Source: Rufibacter tibetensis
Lineage (GTDB): Bacteria; Bacteroidota; Bacteroidia; Cytophagales; Hymenobacteraceae
Direction of reading: 5' to 3'
Assembly: GCF_001310085.1 (NCBI RefSeq)
Contig: NZ_CP012643.1
Coordinates: 1,209,001-1,273,000, forward strand
Length of the DNA: 64,000 bases
Under the pieces are notes generated by a model. The model was given only the letters and a program-made list of their open reading frames with translations, made no database searches and had not been told where the DNA came from. Within the stretch, counting starts at the first letter, position 1. Every line of letters begins with the position of its first letter. Positions 1-64,000 of this stretch are shown here, piece after piece. The position numbers and the translations under genes are program-made.

Positions 1-276
1 AATCTCATCCATTACCCGGGAGATTTTCACATCAGAAGCCATGATATCTGTGCGCACGGCTTTGTTTCCACAGCCAATGTCAAACCCCACCCCAGACAAC
101 GACACTTTGTTTTTGTAGGCCACGGCTCCGCCGATAGGGTGCGCATAGCCATAATGGGCATCTGCGGTGAGCACACCAAGGTCTTCTTCGCTCACGCAAC
201 GCTTGAGCTGGTCAATAGCGCTTTGATCTATGATCTCTTCCCCAAAAACGGTAATGTTGTTCTGCACAATAGCCAT
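1..276 (-). CDS. rtcB: RtcB-type RNA ligase, N-terminal part (runs off the left edge)
   Basis: Reading leftward from the ATG at 276-274, 92 codons stay open to the window edge, so only the N-terminus is visible. RtcB joins RNA 2',3'-cyclic phosphate or 3'-phosphate ends to 5'-OH ends using GTP and manganese, in tRNA splicing or RNA repair. The visible stretch LTADAHYGYAHPIGG followed by GVGFDIGCGNKAVRTD matches the RtcB metal-site signature, in which the Asp and Cys of DIGCG are manganese ligands. Downstream histidines and the guanylylated His lie outside the window, so activity cannot be judged. It is transcribed away from the tricorn-like gene, with 345 bp of non-coding DNA between them. 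Confidence 0.88.
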   Translation of the reverse strand, partial: MAIVQNNITVFGEEIIDQSAIDQLKRCVSEEDLGVLTADAHYGYAHPIGGAVAYKNKVSLSGVGFDIGCGNKAVRTDIMASDVKISRVMDEI

Positions 277-391
277 GTTCCTGCAAAATTGGTAGTAAAG
301 CCTATACGTGAAAACGCCCTTGCGTTATTTACCTGTTTTTGAGAAAGAGATTAGAAATAGATGTAGTCTCTACTCTCCTACCTCTCTCCTA

Positions 392-498
392 TTGTCATCT
401 TGGAAAGATCTTGTGGGCGAATAGTAGTAGTAGTAGTAGTAGTAGCGAGTATTCAATGATTGTCTAGTCCGCACACAAGATCCTTTCAGGATGACAAA
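392..498. repeat. Inverted-repeat element, family A copy 1, with TAG-triplet expansion
   Basis: The left arm (392-420, starting TGTCATCTTGGAAAGATCTT) is the imperfect reverse complement of the right arm (470-498, ending AAGATCCTTTCAGGATGACA). A second copy lies at 34749-34838 in opposite orientation and aligns over its whole length, including the internal ACTAGACAA segment. This copy has about eight tandem TAG triplets near 423-446 where the other copy has a single unit. The size (about 107 bp), the palindromic ends and the intergenic location fit a REP/MITE-like non-autonomous element. No transposase is nearby. Confidence 0.8.
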
Positions 499-568
499 GA
501 GGTATAAATTTGAAGGGCATTCTTGATTCCATTTTGCGCCTACCTTCTCCAAAACAGCCGTAAAACGG

Positions 569-597
569 AGAAGCCCCGCTTATAAGGCGGGGCTTCT
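569..597 (-). terminator. Intrinsic terminator of the tricorn-like gene
   Basis: An 11-bp perfect stem, AGAAGCCCCGC with GCGGGGCTTCT, closes a 7-nt loop just past the stop codon of the minus-strand protease gene. On the minus strand it is followed by a short T-rich run. No plus-strand gene ends here. Confidence 0.75.
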
Positions 598-621
598 ATT
601 TATTCAACCATACAAGATGAA

Positions 622-3600
622 TTACTTTTTCGTAGGCAATTCCTTCAGCAGCACTTCCACGGCTGTCTCCAACTGCTGGTCGCGGCCTTGGGCTACTACG
701 GCTGGATCATTGGCTACTAAATAATCTGGCTCCAATTGGGTGTTCTCCAGAAACTTGCCTCCGCCTAAAGTACGGTAGCCTACCTGCGGAATCCCGAAGA
801 CCATGGTAGGATCAATCATAGTTTCCCACCACACAAAAGTACCGGTTCCGGCTACGGGCATACCCACGGTTTTCCCAATTCCCAGTTCTTTGTACAGTAC
901 CGGGAAGATGTGCGCGTCTGAGTAGTTGCTTTCGTTCATGACCACAATAGACGGCTTTGTCCATTTGTTACGAGGCTCGTCTGACAGGTATTGTCCGCGC
1001 GGGATAAACTCGGCGTAGCGTTTGGTGTTCAGGAAACTGATGAGGTCATCGTGCAGGTTTCCGCCGCCGTTGGAGCGGGTGTCTACCACCAGTGCTTCTT
1101 TGGTGGCGTTCTTGCCCAAAGCCTCTTCGTAGACTGTGCGGTAACTGGCATCATTCATGCCCCTGATGTGCACGTAACCCAAGCGCCCACCCGATAAACG
1201 ATCCACTTCTTTGCGCCGGTTTTCAACCCAGCGCTGGTACATCAACTCACTCAACTCAGTTCCTGAGATAGGCTTCACAGTCTCTTCCCAGCGCTGCTTG
1301 GTTTTCTCGTTGTACAGAGAAACCAGCGTGTACTTACCTGATTTGCGGTTCAGGAGTTGGTCTACATCGGTGTTGTCTTCTATGGGCTGGCCATCAATTT
1401 TCTCAATGACAATACCTGATTTTACTTTGGAGCTGGCGCGGTCAAACGGACTCAGGTTGATGACCTCTTTTACTTTCAGGCCTTTTCCTGTGTATTGCTC
1501 GTCGTAAAACAAGCCCAAAGAAGCCGTAGCATCTGGATTAGTGGCACGATGGCTATAACGTCCGCCCGTGTGAGAGGCATTCAATTCACCCAATAACTCG
1601 CTCAGTACATCAGCAAAGTCATAGTTATTGGCAATGTGCGGCAGGAACTGGCGGTAGTTTTCAGTGTAGAATTTCCAGTCTACGTTGTGCAGGTCTTTCA
1701 CGTAGAATTTTTTCTCCAGCTGTCGGATCACGTGGTCATACATGTAGGCCCGCTCAGCAGCGGCGTTGAGGTTCATCTCGCCGTTCACTTTGAGCGTCTC
1801 CTGTTTCCCATTTTCGGTGTCTACTTTCAGGATTTTTCCTTCGGTTAAGACAAACAGGTTTTTGCCGTCTTTGCTCATGACCATGTCACCCCCGCGGGTA
1901 CCCAGTTTGGCCAGCAGTTTGGTGTCATTGTCGCGCAGGTTGGTTACCCATAAGTCATACCCTTTCTCAAAGCGGCTCAGGTAGAACATACGGTCGCCTT
2001 TGGCAGTCACCACGGCATCTGCCAGGTCCGAAGAAGTAGACGTAAGGCGTGCTTTCCGGTACTGCAGATTGTCCAGTTCCAGCTTCATTCCGGCAGGAGC
2101 ATTGTTTTTAGCGGACTGGCCTTTCTTCCCTCGGCCTTTTGGCTCAGGTTTATCAGACTGGGCAGCAGCTTCTGTTTCGCGTTTTTCCAGATCCTCCAAC
2201 AAGTTGAAATCTTCCTTGCTGAGCTTGAAGCGGTCAAAGGCATCTTGGGTGGTGAAGAGAGCGTAGATGTCACCCGTACCGGAGTTGTTACCATTGCCAC
2301 GCAAACCTTCGCGGTTAGAATAGTAGGTGATCATTTTGCCGCCCATCATCCATTGTGGACTGCGCTCGGCGTAGCCGCTCTGGCTCAGGTTGATGATTTC
2401 ACCCTTACCACTGGCCGAGATTAGACCTACTTCACTCAGCCATTGCTTGGGTTGGTTGAACTGCATCAAAAACCACTTGCCGTCTGGTGACCATTCATAG
2501 TATTGGTCGCCATCTGAATAAGAATAGTTATTGGCGTTGCCTAAGATGGTGCGGACCTGCTTGTCGGCTTTGTTCACCACTTTTAGGGTCACGCGCTCCT
2601 CCAGGTAAGCCACTTCTTTGCCATCAGGCGAATATGCCGGTTGAAACTCCTCCGCGGCGGTGGCGATTACCGGTTCTTCTTTCAACACCGTAGAGGCATA
2701 AAAGTAAGGCTCAGCGCTGCGCACCAGGCTGGTTTCATAGATGTTCCAGCTGCCGTTGCGCTCACTGGCGTACAAGATTTTGCGGCCATCGGGCGAGAAA
2801 CTCACGCTACGCTCCTGCTCGGGTGTGCTGGTGATACGGCGGGTAATGCCCCCTTCCACCGATGATACAAACACCTCTCCGCGATTCACAAACACCACTT
2901 CCTTGCCATTGGGCGAAACTTCCATTTCGGTCATGCCCCCGGAAATAGGCAACACGGTCTCTGGATTGGAGCGGATGTCTGAGTACAGCTGAATGGCTAC
3001 TTTCTGCGGCTGGGCACCGGCTTTGAGCGTGTAAATCTCGCCGTTATAGGTGAAAGACAACACCCCGTCTTTAGAACCGCTCAAATGCCGTACTGGATGT
3101 TTGGTGAAGTTGGTAACCGCGGCACTCTGCTTAGGATTCTGCAGACTTAGCTTACGCACATTGAACGTGCCATTAGGCTGCTCACTCAAGTAATATACTT
3201 CCTGCCCATTGGCCCCAAACACCGGCTGACGGTCTTCGCCTATGTTGTCGGTGAGTTTGGTGTGCTGCTTGGTTTTGGTATTATAGGTCCAGATATCGCG
3301 GGCAGAAGACGAGGTCTGGTGCTTTCTAAAATTGTTCTCCAAGCTCTTTTTGTCCTGGTAGATCAGCATATCACCGGAGGCATTGTACTTGGCCGCTTCA
3401 GCAGGCGTTGTCAGGAGCATGGCGTTGCGGCCGCCTCCAATGAATACACTATATAATTCAGAAAACGTACCTGAGGGGAACATAGCATTAGAAGCCGCGT
3501 CTACCCGTGCCGAAGAGAAGATCACGCTCTTTCCATCTGGCGTAAAATCTGAAGGCAAGTCAGGGGAAGAATGAAACGTAAGCCGTTTTGACTCTCCGCC

Positions 3601-3897
3601 CTGCGCCGGCATGACGAAGACATCAAAGTTGCCGTAGCGGTCAGAGGCATAAGCAATCTGCTTTCCGTCTGGTGACCAGACTGGCATGTATTCATAACCT
3701 TCGTGCATGGTCAGCGGCGTTGCGTTTCCGCCCGCCGAGGCTACTTTGTACAAATCTCCTTTGTAGCTGAAAACAATGGTTTGACCGTCTGGCGAAATGG
3801 CTGGGGTATTTAGCCAGAGCGGGGTTTGGGTCTGGGCCATGGCGCTTAAACTGCCTGCGCAGCAAAGAGCCAATACGGCTAGAAACCTCTTTTTCAT
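622..3897 (-). CDS. Tricorn-like S41 protease with PD40 propeller and PDZ domain, exported
   Basis: This 1091-aa protein starts with a signal peptide (residues 1-21, cleavage after SAMA). Many PD40/WD40-like blades of the SPDGKxIAYAS type follow (about 30-560), then a charged linker, an S41 N-terminal region, a PDZ domain (about 800-870) and an S41 peptidase core (about 890-1060). Tricorn catalytic residues can be placed: the Ser775-His776 pair in NASHTGGR, nucleophile Ser993 in NYSDAHIFP, and Glu1051. The spacing is close to that of archaeal tricorn (S745, H746, S965, E1023). It should degrade peptides in the periplasm or at the outer membrane. It is a single-gene unit with its own terminator. 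Family assignment is very sure; the substrate is unknown. Confidence 0.93.
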   Translation of the reverse strand: MKKRFLAVLALCCAGSLSAMAQTQTPLWLNTPAISPDGQTIVFSYKGDLYKVASAGGNATPLTMHEGYEYMPVWSPDGKQIAYASDRYGNFDVFVMPAQGGESKRLTFHSSPDLPSDFTPDGKSVIFSSARVDAASNAMFPSGTFSELYSVFIGGGRNAMLLTTPAEAAKYNASGDMLIYQDKKSLENNFRKHQTSSSARDIWTYNTKTKQHTKLTDNIGEDRQPVFGANGQEVYYLSEQPNGTFNVRKLSLQNPKQSAAVTNFTKHPVRHLSGSKDGVLSFTYNGEIYTLKAGAQPQKVAIQLYSDIRSNPETVLPISGGMTEMEVSPNGKEVVFVNRGEVFVSSVEGGITRRITSTPEQERSVSFSPDGRKILYASERNGSWNIYETSLVRSAEPYFYASTVLKEEPVIATAAEEFQPAYSPDGKEVAYLEERVTLKVVNKADKQVRTILGNANNYSYSDGDQYYEWSPDGKWFLMQFNQPKQWLSEVGLISASGKGEIINLSQSGYAERSPQWMMGGKMITYYSNREGLRGNGNNSGTGDIYALFTTQDAFDRFKLSKEDFNLLEDLEKRETEAAAQSDKPEPKGRGKKGQSAKNNAPAGMKLELDNLQYRKARLTSTSSDLADAVVTAKGDRMFYLSRFEKGYDLWVTNLRDNDTKLLAKLGTRGGDMVMSKDGKNLFVLTEGKILKVDTENGKQETLKVNGEMNLNAAAERAYMYDHVIRQLEKKFYVKDLHNVDWKFYTENYRQFLPHIANNYDFADVLSELLGELNASHTGGRYSHRATNPDATASLGLFYDEQYTGKGLKVKEVINLSPFDRASSKVKSGIVIEKIDGQPIEDNTDVDQLLNRKSGKYTLVSLYNEKTKQRWEETVKPISGTELSELMYQRWVENRRKEVDRLSGGRLGYVHIRGMNDASYRTVYEEALGKNATKEALVVDTRSNGGGNLHDDLISFLNTKRYAEFIPRGQYLSDEPRNKWTKPSIVVMNESNYSDAHIFPVLYKELGIGKTVGMPVAGTGTFVWWETMIDPTMVFGIPQVGYRTLGGGKFLENTQLEPDYLVANDPAVVAQGRDQQLETAVEVLLKELPTKK

Positions 3898-4089
3898 GAT
3901 GTAAGCGGTTGTTTGTTAGTTGGAATACTAAATGTAGTGAATGTTAAGTCGTAGTCAAAAAATGACATTTAACTGATTGTCAGGAGGAAGAACAATGCAC
4001 TGTGTCATTTCGGGGGTGGATTGGCAAAAAAGGGCAATAAATAGACGTGCCGCAGGGACAACCACAAGGGATTGTCTCTACACCCTCTT

Positions 4090-4183
4090 CGCTGGCGCGA
4101 GCCTCCGCCTCGTGCCTTCACATTGCTGAACTGATTACTGTGCTGGAATACGTCTGGACACGGGCCGGAGGCTAGCGCCAGCG
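4090..4183. repeat. Inverted-repeat element, family B copy 1
   Basis: Arms CGCTGGCGCGAGCCTCCGCC (4090-4114 in full) and the reverse-complementary GGCCGGAGGCTAGCGCCAGC (within 4159-4183) flank a 44-nt centre. A second copy in the same orientation lies at 61827-61937. The centres share GCTGAA-TGATT and GGAATAC, so they are related by descent and not only by the arms. It sits in the 381-bp gap between tdk and the tricorn-like gene. It resembles REP-type palindromes mobilised by RAYT transposases, but none is encoded here. Confidence 0.8.
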
Positions 4184-4278
4184 GATCTGCAATCAAGAGA
4201 AACAGAAAAGCCGTTTCAACCCCATTTTCTAAAAATAGGAGCTAAAATGGCTTCCAGAATCCGAATCTAAAAATCCCT

Positions 4279-4872
4279 TTAGAAGTTTCCCTTCAGGCCT
4301 TCCTGAAAACAATGGCGGCAGCGGGCTTCGTATGAATCGGTTTCGCCTAACATCACTTTTTCTTTGGAGGCGGCTTTCCGGAAGGAGTAGGAAGCAATAT
4401 CACCGCACTGCACGCAGATGGCGTGTACTTTGGTCACGTACTCGGCCACACCCATCAGGGCCGGCATAGGGCCGAAGGGTTTCCCCAGGTAGTCCATGTC
4501 CAGGCCGGCTACAATAACGCGCACGCCGGTGTTGGCCAGATGAACGCAGACTTCGGTAATGGCCTCGTCAAAGAACTGGGCCTCGTCTACTCCTAACACA
4601 TCACAGCCGCTGCCCAACAAAAGCATGTCATTGGCAAATTGAATGGGTGTGGAGCGGATGCTGGTAGCATTATGGGAGACCACATCTATGTCATGGTAGC
4701 GGGTATCAAAGGCAGGCTTGAAGATCTCTACACACTGCTTGGCTATTTTAGCCCGGTTTAGCCGCCGGATTAATTCTTCGGTTTTCCCCGAGAACATAGA
4801 CCCGCAGATCACTTCTATCCAACCTCTTCTCTGGGCCTGTTGGCGGTTTCCCACCCGGGGTTCTATGAACAT
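4279..4872 (-). CDS. tdk: Thymidine kinase, class II
   Basis: This 197-aa enzyme phosphorylates thymidine to dTMP in the pyrimidine salvage pathway. It has the family P-loop [10 protein letters not shown] at about 24-33, the Walker B and catalytic segment DEAQFFDE at about 95-102, and a C-terminal zinc-binding lasso with CVQC near 153-156 and CRHC near 187-190. Length matches the usual 190-200 aa. The first Met is used. An alternative start after the basic N-terminal segment [17 protein letters not shown] is not excluded. A weak promoter-like TACCTTCG lies on the minus strand at 4925-4932. Confidence 0.96.
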
Positions 4873-5181
4873 ACTCTTCTAATGAATGGGCGTTTACAGG
4901 ATTGAGTCTGGCTCAATCACAAGGCGAAGGTACTAGCGCCGTCCCCTTTCCTAATGCACAATTTTTCCACACAGTTATTCAAGCAACTAAATATCAACTA
5001 TTTATACCTTCCTCTACCGTTGCTCAAAATGGAAAATAGTTTATCCTTTGAAAATAGTAATCAAGATTAACTCAGGTGGCAATAACTCAGCCGCTACTTC
5101 CGTTAGCCCAAAAAGCCTTTTTAGAGGAATTGAACAGAAGGTTTAATTTCTGAAAATGGTCTACCCTGGTTCCACTTTCTC
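4873..5181. other. Intergenic stretch without a recognisable gene
   Basis: These 309 bp separate tdk from the ferredoxin gene. The stretch is A/T-rich, has no ORF with coding character on either strand and no strong hairpin. The tdk promoter is presumably at its left end. Confidence 0.6.
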
Positions 5182-5502
5182 TCAGCCAGAATAAGTCATG
5201 TGAGGAAGCTTGGTTTGCTGGGGAACACGGCAGGTAACGGGTCCGGTGAGTTTGGCCTGACAGGTAAGACGTTCATTGGGGCGCAAACGGCCGTTGTTGC
5301 GGAAGCGGGTTTCTGGGGCGGTGTCTGGGAGTATATTTTCAGCACCGGTCAGCACAATCATGCGGCAGGTAGTGCAGCGGCCTTTGGCGCCGCAGGCATG
5401 CATCCAGTCAACCCCGGCCACTTGCAAACCGGCCAGAACTGTCTGCCCCTGGGCAACGTTAACCACTAGCCCCCCTAGATTCTGCACCGTTAATTCGGCC
5501 AT
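5182..5502 (-). CDS. 2Fe-2S ferredoxin
   Basis: This 106-aa electron carrier has four cluster-ligand cysteines: Cys37, Cys43 and Cys46 in ACGAKGRCTTC, and Cys81 in RLTCQAK. The C-x5-C-x2-C spacing is that of adrenodoxin/Fdx-type ferredoxins, not the plant type (C-x4-C-x2-C). The fold around it (ELTVQNLGG, then LRPNERLTCQAK) fits the fer2 domain. The redox partner is not indicated, because the neighbours (tdk and a divergent unknown gene) are not obvious clients. Its ATG at 5502 is only 22 bp from the ATG of the divergent gene. Confidence 0.92.
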   Translation of the reverse strand: MAELTVQNLGGLVVNVAQGQTVLAGLQVAGVDWMHACGAKGRCTTCRMIVLTGAENILPDTAPETRFRNNGRLRPNERLTCQAKLTGPVTCRVPQQTKLPHMTYSG

Positions 5503-5524
5503 ATTTCGCTATATTTACGAGCGT

Positions 5525-6583
5525 ATGCTCTCGCCAATGAAAGACAAATATAATCAAATACGCCTGGCGCAGTACAGCCAAGCACTTGCCCAACGCCTCA
5601 GCGAAGAACACTTTGCTCATCATGAGAATGTTACCGCTCAACAACTGATTTCCTTTACCCCTATAAAGCAGGTGAACCTGTACATGATCAGAGAGCTGCT
5701 CACTCTCTGGAACCATGAAATGGCCAACCTGAGAAGTCCTTACTTTGATTTTGAACACCCCGAGGTGAAGGATGCCCTGGTGCAGTTCATGAATGTGCTG
5801 TCCCGCAAAATTTCCATTAAGCGTCCGCATTTTGAGCCTCTTTTGGTAAAAGCCCTCCAAGACACGCTACGCACCGTGCTGGACCCTGTGGCTGTTTTTG
5901 AGGAGAAATTCATGCGGATGGATGACCTCTCCGTTACAAAACTGCAGGAGAGCCTCAAGTACCAGGACATTGACAAAGAAGTGTACCGCCAGTTCCTGGA
6001 TACCCTGCTTGACGGCTCCTTTGACCGCCACCAGGTGATTCCAAGATTGAACCGGTTCCTGGCTGAACATGAAGCCGAACGGACGTCGGTAAATGATTTG
6101 GTGGCTAAGTTCAACGAGCTTCAGCCACTTCGGGTAGAGGATTTGTTCCCGGCGGTAGCTGCTCCGGCTTCGGCACCTATGCCAGCCATGAGTACGCAGG
6201 TGGCTTCTTCGCAACCTTCTTTCAGACCTACGCTGCACGCAGAACCTAAACTGAACGACCGTTTACAATTAGATCAGAGACCCACCTTGAACGATCGGTT
6301 GAAACAACCGGTAGCGGTTTCTATGGCAGACCGGCAACAGGACCAGAAAATAGGGTCACTTAAAGAAGCTATCTCCATCAACCAACGGTTCTCGTTCATA
6401 AATGAATTGTTTGAGGGTGACAACATGGCTTACCATGCCGTAATCAAGCAACTGGATGAGTACAGCAACCCAGATCAAGCCAAGCAGTACCTGGTGCAGG
6501 ATGTTGGCCGCAAATACAACTGGAGCCGAAAAGAAGAGCACGTGCAAAAGCTCACAAGGCTTATTGAGCGCAAATTTGTGTAA
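5525..6583 (+). CDS. Conserved hypothetical protein with LNDRL repeats
   Basis: I do not recognise a named family. The start chosen is ATG 5525 (352 aa); ATG 5537 (348 aa, MKDKYNQIRL) is equally possible. The frame is open further upstream, but that part overlaps the ferredoxin gene antisense and has no coding look. An N-terminal helical region (to about 190) is followed by a Pro/Ala/Ser-rich linker with two LNDRL motifs (KLNDRLQ and TLNDRLKQ). A compact C-terminal segment contains ISINQRFSFINELFEGD and ends DVGRKYNW. I have the impression of similar C-terminal segments in other Cytophagales proteins of unknown function. No signal peptide or membrane helix is seen, so it is probably cytoplasmic. 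Confidence 0.8.
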   Translation: MLSPMKDKYNQIRLAQYSQALAQRLSEEHFAHHENVTAQQLISFTPIKQVNLYMIRELLTLWNHEMANLRSPYFDFEHPEVKDALVQFMNVLSRKISIKRPHFEPLLVKALQDTLRTVLDPVAVFEEKFMRMDDLSVTKLQESLKYQDIDKEVYRQFLDTLLDGSFDRHQVIPRLNRFLAEHEAERTSVNDLVAKFNELQPLRVEDLFPAVAAPASAPMPAMSTQVASSQPSFRPTLHAEPKLNDRLQLDQRPTLNDRLKQPVAVSMADRQQDQKIGSLKEAISINQRFSFINELFEGDNMAYHAVIKQLDEYSNPDQAKQYLVQDVGRKYNWSRKEEHVQKLTRLIERKFV

Positions 6584-6609
6584 GTTTTCGCTTCGTTTTA
6601 GGAAAAACG

Positions 6610-6654
6610 AACCAAAAGCGGCCGCCTCTGGTATAAAGGCGGCCGCTTTTGGTT
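6610..6654 (+). terminator. Strong intrinsic terminator after the LNDRL protein gene
   Basis: A perfect 18-bp stem, AACCAAAAGCGGCCGCCT with its reverse complement, closes a 9-nt loop 26 bp past the stop codon. The outer A/T pairs supply the T-tract on both strands. Confidence 0.85.
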
Positions 6655-6697
6655 TACAAATCTTCTATCTAAAAAAGCTATGCCTTGCATCAAAAAA

Positions 6698-6748
6698 ACA
6701 AATCCGATTTAAGCCTTTTTTGAGAAAAGGGGCTTAAATCGGATTTGT
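6698..6748. terminator. Long hairpin between convergent genes (rodA side)
   Basis: An 18-bp perfect stem, ACAAATCCGATTTAAGCC with its reverse complement, encloses TTTTTTGAGAAAAGG. It lies 34 bp past the rodA stop on the minus strand and belongs to the recurrent hairpin class with a TTTTC/GAAAA core. It probably ends transcription of the mre-rodA operon. Confidence 0.75.
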
Positions 6749-6782
6749 CTTACTAATTGAAACACCCTCCTCGGTATCTAGC

Positions 6783-8060
6783 TTAGCCTCGACCTAAATC
6801 CAGTTTTCGGTGGGCGTCAATGGCGAGCAGAATGAAGAGGAGAATAGTGAAAGACCACAAAGAAGAACCTCCATAGCTAAAGAACGGAAGTGGAATACCC
6901 ACTACCGGCGCCAGCCCAATGGTCATGCCCACGTTTACCAAAAAGTGGAAGAAGATGATAGACGCCACGCAGTACCCATAGGTTCTGCCAAACACCGAGC
7001 GCTGCCGTTCCGCCACATAGACAATCCGAAGCAGAAGCCCAATAAAGAGGGCCACAATAATCAGGGAGCCAATCCAGCCGTGTTCTTCGCCTACGGTACA
7101 GAAAATAAAGTCCGTGCTTTGCTCGGGCACGAAGTCAAATTTTGTTTGCGTTCCTTCCAGGAAACCTTTCCCGAAGAAACCGCCTGAACCAATAGCAATT
7201 TTAGACTGCGTCACGTTCCAACCTACGCCCAAGGGGTCCACCTCGGGGTCTACCAACACCTTAATCCGGTTTTGCTGGTGCTCCTGCAGAATGTTGTCAA
7301 TGAAGTAGGTCACGCTGAAAACAACCGCTAAGATGGCCGCCCAGATTCCTATGTAGGTAGGCAAGTAGCGCTTAATCCGGTGGAAGTTCAGCCACATGTA
7401 CGCTCCCATGAGTACGGTAATAATACCAGCCAGCCACCACTGCGGAATCAGGAGCGTCAATACGAACACAAAAACACCTACTGCGCCAATGATGAGAATC
7501 AGGGGTGACATCCCCTCGCGGAACAAAGCCAGGGTAAAAGCTGCAAACACCAGGGCAGAACCCGTCTCATTTTGCAGAATGATGATCATGGGTGGCAACA
7601 GCGCTAATCCGGCCAGTTTCGCCTGGTCTTTCCAGTTCTGCTGTCTTAGGTTGATGCTGCTCATAAATCTGGAGACCGCCAGAGCCGTGGCAAACTTGGC
7701 AAACTCCGCAGGCTGTAACCTGACAGATTCTGTAATCACCAGCCAGGAGCGCGACCCTTTAATCGGCGAAGCCAAAAGCAACGTGCCCAAAAGAACCAGA
7801 ATCACCAACCAGTAAATACCGTAAGCAAGTGAGTCATATGCCTTGTAATCAATGGCAAACAGCATGATGATGATCACCAATGAAGTGCCAATCCAGGCCA
7901 ATTGCTTCCCCGAGTTCAGGGTGAAGTCAAAGATGCTGGTGACATTCTCTGGGTTATAGACTGCCGCGTAGATGTTCATCCAGCCTAGCATGACCATGAG
8001 CAGGTAAAGCCCAATGGTGACCCAATCTATGTTATTGGCTATTTTATAGGAAGTCCGCAT
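6783..8060 (-). CDS. rodA: Rod-shape SEDS peptidoglycan glycosyltransferase RodA
   Basis: This roughly 425-aa polytopic membrane protein polymerises lipid II glycan chains together with PBP2 in the elongasome. Hydrophobic helices run throughout. SEDS hallmarks are GSRSWL near residue 100, PAEFAK in the next segment, and the C-terminal GIPLPFFSYGGSS. The start at 8060 (MRTSYKIANNIDW) is chosen because it lies 10 nt past the mrdA stop and begins at the family-typical N-terminus. An ATG at 8096 would overlap mrdA by 26 nt. It is the last gene of mreB-mreC-mreD-mrdA-rodA. Confidence 0.96.
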   Translation of the reverse strand: MRTSYKIANNIDWVTIGLYLLMVMLGWMNIYAAVYNPENVTSIFDFTLNSGKQLAWIGTSLVIIIMLFAIDYKAYDSLAYGIYWLVILVLLGTLLLASPIKGSRSWLVITESVRLQPAEFAKFATALAVSRFMSSINLRQQNWKDQAKLAGLALLPPMIIILQNETGSALVFAAFTLALFREGMSPLILIIGAVGVFVFVLTLLIPQWWLAGIITVLMGAYMWLNFHRIKRYLPTYIGIWAAILAVVFSVTYFIDNILQEHQQNRIKVLVDPEVDPLGVGWNVTQSKIAIGSGGFFGKGFLEGTQTKFDFVPEQSTDFIFCTVGEEHGWIGSLIIVALFIGLLLRIVYVAERQRSVFGRTYGYCVASIIFFHFLVNVGMTIGLAPVVGIPLPFFSYGGSSLWSFTILLFILLAIDAHRKLDLGRG

Positions 8061-8070
8061 GTTTCTTACG

Positions 8071-9909
8071 CTAATCGCCCCACTTGTAGAAACCACCGTT
8101 GATCATATCCGCTTCCCAACGCTGGCGGTACTTCGTTTTAATGGTACCAGTGAGGTATTTTTCAATCATTAAGCTAGCCATAGGGGCGCCGGCGTTGGCT
8201 CCGCTACCGGCATTTTCCACGTACACGGCAATGGCGATTTTAGGATCATCTTTAGGGGCAAAGGCGATGAACACCGAGTGGTCTTTGCCATGGGGGTTTT
8301 GCACCGTACCTGTTTTCCCGCACAACACCACACCTATATGCTTTAAGCTGGCATTTCTTCCAGTTCCTTTCTCTACCACCATCTGCATGCCATCAATCAC
8401 CGGCGGGAAATACATGGGATCTACGGAGGTATAATTCTTCACCAGATACTCTGGCAGCGGTTTTCCTTTTTCACCTACAGATCGCACAATATGAGGTTTG
8501 TAATAATACCCCCGGTTGGCAATGGTAGCAGCAAAGTTAGCCATCTGCAACGGGGTAACGCCTGTCTCGCCCTGACCTATGCTCACAGAGTAAATGGTGG
8601 GGTACTTCCAACCATCTCGTTTGTAGATGCGATCATAGAATTTAGCCGACGGCATCAATCCCTTCTTCTCTCCGGGTAAGTCTATGTCCAGGCTACTTGC
8701 AAAGCCAAACGTCTTGATGTGTTTGTTCCAGTTATCCAGACCTTGACGAACATCTTCATACACGTTACGGTATTTGCCACGGTTCACAACGGAACGGAAT
8801 ACCTGGTAAAAATAAGGATTACAGGAGTTCTCAATGGCAATGTTCAGGTTAGCCGGATACGGATGCCGGTGCGAGCACTTCACCAATGACCAGTTACAGG
8901 GATATCCGGTCTCAGGAGTGAGCACCCCTTCCTGCATGGCAATCAACGCCTGCGCCAATTTGAAAATAGAACCAGGTGGATAAGTAGCCATCAGCGGACG
9001 ATTGAACAGCGGCTTGGCAGGGTCACGAAGCAACTTCATGTAATTGTTCCCCAGTTCTTTACCCGTCAACAAAGAAGGGTCAAAATAAGGGGCCGATACG
9101 AGGGCCAGAATCTCACCAGTGCTTGGCTCAATGGCCACCATACTGCCCACCTTGCCGCCCGACATGAGCTTTTCACCGTACTCCTGCAGCTTCAGGTCAA
9201 TGGTAGTGACCAGGTTCTGGCCTGCTTCTGAGAGTGTGTCATAGGCGCCATTCTTGAAAGAGCCTTTCTCAATGCCGCGCACGTTTACCATGGTGTATTT
9301 CACCCCGCGCTTGCCCATCAGGTACTTCTCATATTCTCGCTCAATGCCACTAATACCCAGGTAATCACCCTGGCGGTAGCCATGATACGTGCTGTCTTCC
9401 AACTGTCGCGGACTTATTTCCCCAATGTACCCTAAAGCATGGGCTAAGCTGGAGTGCGGATAACTCCTGACGGTACGGGCATTGATGTAGAACCCCGGAA
9501 AATCTACCAGGTTGTCCTGAATGGCGGCAAACTCAGTATTGGAGAGGCGCTGTAAAAACGGGGATGGTTTGACGTAGGAGTACTTTTTGGCAGCAGTGAT
9601 TTTCTCCCGGTACTCTAGTAAAGTAAGGCCTACTAAGCGACAAAATTCAAGGGTGTCAATGGCACGGGCTTCTTTTGGCACCACCATCAAATCATAGACG
9701 GGCGTGTTCTCTACCAATAAAACCCCATTTCGGTCATAGACCAAGCCCCTGAACGGGTACTGCACCACGCGGCGCATGGCATTGCTTTCGGCGGCTGTCT
9801 TATAACTGTCATCCAACACCTGGATGTAGAAAAGCTTGATGAGATAAACCGCCCCTATCGCTATAAAAATTGCTTGTATTACGTATTTGCGGCCTTCTAA
9901 ATACTTCAT
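8071..9909 (-). CDS. mrdA: Penicillin-binding protein 2, elongasome transpeptidase
   Basis: This 612-aa class B PBP cross-links peptidoglycan during cell elongation with RodA. It has one N-terminal membrane helix (about 8-28) and the PBP dimer domain. The transpeptidase domain carries SxxK at Ser314-Ile-Phe-Lys317 in PPGSIFK, the SxN motif in ENSCNPYF, and KTG at Lys532 in CGKTGT. The catalytic set is therefore complete. Its start overlaps the mreD stop by 4 nt, which indicates translational coupling. Length fits the family. Confidence 0.96.
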   Translation of the reverse strand: MKYLEGRKYVIQAIFIAIGAVYLIKLFYIQVLDDSYKTAAESNAMRRVVQYPFRGLVYDRNGVLLVENTPVYDLMVVPKEARAIDTLEFCRLVGLTLLEYREKITAAKKYSYVKPSPFLQRLSNTEFAAIQDNLVDFPGFYINARTVRSYPHSSLAHALGYIGEISPRQLEDSTYHGYRQGDYLGISGIEREYEKYLMGKRGVKYTMVNVRGIEKGSFKNGAYDTLSEAGQNLVTTIDLKLQEYGEKLMSGGKVGSMVAIEPSTGEILALVSAPYFDPSLLTGKELGNNYMKLLRDPAKPLFNRPLMATYPPGSIFKLAQALIAMQEGVLTPETGYPCNWSLVKCSHRHPYPANLNIAIENSCNPYFYQVFRSVVNRGKYRNVYEDVRQGLDNWNKHIKTFGFASSLDIDLPGEKKGLMPSAKFYDRIYKRDGWKYPTIYSVSIGQGETGVTPLQMANFAATIANRGYYYKPHIVRSVGEKGKPLPEYLVKNYTSVDPMYFPPVIDGMQMVVEKGTGRNASLKHIGVVLCGKTGTVQNPHGKDHSVFIAFAPKDDPKIAIAVYVENAGSGANAGAPMASLMIEKYLTGTIKTKYRQRWEADMINGGFYKWGD

Positions 9910-10430
9910 CTAAAACCTCTTGCCCTTCGCTCAAAAAATAACATTTGAAAGATCACCAGCACGGTTCCGGTGAACAGTGTGCTGGCGACTATCTTGGCTA
10001 ACGTAAAACCAATCAGTTTAAATCCGTTGAGCTCCAGAAAAAACAGGGTGAAATGGTGCACAAAGATAAGGACCATGCCATACGTAAGAAACCAACTCCA
10101 CCCCATAGAAGGCAAACTGGCATGGTCTGATACCTCATAACCGTCACGGGGGGTGATCAATTTTAACATAGAAGGTCGTAAGTAAGCCATGAGTACCGTG
10201 GCGGCGGCGTGCACCCCTGACGTGTCATAGAAAAGGTCAATGGTAAACCCACAGATGAACCCCAGTAAGAGCAGCAATACCTTGTCCATCTCAATTGGAA
10301 GGAAAAGGATAAACCCGATGTAGACAAAGCAGAATCCGGTTTCAAACAGCACCAGGTTACGCATTAACAAGACCTGCAGACTCATCAATACTATAAACTG
10401 TACTAAGTGTATGAACCTAAAACTATTCAT
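9906..10430 (-). CDS. mreD: Rod shape-determining protein MreD
   Basis: This 174-aa protein is almost wholly hydrophobic with about five predicted transmembrane helices, as expected for MreD, which links MreC with the RodA-PBP2 machine in the inner membrane. MreD diverges strongly in sequence, so the call rests on its place between mreC and mrdA, its length and its topology. A CGFTIDLFYD segment with acidic residues near the middle is a common MreD feature. It overlaps mreC by 8 nt and mrdA by 4 nt. Confidence 0.88.
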   Translation of the reverse strand: MNSFRFIHLVQFIVLMSLQVLLMRNLVLFETGFCFVYIGFILFLPIEMDKVLLLLLGFICGFTIDLFYDTSGVHAAATVLMAYLRPSMLKLITPRDGYEVSDHASLPSMGWSWFLTYGMVLIFVHHFTLFFLELNGFKLIGFTLAKIVASTLFTGTVLVIFQMLFFERRARGFR

Positions 10431-11331
10431 TCTCTTCGGTTATACCAGATCTAAGAAGCAAGCTGTCTAGTTCAGCCTTGCGTTTGTTTTCCACCACGTA
10501 CACGTAAGACAGCTTCTCAAAGTCAACGCTCAGGCGCACCACAATGGTGTAAAAGCTTTTGTCCAGTTCTTTGCGCACGCTAATCACACGGCCCACCATA
10601 ATGCCCGGCGGATAAATCCCCCCCGCCCCAGAGGTCACCACAGAATCGCCTTTGAAGATTTTCTCGCTCAACGGAATGTAATGCAGGCTGGCTGTTTCAG
10701 GGTTTTCCGTATCCCACCTAATAGACCCAAGGCTTTTGTTCCGGCGGAGTTTCACAGAAATCAACGTTTGGGAGTGCAGCAATGACGTCACGGTGGCGTA
10801 ATGTCTGGAAACCGCTTTCACCCTTCCAACTACTCCATTGGCTGTTAAAACGCCCATCCCAGCTTGTATGCCAGCATCTGTCCCTACATTGAGGGCCAAG
10901 TGGTTGTTTAACCCGCGAACAGAGTTACTGGTGACCCGGGCAGGCCGATAGGTGAACACGGCAGGTCCAGCCGCAACAAGGGGAGCCAAAAGAGAGTCCC
11001 TGGTGGTTGCTGTATCCATAGCGGTCACAAACAAGGAGTCTTTTACCGTACCCAGGCTGTCATTTAGTAGCTGTTCCTGAATTTGCGTGAGTTGCGCCCT
11101 TAGGTTGGCATTCTCCAGAGCCAGACTCTGGTTTACTTCCGTTAACCGGAAATAATCAGCCACCTGGCTTTGGATTTCCAGTACCCGCCCCACGTAGTAG
11201 TTAGACGATTGGTAGAATGCCGCACTATGGTAGGTATTGCTTCGGTACAGGAGGTACAATGACACGCCCTCTAACAGCAGAAACACCAGGAAAGCCCTTA
11301 TCCGGAAGATGAAAATTAATAATTTCCGCAT
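10423..11331 (-). CDS. mreC: Rod shape-determining protein MreC
   Basis: This 302-aa protein has a short cytoplasmic N-terminus, one transmembrane helix (about 10-30), a coiled-coil segment (about 60-95, rich in Leu, Gln and Asn: SLALENANLRAQLTQIQ) and the periplasmic MreC beta domains. Family motifs include GVVGRV, a GxxVVTSGxGGIYPPGI stretch and a final KLSYVYVV strand. MreC organises the elongasome outside the membrane and stimulates PBP2. It is 12 nt downstream of mreB and overlaps mreD by 8 nt. Confidence 0.95.
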   Translation of the reverse strand: MRKLLIFIFRIRAFLVFLLLEGVSLYLLYRSNTYHSAAFYQSSNYYVGRVLEIQSQVADYFRLTEVNQSLALENANLRAQLTQIQEQLLNDSLGTVKDSLFVTAMDTATTRDSLLAPLVAAGPAVFTYRPARVTSNSVRGLNNHLALNVGTDAGIQAGMGVLTANGVVGRVKAVSRHYATVTSLLHSQTLISVKLRRNKSLGSIRWDTENPETASLHYIPLSEKIFKGDSVVTSGAGGIYPPGIMVGRVISVRKELDKSFYTIVVRLSVDFEKLSYVYVVENKRKAELDSLLLRSGITEENE

Positions 11332-11343
11332 GGGCGCATGTGC

Positions 11344-12372
11344 TTAGCTCAACAGCACGTTGCGGAAACCCTCAATGTTTTTCACGGCTGCGCCAGTGCC
11401 CCGCACCACAGCTCTTAACGGATCTTCCGCAATGTGAATAGGCAATTTGGTTTTGGCTGCCAGACGTTTGTCTAATCCTCTCAAAAGGGCTCCGCCACCA
11501 ATCAAGTGGATACCATTGTCATAAATATCAGCCGACAACTCTGGTGGAGCAATCTCCAAAGCCTTCAAAACGGCTTCTTCAATTTTAGACACCGACTTAT
11601 CCAGTGCGATGGCAATTTCCTGATAGGTTACTTTAATTACTTTCGGGATACCGGTCATCAAGTCGCGGCCTCTGATCTCAAAGTCAGCGGGTGGGTTGTC
11701 TAACTCAGTGAGCACAGCACCTACCTCAATTTTAATCCGCTCAGCGGAACGTTCTCCAATCAACAGGTTATGCTGGCGGCGCATGTGGTCCAGAATGTCT
11801 TTGTTGAACACATCACCCGCTACCCTGATGGACTGGTCGCACACAATACCTGACAAGGCGATTACGGCAATCTCAGTGGTACCACCTCCTATGTCCACTA
11901 CCATGGTGCCCACGGGCTGCTCCACGTCAATGCCAATTCCAATGGCAGCTGCCATCGGTTCCTGGATCATCCAGACCTCGCGGGCATCGGCGTGCTCCGC
12001 AGAGTCTTTCACGGCCCGTTTTTCCACTTCCGTGATACCAGACGGTATACAGATCACCATGCGGTACGATGGCTGAAACAAACGCTTCTTGCCTTTGTCA
12101 ATCATCTTGATCATCCCCCTGATCATCATCTCAGCAGCCGTAAAGTCAGCAATCACTCCGTCTTTCAGCGGACGAACGGTCTTGATGTTCTCGTGGGTTT
12201 TCTCGTGCATCTGCATCGCCTCCCGGCCAACTGCCAACACCTTATTGGTTCTGCGGTCAAGCGCTATGATGGAAGGCTCGTCTACTACAATTTTATCGTT
12301 ATGGATGATGAGGGTATTGGCCGTACCCAAATCAATCGCTATATCGGAAGTGAAAAAATTAAATAATCCCAT
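11344..12372 (-). CDS. mreB: Actin-like rod-shape protein MreB
   Basis: This 342-aa protein forms membrane-bound ATP-dependent filaments that position cell-wall synthesis. Actin-fold phosphate loops are clear: DIAIDLGTANTLI near residues 9-21, VVDIGGGTTEIAVI near the middle and IHLIGGGALLRGL in the C-terminal half. The start at 12372 (MGLFNFFTSD) is preferred because the family usually begins MGLF. The in-frame ATG at 12390 would add MHHGQI. It is the first gene of the five-gene elongation operon, so the promoter must lie in the A/T-rich DNA to its right. Confidence 0.97.
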   Translation of the reverse strand: MGLFNFFTSDIAIDLGTANTLIIHNDKIVVDEPSIIALDRRTNKVLAVGREAMQMHEKTHENIKTVRPLKDGVIADFTAAEMMIRGMIKMIDKGKKRLFQPSYRMVICIPSGITEVEKRAVKDSAEHADAREVWMIQEPMAAAIGIGIDVEQPVGTMVVDIGGGTTEIAVIALSGIVCDQSIRVAGDVFNKDILDHMRRQHNLLIGERSAERIKIEVGAVLTELDNPPADFEIRGRDLMTGIPKVIKVTYQEIAIALDKSVSKIEEAVLKALEIAPPELSADIYDNGIHLIGGGALLRGLDKRLAAKTKLPIHIAEDPLRAVVRGTGAAVKNIEGFRNVLLS

Positions 12373-12784
12373 TATTTGTCCGTGGTGCATTCACAGTTAG
12401 AATGCTATATATGAAATTAATATTTCTTTGCAAGAAACTTTAATGGCGCGAAATTACGTATTTCCCGCCAATAATTTTACTTGAGTCTGAGACAGTTCTG
12501 TTTTCTTCCTTTTTTTAAAAAAATAGTTCAAAAAAAGTAGAATTATAGGCTTTCCTAATCCCATCCTACCTTATACCGGATATTCTAAAAAACTGACGGA
12601 ATGCTCCTAAGAAACTTCACTATAAGACGAATAGACTACTCAAAAACCTTCCTCCTCTATAATCTAAATGAAAATTATCCAAACAGTTAGAACACCAATC
12701 TCTAATGCTTTAAATAAGAAAAATATATCACTAGCTACAGGAAGAGCTTTTCAGAGCCATTTACAGAAAACAGGCATCAAACGA
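12373..12784. other. A/T-rich region upstream of mreB, no gene
   Basis: About 410 bp between mreB and the purH terminator. Both flanking genes run leftward, so this should hold the mreB operon promoter and leader. The stretch is strongly A/T-rich, unlike the flanking genes. No coding-like ORF and no clear consensus promoter was found. A near-consensus minus-strand TAATTTCG box lies around 12459-12466. Confidence 0.5.
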
Positions 12785-12817
12785 AAAGCCCGGCTATTCT
12801 TTGAACAGCCGGGCTTT
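12785..12817 (-). terminator. Intrinsic terminator of purH
   Basis: An 11-bp stem, AAAGCCCGGCT with AGCCGGGCTTT, closes an 11-nt loop 23 bp past the purH stop on the minus strand. A short T-run follows in that direction. Confidence 0.85.
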
Positions 12818-12840
12818 CACTAACTATGGGTGAGAAATAA

Positions 12841-14370
12841 TCAATGTTTGAAATGGCGGACACCGGTCATGACCATTGCCATATTACGGGCATCACAGGC
12901 TTGGATTGAATCCTGGTCTTTAATGGAACCACCAGGCTGCACCACGGCAGTGATTCCGGCTTCAGCGGCAATCTCTACGCAGTCCGGGAACGGGAAGAAC
13001 GCATCAGAGGCCATCACAGCGCCTTCCAGTTCAAACCCGAACCCTCTTGCTTTTTCAATAGCCTGGCGCAAGGCATCTACCCGGGAGGTCTGTCCCACTC
13101 CGCTGGCCAGCAACTGGTTTCCGCGGGCTAACACGATGGTGTTGGATTTTGTATGCTTGCAAACTTTCAAGGCAAATTCAAGACCTTGTACCTCTTCCTC
13201 TGACGGACCTCGTTGGGTAACCGTTTTGAAATCGGCGGCAATTTCTACGGCTAGATCTTTGTCTTGCTCAATCACGCCATTCAGCAAAGTTTTGAACAGT
13301 TTAGAAGGCAAAGTGACTGGTTTCTGGCGCAGCAGAATCCGGTTTTTCTTAGATCTCAGTAATTCCAAAGCATCGGCGTCAAACTCTGGTGCGATTAGAA
13401 CTTCAAAGAACAGTTTGTTTAGTTCTTCGGCGGTGGCCAGGTCTACAGCATTGTTGGTGATGATGACGCCACCAAACGCAGAGATAGGATCACAGGCCAA
13501 GGCATTCACATAGGCTTGGTGCAGAGAATCAGCCACGGCCACGCCGCAAGCGTTAGTGTGCTTCAGGATGGCTACAGCCGGTTGGTCAGAAAATTCAGCC
13601 ATCAAGAGAACGGCAGCGTCTACGTCAACAAGGTTGTTGTACGACAGCTCTTTTCCGTTCAGTTTGTCAAAAAGGGCCTCTAAATCACCGAAGAACGTGC
13701 CGCTTTGGTGCGGGTTCTCGCCGTAACGCAAGGTCTGGCTTTGACGCTGGCTTTGCTTGAACGCCGGCGCTAAGTCTTGCTCCTGGCTCAGGTATTTGAA
13801 AATATGGGTATCATAGTGTGAGGAGATATCAAAGGCTTTGGCGGCAAAATGCTTACGGTCCGCTAAATCAGTGCTGCCCTCTTTGGTTTGCAGCAGTTCC
13901 ACCACTTCACCGTATTGCTCACGCGAAGACACGATCAGCACATCCTGGAAGTTCTTAGCCGCAGCACGGATTAATGAAATGCCCCCGATATCAATTTTTT
14001 CAATCACATCTTCTTCAGCAGCGCCGGAAGCAACTGTTTCCTCAAACGGGTACAAGTCTACAATCACCAGATCCAAAGCCGGAATCTGGAACTGCTCTAC
14101 TTCTTGTTGGTCTTGCTCGTGGTTGCGGCGGTGCAAAATTCCCCCGAAGATTTTAGGGTGTAGGGTTTTAACGCGTCCTCCGAAAATAGAAGGGTAGTCA
14201 GTTACGCTGTCTACAGCCACCACCTCGGCGCCCAGCCCTTCCAGGAACGTCTGGGTACCTCCGGTAGAGTAGAAGGTCACGCCTTGTTTCTGCAATTCGC
14301 GCACTAACGGCTCCAAGCCATCTTTGTAGTACACTGAGATAAGGGCAGATTTGATTTTAACGGAATTCAT
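12841..14370 (-). CDS. purH: Bifunctional AICAR transformylase / IMP cyclohydrolase
   Basis: This 509-aa enzyme performs the last two steps of IMP synthesis, formylating AICAR with 10-formyl-THF and closing the ring. The N-terminal MGS-like cyclohydrolase domain (1 to about 135) has STGGTQTFL and RVKTLHPKIFGG. The C-terminal transformylase domain has LRYGENPHQ, KHTNACGVA and CDPISAFGG. The length is a little shorter than the roughly 530 aa of E. coli but normal for Bacteroidota. It lies 21 nt downstream of a small ORF that in turn follows purN, so purine synthesis genes are grouped here. Confidence 0.97.
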   Translation of the reverse strand: MNSVKIKSALISVYYKDGLEPLVRELQKQGVTFYSTGGTQTFLEGLGAEVVAVDSVTDYPSIFGGRVKTLHPKIFGGILHRRNHEQDQQEVEQFQIPALDLVIVDLYPFEETVASGAAEEDVIEKIDIGGISLIRAAAKNFQDVLIVSSREQYGEVVELLQTKEGSTDLADRKHFAAKAFDISSHYDTHIFKYLSQEQDLAPAFKQSQRQSQTLRYGENPHQSGTFFGDLEALFDKLNGKELSYNNLVDVDAAVLLMAEFSDQPAVAILKHTNACGVAVADSLHQAYVNALACDPISAFGGVIITNNAVDLATAEELNKLFFEVLIAPEFDADALELLRSKKNRILLRQKPVTLPSKLFKTLLNGVIEQDKDLAVEIAADFKTVTQRGPSEEEVQGLEFALKVCKHTKSNTIVLARGNQLLASGVGQTSRVDALRQAIEKARGFGFELEGAVMASDAFFPFPDCVEIAAEAGITAVVQPGGSIKDQDSIQACDARNMAMVMTGVRHFKH

Positions 14371-14391
14371 ATAGGTTGCAAAAAATGTAAG

Positions 14392-14577
14392 TTAGAGAGA
14401 AAAGGTATTTGAGCCGGAAAAGTCTGGCCATAGAAAAAGCTGCCTGTCCACTTTGTAAACAGAAAACTTGAGCAGTTGACCTAAAAAATTGAAAGGGAAA
14501 CACAAATTCAAAAAAGCCCGCAGATGACACGTAAGCAGCAGAAAGAGCAGTAGAAAGGGCCGTGTCAGTCGCTTCAT
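14392..14577 (-). CDS. Possible small membrane or secreted peptide between purN and purH
   Basis: A 61-codon ORF starts 12 nt after the purN stop and ends 21 nt before the purH start. The regular spacing is what an operon member would show. The N-terminus MKRLTRPFLLLFLLLTC is a basic stretch followed by a hydrophobic core, like a signal peptide or membrane anchor. The remainder is rich in Phe and Leu. No family is recognised. It could also be chance: the region is only 219 bp and hydrophobic ORFs arise easily from T-rich DNA. Confidence 0.35.
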   Translation of the reverse strand: MKRLTRPFLLLFLLLTCHLRAFLNLCFPFNFLGQLLKFSVYKVDRQLFLWPDFSGSNTFSL

Positions 14578-14589
14578 CTCTTTACAGGG

Positions 14590-15216
14590 TTAGGCTGCGG
14601 GCGTTTCGGGGTTGTTTTGGTCAGAAGAGAGCAATTCCTCCACTACGCGGGGCAGGTGCTTGTGCTCCAGGATTAGGACACGGGCTGACAAAGTCTCGCA
14701 GGTATCATCGGCCTGAACAGGACAGCGTTCCTGGTAAATAGGGGCGCCTTCGTCGTAGTGCTCGTTCACGTAATGGATGGTGATGCCGGTTTCGGCTTCC
14801 TGCGCGTTGATCACCGCCTGGTGCACGTGCTGGCCATGCATGCCTTTGCCGCCAAATTTAGGCAGCAGTGACGGATGGATATTGATAATCTTATTAGGGA
14901 ATGCTTGTACAAACGAGGCGGGCAACAACCAAAGGAAACCAGCCAGCACAATCAAATCTGGATTATACGCCTGTACCTGCGCCTGCACGTCGCCCGCTTT
15001 TAAACCAGCCCGATCGAATACTGCGGTAGGCACCCCATAATTGTGGGCCCGCTGCAAGGCAAAGGCCTCGGGATTGTTAGAGAAAAGCGCCACCACCTGA
15101 ATGTGCGGATGGTGCTCAAACTGCTCCAACAAACGTTGGGCATTACTTCCGGAGCCGGAAGCGAAAATGACGATGTTCTTCTTAGAGGAGGTACCCAAAA
15201 CTGCCTGTGCTGTCAA
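14590..15216 (-). CDS. purN: Phosphoribosylglycinamide formyltransferase PurN
   Basis: This enzyme of about 208 aa transfers a formyl group from 10-formyl-THF to GAR in purine synthesis. Family motifs are IFASGSGSNAQ near the N-terminus, the catalytic NIHPSLLP and the Asp-containing HYDEGAPIYQ. The start is a TTG at 15216-15214, since no ATG precedes the conserved core. A second in-frame TTG at codon 7 (15198) would also leave the domain intact. A promoter-like TATCTTTG ends only 8 nt upstream of the first TTG, so the mRNA may have almost no leader. It probably leads an operon with the small ORF and purH. Confidence 0.95.
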   Translation of the reverse strand: MTAQAVLGTSSKKNIVIFASGSGSNAQRLLEQFEHHPHIQVVALFSNNPEAFALQRAHNYGVPTAVFDRAGLKAGDVQAQVQAYNPDLIVLAGFLWLLPASFVQAFPNKIINIHPSLLPKFGGKGMHGQHVHQAVINAQEAETGITIHYVNEHYDEGAPIYQERCPVQADDTCETLSARVLILEHKHLPRVVEELLSSDQNNPETPAA

Positions 15217-15224
15217 TGGAAGAG

Positions 15225-15232
15225 CAAAGATA
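15225..15232 (-). promoter_or_regulatory. Candidate -7 promoter box for purN
   Basis: TATCTTTG on the minus strand matches the Bacteroidota TAnnTTTG box. With a transcription start about 7 nt downstream it would begin almost at the purN TTG codon. No convincing TTTG -33 element was seen. Confidence 0.5.
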
Positions 15233-15300
15233 GTATTTCTGGGTTGATTTCAGGAAAATAGGTAATAAAAGGAAAAGAAATGCTGCTCTACCCTCTTCTG

Positions 15301-15328
15301 CTGTTTTGACCTGGTTTTCTCAAAACAG
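15301..15328 (-). terminator. Hairpin downstream of the DUF4130 gene
   Basis: A 9-bp stem, CTGTTTTGA with TCAAAACAG, closes a 10-nt loop containing GGTTTTC. It lies 18 bp past the stop of the minus-strand gene. It resembles the core of the longer hairpins found elsewhere in the window. Terminator function is inferred. Confidence 0.5.
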
Positions 15329-15345
15329 CATAGATAGGAACAAAC

Positions 15346-16182
15346 CTACGGATTCAACCTCGGCATTTGGGTAGGCACCTGTTTGTTCTGAATAGGCTGA
15401 TGCGCCTGTATGCGGGGCTTTTTCTCCGTCAGATATTTCCAGTAGCGTTTGGGCATGTGGCGCAGGTGCAGCTTTTTATTTTTGCGCTCAGGAATGTTCA
15501 CATGGTCAAAATACGCCTGCCACAGTTGCTGGTACATCGGTTCCACTGCTGTCAGGATATCCGGTGACAACTGTCCTTTCCTCAAGCCCAAAGGCGTTTC
15601 CTCCAGAGAGACAATGTTCACGCGCTCTTGATCATAATACGCTCCGTATTGCCGGTGCACATCATAAATAAGCCAGTTCTGGTCGGCATAGCGTTTCTCA
15701 AAATGCGGGACAACCAACGGGAGCACGTTGAAATCTGGGCTGATGGGCGCCACAAACAAGCCGTCCTGCGTGCGCTGGAACCGGATGAACGCTTCCATGC
15801 GGTGCTTTTCCCGGTGCATCTGCTTGCCCACTACGGTCATTTTCTGTACATACGGGTCAGCAAAGTTCTCTTCTACGCCGGCTTTGGAACTGGAGAACAC
15901 CAGGCGCACAAACTGGAAAATGAGCATCTCAAAGCCGGGTTGCTCCCAGAGATACGCTTTGTACACGTTTTCCCAAGCGGCTTTTGACAGCTTTTTACCT
16001 AACCCTTCCCACACACGCTTGGCTTTCTCTTCCTGCGTGGGCACAAAGTGGTGTGTCGCGAAGATGCCTGGCGGAGCCTCTCCTTCTTTACCTATCTGGG
16101 TAGGCCATTCTTTGCGCTCATACGCTTCAAACACCACCGTTAAGAGGCCTTCAAAGGAACCGTCATAGGTATAGAAATGCAT
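15346..16182 (-). CDS. TIGR03915-family protein with DUF4130, predicted DNA metabolism partner
   Basis: This 278-aa protein begins MHFYTYDGSFEGLLTVVFEAY, a hallmark of the TIGR03915 family, and ends with a DUF4130 segment containing MPKRYWKYLTEK. Known members usually sit beside a radical SAM protein of the TIGR03916 type, as here, and in some genomes are joined to a uracil-DNA-glycosylase-like domain. A role in DNA base repair or modification is assumed in the literature but, as far as I know, unproven. It follows the radical SAM gene on the same strand with a 48-codon ORF in between. Confidence 0.9.
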   Translation of the reverse strand: MHFYTYDGSFEGLLTVVFEAYERKEWPTQIGKEGEAPPGIFATHHFVPTQEEKAKRVWEGLGKKLSKAAWENVYKAYLWEQPGFEMLIFQFVRLVFSSSKAGVEENFADPYVQKMTVVGKQMHREKHRMEAFIRFQRTQDGLFVAPISPDFNVLPLVVPHFEKRYADQNWLIYDVHRQYGAYYDQERVNIVSLEETPLGLRKGQLSPDILTAVEPMYQQLWQAYFDHVNIPERKNKKLHLRHMPKRYWKYLTEKKPRIQAHQPIQNKQVPTQMPRLNP

Positions 16183-16201
16183 GCGCGCTCTAATCTAATA
16201 G

Positions 16202-16348
16202 TTAGGAAGCGATACGGATAGAAGTGCGTCTGCCGCCGTTGTTTTCATGGCGTTGCGCGGAAAGCTGGCGCAGGTAAGGTACTAGGGTGCTCAGTTTGCA
16301 ACGGAAAGAAACTGGAGCTACGGTTTGGCGGTTCACTAAAGTTGGCAT
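16202..16348 (-). CDS. Possible 48-aa basic peptide between the radical SAM and DUF4130 genes
   Basis: The ORF starts at ATG 16348 (MPTLVNRQTVAPVSFRCKL), ends RRTSIRIAS, and stops 19 nt before the DUF4130 start. It is rich in Arg, Ser and Gln, has one Cys and is strongly basic. The same frame is open further upstream, but that part overlaps the radical SAM gene. No family is recognised. The position between two genes of a known pair makes it worth recording. It may be a real small protein, an unrecognised precursor peptide, or noise. Confidence 0.4.
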   Translation of the reverse strand: MPTLVNRQTVAPVSFRCKLSTLVPYLRQLSAQRHENNGGRRTSIRIAS

Positions 16349-16425
16349 ATTGAGTAGGTTTTGATGTGGTTTTACAAAAACAATGCTTTTTCTTTTATAA
16401 GGCGGAAGTGGGGCAGGTTGGCTTT

Positions 16426-17691
16426 TTAACCCGCCTGCTGGAACAAGTCCAGTTGGCTGCCCCACAGGCTGGCCCGGCTCCCCTTCTCCCCGAAAATGAT
16501 TCTTCTCCGGATGGCTTCTTCGTCCCATTCTCTTGTCTCCAAACTGCGCCCTCCGCAGGTGATAAAATACTTAGCCCTTTTCAGCACGACTCCAATCTGG
16601 CGCAGGTGCTCCCAGGTAAGGTGGGCAAAGCGGCGGGCGGCCACTATCTTCTTCGCTGATTTAATCCCGATGCCCGGCACTCGCAAAATCATTTCGTAAT
16701 CGGCGGTATTGATCTCCTGCGGGAACACGTGCCGGTTACGCAGCGCCCAAGCTAGTTTGGGATCAATCTGTAGGTCTAGTTGCGGATTTTGCTCGTCCAG
16801 CAATTCATTCACGCCAAAGCCGTAGAGCCGCACGAGCCAATCGGCCTGGTACAAACGGTTTTCCCGGATAATAGGCGGCGTGCTGATGATGGGCAGACGG
16901 CTATCGGTCACTACCGGCACGTAGCCTGAGTAGTAGACCCGCTTAAGGTTGAAATTTTGGTATAAGCCATCGGCGAGGGTCAGGATCTGACGGTCACTCT
17001 CCGGGGTGGCTCCTACAATTAACTGGGTACTCTGTCCGGCTGGTGCGAAGGAAAGCGTAGACTTAAACAGCTTCTTCTCTTCTTTCACCAGCACCAATTG
17101 GTCTTTGATGTGGCCCATGGGCGTAAGCACCTCCTTAAAGTTCTTCTCAGGGGCCAACGACTGCAGGCTTTGCTCGGTGGGTAACTCAATATTTACGCTC
17201 AATCTATCGGCGTACAGGCCGGCTTCCTTCACCAGTTCTTCGCTGGCCCCCGGAATGGTTTTCAAGTGGATGTAGCCATTGAACTTATGCTCCAGGCGTA
17301 ATTTCTTGGCTACCCGCACCAGGCGCTCCATGGTATAGTCGGCGTTCTTGAAAATGCCGGAGCTTAGGAACAGGCCTTCAATATAGTTGCGGCGGTAGAA
17401 ATTGATGGTGAGATCCACCACTTCCTGCACAGTGAAAGCAGCCCGCTTCACGTCATTGCTTTTCCGGGACACGCAGTAGGCGCAGTCGAAAATGCAGAAG
17501 TTAGTAAGTAATATTTTTAGCAAAGACACGCACCGGCCGTCTTCAGTATAGCTGTGGCAGATACCCATGCCTTCGGCGTTGCCTAACCCTTTCCCCTCGT
17601 TCTTGCGTTTGCCGCCGCTGGAAGAGCAGGAAACATCATATTTAGCAGAGTCTGCCAAAATACTTAGTTTTTCTAAGAGCGGAGTGTGCAT
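16426..17691 (-). CDS. Radical SAM protein of the DNA modification/repair type (TIGR03916)
   Basis: This 421-aa protein has the radical SAM cluster motif CIFDCAYC (CxxxCxxC, about residues 67-74), which binds a 4Fe-4S cluster and S-adenosylmethionine. A TIM-barrel-like middle follows, then a helix-hairpin-helix (LRVPGIGIKSAKKIVAARRF, about 330-350), a motif typical of DNA-binding proteins. An early Cys (VSCSSSGGKRKNEGKGLGN) also fits the family. The paired DUF4130 gene downstream supports the call. The reaction and substrate are not known to me. It is transcribed divergently from the Omp85-like gene. Confidence 0.92.
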   Translation of the reverse strand: MHTPLLEKLSILADSAKYDVSCSSSGGKRKNEGKGLGNAEGMGICHSYTEDGRCVSLLKILLTNFCIFDCAYCVSRKSNDVKRAAFTVQEVVDLTINFYRRNYIEGLFLSSGIFKNADYTMERLVRVAKKLRLEHKFNGYIHLKTIPGASEELVKEAGLYADRLSVNIELPTEQSLQSLAPEKNFKEVLTPMGHIKDQLVLVKEEKKLFKSTLSFAPAGQSTQLIVGATPESDRQILTLADGLYQNFNLKRVYYSGYVPVVTDSRLPIISTPPIIRENRLYQADWLVRLYGFGVNELLDEQNPQLDLQIDPKLAWALRNRHVFPQEINTADYEMILRVPGIGIKSAKKIVAARRFAHLTWEHLRQIGVVLKRAKYFITCGGRSLETREWDEEAIRRRIIFGEKGSRASLWGSQLDLFQQAG

Positions 17692-17871
17692 GTGTTATGC
17701 CTTTTAAATCTTTGAATACGTTAGCAAGATACAGCACATCAGCTAAAAAAACTAAAGATCTTAGCCACAAATTATCAACATACGTGTGGATAAAGCTAAT
17801 CACAATAGCATTTACTTGCTTATAGTGGTTCCAAGTAGATTTTGCCGTATTTTAGGGATGGAGTATAAGGT

Positions 17872-19776
17872 ATGAAGACGGCCCAAAGAATTCCTGCGCA
17901 CGCACGACTGCTATTCCTGCTAGCCATGGCAGGGTGGTTGACCTGCTTTTGCGCGCAAGCCCAAGAAGTGTCTCCTGTCAAACCACCAATCCTTATCACT
18001 CCGCCACTGGAAGACACCACCGATAACAAGCAGTTTTTACAGTCTCTGAAGCGCATCAGCCAGAAAAAAACTCTGATTGGCCGGGCTGTGAAAGCGTTGG
18101 TGGTTTTCAAGCCCCGCAGAATTGAAGGCCCTGTAGAAAACACACTTCTTCCGCCCGCGCATGCGCAGCATAATTATAAGGTGGTGCGGAACATTTATTT
18201 TAAAAGACTGGATGCGTTTGGGTATTCTATCAACGATACCTTGGCTATGCCAGACAACCGCCTGGAACGCTTAGGCAACGCGCTCCACATGCGGACCAAA
18301 CAAAACCTGCTCCGGAACCAGATTCTTTTCAGGGAAGGAGATCTATTGGAACCGTTGGCCTTGTCTGAATCTGAGCGATTGCTCCGCCAAACCGATTACC
18401 TTTTAGATGCCCGAGTTCTGGTCAATGACTCTACCTCTACCCGTGACAGCGTGGACATTGTCATCATCACCAAAGACGTGTTCAGCATAAGTGGCTCTGG
18501 TTCCGCCAGCACCTCCAGTACCCGGATAGCACTACGGGACATTAACTTCATGGGCATAGGCCACCAGATCAGAACCAACTACCGGTTTGGCTTATCGGAG
18601 CCACAGCCCTGGCAGTTCACCGGCAGCTATTTCATCCAGAACATCTCGCGGAGCTTTATCTCAGCGGAGCTGATTTACCAAAATACTCATTATTATAAGC
18701 AGCAGAGTTTACATTTCAAGAGAGACTTTTACACTACCAACACTAAATATGCAGGTGGCGCTTCTGCCGGGTGGTACCAGACCCTGCAACCCGATTATTA
18801 CGAGCAAGGCGAAGAGGAAGAAGGCCCCGATGATTTTATTAGACACATTCCTTTAGACTATAACATTCAGGATTTCTGGATTGGGCGTGCTTTTCGGCTT
18901 AAATCATATGACCTGGCGCAAGACAACACTGGGCAGTTTATTACGGCTGCCCGGTTCATGAACATTGAGTATACCCAGGGGGCTGGGCCCACCATCCAGA
19001 GCGCCCGTCTGTACCTTTCTGCCTACGGCTATAGTTTCAGGAGATACTATAAAGACCAATACCTCTTCGGGTTTGGGCGAACGGAGGATATTCCGGCCGG
19101 AAATCTCTTAGCCCTCACTACCGGGTTTGAAGACGGGGCCCTGAAAAACCGGTTGTACTTGGGAATTAAGGGCGCTTTTGGAAAATACCAGCCAAACTTC
19201 GGATACCTGTACGGCGGTCTTGAGTACGGGAGTTACCGGCACAAGAACTCTTGGGAACAGGGCGTGCTTACCTCCGAAGCCTTGTATTTTACCCCCTTGT
19301 ACCGCCTCAGGAACTGGCGTTGGCGGCATTTCCTTTGGAACCGTACCTCTATTGGCATGCGCCGTCCCGATTTATTTGCCCTAGACATTGATCAGGAAGA
19401 CGGCATCAGGGGCTTCAATTCAGGAGGAGTGCGCGGGTACCGCAAGTTTGTCCTGAACTATGAAACTAATTTCTTCCTGCCACTGACCCTGTTAGGCTTC
19501 AGGCTGGCCATTATTGGGTTTGCAGATCTGGCCTGGCTTACGAGTGTGGAAAATAAATCACCTTTAAAGGAAAAACCATATACAGGCTTTGGATTAGGAC
19601 TCCGTTTCAGGAATGAATTCCTGACATTTAACACCATTCAAGTACTGGTGGGGTACTACCCACGCATGCCCCAACTAGACGGTCGACAGGACTTCAAACT
19701 GTTTCAAACCACCCGCCAGTACTATGATTTCAATGACCTGCGCTTCACCCAACCTCTAATATCAGAGTTTCGCTAG
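17872..19776 (+). CDS. Omp85/BamA-TamA-like outer-membrane protein
   Basis: This 634-aa protein has a signal peptide (1-31, ending CFCAQAQ). A periplasmic part includes a POTRA-like strand pattern (VVRNIYFKRLDAFGYSINDT, about 105). A beta-barrel region from about 220 has alternating aromatic strands. Val520-Arg521-Gly522-Tyr523 in GGVRGYRKF fits the Omp85 VRGF/Y lid-lock motif. Bacteroidota carry many such proteins besides BamA, so it may be an accessory translocase or a surface protein. It is too short and too weakly matched to be BamA itself. It stands alone, 144 bp before the PKD adhesin gene, and could help assemble surface proteins. Confidence 0.72.
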   Translation: MKTAQRIPAHARLLFLLAMAGWLTCFCAQAQEVSPVKPPILITPPLEDTTDNKQFLQSLKRISQKKTLIGRAVKALVVFKPRRIEGPVENTLLPPAHAQHNYKVVRNIYFKRLDAFGYSINDTLAMPDNRLERLGNALHMRTKQNLLRNQILFREGDLLEPLALSESERLLRQTDYLLDARVLVNDSTSTRDSVDIVIITKDVFSISGSGSASTSSTRIALRDINFMGIGHQIRTNYRFGLSEPQPWQFTGSYFIQNISRSFISAELIYQNTHYYKQQSLHFKRDFYTTNTKYAGGASAGWYQTLQPDYYEQGEEEEGPDDFIRHIPLDYNIQDFWIGRAFRLKSYDLAQDNTGQFITAARFMNIEYTQGAGPTIQSARLYLSAYGYSFRRYYKDQYLFGFGRTEDIPAGNLLALTTGFEDGALKNRLYLGIKGAFGKYQPNFGYLYGGLEYGSYRHKNSWEQGVLTSEALYFTPLYRLRNWRWRHFLWNRTSIGMRRPDLFALDIDQEDGIRGFNSGGVRGYRKFVLNYETNFFLPLTLLGFRLAIIGFADLAWLTSVENKSPLKEKPYTGFGLGLRFRNEFLTFNTIQVLVGYYPRMPQLDGRQDFKLFQTTRQYYDFNDLRFTQPLISEFR

Positions 19777-19920
19777 GTTTATAAAAATTCTTCTTTAATT
19801 TATCCATATAGGAAGCAATATATAATTCTAAAAAGTATATATTGTGTTACCCTAAGACGAAAGGCTGTTTATATGATAAATAGCCGAAAGAAATAGATAA
19901 ATTATTTAAGATATACAAAA

Positions 19921-22900
19921 TTGAAATTTTACTATTACTTACTCAGATCCTTACTTTCCTGTTCTATTTTGTTTTGGAGCATGAATGCGCTTGGCCAGGC
20001 TACCTCCAATAAAGGCCGCGACTTTTGGGTGGGCTACATGGCACACGTACAGAATGAATCTGGCCCTAACCCAGAACAAGGTATTTCAAGTATGAATTTG
20101 TATGTCACCTCAGACGTGGCGACCACGGTACAAGTGACCGTGGGGACAGGTGGAGCTGCTTCTTATCAAGTAGCGGCTAACTCTGTCACGGTAATTCCTG
20201 TGAGCCCTTCTACTGCTTATGTGGGTTCCAGTGAAGTTATTGAGAAGAAAGCCATACATGTTACCTCCGCCGCCCCAGTGGTAGTGTACTCCCACATTTA
20301 CCACTTAAATAAGTCTGGAGCCACCCTGGTGTTACCTACCAATACGCTGGGCCGCTCTTATTATGCCGTAAGCTACAACCAAACCCAATACCAGGGTCCT
20401 TTGGCAGCTTCGCAACTAATGGTGGTAGCTCAGGAAGACAACACCGTAATTGAGATCACCCCTACGGCCACTACCCTGGGAGGAAAACCGGCCGGAAAGC
20501 CTTTTTCCCCTTCGCGTCCTCTTATGAAAGGGGAAGTATATCAGGTACGCTCTTTACAAGACCTCACGGGAACCAAAGTAGAGTCCATCTCCAGTACAGG
20601 AACCTGCAAAAGAATTGCGGTATTCTCTGGTAGTTCTTACACGGCCATCCCTGAACCTTACAGCTGCCCGGGCCGCCAGTTCAGCGGTGACAACCTGTAC
20701 CAGCAGCTTTATCCGGTGAGCGCCTGGGGTAAGAATTTTGTGACTGCTCCTTTTAAAAGCCGTCGGTCAGGCGAGATTTACAGAGTATTGGCCTCAGTTG
20801 ACAACACAGTTATCACCGTAAATGGCAGTTCCGTAACCAGAAACAGCGGCCAGTTCTATGAATTTGAGAACAGCACCCCCAATTACATCACGGCTTCTGA
20901 GCCGGTGCAGGTAACGCAGTACACCAAGTCTCAAGCTTGTGACAACGTTCCCAGTGACCCGGAAATGGTGCTCATCAACCCAGTGGAGCAGACCCTGAAA
21001 ACCATCACCCTGTATTCCTCCCCGTATTTCCAGATTTCAAGTCACTACATCAACGTGACCATGAAAACCTCTGATGTGGGTACCTTCCGGTTAGACGGGC
21101 AGCCTGTCACTTTCACCCCGGTGCCTTCAAACCCTGCCTATTCTTACGCCCAAAACACGGTACCTGCCGGAAACCACATCCTAACTGCCGACAGCGGGTT
21201 TAATGCCATGGCATATGGATTGGGTGAATTTGAGTCATATGCGTACTCTGCGGGTGCAAACGTGACCAACCTGAACCAGAACATTACGGTAGCCTCAGAC
21301 AGTATCTGCGAAGGCAATAACATCCAGTTTAAAGGATTTGCCGTGTATACCCCCTTATCCTGGAAATGGTACTTCGGTGATGGCACCACCTCCACCGAAA
21401 AAGACCCTATCCACAGTTTCCCCAAAGCCGGCAAATACAATGTCTCTCTGGTGACTACCAAGTCTAACGGAAATGACTGTGACTCTCAGGACTCCACTTA
21501 TATAGAAGTAGACATCTATCCTAACCCAGTAGCAAACTTTACCTATGACGTAGCCTGCTCCAATGACAGCACCCGCTTCAGAGACGCCAGCAAGATAACC
21601 ACCGGGGAGAGCATTGTTGCCTGGAAATGGGAGTTTGGAGATGGATCTACCTCCACCAAACAGAACCCGGCCCATAAATTTAAAAACCCTGGCACGTACT
21701 CGGTGAAGCTCTCGGTTTCCAGCAAAAACCTCTGCGTTTCAGACACAACCATCCAGGTTTCTATTGTTAGTCCGCCGGTAGCCCGCTTCAGCGCTCCGGA
21801 AACCTGCGACAAAGAAGCCATGGCCTTTCAGGACCAGAGCACGATGGCACAGGGACGCGTAACACGTTGGGAATGGAACTTTGGCGATGGCTCAGCGCGC
21901 AGCACAGAGCAAAACCCAAAGCACGTGTTTCCGCAGGCGGGTACCTATACGGTAAAAATGAAAGCCTTCTCTGAGCAGGGCTGCCAGGATTCAACACAAC
22001 AAACCATTGTTATTAATCCCAAGCCAGTCGTTGCCTTCAGCCTGCCAGAGGTTTGCGCCACTGACGATGCGCCTTTTGTGAATGAATCAACTATTGCAGC
22101 AGGTTCCATGACCTATCGGTGGGACTTTGGGGATGGCACTACTTCTACCGCCCAAGCCCCACGCCATCGGTTCCCTAAAGAGGGCAATTACACGGTGAAA
22201 TTGGTGGTAACCTCTACTAAAGGATGCCAGGACAGCGTTTCTCGCACGGTTACAATCAACTCAGCGATTCCGGTTCCTGATTTCACCTCTACTTCTTTCT
22301 GCCAGGAGCAGGGGGTTACTTTTCAGGATGCCAGCACTATTCCGTTCGGGAAGATCATCAGGCGGCGCTGGACATTTGGGGATGGTACCACTTCAGACGA
22401 GCTCAACCCACGTCACCTGTACGCGGCACCTGGCACCTATCAGGTGGAACTGCGCGTGTGGTCGGGGATTGTCTGCGCCGAAGCCATCACTAAGACCATT
22501 GTAGTAGTTCCAAATCCAAAGGCTAGCTTTGCCACTACTAATGTTTGCGAGGGTTCTATTGCCCGCTTCACCAATACCTCACAGGCTAATGGCAGCGGCT
22601 CGCTCACCTATACCTGGAATTTCGGTGATGGCACTACTTCTACAGAGCTTAGCCCCGATCATTTGTACGCGGCCCCAGGCACCTACACGGTCTCCCTGGT
22701 GGTAAAAGGAGCGAACTCCTGTGAGCAGACATTCTCCAAGGCTATTACCATCAACCCCACGCCTAAAGCTGACTTCTCGCCTTCGGTGGGCTGTATCACA
22801 GACGCGGTTACTTTTCAGGACATGAGTAGTCTCCTGAGTGGGAACCTAACCAGGTGGGCCTGGGACTTTGGCGATGGCAGCACAGCCTCTACGCAGAACC

Positions 22901-23748
22901 CCACCCATAGATATGCCAGAATAGGTTCTTATACCGTCCGGCTTACCGTTACCTCAGAATTTGGCTGTACCCAAACCATTAGCAAAACAGTCACTATTTC
23001 TCCTGCCCCTATTGCACAGGCCGGCCCTGACCAATTAATCTGCGGAAGTGTAACGGCTACCCTGGCTGCCAACACTCCGGCTCCCGCAACTGGTCAATGG
23101 ACGGTTACCCAGGGCACAGGGGGAACATTTGCCAATGCAGCCAGCCCCACCACCACTTTTTCCGGCACCATGGGTACCACCTATACCCTCCGCTGGACGG
23201 TAAGCAACTCGCCTTGTGTTAATGCGACGGATGACGTAGTAATCAGGCTGATGCCCACCCCAGAGGTAGAGGCTGGAAATGACATCTTACTTATTAGAGG
23301 AGAAAGCATAGAGATACAAGCCAAGGCACAGGGAAAACTCACTTGGAGTCCTGCCATTGGCCTGAGCAACCCAAGCATAGCCAACCCCATCGCTTCCCCT
23401 GAAGAGACCACCAAATATTACCTGCGTTCTGTTTCAGAAGCAGGTTGCCCTAATGTGGATAGCTTAACGGTAACGGTGATTGATCGCCTTCAGATTCCAA
23501 CCGCTTTCTCTCCTAACGGAGATGGATCAAATGACTCCTGGGTGCTGGAAGGAATTGAAGATTACCCGCGCATCACCATTGAGGTTTACAACCGATGGGG
23601 GCAGCAGGTGTACACGTCCCGTGGCTACCCTTCTCCGTGGGATGGAAAACGCAACGGTGTAGATCTGCCTATTGGCGCCTACTACTACATTATTGACCCT
23701 AACAATGGACGGTCTAAAATGACTGGTCCGCTTACTATTCTGCGCTAA
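19921..23748 (+). CDS. PKD-repeat surface protein with T9SS type B sorting domain
   Basis: This 1275-aa exported protein starts at TTG 19921, giving a good signal peptide (LLSCSILFWSMNALGQ). An ATG at 19981 would remove most of it. Residues about 30-440 resemble the IgGFc-binding-protein N-terminal domain (KGRDFWVGYMAH). Seven PKD domains follow (about 455-1040), each with a WxFGDGxxS strand and a PGTYxVxL strand and usually two Cys. The C-terminus is a gliding-motility or type B sorting domain: AFSPNGDGSNDSW, YNRWGQQVY, PWDGKRNG, PIGAYYYII. It should cross the outer membrane by the type IX system and act in adhesion or cell-surface structure. It sits 11 nt upstream of a PorP/SprF gene. Confidence 0.93.
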   Translation: MKFYYYLLRSLLSCSILFWSMNALGQATSNKGRDFWVGYMAHVQNESGPNPEQGISSMNLYVTSDVATTVQVTVGTGGAASYQVAANSVTVIPVSPSTAYVGSSEVIEKKAIHVTSAAPVVVYSHIYHLNKSGATLVLPTNTLGRSYYAVSYNQTQYQGPLAASQLMVVAQEDNTVIEITPTATTLGGKPAGKPFSPSRPLMKGEVYQVRSLQDLTGTKVESISSTGTCKRIAVFSGSSYTAIPEPYSCPGRQFSGDNLYQQLYPVSAWGKNFVTAPFKSRRSGEIYRVLASVDNTVITVNGSSVTRNSGQFYEFENSTPNYITASEPVQVTQYTKSQACDNVPSDPEMVLINPVEQTLKTITLYSSPYFQISSHYINVTMKTSDVGTFRLDGQPVTFTPVPSNPAYSYAQNTVPAGNHILTADSGFNAMAYGLGEFESYAYSAGANVTNLNQNITVASDSICEGNNIQFKGFAVYTPLSWKWYFGDGTTSTEKDPIHSFPKAGKYNVSLVTTKSNGNDCDSQDSTYIEVDIYPNPVANFTYDVACSNDSTRFRDASKITTGESIVAWKWEFGDGSTSTKQNPAHKFKNPGTYSVKLSVSSKNLCVSDTTIQVSIVSPPVARFSAPETCDKEAMAFQDQSTMAQGRVTRWEWNFGDGSARSTEQNPKHVFPQAGTYTVKMKAFSEQGCQDSTQQTIVINPKPVVAFSLPEVCATDDAPFVNESTIAAGSMTYRWDFGDGTTSTAQAPRHRFPKEGNYTVKLVVTSTKGCQDSVSRTVTINSAIPVPDFTSTSFCQEQGVTFQDASTIPFGKIIRRRWTFGDGTTSDELNPRHLYAAPGTYQVELRVWSGIVCAEAITKTIVVVPNPKASFATTNVCEGSIARFTNTSQANGSGSLTYTWNFGDGTTSTELSPDHLYAAPGTYTVSLVVKGANSCEQTFSKAITINPTPKADFSPSVGCITDAVTFQDMSSLLSGNLTRWAWDFGDGSTASTQNPTHRYARIGSYTVRLTVTSEFGCTQTISKTVTISPAPIAQAGPDQLICGSVTATLAANTPAPATGQWTVTQGTGGTFANAASPTTTFSGTMGTTYTLRWTVSNSPCVNATDDVVIRLMPTPEVEAGNDILLIRGESIEIQAKAQGKLTWSPAIGLSNPSIANPIASPEETTKYYLRSVSEAGCPNVDSLTVTVIDRLQIPTAFSPNGDGSNDSWVLEGIEDYPRITIEVYNRWGQQVYTSRGYPSPWDGKRNGVDLPIGAYYYIIDPNNGRSKMTGPLTILR

Positions 23749-23759
23749 CTCTGGAGCTT

Positions 23760-24794
23760 ATGAGAAAGAACTTTTACTCACTTCTTATCCTGCTCTGTCT
23801 CCCACTTCTGGGGTGGGCGCAGCAGGTACCGCACTACAGTCAATACATGCTCAATCCGCTGCTCCTGAACCCTGCGGTGAGCGGCACTGATAACTACATA
23901 GACGTACGGGCGGGCTACCGAAACCAATGGACCGGACTGGAAGGCGCGCCTACTTCATATTACCTGAGCGGCCACATGCCTTTTTCTAAAAGAGACTACC
24001 TGTCCACTCCCACTACTTTTGAGCCTCGTTCAGTCCTGAAAGGCAAGCACGACAAGATCAAGTGGCGGCCCGGGTACCGAAATAATTCGCAGAAAACACG
24101 CCCTCACCATGGAATGGGTGTTTTAGTGCAGGCAGACAAGGCCGCTGGCTTAAAACGGACGGAGGTGCAGTTCCTTTACGCCTACCACCAACCGCTTACC
24201 TCCTCCATCAAACTGTCGGCGGGTGTGGCAGCCGGTATCACCCAGTTTGGCCTGAACCGCGACATGTTGACCTTCGGAACTTCTGGTGACCCCGTCATCC
24301 ACGCTGATGAGTACAACCGCATTTTACCCAATATTGGCGTAGGCGCTTTGCTCTATAGCACCAGGTTCTTCCTTGGTGCCTCTGTAGCCCAGGTGTTGCC
24401 AACGCCTTTCAGTTTCAGGGAGTCCCAACCCACCGTTTCGGCAAAGCAACAGCGCCATTTCTTCGGGCACGGGGGATATCGGTTTCCTATCACCCATATT
24501 ATTAGTGTGATGCCTTCGGTGGTGGTAAAATATGCCGCTCCCAGTCCACTCTCCGTAGATGTGAATGCGAAGGTTTTCTGGCGTGATCAGTTTTGGGCCG
24601 GAGCCTCATACCGGATGAATGATGCGGCTGTCATTACCGGAGGGTTCCAGTACAAGCACAAGTTCCACTTGGGCTATGCTTATGATTTTACTACCTCAGG
24701 CCTAAACCAGGTAAGCTACGGGTCACACGAGATTGTGCTGGGCCTCATGCTCCGGAACAAACAAACTGTGTATTCTCCTTCTCAATACTGGTAA
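23760..24794 (+). CDS. Type IX secretion membrane protein, PorP/SprF family
   Basis: This 344-aa outer-membrane beta-barrel has a signal peptide (1-20, ending LLGWAQ) followed by the family opening QVPHYSQYMLNPLLLNPAVSG and the segment YRNQWTGLEGAPTSYYLSGH. SprF-like proteins are commonly encoded just after large type B sorted adhesins, and SprF of Flavobacterium is needed to secrete SprB. The 11-nt gap to the PKD gene fits co-transcription and a dedicated role in exporting or anchoring that adhesin. The barrel ends LMLRNKQTVYSPSQYW. A terminator-like hairpin follows. Confidence 0.94.
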   Translation: MRKNFYSLLILLCLPLLGWAQQVPHYSQYMLNPLLLNPAVSGTDNYIDVRAGYRNQWTGLEGAPTSYYLSGHMPFSKRDYLSTPTTFEPRSVLKGKHDKIKWRPGYRNNSQKTRPHHGMGVLVQADKAAGLKRTEVQFLYAYHQPLTSSIKLSAGVAAGITQFGLNRDMLTFGTSGDPVIHADEYNRILPNIGVGALLYSTRFFLGASVAQVLPTPFSFRESQPTVSAKQQRHFFGHGGYRFPITHIISVMPSVVVKYAAPSPLSVDVNAKVFWRDQFWAGASYRMNDAAVITGGFQYKHKFHLGYAYDFTTSGLNQVSYGSHEIVLGLMLRNKQTVYSPSQYW

Positions 24795-24843
24795 ATCGTT
24801 TGAAACCTGGTTTCCAAAAATCAGGTCCAAACCAAAAGTAATA

Positions 24844-24884
24844 GAGCAGGTCCAGGAACTGAAGCAAAGTTTCTGGACCTGCTC
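24844..24884 (+). terminator. Hairpin after the porP/sprF gene
   Basis: A stem of 15 positions, GAGCAGGTCCAGGAA against TTTCTGGACCTGCTC with one G-T wobble, closes a loop of about 11 nt. It lies 50 bp past the stop codon and is followed by CTTT. It probably ends the adhesin-SprF unit. Confidence 0.65.
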
Positions 24885-24976
24885 ACCTTTAAACCTGAAC
24901 TTCTAAGCCTGTTTTAAGTGGGTTTTTCAGAAAAGAAGAGCGAAACGTATTTCCTGCCATAAACTTTATCTCACCC

Positions 24977-25008
24977 TTGATAGGTGCCGTATAGATTCTA
25001 TACCTTTG
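24977..25008 (+). promoter_or_regulatory. Promoter of cvfB
   Basis: TACCTTTG at 25001-25008 is a full match to the Bacteroidota TAnnTTTG box. TTG at 24977-24979, 21 nt upstream, can serve as the -33 element. The start codon follows 28 nt downstream. Confidence 0.65.
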
Positions 25009-25036
25009 TTTCAAGTTTTACAAACTCACAATTGGT

Positions 25037-25873
25037 ATGCTGCACTTAGGCGATTACAACTATCTGGAAATCCTTCGGGACTTGGAACATGGCATGTACT
25101 TGGGTTCTGACGATGGTGACGTGTTGCTGCCCCGCAAGTATATTCCTGAAGGCGCCCAGATAGGCGACATGATCTCTGTGTTCGTGTACCGCGATTCTGA
25201 GGACCGCCTCATTGCAACTACTTTAGAGCCAAAAGCCAAAGTAGACCAGTTTGCCTGTCTGCAGGTAAGAGATGTAAACAATTTTGGGGCGTTTATGGAA
25301 TGGGGATTGGAAAAAGATCTCTTTGTTCCCTTCAAAAACCAGCATGATGCGCTATATCCCGGACAGTGGGCGCTAGTGTACGTGTACCTGGACGAGAACT
25401 CTGACCGTTTAGTAGGCTCCACCAAATTAGGCCCCTTCCTGAACTATGACCCAATTACCTTGGAAGAAGGTGATGAGGTACAGCTTTTGATTGGCCCGGA
25501 AAAAGCTCTGGGCTACCAGGTGATCGTGAACAACAAGTACCTGGGCATGCTGTACCGCAATGAGGTGTTCCGCACGTTGCAGCCCGGCGAATACACCCAA
25601 GGTTACCTGAAGAAAGTACGCGAGGATAATAAACTAGACGTAAGCCTGCAGAAGCAAGGCTATGACGAGGTGCGGGAAGCCACTGAAACCGTACTTGCCA
25701 AGCTGGAAGAAGCCAACGGTCACCTGCCGCTCACTGACAAAAGCACCCCGGAACTGATTTACCAGACGCTGGGCATGAGCAAAAAAACATTTAAAAAAGC
25801 ACTTGGCGCATTATATAAAAGAGGAGACGTGCAACTATTGCCAGAAGGGATTAGTCTTTTGAGTAAGTCTTGA
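25037..25873 (+). CDS. cvfB: S1-domain RNA-binding protein, CvfB family
   Basis: This 278-aa protein has tandem S1-like OB folds (an early strand set LGDYNYLEILRDLEHGMYLG, then VNNFGAFMEWGLEKDLFVPF) and a C-terminal winged-helix segment (TPELIYQTLGMSKKTFKKALGALYKRGDV). That is the architecture of CvfB/YitL, an RNA-binding regulator named for its role in Staphylococcus virulence. In other bacteria it is assumed to modulate translation or RNA stability. It appears to be a single gene with its own promoter. The next gene starts 33 nt downstream, so read-through is possible. Confidence 0.9.
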   Translation: MLHLGDYNYLEILRDLEHGMYLGSDDGDVLLPRKYIPEGAQIGDMISVFVYRDSEDRLIATTLEPKAKVDQFACLQVRDVNNFGAFMEWGLEKDLFVPFKNQHDALYPGQWALVYVYLDENSDRLVGSTKLGPFLNYDPITLEEGDEVQLLIGPEKALGYQVIVNNKYLGMLYRNEVFRTLQPGEYTQGYLKKVREDNKLDVSLQKQGYDEVREATETVLAKLEEANGHLPLTDKSTPELIYQTLGMSKKTFKKALGALYKRGDVQLLPEGISLLSKS

Positions 25874-25906
25874 TTTGCCCTTTCACCAACTGCCCTTTAT
25901 TGCTCC

Positions 25907-28405
25907 ATGAAATACGTCTGTCTGCTCCTGCTTTGTGTTTGCAGTACTTTTCTCAGTTCTGCCCAAACTCCTAAAACCACAAAGCAACTCACCGCAGCCC
26001 GGACCACCACACCACCTAAGTTAGACGGAATCCCTGACGAGGAGATCTGGAAGCAGGTTACCCCCGCCACCGATTTCATCCAGTCTGAGCCGGCCAACGG
26101 TTCCCCGTCCAAGCAACGCACCGAGGTTAGGGTGTTATATGATGATGAGGCTGTGTACGTGGGTGCCATGTTGTTTGACACGGCGCCAGACTCCATCCTC
26201 TATCAACTAAGCCAGCGCGACGGTGGCCAGGTAAACGCCGATATGTTTGGCGTGTACTTTGACACCTATCTGGACAAACAGAACGCTTTCGGGTTTGAGG
26301 TGTCCTCGGCTGGGGTGCAGACTGACTTCAAAGCCACCAGCAACGGTCACCAGCGCTCCTGGGATGCCGTTTGGCAAAGTGTGGTAGCGCGCCATCCGCA
26401 AGGTTGGAGTGTAGAACTCCGCATTCCTTATTCCGCTATCCGGTTTCCCGGAAAAGACGTGCAGACCTGGGGCATCAACTTCTGGCGAAACATCCGTCGG
26501 TACCGCGAAGAATCTTTCTGGAACTTTATAGACAGCTCAGTACAGGGCTTCGTAAACCAGTTTGGTGAGGTCCACGGCATCACTGGCCTGAAAGCTCCCC
26601 TCAGATTGTCCCTGATGCCCTACCTTTCTGGCTACGCTGATCACTTCCCGCAGGGTCAGGCCGGAAAAAAAGACCTGCAAACCACCTTCAACGGCGGCAT
26701 GGACATCAAATACGGGATCAATGACGCCTTCACCCTAGACATGACGCTGGTACCAGATTTCGGGCAGGCGCAGTCAGATGCACAGGTACTTAACCTTTCT
26801 CCGTTTGAGGTACGTTTTAACGAAAACAGGCAATTTTTTACCGAAGGTACCGAGCTCTTCAACAAGGCAGGGCTTTTCTATTCACGCCGAATCGGGGCGC
26901 AGCCCATCAATTACCATAACTACACCTATGACAAAGAACGCTACGGCGAAAACGTAGAGGTTTTGGAAAATCCGGAGAAAACCAGTTTGGTCAACGCCTC
27001 CAAATTGTCTGGCAGAACAAACAAAGGATTAGGAATTGGCTTGTTTAACGCGGTTACACGCAATTCTTACGCTACCCTCAAAAGCGGTTTGACCAACGAG
27101 GAGTTCAAGGTGTTGACAGACCCGGTAACTAATTACAATGTACTGGTACTGGACCAGAGCTTGCCCAACAGTTCGTTTGTCACCTTCACCAACACCAACG
27201 TGACCCGCAGGGCCGGTTTTCACAATGCCAACGTAACAGGTCTCATGACCAAACTCACTAATAAGAAAAACTCTTATACCCTAAACCTGAGCGGGAACCT
27301 AAGCCAGCGTTACAACAAAGGCGAACTGGCCCAGGGAATGGACAAAGTGGAATTAGGACATTTTTACTCGGCCACTTTCGGGAAGACCAGCGGCAATTTC
27401 CAATTCAGGTTGCGGCATATCGCTGAGAGTCATACCTATGACATCAATGACTTAGGTTATTTAGACAACAATAATTCCCGTGAAACCCAAGCGCTTGTGG
27501 CATACAACGTCTACAAGCCTTTCTGGAAGCTGAACAACATGTACAATGCCTTGGGTGTGCAGCACCGCATGTTGTACAAGCCATCATCGTTTACCCAGTT
27601 AGCTTATTTTTTGGAGACCAACGCCACCACCAAGAAATTCCTCTCGTTTGGGTACACCATCGTCTGGTTACCCCTGGATGGCTATGATTACTTTGAGCCC
27701 CGTTCTTACAAAGATGGCGTACCTGACCGGAAATGGCGGAATCCGGCAGGTTGGGAAGTAAGTTCCTACATCTCCAGCGACTACCGCAAAAAACTGGCGC
27801 TGGACGTGAACTTCGGGTTTTCCCTGGCTCCGGAGTACGACCAGTTTGACAAATGGATAGGCATTAGCCCCAGGGTGCGCGTCAATGACAACCTGCAACT
27901 GGTGTACAGACTCAACTACAACCACGCCCCACGCGATTTTGGGTTTGCCGGAAAAGGTCCCCAGGACAGTATTTTCTTTGGTCGGCGCGAAGTACATACG
28001 GTCAACAACACCTTAACTGGTACTTACATTTTCAACGCCCGCACCGCCCTTAACCTCAACATGCGCCATTATTGGTCTAACGCCACGTTTGACCGGTATT
28101 TCCTGCTGCAGGAAAATGGAAATGGCTCGCTTTTGGGGTACAGACCTTCTTCTCCTTCCGCTAATCCGCGTAACTTCAACGCCTTCAACATTGACCTGGT
28201 GTACAGCTGGCGTTTCGCGCCGGGCAGCGAGGTAAGCGTAGTCTGGAAAAACGCCATCTATGACAGCGCGCTGCCCCAACGTACCGACTATTTCCTGAAC
28301 CTGAGCAATACGCTACAGGCCAAACAATTGAATAGTTTCTCCGTTAAGGTTTTATATTACCTTGATTATTTGGTTCTCCAACGCGCCTTAAAAAGAAGAT
28401 CCTGA
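25907..28405 (+). CDS. CBM9-like domain plus DUF5916 outer-membrane protein
   Basis: This 832-aa protein has a signal peptide (1-20, ending LSSAQ). A carbohydrate-binding family 9-like beta-sandwich follows (about 30-230: KLDGIPDEEIWKQVTPATDF, then VYVGAMLFD and FGVYFDTYLDKQNAFGFEV). A DUF5916 region makes up the rest, with many amphipathic strands ending in KVLYYLDYLVLQRAL and an FFTEGTELF segment. The family is common in Bacteroidota and often annotated hydrolase-like, but no function is established. A barrel in the outer membrane with a surface or periplasmic binding domain is a fair inference. The next gene starts 2 nt after its stop. Confidence 0.88.
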   Translation: MKYVCLLLLCVCSTFLSSAQTPKTTKQLTAARTTTPPKLDGIPDEEIWKQVTPATDFIQSEPANGSPSKQRTEVRVLYDDEAVYVGAMLFDTAPDSILYQLSQRDGGQVNADMFGVYFDTYLDKQNAFGFEVSSAGVQTDFKATSNGHQRSWDAVWQSVVARHPQGWSVELRIPYSAIRFPGKDVQTWGINFWRNIRRYREESFWNFIDSSVQGFVNQFGEVHGITGLKAPLRLSLMPYLSGYADHFPQGQAGKKDLQTTFNGGMDIKYGINDAFTLDMTLVPDFGQAQSDAQVLNLSPFEVRFNENRQFFTEGTELFNKAGLFYSRRIGAQPINYHNYTYDKERYGENVEVLENPEKTSLVNASKLSGRTNKGLGIGLFNAVTRNSYATLKSGLTNEEFKVLTDPVTNYNVLVLDQSLPNSSFVTFTNTNVTRRAGFHNANVTGLMTKLTNKKNSYTLNLSGNLSQRYNKGELAQGMDKVELGHFYSATFGKTSGNFQFRLRHIAESHTYDINDLGYLDNNNSRETQALVAYNVYKPFWKLNNMYNALGVQHRMLYKPSSFTQLAYFLETNATTKKFLSFGYTIVWLPLDGYDYFEPRSYKDGVPDRKWRNPAGWEVSSYISSDYRKKLALDVNFGFSLAPEYDQFDKWIGISPRVRVNDNLQLVYRLNYNHAPRDFGFAGKGPQDSIFFGRREVHTVNNTLTGTYIFNARTALNLNMRHYWSNATFDRYFLLQENGNGSLLGYRPSSPSANPRNFNAFNIDLVYSWRFAPGSEVSVVWKNAIYDSALPQRTDYFLNLSNTLQAKQLNSFSVKVLYYLDYLVLQRALKRRS

Positions 28406-28407
28406 CT

Positions 28408-29073
28408 ATGGTATCTCCCAAAGTTGCTCTTATTGCCGGTGCCAGCGGATTAGTAGGCGGCCACTGCCTTCAACTCCTGCTGCAAAGCCCCCGTTACAAT
28501 AAGGTGATCTCAGTAGGCCGAAAGAAACTGAACCTGGAGCACCCCAAGCTGCAGCAGATCATTGTAGATTTTGACAACCTGGAGCAGTACCACCACAGCC
28601 TCATTGCCGATGACGTGTATTGCTGTTTGGGCACCACCATCAAGAAAGCAGGCTCCAAAGAAAACTTCCGGAAGGTAGACTACACCTATGTAGTGAATCT
28701 GGCAAAAATCACCTCCAGACATTTTGCAACGCAGTTTCTGGTAGTATCCGCGTTGGGGGCAGATTCCCATTCCCGTATTTTCTACAATCACGTGAAAGGC
28801 GAAATGGAAGAGGCGGTGAAAAAGCTTCCTTTCACGGCAGTGCACATCTTCCAACCCTCTTTGCTATTAGGCGAGCGGCAGGAAGTCAGGCTGGGTGAGC
28901 GGGCTGCGGCCACGTTCATGAAAACCGCCGGTTTTCTGTTTAACGGCCCTTTGCGAAAATACAAAGGCATTCACGCCAAGACTGTAGCTAAAGCCATGCT
29001 GGAGGCTGCCAAACAAGATGGCGGTGGCGTTCTGGTTCACCCAAATGAACAGATGCAGCAATATGCTCAGTAG
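28408..29073 (+). CDS. NAD(P)-binding Rossmann oxidoreductase, HTATIP2-like
   Basis: This 221-aa short atypical reductase has the dinucleotide-binding glycine motif GASGLVGGHCLQLLL (about 10-24), a VISVGRKKL second strand and a VVSALGADSHSRIFYNHVKGEME stretch with the YxxxK pair. The C-terminal IFQPSLLLGERQE is typical of the HTATIP2/YbjT-like NAD(P)H-binding group. The substrate is unknown. Only 2 nt separate it from the DUF5916 gene, so the two are probably co-transcribed. Confidence 0.85.
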   Translation: MVSPKVALIAGASGLVGGHCLQLLLQSPRYNKVISVGRKKLNLEHPKLQQIIVDFDNLEQYHHSLIADDVYCCLGTTIKKAGSKENFRKVDYTYVVNLAKITSRHFATQFLVVSALGADSHSRIFYNHVKGEMEEAVKKLPFTAVHIFQPSLLLGERQEVRLGERAAATFMKTAGFLFNGPLRKYKGIHAKTVAKAMLEAAKQDGGGVLVHPNEQMQQYAQ

Positions 29074-29178
29074 AACAAGGCTCCTTTATAGCCTGATTTC
29101 TGAAAAGAAGGACTAAAACAAGAACCTTCAACCTCACCGTATTTTCCGCGTAAAGGCAGCAGACTCAACCTCATTTAC

Positions 29179-29964
29179 ATGGATTCTGCCCAGCACCAGA
29201 TACAACACCACTTTCCCCGCAGTACCCAATATGACCCCACGTGGGTGCGTGAACACTCCATGGGCGAAAACGTGCTCTTCAATCTTGAAAGCATCACGTC
29301 ACTCATTCCCTTAAAAAAAGGCATGCGTGTGTTAGACCTGGGCTGTGGCAAAGCGGCGAGCTCTATTTTCCTGGCCAAGGAATTTGGGGTGCAGGTTTGG
29401 GCGGTAGACGAGGCTATTTCGGCCACAGCCAATTACAAACGGGTGCAGGAAGAGAATCTGGAAAACCAGGTGTTCCCGCTTCAGTTAGATGCCCGTTCAC
29501 TGCCGTTCCCCGAAGAGTTTTTTGATGTGGTGCTGGTCATTGACTCGTACACCTATTTCGGCACCGACGACAAGTACCTGCCCTACATTTGCCGTTATCT
29601 GAAATCTGACGGGTACATTGGCATTGTGGATGTTTGTTTCAAAGACGAGATAGAGACCATTGACCAGGTGCCTGAGTTTCTGCGCGAAGATTTTCAGGCG
29701 TATTGGTATTACATCCACTCGGTGGCCTGGTGGCGCAAACTTTGGGAAAAAACAGGTTTGGTGCAGATCAAAGCCGCTGAACTTCTCCCCGCCGCTGACC
29801 TGATCAGAGAGCAATATGTGCGCGATTTTGAGGAACACGGCCAAAAAAAAGACCCGTTTGCCCGCGGGCTCAAAAAAGATTCAAACCACCAGATCAGCTT
29901 CTTCCGGTTAATCGGGCAACGTACCTCCCGCGAGGCGTACTTGCAATCTTATAAAAAAAGCTAA
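29179..29964 (+). CDS. Class I SAM-dependent methyltransferase
   Basis: This 261-aa enzyme has motif I VLDLGCGKAASSIFLA (about 50-65), the acidic motif II VWAVDEAIS (about 74-82), LDARSLPFPEEFFDVVLV (about 105-125) and a post-II region YLKSDGYIGIVD. The overall layout resembles the UbiE and cyclopropane-synthase-like methyltransferases with a C-terminal Trp-rich part (YWYYIHSVAWWRKLWEKTG). The target cannot be read from the sequence. It follows the reductase gene by 105 bp on the same strand. Confidence 0.85.
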   Translation: MDSAQHQIQHHFPRSTQYDPTWVREHSMGENVLFNLESITSLIPLKKGMRVLDLGCGKAASSIFLAKEFGVQVWAVDEAISATANYKRVQEENLENQVFPLQLDARSLPFPEEFFDVVLVIDSYTYFGTDDKYLPYICRYLKSDGYIGIVDVCFKDEIETIDQVPEFLREDFQAYWYYIHSVAWWRKLWEKTGLVQIKAAELLPAADLIREQYVRDFEEHGQKKDPFARGLKKDSNHQISFFRLIGQRTSREAYLQSYKKS

Positions 29965-30105
29965 ATTGCAGGTTCAGGTTTCAACCGGAAATCGCTCAAA
30001 AGCATTTTACTAGTTTTTATCCACAGGTAAAATATTCAAAGGTTCTAAGAAGTTTTAAAAAGACAGACTCCTCGTGCAGTGTCTTTTGAGAAGAATCATT
30101 TTACT

Positions 30106-30615
30106 ATGAAAAACAAACATCTTATTTTTGGGCTGGTATTAGTGCTACTCTCCCTCACCAAGCTGGAAAGCGCCCAGGCGCAAACAGTAGGCCTTGGTTT
30201 ACGGGTAGGAGGTTATTCAGCGGGAGTCTCTGGAAAGTACTTTTTCAGAGAAGACCGCGCCATAGAAGGAATACTGGGAACCGGCTTCGGACGCAGAGGT
30301 TTTCAGTTAACTGGATTACTGGAGCAACACGCCGTGGCATTTGGCATCCAGGGACTGCAGTGGTTCTATGGAGCCGGTGGGCACGTAGGCATCTTCCGCG
30401 GAAGGTACTACCACAAGCCCTCCAGCAAACATTATGAAGATTCTTATAACAAAACCCTCGTGACGTTGGGGGTTGATGGTATTGTAGGTTTGGAATATCA
30501 GATTACGGAAATTCCGATTTCAGTGGGCATCGATTTTAAGCCATTTTTCGAAGTCAACCGAGACGGTCTTTTCTTGTATCCCGACGGAGCTCTGACCGTT
30601 CGTTATACATTCTAA
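30106..30615 (+). CDS. Small outer-membrane beta-barrel-like protein
   Basis: The start at 30106 (169 aa) gives a clean signal peptide, MKNKHLIFGLVLVLLSLTK ending SAQAQ. The in-frame ATG at 30079 would add nine residues in front of it. The mature part is short alternating strands with many Gly and aromatic residues (VGLGLRVGGYSAGVSGKYFF) and a C-terminal ALTVRYTF ending in Phe, as in many outer-membrane barrels. No specific family is recognised. It is a single gene with a terminator 20 bp downstream. Confidence 0.78.
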   Translation: MKNKHLIFGLVLVLLSLTKLESAQAQTVGLGLRVGGYSAGVSGKYFFREDRAIEGILGTGFGRRGFQLTGLLEQHAVAFGIQGLQWFYGAGGHVGIFRGRYYHKPSSKHYEDSYNKTLVTLGVDGIVGLEYQITEIPISVGIDFKPFFEVNRDGLFLYPDGALTVRYTF

Positions 30616-30635
30616 TGCTTCCCCGAACCTACTTG

Positions 30636-30660
30636 AAAAGCCTGCCTCGTGCAGGCTTTT
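30636..30660 (+). terminator. Intrinsic terminator after the small barrel gene
   Basis: A 10-bp perfect stem, AAAAGCCTGC with GCAGGCTTTT, closes a 5-nt loop and is followed by T-rich DNA, 20 bp past the stop codon. Confidence 0.85.
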
Positions 30661-30754
30661 TCTATTTCAGGCCTTCTCCATCAAAGCAAGCTGTCTTCAT
30701 TTTACGCCTCTTTTCTAGAAACTAGCTCTGAAGTACTTTAGCTCCTAAACGATA

Positions 30755-30786
30755 TTTGCAGAATCCAACTGCAGCCCTTACCTTTG
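30755..30786 (+). promoter_or_regulatory. Promoter of the SAM riboswitch-metH unit
   Basis: TTTG at 30755-30758, a 20-nt spacer and TACCTTTG at 30779-30786 match the Bacteroidota consensus at both boxes. A start about 7 nt downstream would place the first nucleotide at the base of the riboswitch P1 stem. Confidence 0.75.
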
Positions 30787-30792
30787 CAGATG

Positions 30793-30897
30793 CTTATCAA
30801 GAAAGACGGAGGGATTAGGCCCTGAGATGTCTTAGCAACCCAATTCAGTTGGGTGCTACTTCCTACCTGACGCCCCTGCGGCCGATGGGGAGATGAG
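30793..30897 (+). ncRNA. SAM-I riboswitch (S-box leader)
   Basis: The RNA starts CTTATCAAGAAAGACGGAGG and carries the SAM-I conserved run GGGATTAGGCCCTGAGA, the CTTAGCAACC segment and GGGTGCTACTTCCTACCTGAC. P1 forms from CTTATC (30793-30798) and GATGAG (30892-30897). P4 is the CCCC/GGGG hairpin near 30873-30891. It lies directly behind a strong promoter and 82 nt before metH, the expected target of SAM feedback. Just downstream GTGCAGG (30897-30903) pairs with CCTGCAC (30920-30926) and could be the switching platform; it shares G30897 with P1. No poly-U terminator is evident, so translational control is more likely. Confidence 0.92.
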
Positions 30898-30979
30898 TGC
30901 AGGCCTTGCCTTACCTAACCCTGCACCCTTCCTCCTGCCCTTTCTTGAGACGCAACCTAACCTTTGGTTTGCAAAGAAG

Positions 30980-34669
<3,690 letters not shown>

Positions 34670-34676
34670 GCAGAGC

Positions 34677-34712
34677 GTTTCAAGGCTGTTTTATGGTAAA
34701 CGGCCCTGAAAC
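34677..34712. terminator. Hairpin just after metH
   Basis: The arms GTTTCAAGGCTGTTT and AAACGGCCCTGAAAC pair with two imperfect positions around a short TATGGT loop, 7 bp past the metH stop. It is one of the recurrent hairpins with a GGCTGTTTT core. It could weaken read-through into metF. Confidence 0.5.
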
Positions 34713-34748
34713 AGATCTTCTACACGAGAAGGGCTCTCCTCCCCTTCT

Positions 34749-34838
34749 GTTATCATGGAAAGATCTTGTGCGCAAACTAGACAAGCGTTGAAGAAGCGCT
34801 GCTACCGTTCGCTCGCAAGACCTTTCCAGGATGACAAA
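34749..34838. repeat. Inverted-repeat element, family A copy 2
   Basis: This copy begins TGTTATCATGGAAAGATCTT and ends AAGACCTTTCCAGGATGACA, and aligns end to end with the reverse complement of the element at 392-498. Shared internal pieces include ACTAGACAA and a GCTAC unit, where the other copy has a long TAC/TAG triplet run. It separates metH from metF. Confidence 0.78.
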
Positions 34839-34896
34839 ATATTGAGAGAGATATAAAAGCAAAAAGAAAGGCAAACGCCTGAGAGATATAACTTCC

Positions 34897-35850
34897 ATGA
34901 AAGTTACTGAGCATTTACAAAACGCCACCAACACCCTATTCTCGTTTGAGATTCTTCCGCCGGTAAAAGGCACCAGTATTCAGTCTATTTACCAGGGCAT
35001 TGATCCTTTGATGGAGTTCAAGCCGCCGTTCATCAACGTGACCTACCACCGCGAGGAGTACGTGTTCAAAGAGCGCGAGAACGGCTTGCTGGAAAAAATT
35101 ACCATCCGTAAACGGCCCGGCACGGTGGGTATCTGTTCTGCCATCATGAACAAGTACCACGTAGATGCGGTGCCACACATCATCTGCGGAGGCTTCAGCC
35201 GGGAAGAGACAGAGAATGCGTTGATGGACCTTAACTTCCTGGGCATTGACAACGTGCTGCTTTTAAGAGGTGATGCGGTAAAAACCGAACCTGGTTTCCG
35301 TCCGCACAAAGACGGGCATTCGTATGCTACTGACCTGATCAAGCAGGTGGTGGACCTGAACCATGGCCATTACCTGGACGAGGAAATGGAAAACCCCGTG
35401 CCTACTGACTTCTGCATAGGGGTGGCTGGTTACCCAGAGAAGCACATGGAGGCTCCGAACCTCACGGCCGATTTAAAGTACCTGAAGCAGAAAGTAGACT
35501 TGGGCGCTAACTACATTATCACGCAGATGTTCTTTGACAACCAGAAGTTCTTTGAGTTCGTGAACGCCTGCCGTGCCGCCGGAATTACGGTTCCCATCAT
35601 CCCGGGACTGAAGACACTGACTACCAAAAACCAGTTGAACGTTCTGCCCCGTTACTTCAACATTGATTTACCAGAAGACCTGGTAAACGCAGTAGAAGCC
35701 TGCCAAACCTCAAAAGACGTGAAGCAAGTAGGTGTTGAATGGACCATTCAGCAATGTAAAGAGCTCATGGCATTTGGGGTGCCTTGCCTGCACTTCTACA
35801 CCATGAGTAAATCAGATGCAACCGTGGCAGTAGCCAGGGAGATTTTCTAA
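34897..35850 (+). CDS. metF: Methylenetetrahydrofolate reductase
   Basis: This 317-aa flavoenzyme reduces 5,10-methylene-THF to 5-methyl-THF, the methyl donor for MetH encoded just upstream. Family motifs are TLFSFEILPPVKG at the N-terminus (with the catalytic Glu), INVTYHREEY, HIICGGFSREE, NVLLLRGD (FAD site), DLGANYIITQMFFDN and VPIIPGLKTLT. The length is normal. The 227-bp gap to metH holds a hairpin and a repeat element, so it may be partly transcribed from metH and partly from its own promoter. I see no second riboswitch. Confidence 0.97.
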   Translation: MKVTEHLQNATNTLFSFEILPPVKGTSIQSIYQGIDPLMEFKPPFINVTYHREEYVFKERENGLLEKITIRKRPGTVGICSAIMNKYHVDAVPHIICGGFSREETENALMDLNFLGIDNVLLLRGDAVKTEPGFRPHKDGHSYATDLIKQVVDLNHGHYLDEEMENPVPTDFCIGVAGYPEKHMEAPNLTADLKYLKQKVDLGANYIITQMFFDNQKFFEFVNACRAAGITVPIIPGLKTLTTKNQLNVLPRYFNIDLPEDLVNAVEACQTSKDVKQVGVEWTIQQCKELMAFGVPCLHFYTMSKSDATVAVAREIF

Positions 35851-35882
35851 TTAGCTTCTGAGCTGTTTTTCAGAAAACAAGC

Positions 35883-35930
35883 AAAAAGCGGAAGGTCCTT
35901 CACTTATGGGTGAAGGGCCTTCCGCTTTTT
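35883..35930 (+). terminator. Strong intrinsic terminator after metF
   Basis: Arms of about 21 bp, AAAAAGCGGAAGGTCCTTCA and the matching TGAAGGGCCTTCCGCTTTTT with one G-T wobble, close a small loop 33 bp past the metF stop and end in a T-tract. Confidence 0.85.
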
Positions 35931-35978
35931 ATGTCCAAGTAGGTGATTGGGAAAATTAGCTTACAAAAGAGAAAGCCG

Positions 35979-36012
35979 TTTTAAGCTTCTTTTTCATAAA
36001 TACCGCTTAAAC
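35979..36012 (-). terminator. Hairpin after the DUF4249 gene
   Basis: Arms GTTTTAAGC and GCTTAAAC enclose a T-rich loop TTCTTTTTCATAAATACC. It abuts the 3' end of the minus-strand DUF4249 gene (the second arm ends 5 bp before the stop codon) and shows the same core type as the other nested hairpins. Confidence 0.5.
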
Positions 36013-36016
36013 TCTC

Positions 36017-36961
36017 TTACATCTTCACCCTAAACTTGGAAATGGTAATTCCCCCGAAGTTGCCGTATCCGTTCTGGATGTTGCTGTGCAGGTTCAGGGG
36101 TTCGGCGAAGGGGTTGTCTTCCTCGTAATTTTCGCGGGAACGTTCATAGAGGAACAAGTCACGGGTGAGGTGCTGTAGGGTGACTTCCAGCTGGGTTGGC
36201 TGGCTTCCGCCATTGTAGTAGCTTACTTTGTCTGAGAAGGTGATCACGTTCTGTTTCGCCCAGCCATCATCAAAGACTTTGTTCAGCTCAATCTTCTCCA
36301 CCTCTTCGCCAAAAATATCATCGTTCGCATTGTTAGAGAAGGCATGTCCTACAATTTTGCCTTGAGCATCCAGGAGCCGAACGATAAGCCGGTAGTAGTT
36401 ATTCTGACCGGGCAGGTCATTGAACTGGATGCGCAGCCTGCCTGAAAAGTTGTAGGAGTTGTTCTGGGCATCGGCGGTGAAGGAAGAAGATTGCACTGGC
36501 ACAGACACAGGCATGGTCAGAGTGCTTTGGATGGTTTCAAATCCGCCCGCACTGATGACAAGGGTGTACTGCTTTCCGGGCACCGGAGTAAACTCATTGA
36601 CTGGTTTATAGTTGCCGTGTTCCGGGTTGTACTCGTTGGCCATGTAAACAAAGGCCTGCTGCACAATTCCGCTGCCGTCTTTGATAGAGACGGTGGCATC
36701 TTTCACCAAGCCGTTGCGCCACAAATCATTGCCAGACAAAACAAGCTGGCTTCGGCCTACAAACATGTTCTTATTGGGCTCCTCTGTGCTCAGGCTGTAT
36801 TGAACTGCCAGTTTGGGGGTATGACCTGGCACGTCCATGTCTACTTCTTTTTCGCAGGAGGAAGCCATAACCATCATCGCGAAGCAAGAAATTCCTAACA
36901 TTAACCCACGGCTTTTTTGGGTTCCTTTTCCAGAAAACAGGGTAAAAACAGAATGTAACAT
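36017..36961 (-). CDS. DUF4249 lipoprotein, partner of the upstream TonB receptor
   Basis: This 314-aa protein has a lipobox around MVMASSC, so it should be a lipoprotein. Features of DUF4249 are the KLAVQYSLSTEEP opening, SQLVLSGNDLWRNGLVKDATVSIKDG and a late pair of strands in QLEVTLQHLTRDLFLYERS. In Bacteroidota the gene regularly follows a TonB receptor, here with a 6-nt gap. The job is unknown, possibly ligand capture at the surface. The first 20 codons are odd: their DNA contains a TTTTCCAGAAAA piece like the intergenic motif, so Met21 (36901) may be the true start. Confidence 0.88.
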   Translation of the reverse strand: MLHSVFTLFSGKGTQKSRGLMLGISCFAMMVMASSCEKEVDMDVPGHTPKLAVQYSLSTEEPNKNMFVGRSQLVLSGNDLWRNGLVKDATVSIKDGSGIVQQAFVYMANEYNPEHGNYKPVNEFTPVPGKQYTLVISAGGFETIQSTLTMPVSVPVQSSSFTADAQNNSYNFSGRLRIQFNDLPGQNNYYRLIVRLLDAQGKIVGHAFSNNANDDIFGEEVEKIELNKVFDDGWAKQNVITFSDKVSYYNGGSQPTQLEVTLQHLTRDLFLYERSRENYEEDNPFAEPLNLHSNIQNGYGNFGGITISKFRVKM

Positions 36962-36967
36962 GGTCTT

Positions 36968-39343
36968 CTAGAACTTAAAGGTTTTGCTGATGGAAGGCAG
37001 TATGGGGAACAAACTTATTTGCTTGAACTTGGCAGGATCGCCTTCTTTCTCTCCGCCGGCCACATAGATGTAGTAAGGGTTTTTGCGGTTGTAGGCATTG
37101 TAGAAACTAATGTTGTTGACGACCTCTCCCCAATTCTTCTTCTTGGTATGGCTCAGGCTGATGTCGGCGCGGTGGTAGGCGGCCATGCGGTAGCCATTGC
37201 GCGAACCGTAGTCGCTGTACGTTGCTGTGCCGCCGTAGCCCCCTGGATATGAGTCACCAACCACGTAGCGAGCCTGGGGCAAAGTAATGGCGTTCCCGGT
37301 TCCGTACACCCAGGTTCCTGATAAAGACAAGTTGGGCTTAAGTTGATGGATGACCACCACCTCTACATCATGGCGGCGGTCATAACGGTAAGGGTATTTT
37401 TCGCCTTTGTTAAGTTCTGCGAACTGCCGGTTAGACCAAGCCAGCGTGTAGCCAATCCAGCCGTTGGTGCGACCTGTTTTCTTGTGCAGGAACAGCTCCA
37501 TGCCATACGCCCAGCCTTTACCAGCGGTTACTTTGGTGTCCCAGCTGTTGGAAATACCAATGAACGAAGCGCCCTCTTTGTATTCAATGAGGTTGTGCAT
37601 GGTTTTGTAATACCCTTCCAGGCTCACCTCCAGTTTGTCTTGGGCAATAGTGCGGGTGGCACCCAACGCCACCTGGTGCGAGCGCTGTGGCTTTATCTTA
37701 TCTGTGGAAGGCACCCATAAATCGGTGGGCAAGCCGATGCCGCTGTTGGTGAGCAGGTGAATGAATTGGGTCATGTTGGCGTAAGACGCTTTCAGACTCA
37801 ATTTTTCGTTTGCAATAAACCGCAGGGAAGCCCTAGGCTCCAGAGAGGAATAAAATTCCTTGTTTACAGAAAATCCATTGGCCCGTACGCCCACGTTCAC
37901 TTTCACGCGCTCAGAAATCCGGAGGTCATCTTCAATGTACAGCCCTACTTCCTGCGCGTTGGTTTTCTGCGTGTTCACCTCCAGGTCTTCCGCGGAAGAA
38001 CCACCGGTTTCCTTTAACTGCAGGGCTCCCGGCTGAAACTGGTGGTGCACGTACTGCGTCCCGAAACGGATGTAGTGATTAGGATTAGGAATAAAATCAA
38101 AGTCTAGTTTGGCGCTCAAATCCCGGATATTGGACAGGTACTTGAGTTTAAAGGTATGGTCTTCGTTGTTGTATCTGCTTTCCTCTTCGTTGGAGATGTC
38201 AAACTGGTACTTGGTATAGGTGAGGTGCGTGTTGAGGAAAAGGCGCTGGTTAATGATGCGGTTCCAGCGGAACGCTGAGGTCAGGTTGCCCCAACCTAGT
38301 CCGGCGCGGCTTTCGTAACTGTCAGAGCCGCGGCCTTCGGTGGTGGCGTAAAATTCATCATAGCCCGTGTAAGCGCTTAAATACAGCCGGTCTTTGTCAC
38401 TTACCTTCCAGTTGAGTTTCCCGTTGAGGTCATAGAAATAATAGCCGCCTACCCCTTCTTCCTTTTTCATGAAAGGCCGGGCCAGCACGTCAATATACGT
38501 CCGGCGCCCTGAGACAATAAAGGAAGCCACATCTTTCTTGATGGGTGCCCCCACGGTTAGACGGGAGGCAATCAACCCGATGGAACCTTCGCCGTCTACC
38601 TGATTCATGTTGCCTTCTTTCATAGAGATGTCCAGCACCGAAGAAAGCCTTCCACCATAGCGGGCCGGAAAACCACCTTTCACCAGTTCTACGTTGTTTA
38701 AAGCCTCGGCCGTAAACACTGAGAAAAAACCAAACAAGTGCGAAGCATTGTACACAGGCACCCCGTCCAGCAAGATCAGGTTCTGGTCTGGGCCACCGCC
38801 GCGTACGTACATGCCGCTAGTCCCCTCGCCGCCCGACTGCACACCTGGCAACAATTGCAGCGCCTTAAGTACGTCTACCTCGCCAAACAAAGCTGGTACT
38901 GCCTTTATTTGTGCCACACTCATGTTAATGGTACTCATGCGGGTGCTTTCGCGCACTTCCTCTTCGCGGGTGCCTACAATCTCTACTTCACGCAGGGTAG
39001 TGACCGCCGGAGAAAGCAAGAGGTTTTGTTGCAGGTCTTTGTCTAAGTAGGTTGAAAACAGACCCCGTTCATAGCCCACGTAAGAGGCCACCAGTTTCAC
39101 AGAGTCTTTGGGAAGCGTAAGGCTGTAGAAGCCATAGGCGTTAGTGGCGGTGCCCTGGCCAGTGACAGAGTTGAGAATGGCTACCCCAATCAGGTTTTCG
39201 CCGGTTTTGGCGTCCCGCACATAGCCACTAATGGTGAATTTCTGGGCAAATCCAGTGAACGGAAGTAACAGCAAGGCTAAGCCTACAAGCATCTGGCGAA
39301 GGCATTGGCTTACCAGATCCTGGAACCTAAGATAGAATGACAT
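36968..39343 (-). CDS. TonB-dependent receptor with carboxypeptidase-like N-domain
   Basis: This 791-aa outer-membrane receptor has a signal peptide (about 1-33, ending PFTGFAQ). A CarboxypepD-regulatory-like beta-sandwich follows (about 36-115: ISGYVRDAKTGENLIGVAI). The plug domain (about 120-230) contains LKALQLLPGVQSGGEGTSG and YVRGGGPDQNLILLDGVPVYN, and a 22-strand-type barrel ends in ISKTFKF. It imports or binds an unidentified ligand with energy from TonB-ExbBD. The DUF4249 lipoprotein follows in the same unit. A perfect 19-bp palindrome 43 bp upstream of the start is a candidate operator. No sigma/anti-sigma pair is nearby. Confidence 0.93.
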   Translation of the reverse strand: MSFYLRFQDLVSQCLRQMLVGLALLLLPFTGFAQKFTISGYVRDAKTGENLIGVAILNSVTGQGTATNAYGFYSLTLPKDSVKLVASYVGYERGLFSTYLDKDLQQNLLLSPAVTTLREVEIVGTREEEVRESTRMSTINMSVAQIKAVPALFGEVDVLKALQLLPGVQSGGEGTSGMYVRGGGPDQNLILLDGVPVYNASHLFGFFSVFTAEALNNVELVKGGFPARYGGRLSSVLDISMKEGNMNQVDGEGSIGLIASRLTVGAPIKKDVASFIVSGRRTYIDVLARPFMKKEEGVGGYYFYDLNGKLNWKVSDKDRLYLSAYTGYDEFYATTEGRGSDSYESRAGLGWGNLTSAFRWNRIINQRLFLNTHLTYTKYQFDISNEEESRYNNEDHTFKLKYLSNIRDLSAKLDFDFIPNPNHYIRFGTQYVHHQFQPGALQLKETGGSSAEDLEVNTQKTNAQEVGLYIEDDLRISERVKVNVGVRANGFSVNKEFYSSLEPRASLRFIANEKLSLKASYANMTQFIHLLTNSGIGLPTDLWVPSTDKIKPQRSHQVALGATRTIAQDKLEVSLEGYYKTMHNLIEYKEGASFIGISNSWDTKVTAGKGWAYGMELFLHKKTGRTNGWIGYTLAWSNRQFAELNKGEKYPYRYDRRHDVEVVVIHQLKPNLSLSGTWVYGTGNAITLPQARYVVGDSYPGGYGGTATYSDYGSRNGYRMAAYHRADISLSHTKKKNWGEVVNNISFYNAYNRKNPYYIYVAGGEKEGDPAKFKQISLFPILPSISKTFKF

Positions 39344-39385
39344 TAAGAATAGAGTTGAGACGTAAAGGGACGCCGCATGTACGGT

Positions 39386-39404
39386 TTACCTACAATGTAG
39401 GTAA
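39386..39404. promoter_or_regulatory. Perfect 19-bp palindrome upstream of the TonB receptor gene
   Basis: TTACCTACAATGTAGGTAA consists of two exact 9-bp half-sites around one central base. It lies 43 bp upstream of the receptor start codon and 45 bp past the end of the preceding gene, in an otherwise plain 105-bp gap. The symmetry and placement fit a binding site for a dimeric transcription factor. The factor is not identified. Confidence 0.65.
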
Positions 39405-39448
39405 TTGACCAATCAAACCACCTTTACCCCTACTCTCCTCTAAACATT

Positions 39449-40387
39449 TTAATACCCAATGTGCAGAATGGCATCTCCTTGGTTGACCACGGGCATGTGG
39501 TTCAGTCCAATCACATACCCGCTTACATGAGATGTAATAGGATGACTGGCATACCCGAATGGATCGGCTACGGTGCCTACCTGTTGCCCTCTGCTAATAG
39601 CCTGCCCATTCTTTACAAAGCTTCGGAATAAGCCTGCTCTGCGGGCCCTGATCCAGGTGGTCTTTCTGCACACAACCGGCGGATGTGAAACCGGAACAGA
39701 ATTATCAATAATGCCCAAATGGTGCATGACCCGGGCAGTGCCTTCCAGGGCCGTATTGATGCTGGTTTCATCAAACCGTAAAGATTCCCCGGCCTCGTAC
39801 ACAATAATGGATTTCCCATGCTTGGAAGCCTCTTCACGCAGAGAGCCTGGTCTTAGTTTAGAGTTCAGAATGAAAGGAGCCCCGAAGGCATGGGCCATGG
39901 CTTCGCTTTGCTCATCCTCCAGCTCACACCGTATCTGCGGAAAATTAGAACGGCTGGCCCCACCCGTGTGGAAGTCAATGCCGAAGTCTACCAAAGGCAA
40001 TACCTCCTGGGTGAAACGGGCGGCAACCCTACTGGCCAGAGAGCCGGTAGGGTTGCCAGGGAAACTCCGGTTTACATCTTTTCCGTCTGGCACCTCCCGA
40101 GAGAAGTTCAGGAAACCGTATATGTTGAGGATAGGAATGGCCAGAATAGTCCCTCTATGGGGTTGTAGCATCCGCCGCCGAACCATACGTCGGATGGTTT
40201 CAACTCCGTTCACCTCATCGCCGTGCATGCCCGCCATGAGCAACAGCACCGGCCCAGGCTCCGTGGCCCGGAAGACGTGAATGGGAATGTTTATTTCCGT
40301 TCCGCTGGGTAGACGGGAGATGTTTAACCTGATTAATTTATTGTCTCCCGGATAAATGGGAATCTCATTGATGATCATCTCCGCCAT
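39449..40387 (-). CDS. Succinylglutamate desuccinylase/aspartoacylase-family zinc carboxypeptidase
   Basis: This 312-aa M14-like enzyme has the zinc-binding HGDE in [13 protein letters not shown] (about 56), the third ligand His in [10 protein letters not shown], and a late beta-barrel domain as in the AstE/AspA group. It hydrolyses an amide or peptide bond next to an acidic residue in known relatives. The substrate here is not evident. Its start overlaps the rimK end by 23 nt; Met4 (40378) would reduce this to 14 nt. Being coupled to a Glu-ligase and a protease suggests it removes amino-acid tails. That is inference. Confidence 0.85.
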
Positions 40388-41300
40388 CAGGGGTACTCTT
40401 TGTTTTAGTTTTCTTATCCTTGCCCTTCTTCACCAACAACTCAGTGAACTCAATGATTTTGCCCGCAATGTCTGTCTGGGTGGCTTTTTCAATGCCTTCC
40501 AGGCCAGGCGAAGAGTTCACTTCCAGGATAAGCGGACCACGTTTAGATTGAAGCATGTCTACGCCGGCCACATCCAAGCCCAATGATTTGGCGGCCATGA
40601 GGGCGGCAGCTTTCTCGGCGCGGGAAAGTTTGATCAGACTGGCTGAGCCGCCGCGGTGCAGGTTAGACCTGAACTCGCCTTCTTTTCCCTGGCGTTTCAT
40701 AGCGCCCACCACTTCACCGTTTACCACAAACACCCGTATGTCGGCTCCCTTGCTTTCAGCAATGAATTCCTGCACAATGATACGGGCTTTGAGGTTGTGG
40801 AAAGCTTCAATTACAGACTCGGCAGCTTTCTGAGTTTCAGCCAGCACTACGCCCAACCCTTGGGTACCTTCCAGCAACTTGATTACCAATGGGGCACCGC
40901 CTACTTCCTTGATCAGCTCCCTTACCTGTTTAGAGTAATTGGTGAAAGCAGTTTTCGGCATGCCCAATCCGGCCCGGGCCATGATCTGAAGGCTGCGTAG
41001 TTTGTCTCTGGAGCGTACAATGGACTGTGACGCCACCACGCTTTTCACCTTCATCATCTCAAACTGCCGCACTACCGCCGTACCGTAGAACGTAACAGAA
41101 GCCCCAATCCTAGGAATAATGGCGTCTATGTCGGTGAGTAATTCGCCTTTGTAGAGAATGTGCGGATCACCTTTCTCCATGACCAGGTCACAGCGCAAAT
41201 GGTCTAACACCACTACTTCATGGCCCCGTTGCTGGGCGGCTTCTACTAACCGGCGGGTAGAATATAACTTGGGGTCTCGCGAGAGAATCGCAATTTTCAT
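40365..41300 (-). CDS. rimK: RimK-type ATP-grasp ligase
   Basis: This 311-aa enzyme belongs to the group that adds glutamates to the C-terminus of ribosomal protein S6 in E. coli. An N-terminal preATP-grasp domain ([21 protein letters not shown]) leads to the ATP-grasp core with [38 protein letters not shown], the [16 protein letters not shown] stretch and metal-binding [16 protein letters not shown] Lys/Thr-rich tail ([12 protein letters not shown]) follows. The start overlaps the stop of the upstream protease gene in an ATGA of 4 nt. The true target protein in this organism is not known. Confidence 0.93.
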
Positions 41301-41791
41301 AAAGGAGAGTTCTTGGGTGAATTACTTCTTTTCTTTGGGCTGTTTTTAGCCTTGAGCGATAGGTTTTTCTTAGCCACGTCTACGATGAAGCGTTTCCGGA
41401 GCAGCGTACGACCCAGCAAAACAGGGTACTTGAGGTCGCTGCGGTCTGAAAGGGAAAACTCCGTTTCTATTTCCTGCCCATGGATAATGACCTTAGTACG
41501 GATAACGTAGCGTTCCTGCACATCTCCAAACGAACTTTTCACGGTGCGCAGGTCAAAATCTGTGAACTCAAAGACCTTGTGGTTGTACGCGGGATTGCTT
41601 TCGTGCACCAACTCAAAATGAACCGCCCGTTGCCCGTTAGGCAAATCCACCTCCCTGATGTGGTCGCAGTGGAGGGAAGACGTGAAGGCGCCGGTATCTA
41701 CTTTAGCCTCAATCTCAAATAACTCAAGCTCAGGAAAATCAACCATCTCCCGCCGCCCTATCAATTTTCTCTCAGGCTTGTCTTTCTTCAT
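41297..41791 (-). CDS. RimB-like retropepsin-type aspartic protease
   Basis: This 164-aa protein has the aspartic-protease signature [11 protein letters not shown] (Asp32-Thr33-Gly34) and the later [18 protein letters not shown], typical of the so-called ATP-dependent zinc protease or DUF785 group now seen as retropepsin-like. In Pseudomonas a related gene, rimB, sits next to rimK and its product affects RimK-dependent tailing of S6. Here it is the first gene of a three-gene overlapping operon with rimK and an AstE-like gene. No signal peptide is seen, so it acts in the cytoplasm. The family call is firm. Confidence 0.9.
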
Positions 41792-41804
41792 ACCCTAAAG
41801 CTTA

Positions 41805-41847
41805 GCTGGTTTCGGGTCTATTTTAGGAAAACAGACCCGAAACCAGC
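41805..41847 (-). terminator. Long hairpin after the sorbosone dehydrogenase gene
   Basis: A 15-bp perfect stem, GCTGGTTTCGGGTCT with AGACCCGAAACCAGC, encloses ATTTTAGGAAAAC. It lies 4 bp past the stop of the minus-strand dehydrogenase and 13 bp before the next gene upstream. It is one of the recurrent nested hairpins. Confidence 0.75.
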
Positions 41848-41851
41848 GGTG

Positions 41852-43060
41852 TTAAATTCCAGTGTAACTGATACGGTAAATGGCATCATTCATGTCATCA
41901 GACACCAGCATAGAACCGTCTGGCATCACTTCTACGTCTACGGGCCGGCCCCATTCTTTGCCGTCCTGTAACCAACCGGCGGCAAACGGGACAAAGCTGC
42001 CTTTGCCCTGCGCATCGGTACGGAAAAGGCTCACGCGGTAGCCAATCTTCTCAGTACGGTTCCAGGAGCCGTGCTCGGCAATGAAAATCTGGTTTTTATA
42101 GGTTTCGGGGAACATGCCTCCGGTGTAGAACTCCATGCCCAGGGTGCCGCCGTGCGGGTTCAGTTTCTGCACGGGCGCGGTGTAGTCTGCGCAATTTTTC
42201 CCTTTCCCAAACTCTGGGTCCAGGGTTTCGCCGGCATGGCAGAATGGGTATCCAAAGTGCATGCCTTTTTGAGGGGCGCGGTTCAGCTCATCGGGCGGCA
42301 TGTTGTCGCCCATGAGGTCGCGGCCGTTGTCTGTGAACCAGAGTTCCTTGGTGGTAGGGTGCCAGTCAAAGCCCACGGTATTTCGCACGCCGCTGGCGAA
42401 CACTTCTAAACCAGTCCCGTCTGGATTCATGCGACTGATGGCGGCATATATCGGTTCTTTCCGGAGGCAAATGTTACAAGGTGCCCCTACCGGCACGTAC
42501 AGCTTGTCATCTGGCCCGAAGGCGATGTATTTCCAGCCGTGGTGTTCCTCTGTAGGGAATTTGTCATAAACTACGGCAGGCTTGGGCGGGTTCTTCAGGT
42601 TAGCAGCAATGTTGTCATAGCGCGTGATGCGGCTGATCTCAGCTACGTACAACGACCCGTTGCGCAAGGCCACGCCATTAGGCATGTTAAGTCCGGTGGC
42701 AATAGTGATTACCTCATCGGCTTTGCCGTCTTTGTTTCTATCTGGAATGGCGTATACGCTGCCTTTGTCACGGGACCCCACATAAAGGGTTCCGTCCGGA
42801 CCCAACGCCATGGAGCGGGCATTGACCACGTTGCGAGCGTAGTAACTGATCTGGAAGCCATCTGGCAAAGAGATTTTGCTTAGATCAGCATCGGTGGCGG
42901 GTTGCTCGGTGACGTTCTCAGAGGCGGTGTCCTTGGCCGCGGTAGAGGTTCTTTCGCCTTCCTCGTTGGCATCGGGCTTGCCCGAGTTAGAGGAACAGGC
43001 CAGTTGGCCCAGAAGCACCAGCAGGCAGGCACCCCATTTTAATTGTACCGGGAGTTTCAT
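41852..43060 (-). CDS. L-sorbosone dehydrogenase-like PQQ-type beta-propeller lipoprotein
   Basis: This 402-aa protein has a lipoprotein signal peptide ending LLGQLAC, then a Ser/Thr/Glu-rich spacer and a six-bladed propeller (about 60-400). Features are ARSMALGPDGTLYVGSRD, GLNMPNGVALRNGSLYVAE, the GAPCNICLRKEPIYAAISR segment and DWHPTTKELWFTDNGRD. It matches the sorbosone/glucose dehydrogenase group that oxidises sugars in the periplasm using PQQ. PQQ synthesis genes are not in the window, so it may depend on environmental PQQ. No operon partner is visible. Confidence 0.88.
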   Translation of the reverse strand: MKLPVQLKWGACLLVLLGQLACSSNSGKPDANEEGERTSTAAKDTASENVTEQPATDADLSKISLPDGFQISYYARNVVNARSMALGPDGTLYVGSRDKGSVYAIPDRNKDGKADEVITIATGLNMPNGVALRNGSLYVAEISRITRYDNIAANLKNPPKPAVVYDKFPTEEHHGWKYIAFGPDDKLYVPVGAPCNICLRKEPIYAAISRMNPDGTGLEVFASGVRNTVGFDWHPTTKELWFTDNGRDLMGDNMPPDELNRAPQKGMHFGYPFCHAGETLDPEFGKGKNCADYTAPVQKLNPHGGTLGMEFYTGGMFPETYKNQIFIAEHGSWNRTEKIGYRVSLFRTDAQGKGSFVPFAAGWLQDGKEWGRPVDVEVMPDGSMLVSDDMNDAIYRISYTGI

Positions 43061-43195
43061 AGTTTTAGATTGTACTGGATGGCAGAAAAGGAACCAGCAG
43101 AAGGTGTACCGCCACTGTATTCCCGTTTTTAGGGTAATATGGTAAAAGTACGCGAAATACTGAATTCTCTTTCAGAGGGGTATACGCAAAGAAAC

Positions 43196-44008
43196 CTACT
43201 TGGCTGTCTCATTGCGATGTTTGCGCAGCCACATGGCCACGGTGTACAGCAGATTGGTGTGCCCGGTCTGCAATACCACTAAATTGTGCCGCTTCAGGGC
43301 GTTTAAAAACACCTCCAGACGCTTCTGCGAAATGATTTGGTCGTACTTTCCCAGGAAAACATTCACTTCAATATTGCTCTGGTTCAGGAGGCGTACAATT
43401 TTGCGGGTGTCAAAGGTGAGATTACTGAAACCGGTCCAACTGCGGTACACCCTTAGACGTTTCTGGGGCGAGTCCATCTGCCAGTTGGCAAACTTCACCA
43501 ATCCTGGATCTACCCACCGCTTCTGCTCCAGCCAGCTCAGGGTGTTAAAAAAACGGGTGGGCCGCAGCACAATGCGCTTGAACAGCCCCTGCAACCACCC
43601 TGGGTACGTGGCTATGCTATACAGCAAATGGGTTTTGATTCCGTCAGGGGCAATCAGGTAGAGCTCCTCCATTTGCTCATGAAACTTCTCCAGCACCGTG
43701 AGCGCAAACTTGCCCCCCATGCTGAACGCCATCACTGAAAACCAGTTAATTCCCTCCTTTTCCAGCAATGCCTGCACAAACGCCTGCAGCTTTTTTTTGG
43801 AAAGCGGCAGGTCTGCCTTGCTCAGGGTACTTTTGCCATGAAAGAAGAGATCTACCGCAAACACCGTGTACTCAGGTTGCAGCGTGCGGGCCATGGTGTC
43901 ATAGTAATGGCTTTCCTGCCCATACCCATGAAATGCCAGCAACGCACGTGGACCATTGCCCATGATGCGGTAATGCATTTTAGAGGATTTGAGCTGAATG
44001 AATGGCAC
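43196..44008 (-). CDS. Alpha/beta hydrolase
   Basis: This 270-aa enzyme has the oxyanion-hole region LLAFHGYGQESHYYD (about 24-38) and a nucleophile elbow AFSMGG (Ser about 95). An Asp is seen in FLGKYDQIIS, and the final His is probably in LQTGHTNLL. The catalytic triad is therefore complete. No signal peptide is seen. The substrate cannot be deduced. It is a single gene between the sorbosone dehydrogenase and a set of small ORFs. Confidence 0.88.
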   Translation of the reverse strand: MPFIQLKSSKMHYRIMGNGPRALLAFHGYGQESHYYDTMARTLQPEYTVFAVDLFFHGKSTLSKADLPLSKKKLQAFVQALLEKEGINWFSVMAFSMGGKFALTVLEKFHEQMEELYLIAPDGIKTHLLYSIATYPGWLQGLFKRIVLRPTRFFNTLSWLEQKRWVDPGLVKFANWQMDSPQKRLRVYRSWTGFSNLTFDTRKIVRLLNQSNIEVNVFLGKYDQIISQKRLEVFLNALKRHNLVVLQTGHTNLLYTVAMWLRKHRNETAK

Positions 44009-44111
44009 GTTGGCGAAAGCTTTATCTGTGTGACGAAAAGGTACTACGAGAGAAATACCTTACGTAATCTTTAGCCCGAAGATAGAGATAGAATGAAAAC
44101 GCCGTACAAAT

Positions 44112-44309
44112 TCAGGATGTTTCCAAAGGAATAGGTAGAAAGCCGATTTTTACTTCCGAGTGGTAGAAGAAAGGGAAAAGCAGTTCTATTTGAAAGGAGG
44201 TTTCCTGTTGAAAGGAAGTAGACCTATTGGTTACTTTGGGTTCTTGCGTCATTCCAAGGGCAGCGCAACTTAGAAGGAGGAGTGAATACAAGAAAAAGCA
44301 AAGAATCAT
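44112..44309 (-). CDS. Doubtful small secreted peptide
   Basis: A 65-codon ORF starts MILCFFLYSLLLLSCAALG, which looks like a signal peptide with a possible lipobox, then continues with Thr/Ser/Phe-rich sequence without recognisable domains. It lies 103 bp upstream of the hydrolase and 66 bp downstream of another small gene, all on the minus strand. No family or clear ribosome-binding site supports it. It may be chance. Confidence 0.25.
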   Translation of the reverse strand: MILCFFLYSLLLLSCAALGMTQEPKVTNRSTSFQQETSFQIELLFPFFYHSEVKIGFLPIPLETS

Positions 44310-44375
44310 GTCACAGAAACAACGCTGTAACAGATTCTGCTACTTTAAATACTGGGTGGAAGGAGTGTGCTTTTA

Positions 44376-44570
44376 CTAAACGGCCTTTCCTGATGGGGCA
44401 GCAGTGGCACCCATCAACTCACGCTCATAGTACACCAACTCCTTGAGCGCCGGGCTTTCTTGTATAGTGCAGTAATAAACCCGTTTTGCGTAGCGACGCA
44501 CAGTTAATTTTTGGCTTGGGTTCACTTTCGCGAAGACTTCAGACCCTTGGGGATATATATTTTCCATCAT
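44376..44570 (-). CDS. Small conserved-looking hypothetical protein
   Basis: This 64-aa protein (MMENIYPQGSEVFAKVNPSQK) contains TVRRYAKRVYYCTIQESP and a VYYERELM end. The pattern GSEVFAKVNPSQKLTVRRY suggests a small SH3-like barrel of the YodC/DUF2158 sort, where a GDxVxLKSGGPxMTV segment occurs. That comparison is from memory and weak. Composition is protein-like with mixed charge, unlike the neighbouring ORF. The start may be the first or second Met. It has no operon partner that explains it. Confidence 0.6.
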   Translation of the reverse strand: MMENIYPQGSEVFAKVNPSQKLTVRRYAKRVYYCTIQESPALKELVYYERELMGATAAPSGKAV

Positions 44571-44755
44571 TATGTAAGATACGCAAATAAAAGCAGCATA
44601 ACGAGCTATTTCTGAGTTATTAATGATTCAGGAAAGCCTTCTTACAAGAACAGTCACTTAGTATGGCACCTTTACCCAAGCACTGCTCCTGTTTCCAAAA
44701 CCATAAACCGAGTCTTTTCCAGAAAGTAGGCCGAAAGCTGCTGGAATTCGTTTGC

Positions 44756-44784
44756 TAAACAGCCTGCACTCTGCTGGCTGTTTA
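44756..44784. other. Hairpin just upstream of the interrupted small gene
   Basis: A 9-bp perfect stem, TAAACAGCC with GGCTGTTTA, closes an 11-nt loop. The second arm ends 11 bp before the ATG of the interrupted ORF. It may be a terminator of upstream transcription or a leader structure. Confidence 0.5.
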
Positions 44785-44795
44785 ACTTTCTACCC

Positions 44796-45029
44796 ATGTT
44801 TATTAAGATACCTGCCATAGGAAGCATTCAGGAGATGATCCTGAACTCCAACTTTATTGTGTCTGTTACGCTTGACATCACTAAAAATGCCGGGGTGCTG
44901 GAAATTGAACTTGTAAAAGGAGACCGCACGCAGGTACTGTAGTATTATTTTGAGGAAGAGGGAGAAATGGAAGCCATGTACGAAAATCTGAACAGCCTTC
45001 TTGAAGCCAAGCAACTAACTGATTCCTAA
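44796..45029 (+). pseudogene. Small gene interrupted by an in-frame TAG
   Basis: The ATG at 44796 opens 48 codons (MFIKIPAIGSIQEMILNSNF onward) before TAG at 44940-44942. The same frame then continues YYFEEEGEMEAMYENLNSLL to TAA at 45027-45029, for 77 sense codons in all apart from the TAG. Both halves have consistent acidic, protein-like composition. The second half resumes at the very next codon, as expected if a CAG became TAG by one C-to-T change. No family is recognised. It could also be an expressed 48-aa protein. Amber read-through is less likely. Confidence 0.6.
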
Positions 45030-45183
45030 CCCCTTCCCCTATCACCTAAATCAACATCTAAAAAGTCAGAACTTGTCTTTATGCTTCCTGTACTTCTATG
45101 GACAACTTAATTAATATATAAATATATTCAGTTGTTTTAGTCATAACGCCGTATACCTACTATGACAAAAATTTTATAACGAT

Positions 45184-45555
45184 ATGAAAACCAAGACCTT
45201 ATTATTCACCTTACTTACAGGCGCCTTCACTTTTTTCTCTGCCCAGGCTTTTGCGCAAAGCACCCAAAATGAGCAGGAACAAAAACTGGAGCAGGACTCT
45301 ATCAGGGACAAGGCCATGGGTGACAAAAAGCGCCTGAACGACTTGGCCGCGCAAAAGAAATCTGCCCTATCTGATGCTAAAGTCGCCAAGGCCAATGCCA
45401 AAGAAGCTAACCGGATAGAGAATGAAGCTTCAGATGCTGCCAGAGAAGCCAAACAAGCGGCCAGAATGGAGGCAAAAGCGCAAAGAAACAGAGCCAACGC
45501 TGACAAACAAGCAAAGAAAGCAGCCAAAGCAGTAGAGAAATCTGACAACAACTAA
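45184..45555 (+). CDS. Secreted Ala/Lys/Glu-rich helical protein
   Basis: This 123-aa protein has a signal peptide (1-24, MKTKTLLFTLLTGAFTFFSA ending AFAQ). A mature part follows made almost only of Ala, Lys, Glu, Gln, Arg and Asn (AKVAKANAKEANRIENEASD), predicted as one long charged helix or coiled coil. There are no Cys and almost no aromatics. No family is recognised. Such proteins are often periplasmic chaperone-like or stress proteins, but that is a guess. It ends in a shared terminator with the convergent GH20 gene. Confidence 0.78.
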   Translation: MKTKTLLFTLLTGAFTFFSAQAFAQSTQNEQEQKLEQDSIRDKAMGDKKRLNDLAAQKKSALSDAKVAKANAKEANRIENEASDAAREAKQAARMEAKAQRNRANADKQAKKAAKAVEKSDNN

Positions 45556-45626
45556 CCTCCTGAGGCCTTCAATTTCCTCAATCCTTAAGTACTTCCTTAC
45601 ATAGAGTATACCTCAATTCCATATAT

Positions 45627-45686
45627 AACCCCAAAAGCGTTTCAGAACTGATCTTAGAAAATCAGCCCTGAAACGCTTTTGGGGTT
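45627..45686. terminator. Bidirectional nested hairpin between convergent genes
   Basis: A perfect 19-bp outer stem, AACCCCAAAAGCGTTTCAG with its reverse complement, surrounds a smaller inner stem CTGAT/ATCAG whose loop is CTTAGAA. It lies 71 bp past the plus-strand gene and 18 bp past the GH20 gene. It is the clearest example of the nested class. Confidence 0.85.
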
Positions 45687-45703
45687 AAGAAGGTAACTCT
45701 TGC

Positions 45704-48295
45704 TTACTCTCCTCCTAAATTGCCCTGACCGTTTTCTACGGTAGTTATCCTGCTGGATCGGCCTGCGACATCAAAAGCAGCCAGCTTTACCGTTCCTTTT
45801 TCAGAAATAGGCCCAGAATAGACCTTGCTTTTTACCGTTGGCACTGTTTCATCCGTGGTGTACCGAATGGTCATGCCGGGCAGCTGCGCATTAGCGACTA
45901 CTTTGCCGTTCTGGGTAGTGGCCCCTACTGTGGGTATACGGTAGCTGAAACCACCTGCATAGTAGTTCAGGCGAGGCAACTCCCGTTTCCCCAGCACATT
46001 GACAAATTCAGACCAATCTTGGACATACGCTGCTTTGCTCTGGGTTGAGGTGGGTTTAGTGGCCCAGGCAGGATCTGGCGCCCAAGCCCGTTCCGCTAAG
46101 CCAAGAAGTTTAGGTAGCAGCATGTACTCCAGGCGCTCGGGGCTAAGTATCATTTCGCTCCACAGCGGCGCCTGCAAGCCTACAATATTGGTGCGGGCCG
46201 AGGGCTTCAGTTGTTCTTTGCCCGCGTAGGCAGCGTTAGACGTGATAGGTTTGTTGTCTTCATTCACCCGCATGCTTTGCATGTAGTCAAACGGGATAAA
46301 GTAGAACGGCTTATCCACGTCCAGATACCCTCCCCAGTATAGCCCGTTTTCATCATAAGCTTTTTGATAGGCCAGATCCATGTAAAAGTGAGAGACGTTG
46401 GTTAAAACTACTTTATAACCGGCGTTGGCCATGCGGTAGGCCAGGTCAATGTTGCTGCCCAGGTTATTCCAGACATCTACGTGCACGTTATCTTTCACAA
46501 AATCTGGGTTAGCCACATAGCTTAACCGGCCGTTGGTTCTCACTTTGCGCAAGCCTACTTCCTCCCAACCAGACAAGTACAGGTTCCTCTTCTTGAGCAT
46601 AGTGTTCAGTTTCCCGAAGAAGTAGTACCAAAGGTCATCTACGTTTTTAAGGTCTGCGTTTTTAGCCATGAGTTCCTGTACCACTGGTGATTTTTCCCAG
46701 ACCCCATTCGGCACCTCGTCCCCGCCAAAGTGGATGGTCTGGATGGGTGCCCCGGCTTCTTTGTACATGGACAGCAGCTCATCGGTGACTTTCTCCAGGA
46801 ACGTGTAGGTTGACGGCAAGGCCACATTGATCACGTTGTCGTTGAAGTACTGCACCGACCGGTACACTGATTTGTCATTCACATCGCGAAGCATGTACTG
46901 CTCCGCCTCGGCTTTCTTGCCTTCCTTCATCAGACGATCGTACCGAGCATCCATGGATTTGATGGCGGCGCGGGCGTGACCGGGAGTTTCTACTTCCGGG
47001 ATTACTTTGATGTGCCGGTCGCGGGCATACTTGAGAATCTCTATGAAATCAGCACGGGTGTAAAAGCCGCTGCCAGTGACATTCTCCACGTCAGGACCTG
47101 AGCCGTACGACGGTTGCAGAAAGTTCTTTTCGTCAAGGGAATGCCCACGGCGGCCGCCTACCTGGGTTAATTCAGGCAGGCCGGGTATTTCAATGCGCCA
47201 GCCTTCATCATCATTGAGGTGAAAATGGAAGACATTCAGCTTGTACAGGGCCATCAGGTCTAGCAGCTTCAGCACTTCTTTCTTTTGGTGGAAGTTACGG
47301 GCTACATCCAGCATAAAGGCGCGGTGCCCAAACCGAGGGGCATCTTTCACCTGCACCCCTGCAACGGCCACGGAGGTTTGCTTTTTAGCCAAAGCCGAGG
47401 CTGGCAGAAGTGTTTTCAAAGACTGAGTTCCGTAAAATGCACCGGCCGGAGTAGTGGCCGAAATGACAATCTCCTGCGGCGAAACAGTTAGCTCATATGC
47501 CTCGGGTCCCAGTCCTGCTTTCTTCTGCAACCGAATGGCTTTACCCATAGTGCCAGTTGCCTTTACCGCAGGTTTCTGCCCGAAAATAGTCTCCAGATAC
47601 ACAGCAAGTAAGGCGGCCTCTTTCTGGAAGGCATTGTCTGCCACCACCGGAATCGCCGCCGTTAGCGTGAAGGCCTGTCCGGTTTCTTTGTATTGCGCGG
47701 GCGAAGGGAATATCTTGGTTAGTTTCTCTGCAGGTATATCCTTAATGCTGCTGTTCTGCGCATATATGTCCTTTGGTTCAACCCAGCCAATCTGGTTCAT
47801 GGCAGGCTTAATGATGGCATAGTTCTCCAAGGTGTAGCCCTTAGTTTTGTTGTCATCCCACACCAGATAGAAGCCTCTGGGGGCTCTGGATTCATTCACA
47901 ATCTGCCCGGCCGCTACAAACTCAATCTTCGCAGTCGCGCCCGGAGCTAATTGTTTAAAGTTAGAAGTAGGTGACATGCGCAGAAAATCACCGTTGATGG
48001 ATTCCACTTTCACTTCAGCATTTCCTTCCTTGGGTTTGAACGATGGGGTACTGTGGAAATACAAACTCCACCCCGAAGCGGGCATAGGCGCTTTCCCTTC
48101 GTTTTTGAACGTAAGCACCGAAAGCGTTTGGTTCTTGCCCAGGTATTTCTCTTCCAGCACACCCCAGGTGAGACTCAGGTTATTGGGTTCTATTCTATCC
48201 GCCACCCTAACTTCTTGGGCTTGGGTTTGTTTGGGTGCTGTGTGGGAGGAGCACACGGAAAAGATGTTCAGGAAGAAGATGAAAAGATATTTCAT
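45704..48295 (-). CDS. Beta-N-acetylhexosaminidase, GH20
   Basis: This roughly 863-aa exported enzyme hydrolyses terminal GlcNAc or GalNAc. After the signal peptide (MKYLFIFFLNIFSVC) come a chitobiase-type N-domain (LSLTWGVLEEKYLGKNQTL), a GH20b domain (about 180-320), the catalytic GH20 barrel (RFGHRAFMLDVARNFHQK, NVFHFHLNDDEGWR) with the acid pair Asp526-Glu527 in HFGGDEVPN, and a C-terminal chitobiase domain (TIRYTTDETVPTV). The Met at 48295 is preferred over 48319 because it starts the signal sequence directly. It suggests use of chitin or of amino-sugar glycans. It is not linked to a SusCD pair here. Confidence 0.95.
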   Translation of the reverse strand: MKYLFIFFLNIFSVCSSHTAPKQTQAQEVRVADRIEPNNLSLTWGVLEEKYLGKNQTLSVLTFKNEGKAPMPASGWSLYFHSTPSFKPKEGNAEVKVESINGDFLRMSPTSNFKQLAPGATAKIEFVAAGQIVNESRAPRGFYLVWDDNKTKGYTLENYAIIKPAMNQIGWVEPKDIYAQNSSIKDIPAEKLTKIFPSPAQYKETGQAFTLTAAIPVVADNAFQKEAALLAVYLETIFGQKPAVKATGTMGKAIRLQKKAGLGPEAYELTVSPQEIVISATTPAGAFYGTQSLKTLLPASALAKKQTSVAVAGVQVKDAPRFGHRAFMLDVARNFHQKKEVLKLLDLMALYKLNVFHFHLNDDEGWRIEIPGLPELTQVGGRRGHSLDEKNFLQPSYGSGPDVENVTGSGFYTRADFIEILKYARDRHIKVIPEVETPGHARAAIKSMDARYDRLMKEGKKAEAEQYMLRDVNDKSVYRSVQYFNDNVINVALPSTYTFLEKVTDELLSMYKEAGAPIQTIHFGGDEVPNGVWEKSPVVQELMAKNADLKNVDDLWYYFFGKLNTMLKKRNLYLSGWEEVGLRKVRTNGRLSYVANPDFVKDNVHVDVWNNLGSNIDLAYRMANAGYKVVLTNVSHFYMDLAYQKAYDENGLYWGGYLDVDKPFYFIPFDYMQSMRVNEDNKPITSNAAYAGKEQLKPSARTNIVGLQAPLWSEMILSPERLEYMLLPKLLGLAERAWAPDPAWATKPTSTQSKAAYVQDWSEFVNVLGKRELPRLNYYAGGFSYRIPTVGATTQNGKVVANAQLPGMTIRYTTDETVPTVKSKVYSGPISEKGTVKLAAFDVAGRSSRITTVENGQGNLGGE

Positions 48296-48491
48296 GAGGG
48301 AAGTGAATTTAGAACACAAGTAGCTTTGGCTAGTCTTTTTTTACGGCATACCAGCATCTAGAAAACCTCCAAAGGCCAGTTGAGCGGCTAAATATATCAT
48401 AACCTCGCCAATTTACTGTTCTTACAACGGGTTACTCCTATTATTACGTGCACCTGAAATTTCCTTTTCCAGCCTACTTTTTTAAAACCAA

Positions 48492-48537
48492 AAGCCGCTT
48501 TCAGCCTTTTTTTCTAAGAAGAGACCTAAAGCGGCTT
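48492..48537 (-). terminator. Hairpin after the DUF502 gene
   Basis: The stem AAGCCGCTTT with AAAGCGGCTT encloses CAGCCTTTTTTTCTAAGAAGAGACCT-type DNA (48502-48527), partly complementary itself. It lies 79 bp past the minus-strand DUF502 stop and belongs to the nested hairpin class. Confidence 0.65.
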
Positions 48538-48615
48538 GGATGAAAATAGCCTTGAATGGTTTAGCGGCACTTTTCAGAAAACTACTACTAAAACCATAAC
48601 CCTTAACGTTGTTAG

Positions 48616-49158
48616 CTAGATTTTAGACACCCCACCTGATACGACAAACTTCATCACCTCACTGCTTGGAATTTCAAGATAGGTGACGTTCTCACGGGCT
48701 ACCAGGAAGAGTTCGCCGGAGAAGTTGTAAGAGTGTGGAAAATACACCGCTACCTTGTCTGGCAGGTTCACCGCATCCATGGAAAGCTGCGTTACGAAAC
48801 CTAGTTTGTAGGTATCATTAAACTGCGTCATCTTTACCAACACCGGTTGGTTGAATTTCTGGTTCTCGCCCACAAATGCATCAAAAAGGTCTTTGAGCGA
48901 AGAATAAATCATGTTGACCAGCGGCAGGCGGCTCATGATGCGTTCCGTGAGCACAAAGAACGGCTTCACTAGGAAAGAGGAGCCAATAAATCCTACCAAG
49001 GTCACCAGAATAATAATGAGCAGCAACCCTATTCCGGGGTAATCCAGGTAAAAAAGGTTGTCTAACCAATTGATAATGGCCACTATGATGTACACCGTCA
49101 AGGAGATAGGAGCTACAATCAAAAAGCCATTCAGGAAATAGCGAAAAAGGTTTTTCAT
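48616..49158 (-). CDS. DUF502 membrane protein
   Basis: This 180-aa protein has two hydrophobic segments (FLNGFLIVAPISLTVYIIVA, about 8-28, and LLLIIILVTLVGFIGSSFLV, about 45-64). It then has the family-typical LPLVNMIYSSLKDLFDAF and a C-terminal soluble part with VAVYFPHSYNFSGELFLVAR. DUF502 proteins are widespread in bacteria and in plants (LCV-like), with no agreed biochemical role. They probably sit in the inner membrane. The gene lies between the ispH terminator and its own hairpin, so it is likely transcribed alone from a promoter in the short gap before it. Confidence 0.92.
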   Translation of the reverse strand: MKNLFRYFLNGFLIVAPISLTVYIIVAIINWLDNLFYLDYPGIGLLLIIILVTLVGFIGSSFLVKPFFVLTERIMSRLPLVNMIYSSLKDLFDAFVGENQKFNQPVLVKMTQFNDTYKLGFVTQLSMDAVNLPDKVAVYFPHSYNFSGELFLVARENVTYLEIPSSEVMKFVVSGGVSKI

Positions 49159-49175
49159 AAACAGAAAGGCAGGAA

Positions 49176-49199
49176 AAAAGCCCCGTCTCCGGGGCTTTT
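49176..49199 (-). terminator. Intrinsic terminator of ispH
   Basis: A 10-bp perfect stem, AAAAGCCCCG with CGGGGCTTTT, closes a tetraloop 35 bp past the ispH stop on the minus strand. A run of T follows in that direction. Confidence 0.88.
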
Positions 49200-49234
49200 A
49201 AATATACTTAATTTCTAATATTTTGTTTTAGGAA

Positions 49235-50128
49235 TTATGCCTCAACTGGGTGCTGCGCCTGAATGGCATCGGCTACTTGCTGCATCAACCACATAGGCGT
49301 GGACGTAGCGCCGCAAATTCCTACCGACGTGGCGTCTTTAAACCATTCCATGTCTAATTCATCAGCGTTCTCCACAAAGTAGCTCTGCGGGTTCACGCGT
49401 TGGCACACCGCGTATAGGGCCTTGCCATTAGAGCTTTTCTTTCCGCTGACAAACACGACTACGTCATGGTGCTGGGCAAACTTGTCTAGTTGCGGCTCAC
49501 GGTTAGACACCTGGCGGCAGATGCTATCATTGGCATCCAGGTCAAACACTTCTAAACCGGTGGCTTTCACGGCAGCTACGCGTTCTTCAATCAGCTCCTT
49601 CATCCGATAGAAACCTTTGGTGCTTTTGGTGGTTTGGCTGAACAAAGTGATAGGACGAGTATAATCCAGCTTGTCCAGATCTTCTTCGGTGGTAATCACA
49701 ACGGCTTCATTGCCCGTTTGACCGGCTAAGCCAATAACCTCCGCGTGGCCTTGCTGCCCGTACAACACAATCTGTCCGTTATGGCCTTTTATAGAGTCAT
49801 AGGCGTGCTTTACCCGGTTCTGCAGTTTCAACACCACCGGGCAGGAGGCGTCTATCAGTTCCAGGTTGTTGCGCAAAGCGGTCTCATAGGTTGCTGGCGG
49901 TTCGCCGTGCGCCCTGATCAATACTTTGCAATCCCGGAGTTCCTCAAGTTGCTCGCGGTCAATAATGCGTAAACCTTTATTATACAAACGCTGAACCTCC
50001 ATGCTGTTGTGCACAATGTCACCCAGGCAATAAAGCTCAGATACCTCATCTAATTCATCTTCTGCCATCTGGATGGCGAACTCTACCCCGAAGCAGTAGC
50101 CAGAATTTTTATCTATGGTTACGTTCAT
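49235..50128 (-). CDS. ispH: 4-hydroxy-3-methylbut-2-enyl diphosphate reductase
   Basis: This roughly 297-aa 4Fe-4S enzyme makes IPP and DMAPP in the last step of the MEP isoprenoid pathway. Cluster ligands are Cys12 in NSGYCFGV, the middle Cys in DASCPVV and the third in GICGATSTP. The HGEP motif (RAHGEPPATY), EVIGLAGQ and SRQV-type ICRQVSNRE are present. The start at 50128 (MNVTIDKN) fits the family. The in-frame ATG at 50179 adds 17 residues not seen in known IspH. It runs in the same direction as cmk, 91 bp downstream of it. Confidence 0.96.
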   Translation of the reverse strand: MNVTIDKNSGYCFGVEFAIQMAEDELDEVSELYCLGDIVHNSMEVQRLYNKGLRIIDREQLEELRDCKVLIRAHGEPPATYETALRNNLELIDASCPVVLKLQNRVKHAYDSIKGHNGQIVLYGQQGHAEVIGLAGQTGNEAVVITTEEDLDKLDYTRPITLFSQTTKSTKGFYRMKELIEERVAAVKATGLEVFDLDANDSICRQVSNREPQLDKFAQHHDVVVFVSGKKSSNGKALYAVCQRVNPQSYFVENADELDMEWFKDATSVGICGATSTPMWLMQQVADAIQAQHPVEA

Positions 50129-50219
50129 ATCAAAGACACATGTATCAAGAATCAGGAAGTAAGCAACAGGGACAATCAAAAACCGTTCCTGTTCTTAACT
50201 CTACTTTGAAACAATCAGT

Positions 50220-50915
50220 TTACTCAGCTAGTTCTTTATGCAGCAGCGCAGAGGCCACTAAATCCAGCACAAAATCAACCTGTTCATCAACGGTAATGTA
50301 GGAGGTATCCAGCACATGGGCATCTTCGGCCTTTTTAAGGGGGCTTTCGGCGCGGGTAGAGTCAATAAAATCCCGTTTTTTCAGGTTATCCACTATCTCG
50401 TCATAGGGCACCAACTGCTTTTTCTCAAACAATTCCTGTTGGCGGCGCTTGGCCCTGATTCCCACATCAGCCGTCATGAAGACTTTCACCTCAGCATCTG
50501 GGAAAACAGCGGTTCCTATGTCACGGCCATCCATCACCACACCGCGGCGCTTGCCCATTTTCTTCTGCTCGGCTACCATGGCGTGGCGCACAGGAGCTAG
50601 CACGCTCACCTCGCTCACCTTGTCTGATATGTACATCTTCCTGATTTCATCCTCCACGTTCAACCCGTTCAGGAAAACCTCATTCCGGCCGGTTTTAGAG
50701 TTCCGGTGGAAGGTAACTTCAATATTATCTAAGGCCTCCTGCACCTTTTTGGGGTTGGTGAGGTCTATGTAATGCTCCAGGAAGTAGAGGGTAACGGCCC
50801 GGTACATGGCTCCGGTGTCTATGTAAGCGTAGCCAAGTTCTTGTGCCACTTTCTTGGCGGTGGTGCTTTTACCGCACGAAGAGTGCCCATCAAGGGCTAC
50901 AACAATCTTCTTCAT
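50220..50915 (-). CDS. cmk: Cytidylate kinase
   Basis: This 231-aa enzyme phosphorylates CMP and dCMP with ATP. It has the P-loop ALDGHSSCGKSTTAKK (about 6-21), the substrate motif DTGAMYRAVT and GRDIGTAVFPDA, and the lid arginines in RAKRRQQEL. The sequence GHSSCGKST has His and Cys where many families have Pro and Gly, which is common in Bacteroidota. It lies 23 nt downstream of a small Cys-containing secreted protein gene, with which it shares a promoter. ispH follows on the same strand. Confidence 0.96.
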   Translation of the reverse strand: MKKIVVALDGHSSCGKSTTAKKVAQELGYAYIDTGAMYRAVTLYFLEHYIDLTNPKKVQEALDNIEVTFHRNSKTGRNEVFLNGLNVEDEIRKMYISDKVSEVSVLAPVRHAMVAEQKKMGKRRGVVMDGRDIGTAVFPDAEVKVFMTADVGIRAKRRQQELFEKKQLVPYDEIVDNLKKRDFIDSTRAESPLKKAEDAHVLDTSYITVDEQVDFVLDLVASALLHKELAE

Positions 50916-50938
50916 ACCAGTGCCTTAGGGTAAATAAA

Positions 50939-51106
50939 TTAGCAATCTTTAGTGGGGCAGGGAATGCCTTTGCCCGAGCGCTGATTCCGCTGGAAACTCT
51001 TGGTCTTCTTACTCAATGAGGTAGACTTACGCGTACAGGCAGGGCTAACCGCCCCCAGCAGCAAGCACCACACCAACCCAAGGGAAAAAATCTTTTTCAA
51101 AACCAT
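50939..51106 (-). CDS. Small secreted Cys-containing protein upstream of cmk
   Basis: This 55-aa ORF (MVLKKIFSLGLVWCLLLGAV) has a signal-peptide-like N-terminus ending in SPACTRK, a plausible lipobox, and a basic tail SKKTKSFQRNQRSGKGIPC ending CPTKDC. The start at 51106 is fixed by a good promoter box (TATCTTTG) just upstream. The frame is open further, but that part would overlap the promoter and the ade gene. Small lipoproteins of this type are common in front of housekeeping genes in Cytophagales, in my experience only. The role is unknown. Confidence 0.6.
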   Translation of the reverse strand: MVLKKIFSLGLVWCLLLGAVSPACTRKSTSLSKKTKSFQRNQRSGKGIPCPTKDC

Positions 51107-51118
51107 TAACTTTGACTG

Positions 51119-51126
51119 CAAAGATA
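51119..51126 (-). promoter_or_regulatory. Candidate -7 box for the small lipoprotein-cmk unit
   Basis: TATCTTTG on the minus strand is a full TAnnTTTG match and lies 12 nt upstream of the ATG at 51106. No TTTG -33 box is obvious. It lies in the 105-bp gap shared with the divergent ade gene. Confidence 0.55.
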
Positions 51127-51211
51127 TACGTAATCTGCCGGAACCGCTACGGGTTTTTACATACCCGCCAGTTTCAGGCTTACTTTTCAGAAAACTTCTT
51201 AAAAACATACC

Positions 51212-52861
51212 ATGGCTACACCCAGATTCTACAAAGTGAGTGGCAATATCATTGACGTCCTGCACCAGGAGATCTACCCCGGCACCTTGGAGATCATGGA
51301 TGGCCAGATTGCCCGAGTCGTGCGGGAACCCGTGGCCGAAACACACTTTATTTTGCCGGGGTTCATTGACGCGCACGTGCACGTAGAGAGCTCCATGCTG
51401 GTGCCATCTGAGTTTGCCCGTTTAGCCGTACCCCACGGCACCGTGGCCACCGTCTCAGATCCGCATGAGATCGGGAATGTACTGGGTCTGAAAGGCGTGG
51501 AATACATGCTGGAGAACGGAAAGAAAGTACCTTTCAAATTCTTCTTCGGGGCTCCCTCCTGCGTACCGGCCACCCCGTTTGAAACGGCTGGCGCCGAGAT
51601 CACCCCGGAAGACATTGAGGAGCTTTTTCTTCGGCCCGAGGTGAAATACCTGGCCGAGATGATGAACTGGCCCGGCGTCTTGAACGGTGATGAGTTGGTA
51701 ATGCAGAAAATAACCCTAGCCCAGAAGTTCGACAAGCAGGTGGACGGCCATGCCCCCGGGTTGCGCGGCGAAGAAGCCCAGGCCTATGCCTCCGCCGGCA
51801 TGACTACTGACCATGAGTGCTTCACCGCTGAGGAAGCCAAAGACAAACTGGCTGCCGGTATGAAAATCCTGATCAGGGAAGGCAGCGCCGCCAAGAACTT
51901 TGAGGCACTGATTGAGTTGCTAACTGACCACCCATGTGAAATCATGTTCTGCTCTGATGACAAGCACCCCGATAACCTGGTAGAAGGCCACATCAATGAA
52001 CTGGTGAAGCGTGCCTTAGCCAAAGGCCATGACTTGTTTCATGTCCTTCAGGCCGCCTGCGTAAACGCGGTACACCACTACAAACTGGAAGTAGGCCTGC
52101 TGCAGGAAAAAGACCCCGCTGATTTCATTGTCATTGATAACCCAGAGAACTTCAACGTGCTTAAAACCTACATCAATGGGCAATTGGTGGCGGAAAACGG
52201 GAAGAGCAAAATTGCCTTCACCCCCAGTGAGATCATCAACAACTTTCACGCCCAGCCGAAGACCGTTGAACAGTTCCAGTTACCAGCCCAGGACGCGGTG
52301 AAGATACGAGTGATTGAACCGTATGATGGACAATTGATTACCGGTATGCTGTTTCTGGACCCTAAAATCAAGAACGGGTTTATTGTAAGCGATCCCAGGC
52401 AAGACGTCCTGAAAATCACTGTGGTAAACCGTTACCAAAACACGGAACCGGCTATCGCTTTCATCAAGAACTTCGGGCTGAAGCGTGGGGCCATTGCCTC
52501 CAGTGTGGGACATGACTCGCACAACATTATTGCCGTGGGCTGCGACGATGAAAGCCTGTGCCGGGCCGTCAACCTGCTCATTGATGCCAAAGGCGGAATC
52601 TCGGCAGTAGACGATCAAAGAGAGGAAGTGCTCCCGCTACCGGTAGCAGGTATTATGTCACCTGAAGACGGCTACTGGGTAGCGGAACAGTATGCTAAGC
52701 TAGACCAAGCCGCTAAAGACCTGGGCAGCACTCTTACCTCCCCGTTTATGACCTTGTCTTTTATGGCTCTTTTAGTGATTCCGGCCTTAAAACTGAGTGA
52801 TAAAGGCTTATTTGACGGACAGCACTTTCAGTTTGTAGACGTTACCAGCACCTTACTTTAA
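51212..52861 (+). CDS. ade: Adenine deaminase
   Basis: This 549-aa amidohydrolase converts adenine to hypoxanthine in purine salvage. Metal-site motifs are [48 protein letters not shown], the [10 protein letters not shown] stretch and [13 protein letters not shown] in the C-terminal ADE-type domain. Length matches the family. The start [11 protein letters not shown] is the first Met after the promoter gap and gives a usual N-terminus. It is divergent from the small lipoprotein-cmk unit. Together with purN and purH in the window it belongs to purine supply, but it is not linked to them. Confidence 0.96.
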
Positions 52862-53153
52862 TGCAAGAGACCAACTCGATCTAAACCTCTAAAAACCTAA
52901 TAGAATTTTTCACACACAACAACACCAATTCAATCAGGAAGGCAACACAGGAATTGCACTTCTTTTTTACAAGCAACCATTCCTCTGGCAGTCAGTAAGA
53001 AATAAGACAGCTGTGCTATTTACCGCTCAAAACAACCCGCTAATCAGGTAAACAGGACTAATTTTTGCTTACAAGCTAATTTAAGAGAAACAAAAGGCTT
53101 TTAGTTAGATGTAGCTTTATTTCTATTACATTGTCATATAGAAACGGTACAAC
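52862..53153. other. A/T-rich spacer, no gene seen
   Basis: These 292 bp between ade and the TauE/SafE gene hold no convincing ORF, strong hairpin or full promoter consensus. The following gene starts at a TTG, so its leader must lie here. Confidence 0.5.
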
Positions 53154-53993
53154 TTGATAACGGAAATTCTTCTTTTTTTGGTGGGGATCATAATCAGCAC
53201 CTTTGGGACCTTGGTAGGTTTTGGAGGTGGGGTGTTTCTGGTGCCCGTCCTCATTATGTTTTTCCAGTTTCCAATTGAGTTGGCCATTGGGACGGCCATG
53301 ACGGCCCTGCTTCCGGCTGCTTTGGTTTCTTCCATCTTCAACTTCCGGGAAAAGAGCATTGATTATGTAGTTGCCTCTCTGCTGCAGTTTCCGGCTATGC
53401 TGGGTACGGTCATAGGGGCTTTTTTGGTAGCCTATACCCCCGTGCTGCAGATGCAGATTCTGTTTTCAATTTTTGTGACAGTGGTGGGTATCTACATGCT
53501 GGCTACCTACCAACACAAGCAGAATCGCCAACGCGGCATGATGTACCGCCTTAACCGGATGCCTACGTCTTTTATCAGAAAGAATCACCCCAAGCACCTG
53601 GCCTATAGATTGAACGGAGGATTGATGGCTTTCTTTGGGCTATGTACCGGCACCATCGCGGGACTCTTCGGGATTGGCGGGGGATTTCTGCAAACGCCCA
53701 TCATGATAAGGGCATTCAAGATACCGTCGCAGATTGCTATTTCCACTTCCCTGTTCATCCTGGTGGTAACCAGCCTTTCAGGGATTTCCTCACACTACTG
53801 GTTGGGCAACATTGACTGGACCAAGAGCATGCCGCTGATGCTGGCTTTCGCGCTTGGGGCCTTGCTGGGAAAAGCTATCAAAGGAAAAGATGCCACTACT
53901 TCCCAAAAGTCTTCTGAGAAACTTATAGGGATAGGATTGATGCTGGCAGGGATCAGTGTGATGATACACATTATCCTAAAATACCAGTTTTAG
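53154..53993 (+). CDS. TauE/SafE-family membrane permease
   Basis: This 279-aa protein has about eight hydrophobic helices in two halves. Each half carries the family motif: LVGFGGGVFLVPVLIMF near residue 25 and AGLFGIGGGFLQTPIMIRAF near 170. Members export sulfite, sulfoacetate or similar anions, or take up sulfur compounds. The substrate is open. The start is TTG 53154, since the first ATG lies beyond helix 1. Length fits the family (about 250-280). It is a single gene ended by a strong bidirectional hairpin. Confidence 0.92.
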   Translation: MITEILLFLVGIIISTFGTLVGFGGGVFLVPVLIMFFQFPIELAIGTAMTALLPAALVSSIFNFREKSIDYVVASLLQFPAMLGTVIGAFLVAYTPVLQMQILFSIFVTVVGIYMLATYQHKQNRQRGMMYRLNRMPTSFIRKNHPKHLAYRLNGGLMAFFGLCTGTIAGLFGIGGGFLQTPIMIRAFKIPSQIAISTSLFILVVTSLSGISSHYWLGNIDWTKSMPLMLAFALGALLGKAIKGKDATTSQKSSEKLIGIGLMLAGISVMIHIILKYQF

Positions 53994-54023
53994 TGTCAAC
54001 CCTTAACTTCTCTTTCAGCATAA

Positions 54024-54078
54024 AAGGCGAATGGTTTAAGGGCGATTTTCTACAAATCACCCTTAAACCATTCGCCTT
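54024..54078. terminator. Bidirectional nested hairpin between convergent genes
   Basis: A perfect 19-bp outer stem, AAGGCGAATGGTTTAAGGG with its reverse complement, encloses an inner GATTT/AAATC stem with loop TCTAC. It sits 30 bp past the permease stop and 31 bp past the response-regulator stop. Confidence 0.85.
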
Positions 54079-54109
54079 CATTCAATTTATTTCTTCTGGC
54101 TGGAACGAG

Positions 54110-54538
54110 CTACTCTGCGTTATCCTTGAAATGAGCATCCAGCAGGTCCTGCACTTTCTGAGTCGTAAGCGGTTTGGTAAGATAGGTGATGTGACTGGCA
54201 GCCGCCCGCGCTGTGTCTTGGTTATGCTCTGAAGTGGTCAACAGTGCCAGGACTACATCTTTCCGGAAAGACTCGCTTAGTTTCTCAAACAGCGCTAGGA
54301 ACTCAAACCCATCCATCACGGGCATGTTAATGTCCAGGAGAATAAGCGAGGGTTTGAAGTATTCGCCCGTAAGCTCTGCATGCCCCTCACTAATAGAGTA
54401 GAGATAGTCAAAAGCCTGCTTCCCGTTGCGGAACTCCCTAATCTTGTCTGTGATCTGCATCCGGTTCAGCAAGCGGTGGTTCAGGAAGTTATTGGTGTCG
54501 TCGTCGTCAATAAGTAAGATGCCCTTTAGTTTTTTCAT
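54110..54538 (-). CDS. Single-domain response regulator
   Basis: This 142-aa receiver domain has the acidic pocket in LLIDDDDTNN (Asp11-Asp14) and phospho-acceptor Asp69 in LILLDINMPVMDGFEF. The switch residues are in ALLTTSE and the conserved Lys is in YLTKPLT. There is no output domain, as in CheY- or Spo0F-type proteins. It overlaps the histidine-kinase gene by 4 nt (ATGA), so the two are translated together. Such single-domain regulators commonly follow hybrid-like or phytochrome-type kinases in Bacteroidota. The oddity is in its partner kinase, which lacks the usual His. Confidence 0.93.
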   Translation of the reverse strand: MKKLKGILLIDDDDTNNFLNHRLLNRMQITDKIREFRNGKQAFDYLYSISEGHAELTGEYFKPSLILLDINMPVMDGFEFLALFEKLSESFRKDVVLALLTTSEHNQDTARAAASHITYLTKPLTTQKVQDLLDAHFKDNAE

Positions 54539-55806
54539 ACCCGTTTTCCGGTGTCTTGGTCATGGTTAACAAAATACAACAGAAAAGTAGTGCCCTCCCC
54601 CAATACGCTCTGCACCTCCACTTTTCCACGGTTGTTATCCATGATGCGTTTAATAATATAAAGTCCTACGCCGCTGCCTTCTACGTGGTCATGAAACCTA
54701 CGGAAAAGAGAAAACAGATGCTGTCCATATTGACTTAGATCCATTCCCATGCCGTTGTCTTTCACCTCCAACACCAGGTACTGGTCCTGTAACCGGGTAG
54801 TGAGGGAGATCTGCAACGTCCGTTGAGGATCGCGGTATTTGATTGAATTTGAAAGCAGGTTCCTGAGCAGGCTGTACAGGTTGTCTCTGGAAAAGAAGAC
54901 CTCCGGCGCCGCCGAAAAGTCTGCCTGTATTTTGGCGTCTGATTCCCGTATGCTTTGGGCCAACGTGGCTTGCACCTGCTCCAACACGGCCTGAAAAGAA
55001 AGCTTTTTCAGGTCGACCTCCTCCACGGGCTTTTGGATGCGGCTTACTTCAGCCAGGTTGTTCAGCTTCCGGTGAATGCTGGAAACCGAATCATCCAGGC
55101 GGGTGAACAACTGGGTAAGCTCTGGGTTGTTGGGCGGCAGTTCTTCCCTGATGGCGTCCACCAAACCCGATACGTTTAAGACTGGCCCCTTTAAATCTCT
55201 TGAAGCATAGTAGACAAAGTCATCCAAGTCTGCGTTCTTCTTGATTAGCTCGTAGTTTTTAGAAATCAGCTGTTTTTCAGCGCGTTTCCGGTTTTCTATT
55301 TCGCGCTCCAGTTCTCTATTGGCGGTAATGGCCTGGGCACTGCGTTTCTGCACCCGGTCCTCTAACTCCTGCTGGGTTTCACGCAGGGCGGCTTCGGCTT
55401 TCTCGCGTTCCTCTATCTGTGCCCGCAGGTCTATGTTGGTCCTTTTGAGTTGCTTTTCGCTTGGGATTGCCAGCAACCCAGGAATGGCCCTGAACAACAG
55501 ATAAGCTGCTATCAACGCTGCCACGCCAAACACCAACCTGAGGATCAATAAAAAATTCCCCTGGGAAGCAGTCTCCCAGAATTCTAGCAGGTGTACGGCC
55601 CCGCCCATCAAAGCAATAGTCCCGAAGAGCGCCAGCACCACCCTTCTTTCACGGTCGTCACGTTTTAAGGCCAGGTAAAATAAAACACCCGCCACCAGCA
55701 AATAGGCCGTAACCACAAACAACTCACCTACCAGCACCAAACCGTCTGGCCCTGAGCCCGCCGGGGTACCTGCATTCACACTGGAAGAGATTTGAAAGAG
55801 AAGCAC
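54535..55806 (-). CDS. Sensor kinase with ethylene-receptor-like membrane domain and altered H-box
   Basis: This 423-aa protein has three membrane helices (about 22-48, 55-78 and 84-110), a coiled coil (about 115-190), a dimerisation region and an HATPase domain (about 300-412). The N-box LLRNLLSNSIKY, G1 VKDNGMGMD and G2 EGSGVGLYI look intact. The usual phospho-acceptor motif ASHDLK reads ASRDLKG, so Arg203 replaces His. The membrane part aligns by eye without gaps to plant ETR1 (recalled sequence): Tyr35 and His72 match, but the copper-ligand Cys is Gly68 and the key Asp is Glu28. It may be a non-autophosphorylating scaffold or use another mechanism. It is coupled to a response regulator. 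Confidence 0.85.
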   Translation of the reverse strand: MLLFQISSSVNAGTPAGSGPDGLVLVGELFVVTAYLLVAGVLFYLALKRDDRERRVVLALFGTIALMGGAVHLLEFWETASQGNFLLILRLVFGVAALIAAYLLFRAIPGLLAIPSEKQLKRTNIDLRAQIEEREKAEAALRETQQELEDRVQKRSAQAITANRELEREIENRKRAEKQLISKNYELIKKNADLDDFVYYASRDLKGPVLNVSGLVDAIREELPPNNPELTQLFTRLDDSVSSIHRKLNNLAEVSRIQKPVEEVDLKKLSFQAVLEQVQATLAQSIRESDAKIQADFSAAPEVFFSRDNLYSLLRNLLSNSIKYRDPQRTLQISLTTRLQDQYLVLEVKDNGMGMDLSQYGQHLFSLFRRFHDHVEGSGVGLYIIKRIMDNNRGKVEVQSVLGEGTTFLLYFVNHDQDTGKRV

Positions 55807-55920
55807 TAGTTGGATCCTGAAAAGTTGATGTGCTTTAAAACGGCCTCTTGCAACACAATGTTACCATGCCTGCGCTTGCAGGAAGGACTTAAAGCAAGAT
55901 GACAGTTAGATTCTTAACTT

Positions 55921-55958
55921 AAAACAGCCACCTTTTCCTTAAAGAAGGTGGCCGTTTT
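55921..55958 (-). terminator. Intrinsic terminator after the CBS/cysteine synthase gene
   Basis: The arms AAAACAGCCACCTT and AAGGTGGCCGTTTT pair over 14 positions. The single imperfect pair is a G-U wobble in the minus-strand RNA but a mismatch in the plus-strand RNA, which fits use by the minus-strand gene ending 38 bp away. It closes a 10-nt loop. Confidence 0.8.
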
Positions 55959-55996
55959 GAGTCTGTTTTATGAAAATGACTTATAAACGATACGGC

Positions 55997-56977
55997 TTAG
56001 TCAATATAGCCTTGTGCCCGCATCCAGTCATCATTGTAGATTTTAGCCAGGTAACGGGTACCATGGTCTGGCAGTACCACTACCAACACATCATCCTCGG
56101 TTAAGTGCTCACGAGCATATTCCAAGGCACCATGTACCGCCGAACCGCAAGACCAACCCACAAACAACCCTTCTTCTTTGGCCAAGCGGCGGGTCATCAA
56201 TGCTCCGTCTTTATCGGTTACTTTAATGAAAGTGTCAATCAGGTCAAAGTTCACGTTCTTGGGCAGGATGTCCTCGCCAATACCTTCAGTGGCATACGGG
56301 TAGATTTCCTCTTCGTCAAAGATGCCGGTCTCCTTGTATTTCTTGAACACGGAGCCGTAGGTGTCAATGCCTACTACTTTGATACCAGCATTCTGCTCTT
56401 TCAGGAATTTGGAGATACCGCAGATGGTACCGCCCGTTCCTACGCCCGAAGCAAAGCAGGTGATTTTTCCATCGGCCTGTCTCCAAATCTCGGGGCCGCT
56501 GGTGTCATAGTGCGCCGCAGTGTTGGAAAGGTTATCGTACTGGTTTGGGTAAAATGAGTTGGTAATCTCCTGGTTCAGACGCTTGGCGACAGAATAGTAA
56601 GAATCTGGGTGCTCAGGCGCCACATTGGTAGGGCAAACCACTACCTCGGCTCCAACTGCCTTCAAAATGTTTATCTTCTCAGGGCTCTGCTTGTCAGACA
56701 TGGTGAAGATACACTTATAACCTTTGGCAATAGCGGCCAAGGCCAATCCCATGCCCGTGTTACCAGAGGTTCCTTCAATGATGGTTCCGCCTGGCTTCAG
56801 GATTCCCGCCTTCTCGGCGTCTTCCACCATGCGCAGGGCCATGCGGTCTTTCACTGAGTTGCCTGGGTTGAAATACTCTACTTTCGCTAACACAGTGGCT
56901 TTTACTCCATCTGTGACGCTGTTCAGCTTCACCAGTGGCGTGTTACCAATGGCCTCTATAACATTATTGAAATACAT
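55997..56977 (-). CDS. PLP-dependent cysteine synthase / cystathionine beta-synthase
   Basis: This 326-aa fold-type II enzyme has the PLP-lysine motif NPGNSVKDRMA (Lys about 43), the substrate loop EGTSGNTGMGLAL (about 70) and the phosphate loop SGVGTGGTICG (about 177). It lacks the C-terminal CBS pair of the human enzyme. The VVVLPDHGTRYLAKIYND end is more like cystathionine beta-synthase than CysK, but the sequence alone does not decide between O-acetylserine and serine plus homocysteine as substrate. If it is a CBS, it would draw on homocysteine, which MetH also uses. A TTACCTTTG promoter box precedes it. Confidence 0.88.
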   Translation of the reverse strand: MYFNNVIEAIGNTPLVKLNSVTDGVKATVLAKVEYFNPGNSVKDRMALRMVEDAEKAGILKPGGTIIEGTSGNTGMGLALAAIAKGYKCIFTMSDKQSPEKINILKAVGAEVVVCPTNVAPEHPDSYYSVAKRLNQEITNSFYPNQYDNLSNTAAHYDTSGPEIWRQADGKITCFASGVGTGGTICGISKFLKEQNAGIKVVGIDTYGSVFKKYKETGIFDEEEIYPYATEGIGEDILPKNVNFDLIDTFIKVTDKDGALMTRRLAKEEGLFVGWSCGSAVHGALEYAREHLTEDDVLVVVLPDHGTRYLAKIYNDDWMRAQGYID

Positions 56978-57014
56978 ACCTCTCTTCTTGGTTATTGACT
57001 CTTAGAATCAGGCA

Positions 57015-57022
57015 CAAAGGTA
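57015..57022 (-). promoter_or_regulatory. Candidate -7 box for the CBS/cysteine synthase gene
   Basis: TACCTTTG on the minus strand fully matches TAnnTTTG, 37 nt upstream of the ATG. A -33 TTTG is not evident. Confidence 0.55.
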
Positions 57023-57065
57023 ACTAAAAAATTCAGACCTGCCGCCCGGGTAGAACGGATATAGG

Positions 57066-57755
57066 CTACCAGCGTGGATTGTAGAAACTGGTGGTGTCTC
57101 TGAAAAAACGGTTGTAGCGCAAACGGGCCTGCCTGATGGAATCTTGTCTGATCATGAGCCTCTCCAGTTCTTTCTGGCGCTCGCGCTCCTCCATGAGTTT
57201 AGCCACACGGGTGCGTTGCTTCCCTTCCTTAGAGAACTGCTCATACAAGAAACTCAAAGGGCTGGTGATAATGTCTGGCGGCGTAGGTGGACTGGGCGGA
57301 ATGATGATGCGCGGCACGGTCACGTTCATGCGGGGTTTGGGCGGGGCCGGACGCGGCTTCATATTCCGGAGCACCCGGTCTACTTTCTCCGGAGACAAAG
57401 GCGATACTTTCACCTCCCGTAATTTCACGCTTTCTTCCTGCAGCAAGATGTTTACCCGTAACTCTGTCACGCTGCGCAACGAAGGCACGTAGATTTTTTG
57501 AGCAAACCCCAACGCCCGGAACACGAGCGTATCTGATGAGGAAATCTGTATTCTGAACGCACCCTGGGCATTGGTGGCCTGCCCCTGGCCGGTGCTCTTC
57601 AGGTAGACAGACACCCCCGCAATGGGTGCTTTGGTATCTTCCCGCAAAACTTGTCCGCTTACCCAGATATTATGGTTCCTGGTTTGGGCTACGGCCTTCT
57701 GCCACACCAGCAGACTAACTAAAAATAAAGTTAAAAAGCAGAAACGCTTACTCAT
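57066..57755 (-). CDS. Exported carboxypeptidase-like regulatory domain protein
   Basis: This 229-aa protein has a signal peptide (1-24, ending WQKAVAQ) and one CarboxypepD-like beta-sandwich (about 28-110: ISVSGQV-type VSGQVLREDTKAPIAGVSVY, then GQATNAQGAFRI). A Pro-rich linker (RPAPPKPRMNVTVPRIIIPP) and a charged helical C-terminus (KLMEERERQKELERLMIRQD) follow. The N-domain is the one found at the front of TonB receptors but no barrel follows. It may be a periplasmic or outer-membrane accessory protein. The function is unknown. It is a single gene on the minus strand. Confidence 0.8.
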   Translation of the reverse strand: MSKRFCFLTLFLVSLLVWQKAVAQTRNHNIWVSGQVLREDTKAPIAGVSVYLKSTGQGQATNAQGAFRIQISSSDTLVFRALGFAQKIYVPSLRSVTELRVNILLQEESVKLREVKVSPLSPEKVDRVLRNMKPRPAPPKPRMNVTVPRIIIPPSPPTPPDIITSPLSFLYEQFSKEGKQRTRVAKLMEERERQKELERLMIRQDSIRQARLRYNRFFRDTTSFYNPRW

Positions 57756-57786
57756 AGAATACAGAAGGGCAGAAACAGCAATGAAA

Positions 57787-57817
57787 AAAGGCTTGCCTTT
57801 CTTACGGGCAAGCCTTT
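57787..57817 (-). terminator. Intrinsic terminator after the lysine-repeat lipoprotein gene
   Basis: An 11-bp perfect stem, AAAGGCTTGCC with GGCAAGCCTTT, closes a 9-nt loop 21 bp past the stop of the minus-strand gene and is followed by a T-run in that direction. Confidence 0.82.
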
Positions 57818-57837
57818 CAAAGATACTGAGAGAACGG

Positions 57838-58650
57838 TTAGTTCTCCAGTTTTATTTTAGTGTCACCAGACTTGTACTTCACCTCGTCTTTCTCACGTTT
57901 CAGTTTGGCGTCGTCGGTTTTGATTTTAGTCTCATTTGGCTCTTTCTTCACCTTGAGGTTATCTGTCTTCAGTTTAGACTCAGCGCCTTCTCTTTTTATT
58001 TTGATGTTGTCTGTTTTCACTTTAGACTCGTCTCCTTCTACTTTCAGTTTGGAGCCATCCTGGGTCTTATATTTAGTTTCACCGCTGTAGTATTTCTGAC
58101 GGTTAGCCTCATACATTTTAAACTGCTCAGGAGTTAAGAAGCCTTTTACTTCCATGTCAACATTTGAGTTGATAGACTCCATTTCGCTGTAATACTGGGT
58201 AGGATAATCTTCTGGGTAGCCAGATACTTGCATAGATGAACTCTGCACGGCCATGCCGCTATCCATCATGTTATCTTCCTCTACCATCACGTCTTTGCTC
58301 ATGGTGCTTTCGCTATCAGCGGCCATACCAGCACTCTGGTTCGTGCTGCTGTAACGGGTCTCCAGCTCATTCATCATGCGGGCCCTGTTGTACATCACTG
58401 TACGAATGCGGGCCTGCGTAGCCTCATCTAACCTCAAATCCTGTGAAATCCGGGAAGACATACGATTGGCTCTTTCCCGTGACTCTTGCTCATAGTTGTA
58501 AACGGTGGAAGAATCATTGGTCTCGCCAGACGCACTATCTGGGGTGCTGCTGTCGTTTTCGTTGGTTTCTGTTGAAGTACCAGCATCTTCGCGGCAAGCA
58601 GAGAAAGCCAAAGCTCCTGCTACCATAAACATCAACATATGCTTTTTCAT
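57838..58650 (-). CDS. Lipoprotein with C-terminal 16-residue lysine-rich repeats
   Basis: This 270-aa protein has a lipobox at AFSAC (Cys19), a low-complexity Ser/Thr/Asn-rich spacer and a helical middle (about 50-185) with LRLDEATQARIRTV, similar in pattern to CpxP/Spy-like helical proteins. Residues 189-270 are five tandem repeats of 16-17 aa, such as GDESKVKTDNIKIKRE and GAESKLKTDNLKVKKE, with Lys at alternate positions. This points to beta strands with one basic face. No family is recognised. The repeat tail could bind anionic polymers such as LPS, DNA or polyphosphate. That is a guess. Confidence 0.8.
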   Translation of the reverse strand: MKKHMLMFMVAGALAFSACREDAGTSTETNENDSSTPDSASGETNDSSTVYNYEQESRERANRMSSRISQDLRLDEATQARIRTVMYNRARMMNELETRYSSTNQSAGMAADSESTMSKDVMVEEDNMMDSGMAVQSSSMQVSGYPEDYPTQYYSEMESINSNVDMEVKGFLTPEQFKMYEANRQKYYSGETKYKTQDGSKLKVEGDESKVKTDNIKIKREGAESKLKTDNLKVKKEPNETKIKTDDAKLKREKDEVKYKSGDTKIKLEN

Positions 58651-58803
58651 AATCTATTTTCTTTTGTAAAACATCTGGCGCCAAGAAGCTTAGCTTATTC
58701 CAGCTTTTTTACGCACCTCTGCAAAGCAAGTTTTACCTCAATTGCACTTAACTAAGCTTACTTCTTCTGAACCAATTTCCACGGCCATCTCAATAAAACT
58801 AAA

Positions 58804-58853
58804 AAATCCTGATTACAGCTTGTTTTAGGCAAAACAGGCTATAATCAGGATTT
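58804..58853 (-). terminator. Long hairpin after the phosphoesterase gene
   Basis: Arms of 23 nt (AAATCCTGATTACAGCTTGT to TTTT, and AAAACAGGCTATAATCAGGA to TTT) pair with one wobble and one mismatch and enclose AGGC. It lies 60 bp past the stop of the minus-strand gene. It has the GGCTTGTTTT-type core of the nested class. Confidence 0.75.
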
Positions 58854-58913
58854 GTACTCTTCTTAAAAGAAGAATTGAAAAATTTTTAACTGAGGAGGAT
58901 CGCTCAGGCTCTT

Positions 58914-60152
58914 TTACGCCCGTTTGAACTCAAAAACCGTGATCTCTGGCAGGAACCCTACCCGGCCATGATAGCCTAAGAACCCCAGCCCCACATTTAC
59001 ATACAAATACTGCCGGCCTTTTTGGTACAGCCCAGCCCATTGCTTGTATACATATTGCACAGGACTCCACTTCCAGCCGGGTATGTTCACCCCAAACTGC
59101 ATGCCATGGGTGTGCCCAGACAACATCAGGTCAATGTCTGGGTACTTGATGTTTACTTCGCCATCCCAATGTGAGGGGTCATGCGAAAGCAAAATCTTAA
59201 ATGGGTATTTCTCGGTACCGGCATAAGCCTTAGACAGAATGCCGTACTTAGGGAAATTCATGCGGTGGCCCCAGTTTTCCACGCCTAACAAAGCAATCTG
59301 CTGCCCGTTCCGCTCCAGCACCCGGTGCTCATTCAACAGTATGTCCCAGCCCGCTCTTCGGTGGTGACCTACCAGCGTGTTCAGGTTCTCCATTTTCGCT
59401 TCGCGGCTCTCCCAAGCCACATAATCGCCGTAATCATGGTTCCCTAATATAGAAAACACCCCGTTCTTAGCCTTGATTTTGGCCAGCGTAGGGATATAAG
59501 GCTCCACCTCTGAAGCTACGTTGTTCACAATATCACCGGTAAACACCACCACATCGGCGGCCTGTTGGTTGATGATGGCCACCGCTTTCTCCAGCGGCTC
59601 CGCAGAATGGAAACTTCCTGAGTGCATGTCAGTGATCTGCAGCAGCCGGAACCCGTCAAAGGCCGGCGGCAAATTTGGGAACCTAAGCGTCACTTTTTTC
59701 ACCTGGTAGTCATAAGCTCCTTTTACCATTCCCCAGATAAGCGTGGCAAACGGAAGCGCTCCCATTATCAACGCCAGTTGGCTCATGAATTTGTGGCGGG
59801 ACACGTCAAATTTAGGTTGGTCTGGTCCTCGCATGGTATTGGAGAGCCATTGCACCAGCCGCACCAGGTCATCCAGGAACAGGAAAAGCACAATCACCAC
59901 CTTGGAGACAAACAGGATAAACAGCACATTGGCCACTTGCATGCGCATAGGGTTAGGCGCTGAGCCCCGGGTGAGCAAGGCCAATAACAGGGTTCCTAGC
60001 GTGAAAAGGCTGATGGCCCAGTAAACAATGAAGGCGGCCTTTTTGGCGCCCGGGGTAAAGCCCGCCGCCACGGTACGTACGGCCTGGAAAACATATATAT
60101 CTATTACTAAGACAAGTATTAACGTGATGATCAGTCTGGTCATAAAATTCAA
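58914..60152 (-). CDS. Membrane-anchored calcineurin-like metallophosphoesterase
   Basis: This 412-aa protein has four hydrophobic helices in the first 150 residues, then a metallophosphoesterase domain. Metal-ligand motifs are all present: ITDMHSGS (Asp-x-His), VFTGDIVNN (Gly-Asp), ILGNHDYGDYV (Gly-Asn-His-Asp), LLSHDPSHWDG (His) and DLMLSGHTHGMQFG (Gly-His-x-His). This is the YkuE/UDP-diacylglucosamine-hydrolase-like layout seen in Gram-positives and Bacteroidota. The substrate is unproven and may be a phospholipid or UDP-lipid. It is a single gene divergent from radC. Confidence 0.9.
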   Translation of the reverse strand: MNFMTRLIITLILVLVIDIYVFQAVRTVAAGFTPGAKKAAFIVYWAISLFTLGTLLLALLTRGSAPNPMRMQVANVLFILFVSKVVIVLFLFLDDLVRLVQWLSNTMRGPDQPKFDVSRHKFMSQLALIMGALPFATLIWGMVKGAYDYQVKKVTLRFPNLPPAFDGFRLLQITDMHSGSFHSAEPLEKAVAIINQQAADVVVFTGDIVNNVASEVEPYIPTLAKIKAKNGVFSILGNHDYGDYVAWESREAKMENLNTLVGHHRRAGWDILLNEHRVLERNGQQIALLGVENWGHRMNFPKYGILSKAYAGTEKYPFKILLSHDPSHWDGEVNIKYPDIDLMLSGHTHGMQFGVNIPGWKWSPVQYVYKQWAGLYQKGRQYLYVNVGLGFLGYHGRVGFLPEITVFEFKRA

Positions 60153-60294
60153 TAAAGCTACTTCTGGGCGGCAAACCTACGCCGTGACAAGCAAACATGT
60201 ACGTGGTTTTGTAATTAAGCGGTGAACTATTTGTAAATGTTTAAGCTTATACAGACAATTTCAACCTGATTTTCTGAAACTAAGCTCCTAACGT

Positions 60295-60999
60295 ATGTCT
60301 ACCGCCTACGCTGCTGCTCCGCTCTCCATCAAATCCTGGGCCGAAGAAGACCGCCCCCGGGAAAAACTCCTCCTGAAAGGCCGCGCCGCACTATCCGATG
60401 CCGAACTGATTGGCATCCTGATTGGCTCTGGCACTCCCAGCTTAAGCGCAGTAGACGTGGCAAAACTTATCCTGAACGCTGTAGACAATGACCTCAATGC
60501 CTTGGCCCGACTTACGGTAAAAGAACTGCAAAAGCACAGAGGCATCGGCGAAGCCAAAGCCATCTCCATTGTGAGCGCTCTGGAACTAGGCCGCCGCCGC
60601 AAAGAGGCTGCCCCGGTGGTAAAAACCCGCATCACCTGCTCCACTGATATCTACGACTACATCCGCCCGCACCTTCTGGATTTGCCCCACGAGGAGTTCT
60701 GGATCATTCTGCTGAACCGGGCAAACACCATCATGAAGAAAATCCAGATCAGTACGGGTGGGGTGGCTGGTACCGTAGCTGACCCGAAACTTATCTTCAA
60801 GCACGCCCTGGAGAACCTGGCCAGCGCTATCATCCTGGTCCACAACCACCCATCCGGACAACTGAAGCCTAGCGCTGCTGACATTGCTTTAACCAAGAAG
60901 CTACAAGAGGCCGGAAAGGTTTTAGACCTGCCCATCTTAGATCACCTGATCTTCACCGATAACAGCTACTACAGCTTCGCGGACGAGGATCTGCTGTAA
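60295..60999 (+). CDS. radC: RadC-family JAB/MPN-domain protein
   Basis: This 234-aa protein has an N-terminal helix-hairpin-helix region (LQKHRGIGEAKAISIVSALE, about 82-101) and a C-terminal JAMM metal motif VHNHPSGQLKPSAADIALTKK (His-x-His about 182-184, Ser, Asp). Glu131 in the EEFWIILLN strand is conserved. The name comes from old E. coli repair genetics, but the direct activity is unclear. Such proteins often accompany mobile elements. Here it stands as a core-genome single gene. Length is normal. Confidence 0.93.
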   Translation: MSTAYAAAPLSIKSWAEEDRPREKLLLKGRAALSDAELIGILIGSGTPSLSAVDVAKLILNAVDNDLNALARLTVKELQKHRGIGEAKAISIVSALELGRRRKEAAPVVKTRITCSTDIYDYIRPHLLDLPHEEFWIILLNRANTIMKKIQISTGGVAGTVADPKLIFKHALENLASAIILVHNHPSGQLKPSAADIALTKKLQEAGKVLDLPILDHLIFTDNSYYSFADEDLL

Positions 61000-61183
61000 G
61001 AATTTTGTTTGTTGATTTGCCTGTCTGGAAGGTAGTCGCTGAAAAGTGGCTGCCTTCTTTTTTGGCCTGCTTTCTGAAAATGGGGCAAAAAGCAGCGTAC
61101 GGGAGTAATCCAGTGAAGGGAAGATTTAAAGCGAGGTGTATCAATTTCTTTCCGACCTTTGCGGCTTCAACCTGACTTTGTTC

Positions 61184-61789
61184 ATGAAAGGATTCAAATA
61201 CATTATTTTGGTAGGCGTGCTGCTCATAGTGGGCTACCTGATGAAAGATCTGTTTTTCAATGACGAGAGCTACACTCAGGCTGTCTTGAAATTCAGAGAA
61301 AACAAGGATCTCTCCTTTAGAAGCGTCACCCGCTCTCCCCTCCCTGATTCTATGCGGCGCACGTTTAACAAACTCAACTACTACGCCCCATCCCGCAATT
61401 TTGAAATCAATGCTGACTTCACGCCCATTGAAAGCAAAGAACCGGTTGCCATGCCCATGACCACGGGTACGCAGGAACCTTATTTTGTAAAGGGAAAAGC
61501 CTCGTTTGAGTTGGAAGGCCAGGAGCATACCCTTACCCTGTTTCAGAAAGCCGGCTCCGTCTCAGATACCCTGTTTATCCCGTTCACCGACCAAACAAAC
61601 GGTTTTGAGACCTACGGCGGCGGTCGCTACTTAGACGCTATCCCCAATGGACAAACTATTGTGCTGGATTTCAACAAAGCCTACAACCCCTTCTGCGCTT
61701 ACAATCCAGAGTTTGCCTGCCCGATGCCCCCGGCTGAGAACCGCTTAAAGGTAAAAATTCCCGCTGGAGAGCAGGCGTTTGCTAAATAA
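61184..61789 (+). CDS. DUF1684 protein, membrane-anchored
   Basis: The start at 61184 gives 201 aa (MKGFKYIILVGVLLIVGYLM), with one membrane helix close to the N-terminus. An in-frame ATG at 61136 would add a 16-residue tail ahead of it. The domain has the family DUF1684 signs: FRENKDLSFRSVTRSPLPDS, LNYYAPSRNFEINADF, the FIPFTDQTNGFETYGGGRYLD strand pair and DFNKAYNPFCAYNPEFACPMPPAENRL. The function is unknown. It may be extracytoplasmic. It follows radC by 184 bp on the same strand. Confidence 0.9.
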   Translation: MKGFKYIILVGVLLIVGYLMKDLFFNDESYTQAVLKFRENKDLSFRSVTRSPLPDSMRRTFNKLNYYAPSRNFEINADFTPIESKEPVAMPMTTGTQEPYFVKGKASFELEGQEHTLTLFQKAGSVSDTLFIPFTDQTNGFETYGGGRYLDAIPNGQTIVLDFNKAYNPFCAYNPEFACPMPPAENRLKVKIPAGEQAFAK

Positions 61790-61826
61790 AATTGGCAAGT
61801 TTTGATTCTTGATTTCTTAAGTTATA

Positions 61827-61937
61827 CGCTAGCGCGAGCCTCCGGCTCGTGTCCACACGCAAGGCTGAATTGATTTTATAATTCTATAAAGAGGACCAGG
61901 AATACATGCGGACACGAGCCGGAGGCTCGCGCCAGCG
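61827..61937. repeat. Inverted-repeat element, family B copy 2
   Basis: The left arm (61827-61854, CGCTAGCGCGAGCCTCCGGC onward) and the right arm (61910-61937, ending GAGGCTCGCGCCAGCG) are near-perfect reverse complements around a 55-nt centre. It aligns in the same orientation with the copy at 4090-4183. Its arms are better paired here than in copy 1. It lies in the 436-bp gap between the DUF1684 gene and pheT. Confidence 0.82.
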
Positions 61938-62024
61938 TAGGTCTGCCTGTGCTATACAGTTAACACAAAATACCTCGTAGTGTCCGAAGTTCCTACGAGT
62001 GTCTAAGCCACCACCGTCTCAAGC

Positions 62025-62042
62025 CTGTTTTCTCCAAAACAG
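62025..62042. other. Short CTGTTTT/AAAACAG hairpin upstream of pheT
   Basis: A perfect 7-bp stem with loop CTCC, in the gap before pheT. It repeats the core seen inside the longer hairpins but without a long outer stem. Confidence 0.45.
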
Positions 62043-62147
62043 CCCCAAAACACCTCTGCAAACAAGTTCTGCTACTGCATGGAGGCTTCAGACACACCCC
62101 ATTCCATAAAAAATCATCCCTTTACGTCCATCTTCCCCAGTTTTTGG

Positions 62148-62155
62148 TAATTTTG
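62148..62155 (+). promoter_or_regulatory. Candidate -7 box for pheT
   Basis: TAATTTTG matches TAnnTTTG and lies 70 nt upstream of the pheT ATG. The -33 region holds only TTTA with an over-long spacer, so this is tentative. The 70-nt leader shows no T-box or clear leader peptide. Confidence 0.4.
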
Positions 62156-62225
62156 AAAATTGCAGCCGCAGAACGGCTGGTAGGGGGCGGCGTTGCTGCA
62201 CCTGTCACACCCTGAGATTAACACC

Positions 62226-64000
62226 ATGCGCATATCACTGGATTGGTTAAAGACTTTAATTGCTATAGATAAACCCGCCCAGGAAGTGGGCAAACTCCTC
62301 ACAGATGCCGGTTTAGAGGTAGAAGGCATTGAAACTGTTGACGTAGTGACTGGCGGCCTGAAGGGGATGGTCATTGGAGAAGTGCTGACCTGTGCTAAAC
62401 ACCCCGATGCCGACAAACTAAGCGTGACCACCGTGGATACCGGCGAAGGCGAGCCCAAGCACATTGTGTGCGGCGCGGCCAACGTAGCAGCGGGCCAGAA
62501 AGTAGTCATTGCCACCGTAGGCGCCACTTTGTACCCAGACGGCGGCGAGCCTTTCCAGATCAAAAAATCAAAAATCAGGGGAGCCGTGTCTGAAGGCATG
62601 ATCTGTGCCGAGGACGAAATAGGCTTGGGCACCGACCACTCCGGCATCATGGTGCTAGACACCAATCTACCCAACGGAACACCTGCCGCCCAGTACTTCG
62701 GGTTGGCTTCTGACGAGGTGTTCGAGATTGGTTTGACGCCCAACCGCGCCGATGCCGCCTCTCACTTAGGCGTAGCACGTGACTTACAGGCTCTGCTCAA
62801 AACCCCGTATCAACTGCCAGACTTAAGCAACTTCAAAGTAACCAACACCAACCTACCCATCTCTGTGGAGGTGGAAAACCTGGAGGCTTGCCCCCGTTAT
62901 GCTGGCGTTACCCTTTCCGGGGTGAAAGTGCAGGAGTCGCCAAAGTGGTTGCAGCAGCGCTTACGGGCCATCGGGTTGTCGCCTATCAATAACGTGGTAG
63001 ACGTGACCAATTATGTGCTGCACGAATTAGGTCAGCCCCTGCACGCTTTTGATGCTGAAAAAATCAAAGGAAGTAAGATCATTGTAAAGAATGCCTCTGA
63101 AGGCGCGAAGTTCACCACCTTAGACAGCGTGGAGCGCACCTTACGCACCGAAGACCTTACCATCAGCAACGCTGAGGAACCGATGGTTTTGGCGGGTGTG
63201 TTCGGTGGTTTGCAGGCCGGCGTGACCGAGGCAACCCAAAACATCTTCCTGGAAAGCGCTTACTTCTCCCCAGCCGGCATCCGGAAAACGTCTCAGACGC
63301 ACGGCATCAAAACTGATTCATCGTTCCGTTTTGAGCGCGGCACTGACCCTAATATGGTGATCACGGCTTTGAAAAGAGCTGCTTTATTGATCCAGGAAAT
63401 AGCCGGCGGTACCATTTCTTCTGAGATTGTGGATGTGTATCCAACCCCAATTGAGCCCACCCAAATCCGGGTAAGCTACGCCCGTGTACACCAGTTGATC
63501 GGTCAGCACATCGGCGAAGCCAGAATCAAGGAGATCTTAACGGATCTGGGCATCAATATTCTAGAGGAAACCGCTGAGGGCTTGCTCCTGTCTATTCCGC
63601 CGCACAAGGTAGACGTAACCCGCGAGGCCGATGTGGTGGAAGAGGTATTGCGTATTTACGGCTACAACAACATTCACCTGAGCGAGAACCTGGCTGCGAG
63701 TTTCTTGGCCAAGTTCCCCAACCCTGATCCTGAGGTCATCACCAAACGCATCGCGGATGCCTTGGCAGCTAATGGGTTCTTAGAAACCATCACCAATTCG
63801 CTTACTAACTCCAACTACTACAAAGACGCGGAAGGTAACACGTCAGCTGAACTGGTACCTATTTTGAACTACAACTCTGAGGACCTGGATGCCATGCGCC
63901 TGACGCTGGTGTACTCTGGTTTGGAGGTACTGCGCCACAACATCAACCGCCGTCAGCGTGATCTGAAAGTATTTGAGATTGGAAAGGTGTACCGCAAAGA
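62226..64000 (+). CDS. pheT: Phenylalanine-tRNA ligase beta subunit, N-terminal part (runs off the right edge)
   Basis: From ATG 62226, 591 codons stay open to the window edge; the family is about 800 aa, so the C-terminus is missing. The N-terminal MRISLDWLK leads into the tRNA-binding EMAP-like domain (about 40-150) with HPDADKLSV, VCGAANV and IRGAVSEGMICAEDE. The B3/B4 editing domain (about 205-395) has LRAIGLSPINNVVDVTNYVL and KTSQTHGIKTDSSFRFERG. The B5 domain contains the repeated HIGEARIKEILTDLGI. PheT pairs with PheS to charge tRNA-Phe; pheS is not in the window. Confidence 0.97.
   Translation, partial: MRISLDWLKTLIAIDKPAQEVGKLLTDAGLEVEGIETVDVVTGGLKGMVIGEVLTCAKHPDADKLSVTTVDTGEGEPKHIVCGAANVAAGQKVVIATVGATLYPDGGEPFQIKKSKIRGAVSEGMICAEDEIGLGTDHSGIMVLDTNLPNGTPAAQYFGLASDEVFEIGLTPNRADAASHLGVARDLQALLKTPYQLPDLSNFKVTNTNLPISVEVENLEACPRYAGVTLSGVKVQESPKWLQQRLRAIGLSPINNVVDVTNYVLHELGQPLHAFDAEKIKGSKIIVKNASEGAKFTTLDSVERTLRTEDLTISNAEEPMVLAGVFGGLQAGVTEATQNIFLESAYFSPAGIRKTSQTHGIKTDSSFRFERGTDPNMVITALKRAALLIQEIAGGTISSEIVDVYPTPIEPTQIRVSYARVHQLIGQHIGEARIKEILTDLGINILEETAEGLLLSIPPHKVDVTREADVVEEVLRIYGYNNIHLSENLAASFLAKFPNPDPEVITKRIADALAANGFLETITNSLTNSNYYKDAEGNTSAELVPILNYNSEDLDAMRLTLVYSGLEVLRHNINRRQRDLKVFEIGKVYRK

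Follow-up and report, generated by a model that had tools for sequence, protein, structure and literature searches.

Can a bacterial protein with a membrane domain like that of the plant ethylene receptor ETR1 still act as an ethylene receptor once the copper-binding Cys of that domain has gone? The question is raised by a gene in the window, i.e., the whole 64,000-nucleotide stretch of Rufibacter tibetensis DNA analysed here, in which an earlier note had described an ethylene-receptor-like sensor domain without its copper-ligand Cys. Because the same protein has also lost the phospho-accepting His of its kinase part, a change that the note had overlooked, the question shifts from what is sensed to how signalling happens. 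The features of the locus are collected in Table 1; by the coordinates of the reading frames, the stop of the kinase gene and the start of the regulator gene overlap by 4 bases.

Table 1. Position in the window of the receptor-kinase gene, its partner, diagnostic residues and neighbouring genes
Feature	Coordinates	Strand	Remarks
ETR1_N–coil–DHp–CA receptor kinase	54535..55806	-	423 aa, GTG start; ORF call, Pfam and synteny
ETR1_N (ethylene-binding-type) domain, aa 25–114	55465..55734	-	PF25487, 43.3 bits; three AlphaFold2 helices
Glu28, equivalent to ETR1 Asp25	55723..55725	-	13 Glu and 2 Asp among the 15 copies
Gly68, replacing copper ligand Cys65	55603..55605	-	14 Gly and 1 Ala among the 15 copies
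His72, equivalent to ETR1 His69, copper ligand	55591..55593	-	15/15 copies
Arg90, equivalent to ETR1 Lys91	55537..55539	-	12 Arg and 3 Lys among the 15 copies
DHp (HisKA-type) domain, aa 191–262	55021..55236	-	HisKA, 26.1 bits, slightly below the cut-off of 26.9
Arg203, codon AGA, replacing the phospho-accepting His	55198..55200	-	R in 15/15 copies
CA (HATPase_c) domain, aa 290–412	54571..54939	-	PF02518, 67 bits; ATP-binding residues intact
Single-domain response regulator, 142 aa	54110..54538	-	PF00072, 51.6 bits; ATG overlaps the kinase stop
Regulator Asp69, expected phospho-acceptor	54332..54334	-	Kept in 15/15 copies; conserved LLDINMP motif
PALP-family enzyme, upstream synteny anchor	55997..56977	-	PF00291
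TauE/SafE-family permease, synteny anchor	53154..53993	+	PF01925
Adenine-deaminase-like protein, synteny anchor	51212..52861	+	PF13382, PF01979

The Membrane Domain

By its profile match, the receptor kinase is a member of the ETR1_N sequence family: residues 25–114 match the Pfam-A profile PF25487 with an E-value of 4.5e-11 and 43.3 bits against a curated cut-off of 27, and all 15 copies found in the genus score above this cut-off. The ETR1 N-terminus used for comparison scores 116.5 bits on PF25487, so its letters are usable. The ungapped comparison of residues 26–77 with it (offset −3) gives 16 identities in 52 positions, against 14 at best in 2000 shuffles at any offset, and BLASTP of the whole membrane region against the same sequence gives 25 identities in 118 positions (E = 8e-10, for a single comparison). 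A profile built from 12 Cys-bearing relatives scores the real protein at 46.6 bits and the best of 2000 shuffles at 11.0. A chance or low-complexity resemblance between transmembrane segments is ruled out by the Pfam score and both shuffle controls. The gap-free 52-residue alignment that the earlier note had drawn with ETR1 is thus correct, each of its residue pairs (E28=D25, Y35=Y32, A39=P36, G68=C65 and H72=H69) is right, and neither of the two checks it had named, a search with the ethylene-binding-domain HMM and the order of helices in an AlphaFold model, speaks against it.

The AlphaFold2 model (11 sequences; mean pLDDT 70.6, pTM 0.44) reproduces the helix order of the ETR1_N domain, with helices at residues 21–48, 52–77 and 80–112 followed by a long coil helix at 117–190, and with a block-mean pLDDT of 64–83 over residues 21–120. 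Since pLDDT is below 50 for residues 181–210, we make no structural statement around the H-box. By their names, the best 50 of 556 Foldseek matches are all histidine kinases or complexes that contain one, and among these 50, DivL (structure 4q20) appears at ranks 15 and 20, a likeness that concerns the kinase part. Searching the PDB by sequence for an ETR1_N structure yielded none, the one match being a synthetic protein at E 0.19; a 2026 review likewise states that the membrane domain of ETR1 still lacks an experimental structure at high resolution (PMC13012798).

Five of the seven ethylene-binding residues were checked (Asp25, Tyr32, Pro36, Cys65 and His69). His72 and an acid at position 28 are present in every copy of the genus, Tyr35 (ETR1 Tyr32) is retained in 14 of the 15, and the Pro of ETR1 position 36 is gone from all 15 (position 39 is Ala in 14 and Ser in one). 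The domain lacks its copper-ligand Cys, as had been claimed, and the same is true of all 15 genus copies. The N-terminal Cys, present in 88 of 102 other rows, aligned in none of the 15. Held against the residues tested for a copper-dependent ethylene receptor, the protein fails at two, Cys65 and Pro36, both of which are replaced.

Cys mutants of ETR1 and the matching mutant of SynEtr1 are reported to have lost ethylene binding (PMC11819568), and because of this, ETR1-like copper–ethylene binding is expected to be lost in the Rufibacter protein. According to the same report, Cys or Asp mutants of AzoEtr1 left biofilm formation unrescued, with caveats of the authors about their two-plasmid system; comparable SynEtr1 mutants are given as non-functional, and comparable plant mutants as continuing to signal in a way that ethylene cannot switch off (PMC11819568). 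The role proposed for Asp25 is to hold His69 in place and to form a pair with a helix-3 lysine (PMC11819568, PMC13012798). In Rufibacter these three positions are kept in kind and the thiol is dropped, so that the residues of the switch may have outlasted the metal. It is possible that the membrane domain senses something other than ethylene, and it may equally serve for dimerisation and as a membrane anchor.

The Kinase Domains and the Partner Regulator

In the H-box stretch, FVYYASRDLKGP (core YASRDLKGP), position 203 is Arg where histidine kinases have the phospho-accepting His. A misplaced H-box is ruled out, the SRD of the protein aligning with the SHD of the PDB kinase 8f71 and of 186 His-bearing rows. 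Those 186 rows were picked for having His, so that 186/186 is true by construction; in a set not selected for it, His occupies the position in all 97 aligned kinases without ETR1_N, and two further kinases of this set did not align. At this residue the receptor kinase fails the canonical HisKA requirement of a phospho-accepting His.

The other conserved positions of the kinase part are mostly kept. The 186 His-bearing rows define 24 kinase columns with a conservation of at least 90%; at 21 of these no copy of the genus deviates, position 203 alone is replaced in all 15, and positions 205 and 316 vary in a minority: L205 is I in two copies, and N316, conserved in 184 of the 186 comparison rows, is His in four. 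Asp204, which adjoins the acceptor position, is kept in 13 of 13 aligned copies, and all 15 copies have the ATP-binding residues N320, D350, G352, G354, G379 and G381. DHp carries four more replacements, N196D, T247K, I248L and D250N, which are common to the 15 copies and set them apart from most of 11 orthologues of the same family (L248 occurs in 16 and N250 in 27 of the 186 His-bearing rows); the helix bundle may thus have been rebuilt around Arg203.

The gene of the single-domain response regulator lies downstream of the kinase gene in all 15 genus copies. We take Asp69 to be its phospho-acceptor from the conserved LLDINMP motif, and the acidic pocket, the Asp, the T/S and the Lys residues of the regulator are kept in 15 of 15.

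The Locus and Its Orthologues

The metallophosphoesterase, 270-aa protein, CarboxypepD_reg, PALP, kinase and regulator genes are at the locus in all 10 relatives compared, and the TauE permease and deaminase genes in nine each, both being missing within the 4 kb flank of the Sabulibacter locus L068. The 270-aa protein (57838–58650, minus strand) has no Pfam match at E 1e-5, and its C-terminal third is, by eye, a degenerate Lys/Asp-rich repeat of the KxKTD type. In several genera, the receptor pair lies between the TauE/SafE gene and the gene of the PALP-family enzyme, which is cysteine-synthase-like. A link to sulfur through these neighbours is conceivable, and the arrangement may be mere synteny.

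Eight Cys-bearing kinases of three other genera (L013 of g2; L004, L009 and L012 of g3; L014–L017 of g4) occupy the same locus in the same kinase–regulator order. The PALP gene precedes and the regulator gene follows the kinase in all eight, loci that were chosen for a regulator already seen there; the TauE gene is found in five and the deaminase gene in six of them. Over about 390 aa, the Rufibacter kinase is 40–48% identical to these proteins, which, unlike it, keep the Cys and, except L013 with its Asn, the His. Because the locus is shared, the Rufibacter protein is to be seen as a changed orthologue and not an unrelated look-alike; by gene order it is the positional orthologue of the Cys-bearing ETR1_N kinases in these three genera. 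The g3 loci L005, L007 and L008 showed no regulator in the short stretch examined.

The sixteenth genome of the genus (G054) has PALP and TauE matches 336 bases apart (L248, 7066–7403), and both kinase and regulator are absent between these two genes. Since the two are missing together, they were lost as a unit.

Distribution of the Double Change

The ETR1_N gene is present, in one copy each, in 15 of the 16 genomes of the genus, ten of these copies comprising nine from Rufibacter and one from Sabulibacter ruber, and the double change, i.e., no Cys together with Arg203, is found in all 15. A sequencing artefact or a pseudogene is ruled out, the changed residues being shared by 15 genomes and seen in ten of them in separate records. 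In samples that overlap and include the genus, the domain was detected in 17 of 134 genomes of the family (counted outside the genus, best copies 100–127 bits), in 58 of 291 genomes of the order (57 above the cut-off) and in 21 of 395 genomes of the phylum. The 14 control genomes gave no ETR1_N match. Every matched place was inspected, and two sub-threshold matches (one in G155 and the second match of G270) were found by a purpose-built profile to contain no domain.

Outside the genus, 98 of 106 distinct Bacteroidota ETR1_N genes carry the Cys and eight do not; the broken gene L196 gave two rows and is counted once, and all such counts are of distinct sequences, not of independent events. The H-box could be read with the profile in 92 of the 106 and has His in 91 and Asn in one (L013), the other 14 being unread because the sequence stretch ended, the domain was absent or the profile fell short. 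Among the Bacteroidota genes sampled, the combined loss of Cys and His is seen in this genus only. Outside the genus, the H-box could be read in five Cys-less relatives, all of which have His, and L013 combines Cys with Asn, so either loss occurs alone elsewhere; the same six genes contradict a general rule by which loss of the Cys would force loss of the His or the reverse.

The eight Cys-less loci are L187, L188, L189, L191 and L196 (family f15, genus g68), L193 (f15, g89), L192 (f5, g56) and L186 (f54). The Cys is replaced in them by T, S, I, F, V or N, and in five of seven genomes the Cys-less domain is an extra copy beside a Cys-bearing one. In L196 (genome G325), the ETR1_N gene is split into two frames.

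A profile of the Rufibacter-type domain (A3) matched 39 of the 291 genomes of the order and revealed no second lineage: its best score outside the genus was 76 bits, against 184–197 bits within it, and one weak match (G278) reached 20.6 bits. We built a tree from 75 of 205 rows, namely the family's ETR1_N kinases, 25 other domain-bearing rows that passed the H-box filter and the first 20 rows without the domain. In it, the 15 Rufibacter copies form one clade with an SH-aLRT of 100, and from this the double loss is probably of single origin. L013 falls in the same 26-row clade (SH-aLRT 90, drawn open), with no resolution against the Rufibacter copies.

In L013 (genome G007, genus g2; 598–1878, minus strand), the copper Cys is present (CGATH), as are the remaining ligand-site residues that we checked. 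Its H-box, ASNDLKAP, has Asn for His, and a regulator gene adjoins. Here a kinase without the His is joined to a sensor that appears competent for ethylene.

Selection and Divergence

In each of five close pairs (of 105 pairs in all), the DHp domain has the lowest dN/dS, 0.04–0.06, followed by values of 0.05–0.11 for CA, 0.06–0.11 for the regulator and 0.08–0.32 for the membrane domain; these figures are rough, as pS is 0.35–0.81 with many synonymous changes and one value for the coil was not computable. Across all 105 pairs, where synonymous sites are near saturation, pN/pS is 0.18 for DHp, 0.22 for the regulator, 0.26 for CA, 0.33 for the coil and 0.45 for the membrane domain. Purifying selection thus maintains DHp, the ATP-binding site and the partner regulator, and with them His72, the acid at position 28 and the base at position 90. 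The faster evolution of the membrane domain means that a specific ligand is not implied.

The proteins of 10 relatives are identical to those of the window at 61–79% of positions for the kinase and 70–81% for the regulator, compared with 81–97% for PALP, deaminase and metallophosphoesterase and 56–88% for TauE, CarboxypepD_reg and the 270-aa protein. These figures bear on whether kinase and regulator are what is left of an ethylene receptor, in decay or nearly neutral. In favour of this are the loss of two functional residues, the absence of both genes from one genome and a kinase less conserved than the three most similar neighbours. However, the divergence of the kinase resembles that of the other three and of the regulator, none of the 15 copies has a broken reading frame, the locus is fixed, and all dN/dS values that could be computed by domain for the five close pairs lie far below 1. 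The ATP-binding residues are intact as well, DHp without its His has the lowest dN/dS, and the overlapping regulator gene retains its phospho-site. The receptor kinase does not look like a decaying gene, and decay, already disfavoured by these data, is in our view improbable.

Discussion

The double loss of Cys and His is a fact of the sequence, and from it we infer the function. The reading that we place first, and in which our confidence is evenly balanced, is that the protein would be a pseudo-histidine-kinase anchored in the membrane, which has ceased to sense ethylene and controls its regulator without passing on a phosphate of its own. It would neither bind copper and ethylene as ETR1 does nor autophosphorylate on His, and would act as an ATP-binding dimer at the membrane, in which the conformation of DHp–CA follows the movements of the three-helix membrane domain. 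The DHp domain of a histidine kinase is the docking surface for the response regulator. In the Rufibacter protein, DHp would dock the partner regulator and, by its conformational state, shield, hold or release it, and any phosphate on the regulator would come from another kinase or from a small phosphodonor. We rank this docking pseudokinase first because DHp is the best preserved domain and because DivL of Caulobacter shows such a mode. What keeps our confidence at that level is the ATP site: it has been preserved as well, and this speaks for the rivals that need catalysis. The strict retention of this site counts against pure docking, since DivL is reported to bind an ATP analogue weakly (PMC4211667), and a second point against this reading is that, among the 17 loci examined in other genera of the family, the regulator was seen after the kinase in 8, the same eight as above.

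DivL is described as a HisKA fold in which the His is replaced and whose partner is the regulator DivK; the description gives it no kinase or phosphatase activity and a lengthened half-life of DivK~P (PMC4211667). The Rufibacter kinase shares with it the replaced His in a kept fold, although our model is weak at the H-box. DivL has Tyr, PAS sensors and weak binding of the ATP analogue according to that work (PMC4211667), whereas the Rufibacter protein combines Arg and an ETR1_N membrane domain with ATP-binding motifs that are intact. Orthology with DivL is ruled out, position 203 being Arg and not Tyr and no PAS domain being among the Pfam matches listed with an E-value of 1 or less. SynEtr1 of Synechocystis and AzoEtr1–AzoRR of Azospirillum are likewise described as two-component receptors with an ETR1-type membrane domain, and the response regulator gene of AzoEtr1 adjoins with overlapping ends, as in the Rufibacter pair; AzoEtr1, however, is reported to retain the seven ethylene-binding amino acids (PMC11819568), whereas the Rufibacter protein is without the Cys, the Pro and the kinase His. 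The plant receptors of subfamily 2 (ETR2, ERS2 and EIN4) also join a receptor-type membrane domain to a diverged His-kinase domain without essential residues, and are described as Ser/Thr kinases (PMC3611092). The Rufibacter protein, by contrast, has intact ATP-site motifs and lacks the copper ligand. Subfamily 2 receptors still bind ethylene. The Rufibacter protein appears to work most like a pseudo-histidine-kinase, in this case one built on an ethylene receptor; our searches of open-licence papers listed no report of the protein.

Two other readings would put the preserved ATP site to use. The CA domain could phosphorylate the His of a partner kinase in a heterodimer, the partner serving the regulator while the Rufibacter protein supplies membrane input and catalysis. 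This agrees with the loss, in all 15 copies, of the acceptor while the ATP-binding residues are kept. There are 46 kinase-like matches to the full-length kinase profile in the source genome, and other kinases of Rufibacter genomes are 36–43% identical over DHp–CA. In Corynebacterium, the dead kinase ChrS is reported to heterodimerise with HrrS, although CA and not the His is lost there (PMC9491836). Against such a heterodimer, we found no second ETR1_N protein in the source genome. DHp dimers of related kinases, moreover, are usually specific, and on balance we hold trans-phosphorylation to be unlikely, while granting it some weight. Alternatively, CA could phosphorylate Arg203 itself through a P–N bond like that of phosphohistidine, and the phosphate would pass to the regulator Asp. 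The Arg is invariant in 15 copies and not drifting; Asp204, the nucleotide-binding motifs and the phospho-site of the regulator are all kept, and protein arginine kinases and guanidino kinases exist. Guanidinium, however, is a poor nucleophile, N316 with its high conservation elsewhere is His in four copies, we know of no histidine-kinase fold that uses Arg as phospho-acceptor, and a search of open-licence papers yielded none on a histidine kinase with phosphoarginine as acceptor. Phosphorylation of Arg203 therefore seems to us very doubtful, and its extension to a phosphoarginine two-component system whose copper-free sensor switches via Glu28, His72 and Arg90 would be more doubtful still.

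On the input side, the membrane domain might still bind Cu(I) or ethylene through His72 and Glu28, as a low-affinity receptor. The invariance of His72 and of the acid at position 28 is what one would expect of it, but the binding lost in the Cys65 mutants of ETR1 and in their SynEtr1 counterpart, together with the replaced Pro36 and the N-terminal Cys motif absent from all 15 copies, makes us think residual binding highly improbable.

The finding is real, well conserved and more unusual than first described. That the gene and its partner are kept in nearly all of the genus in spite of both losses points to a receptor remade for another task. Nature here offers a double mutant of a bacterial ethylene-receptor-type kinase, in which the input ligand and the output acceptor are replaced and most else is kept, at a fixed locus and with Cys-bearing orthologues available for comparison. 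A lineage that has lost the Cys and yet been retained can show which role the membrane domain has independently of ethylene, and it can also show by what route a kinase without its His communicates with a regulator that has kept its phospho-site.
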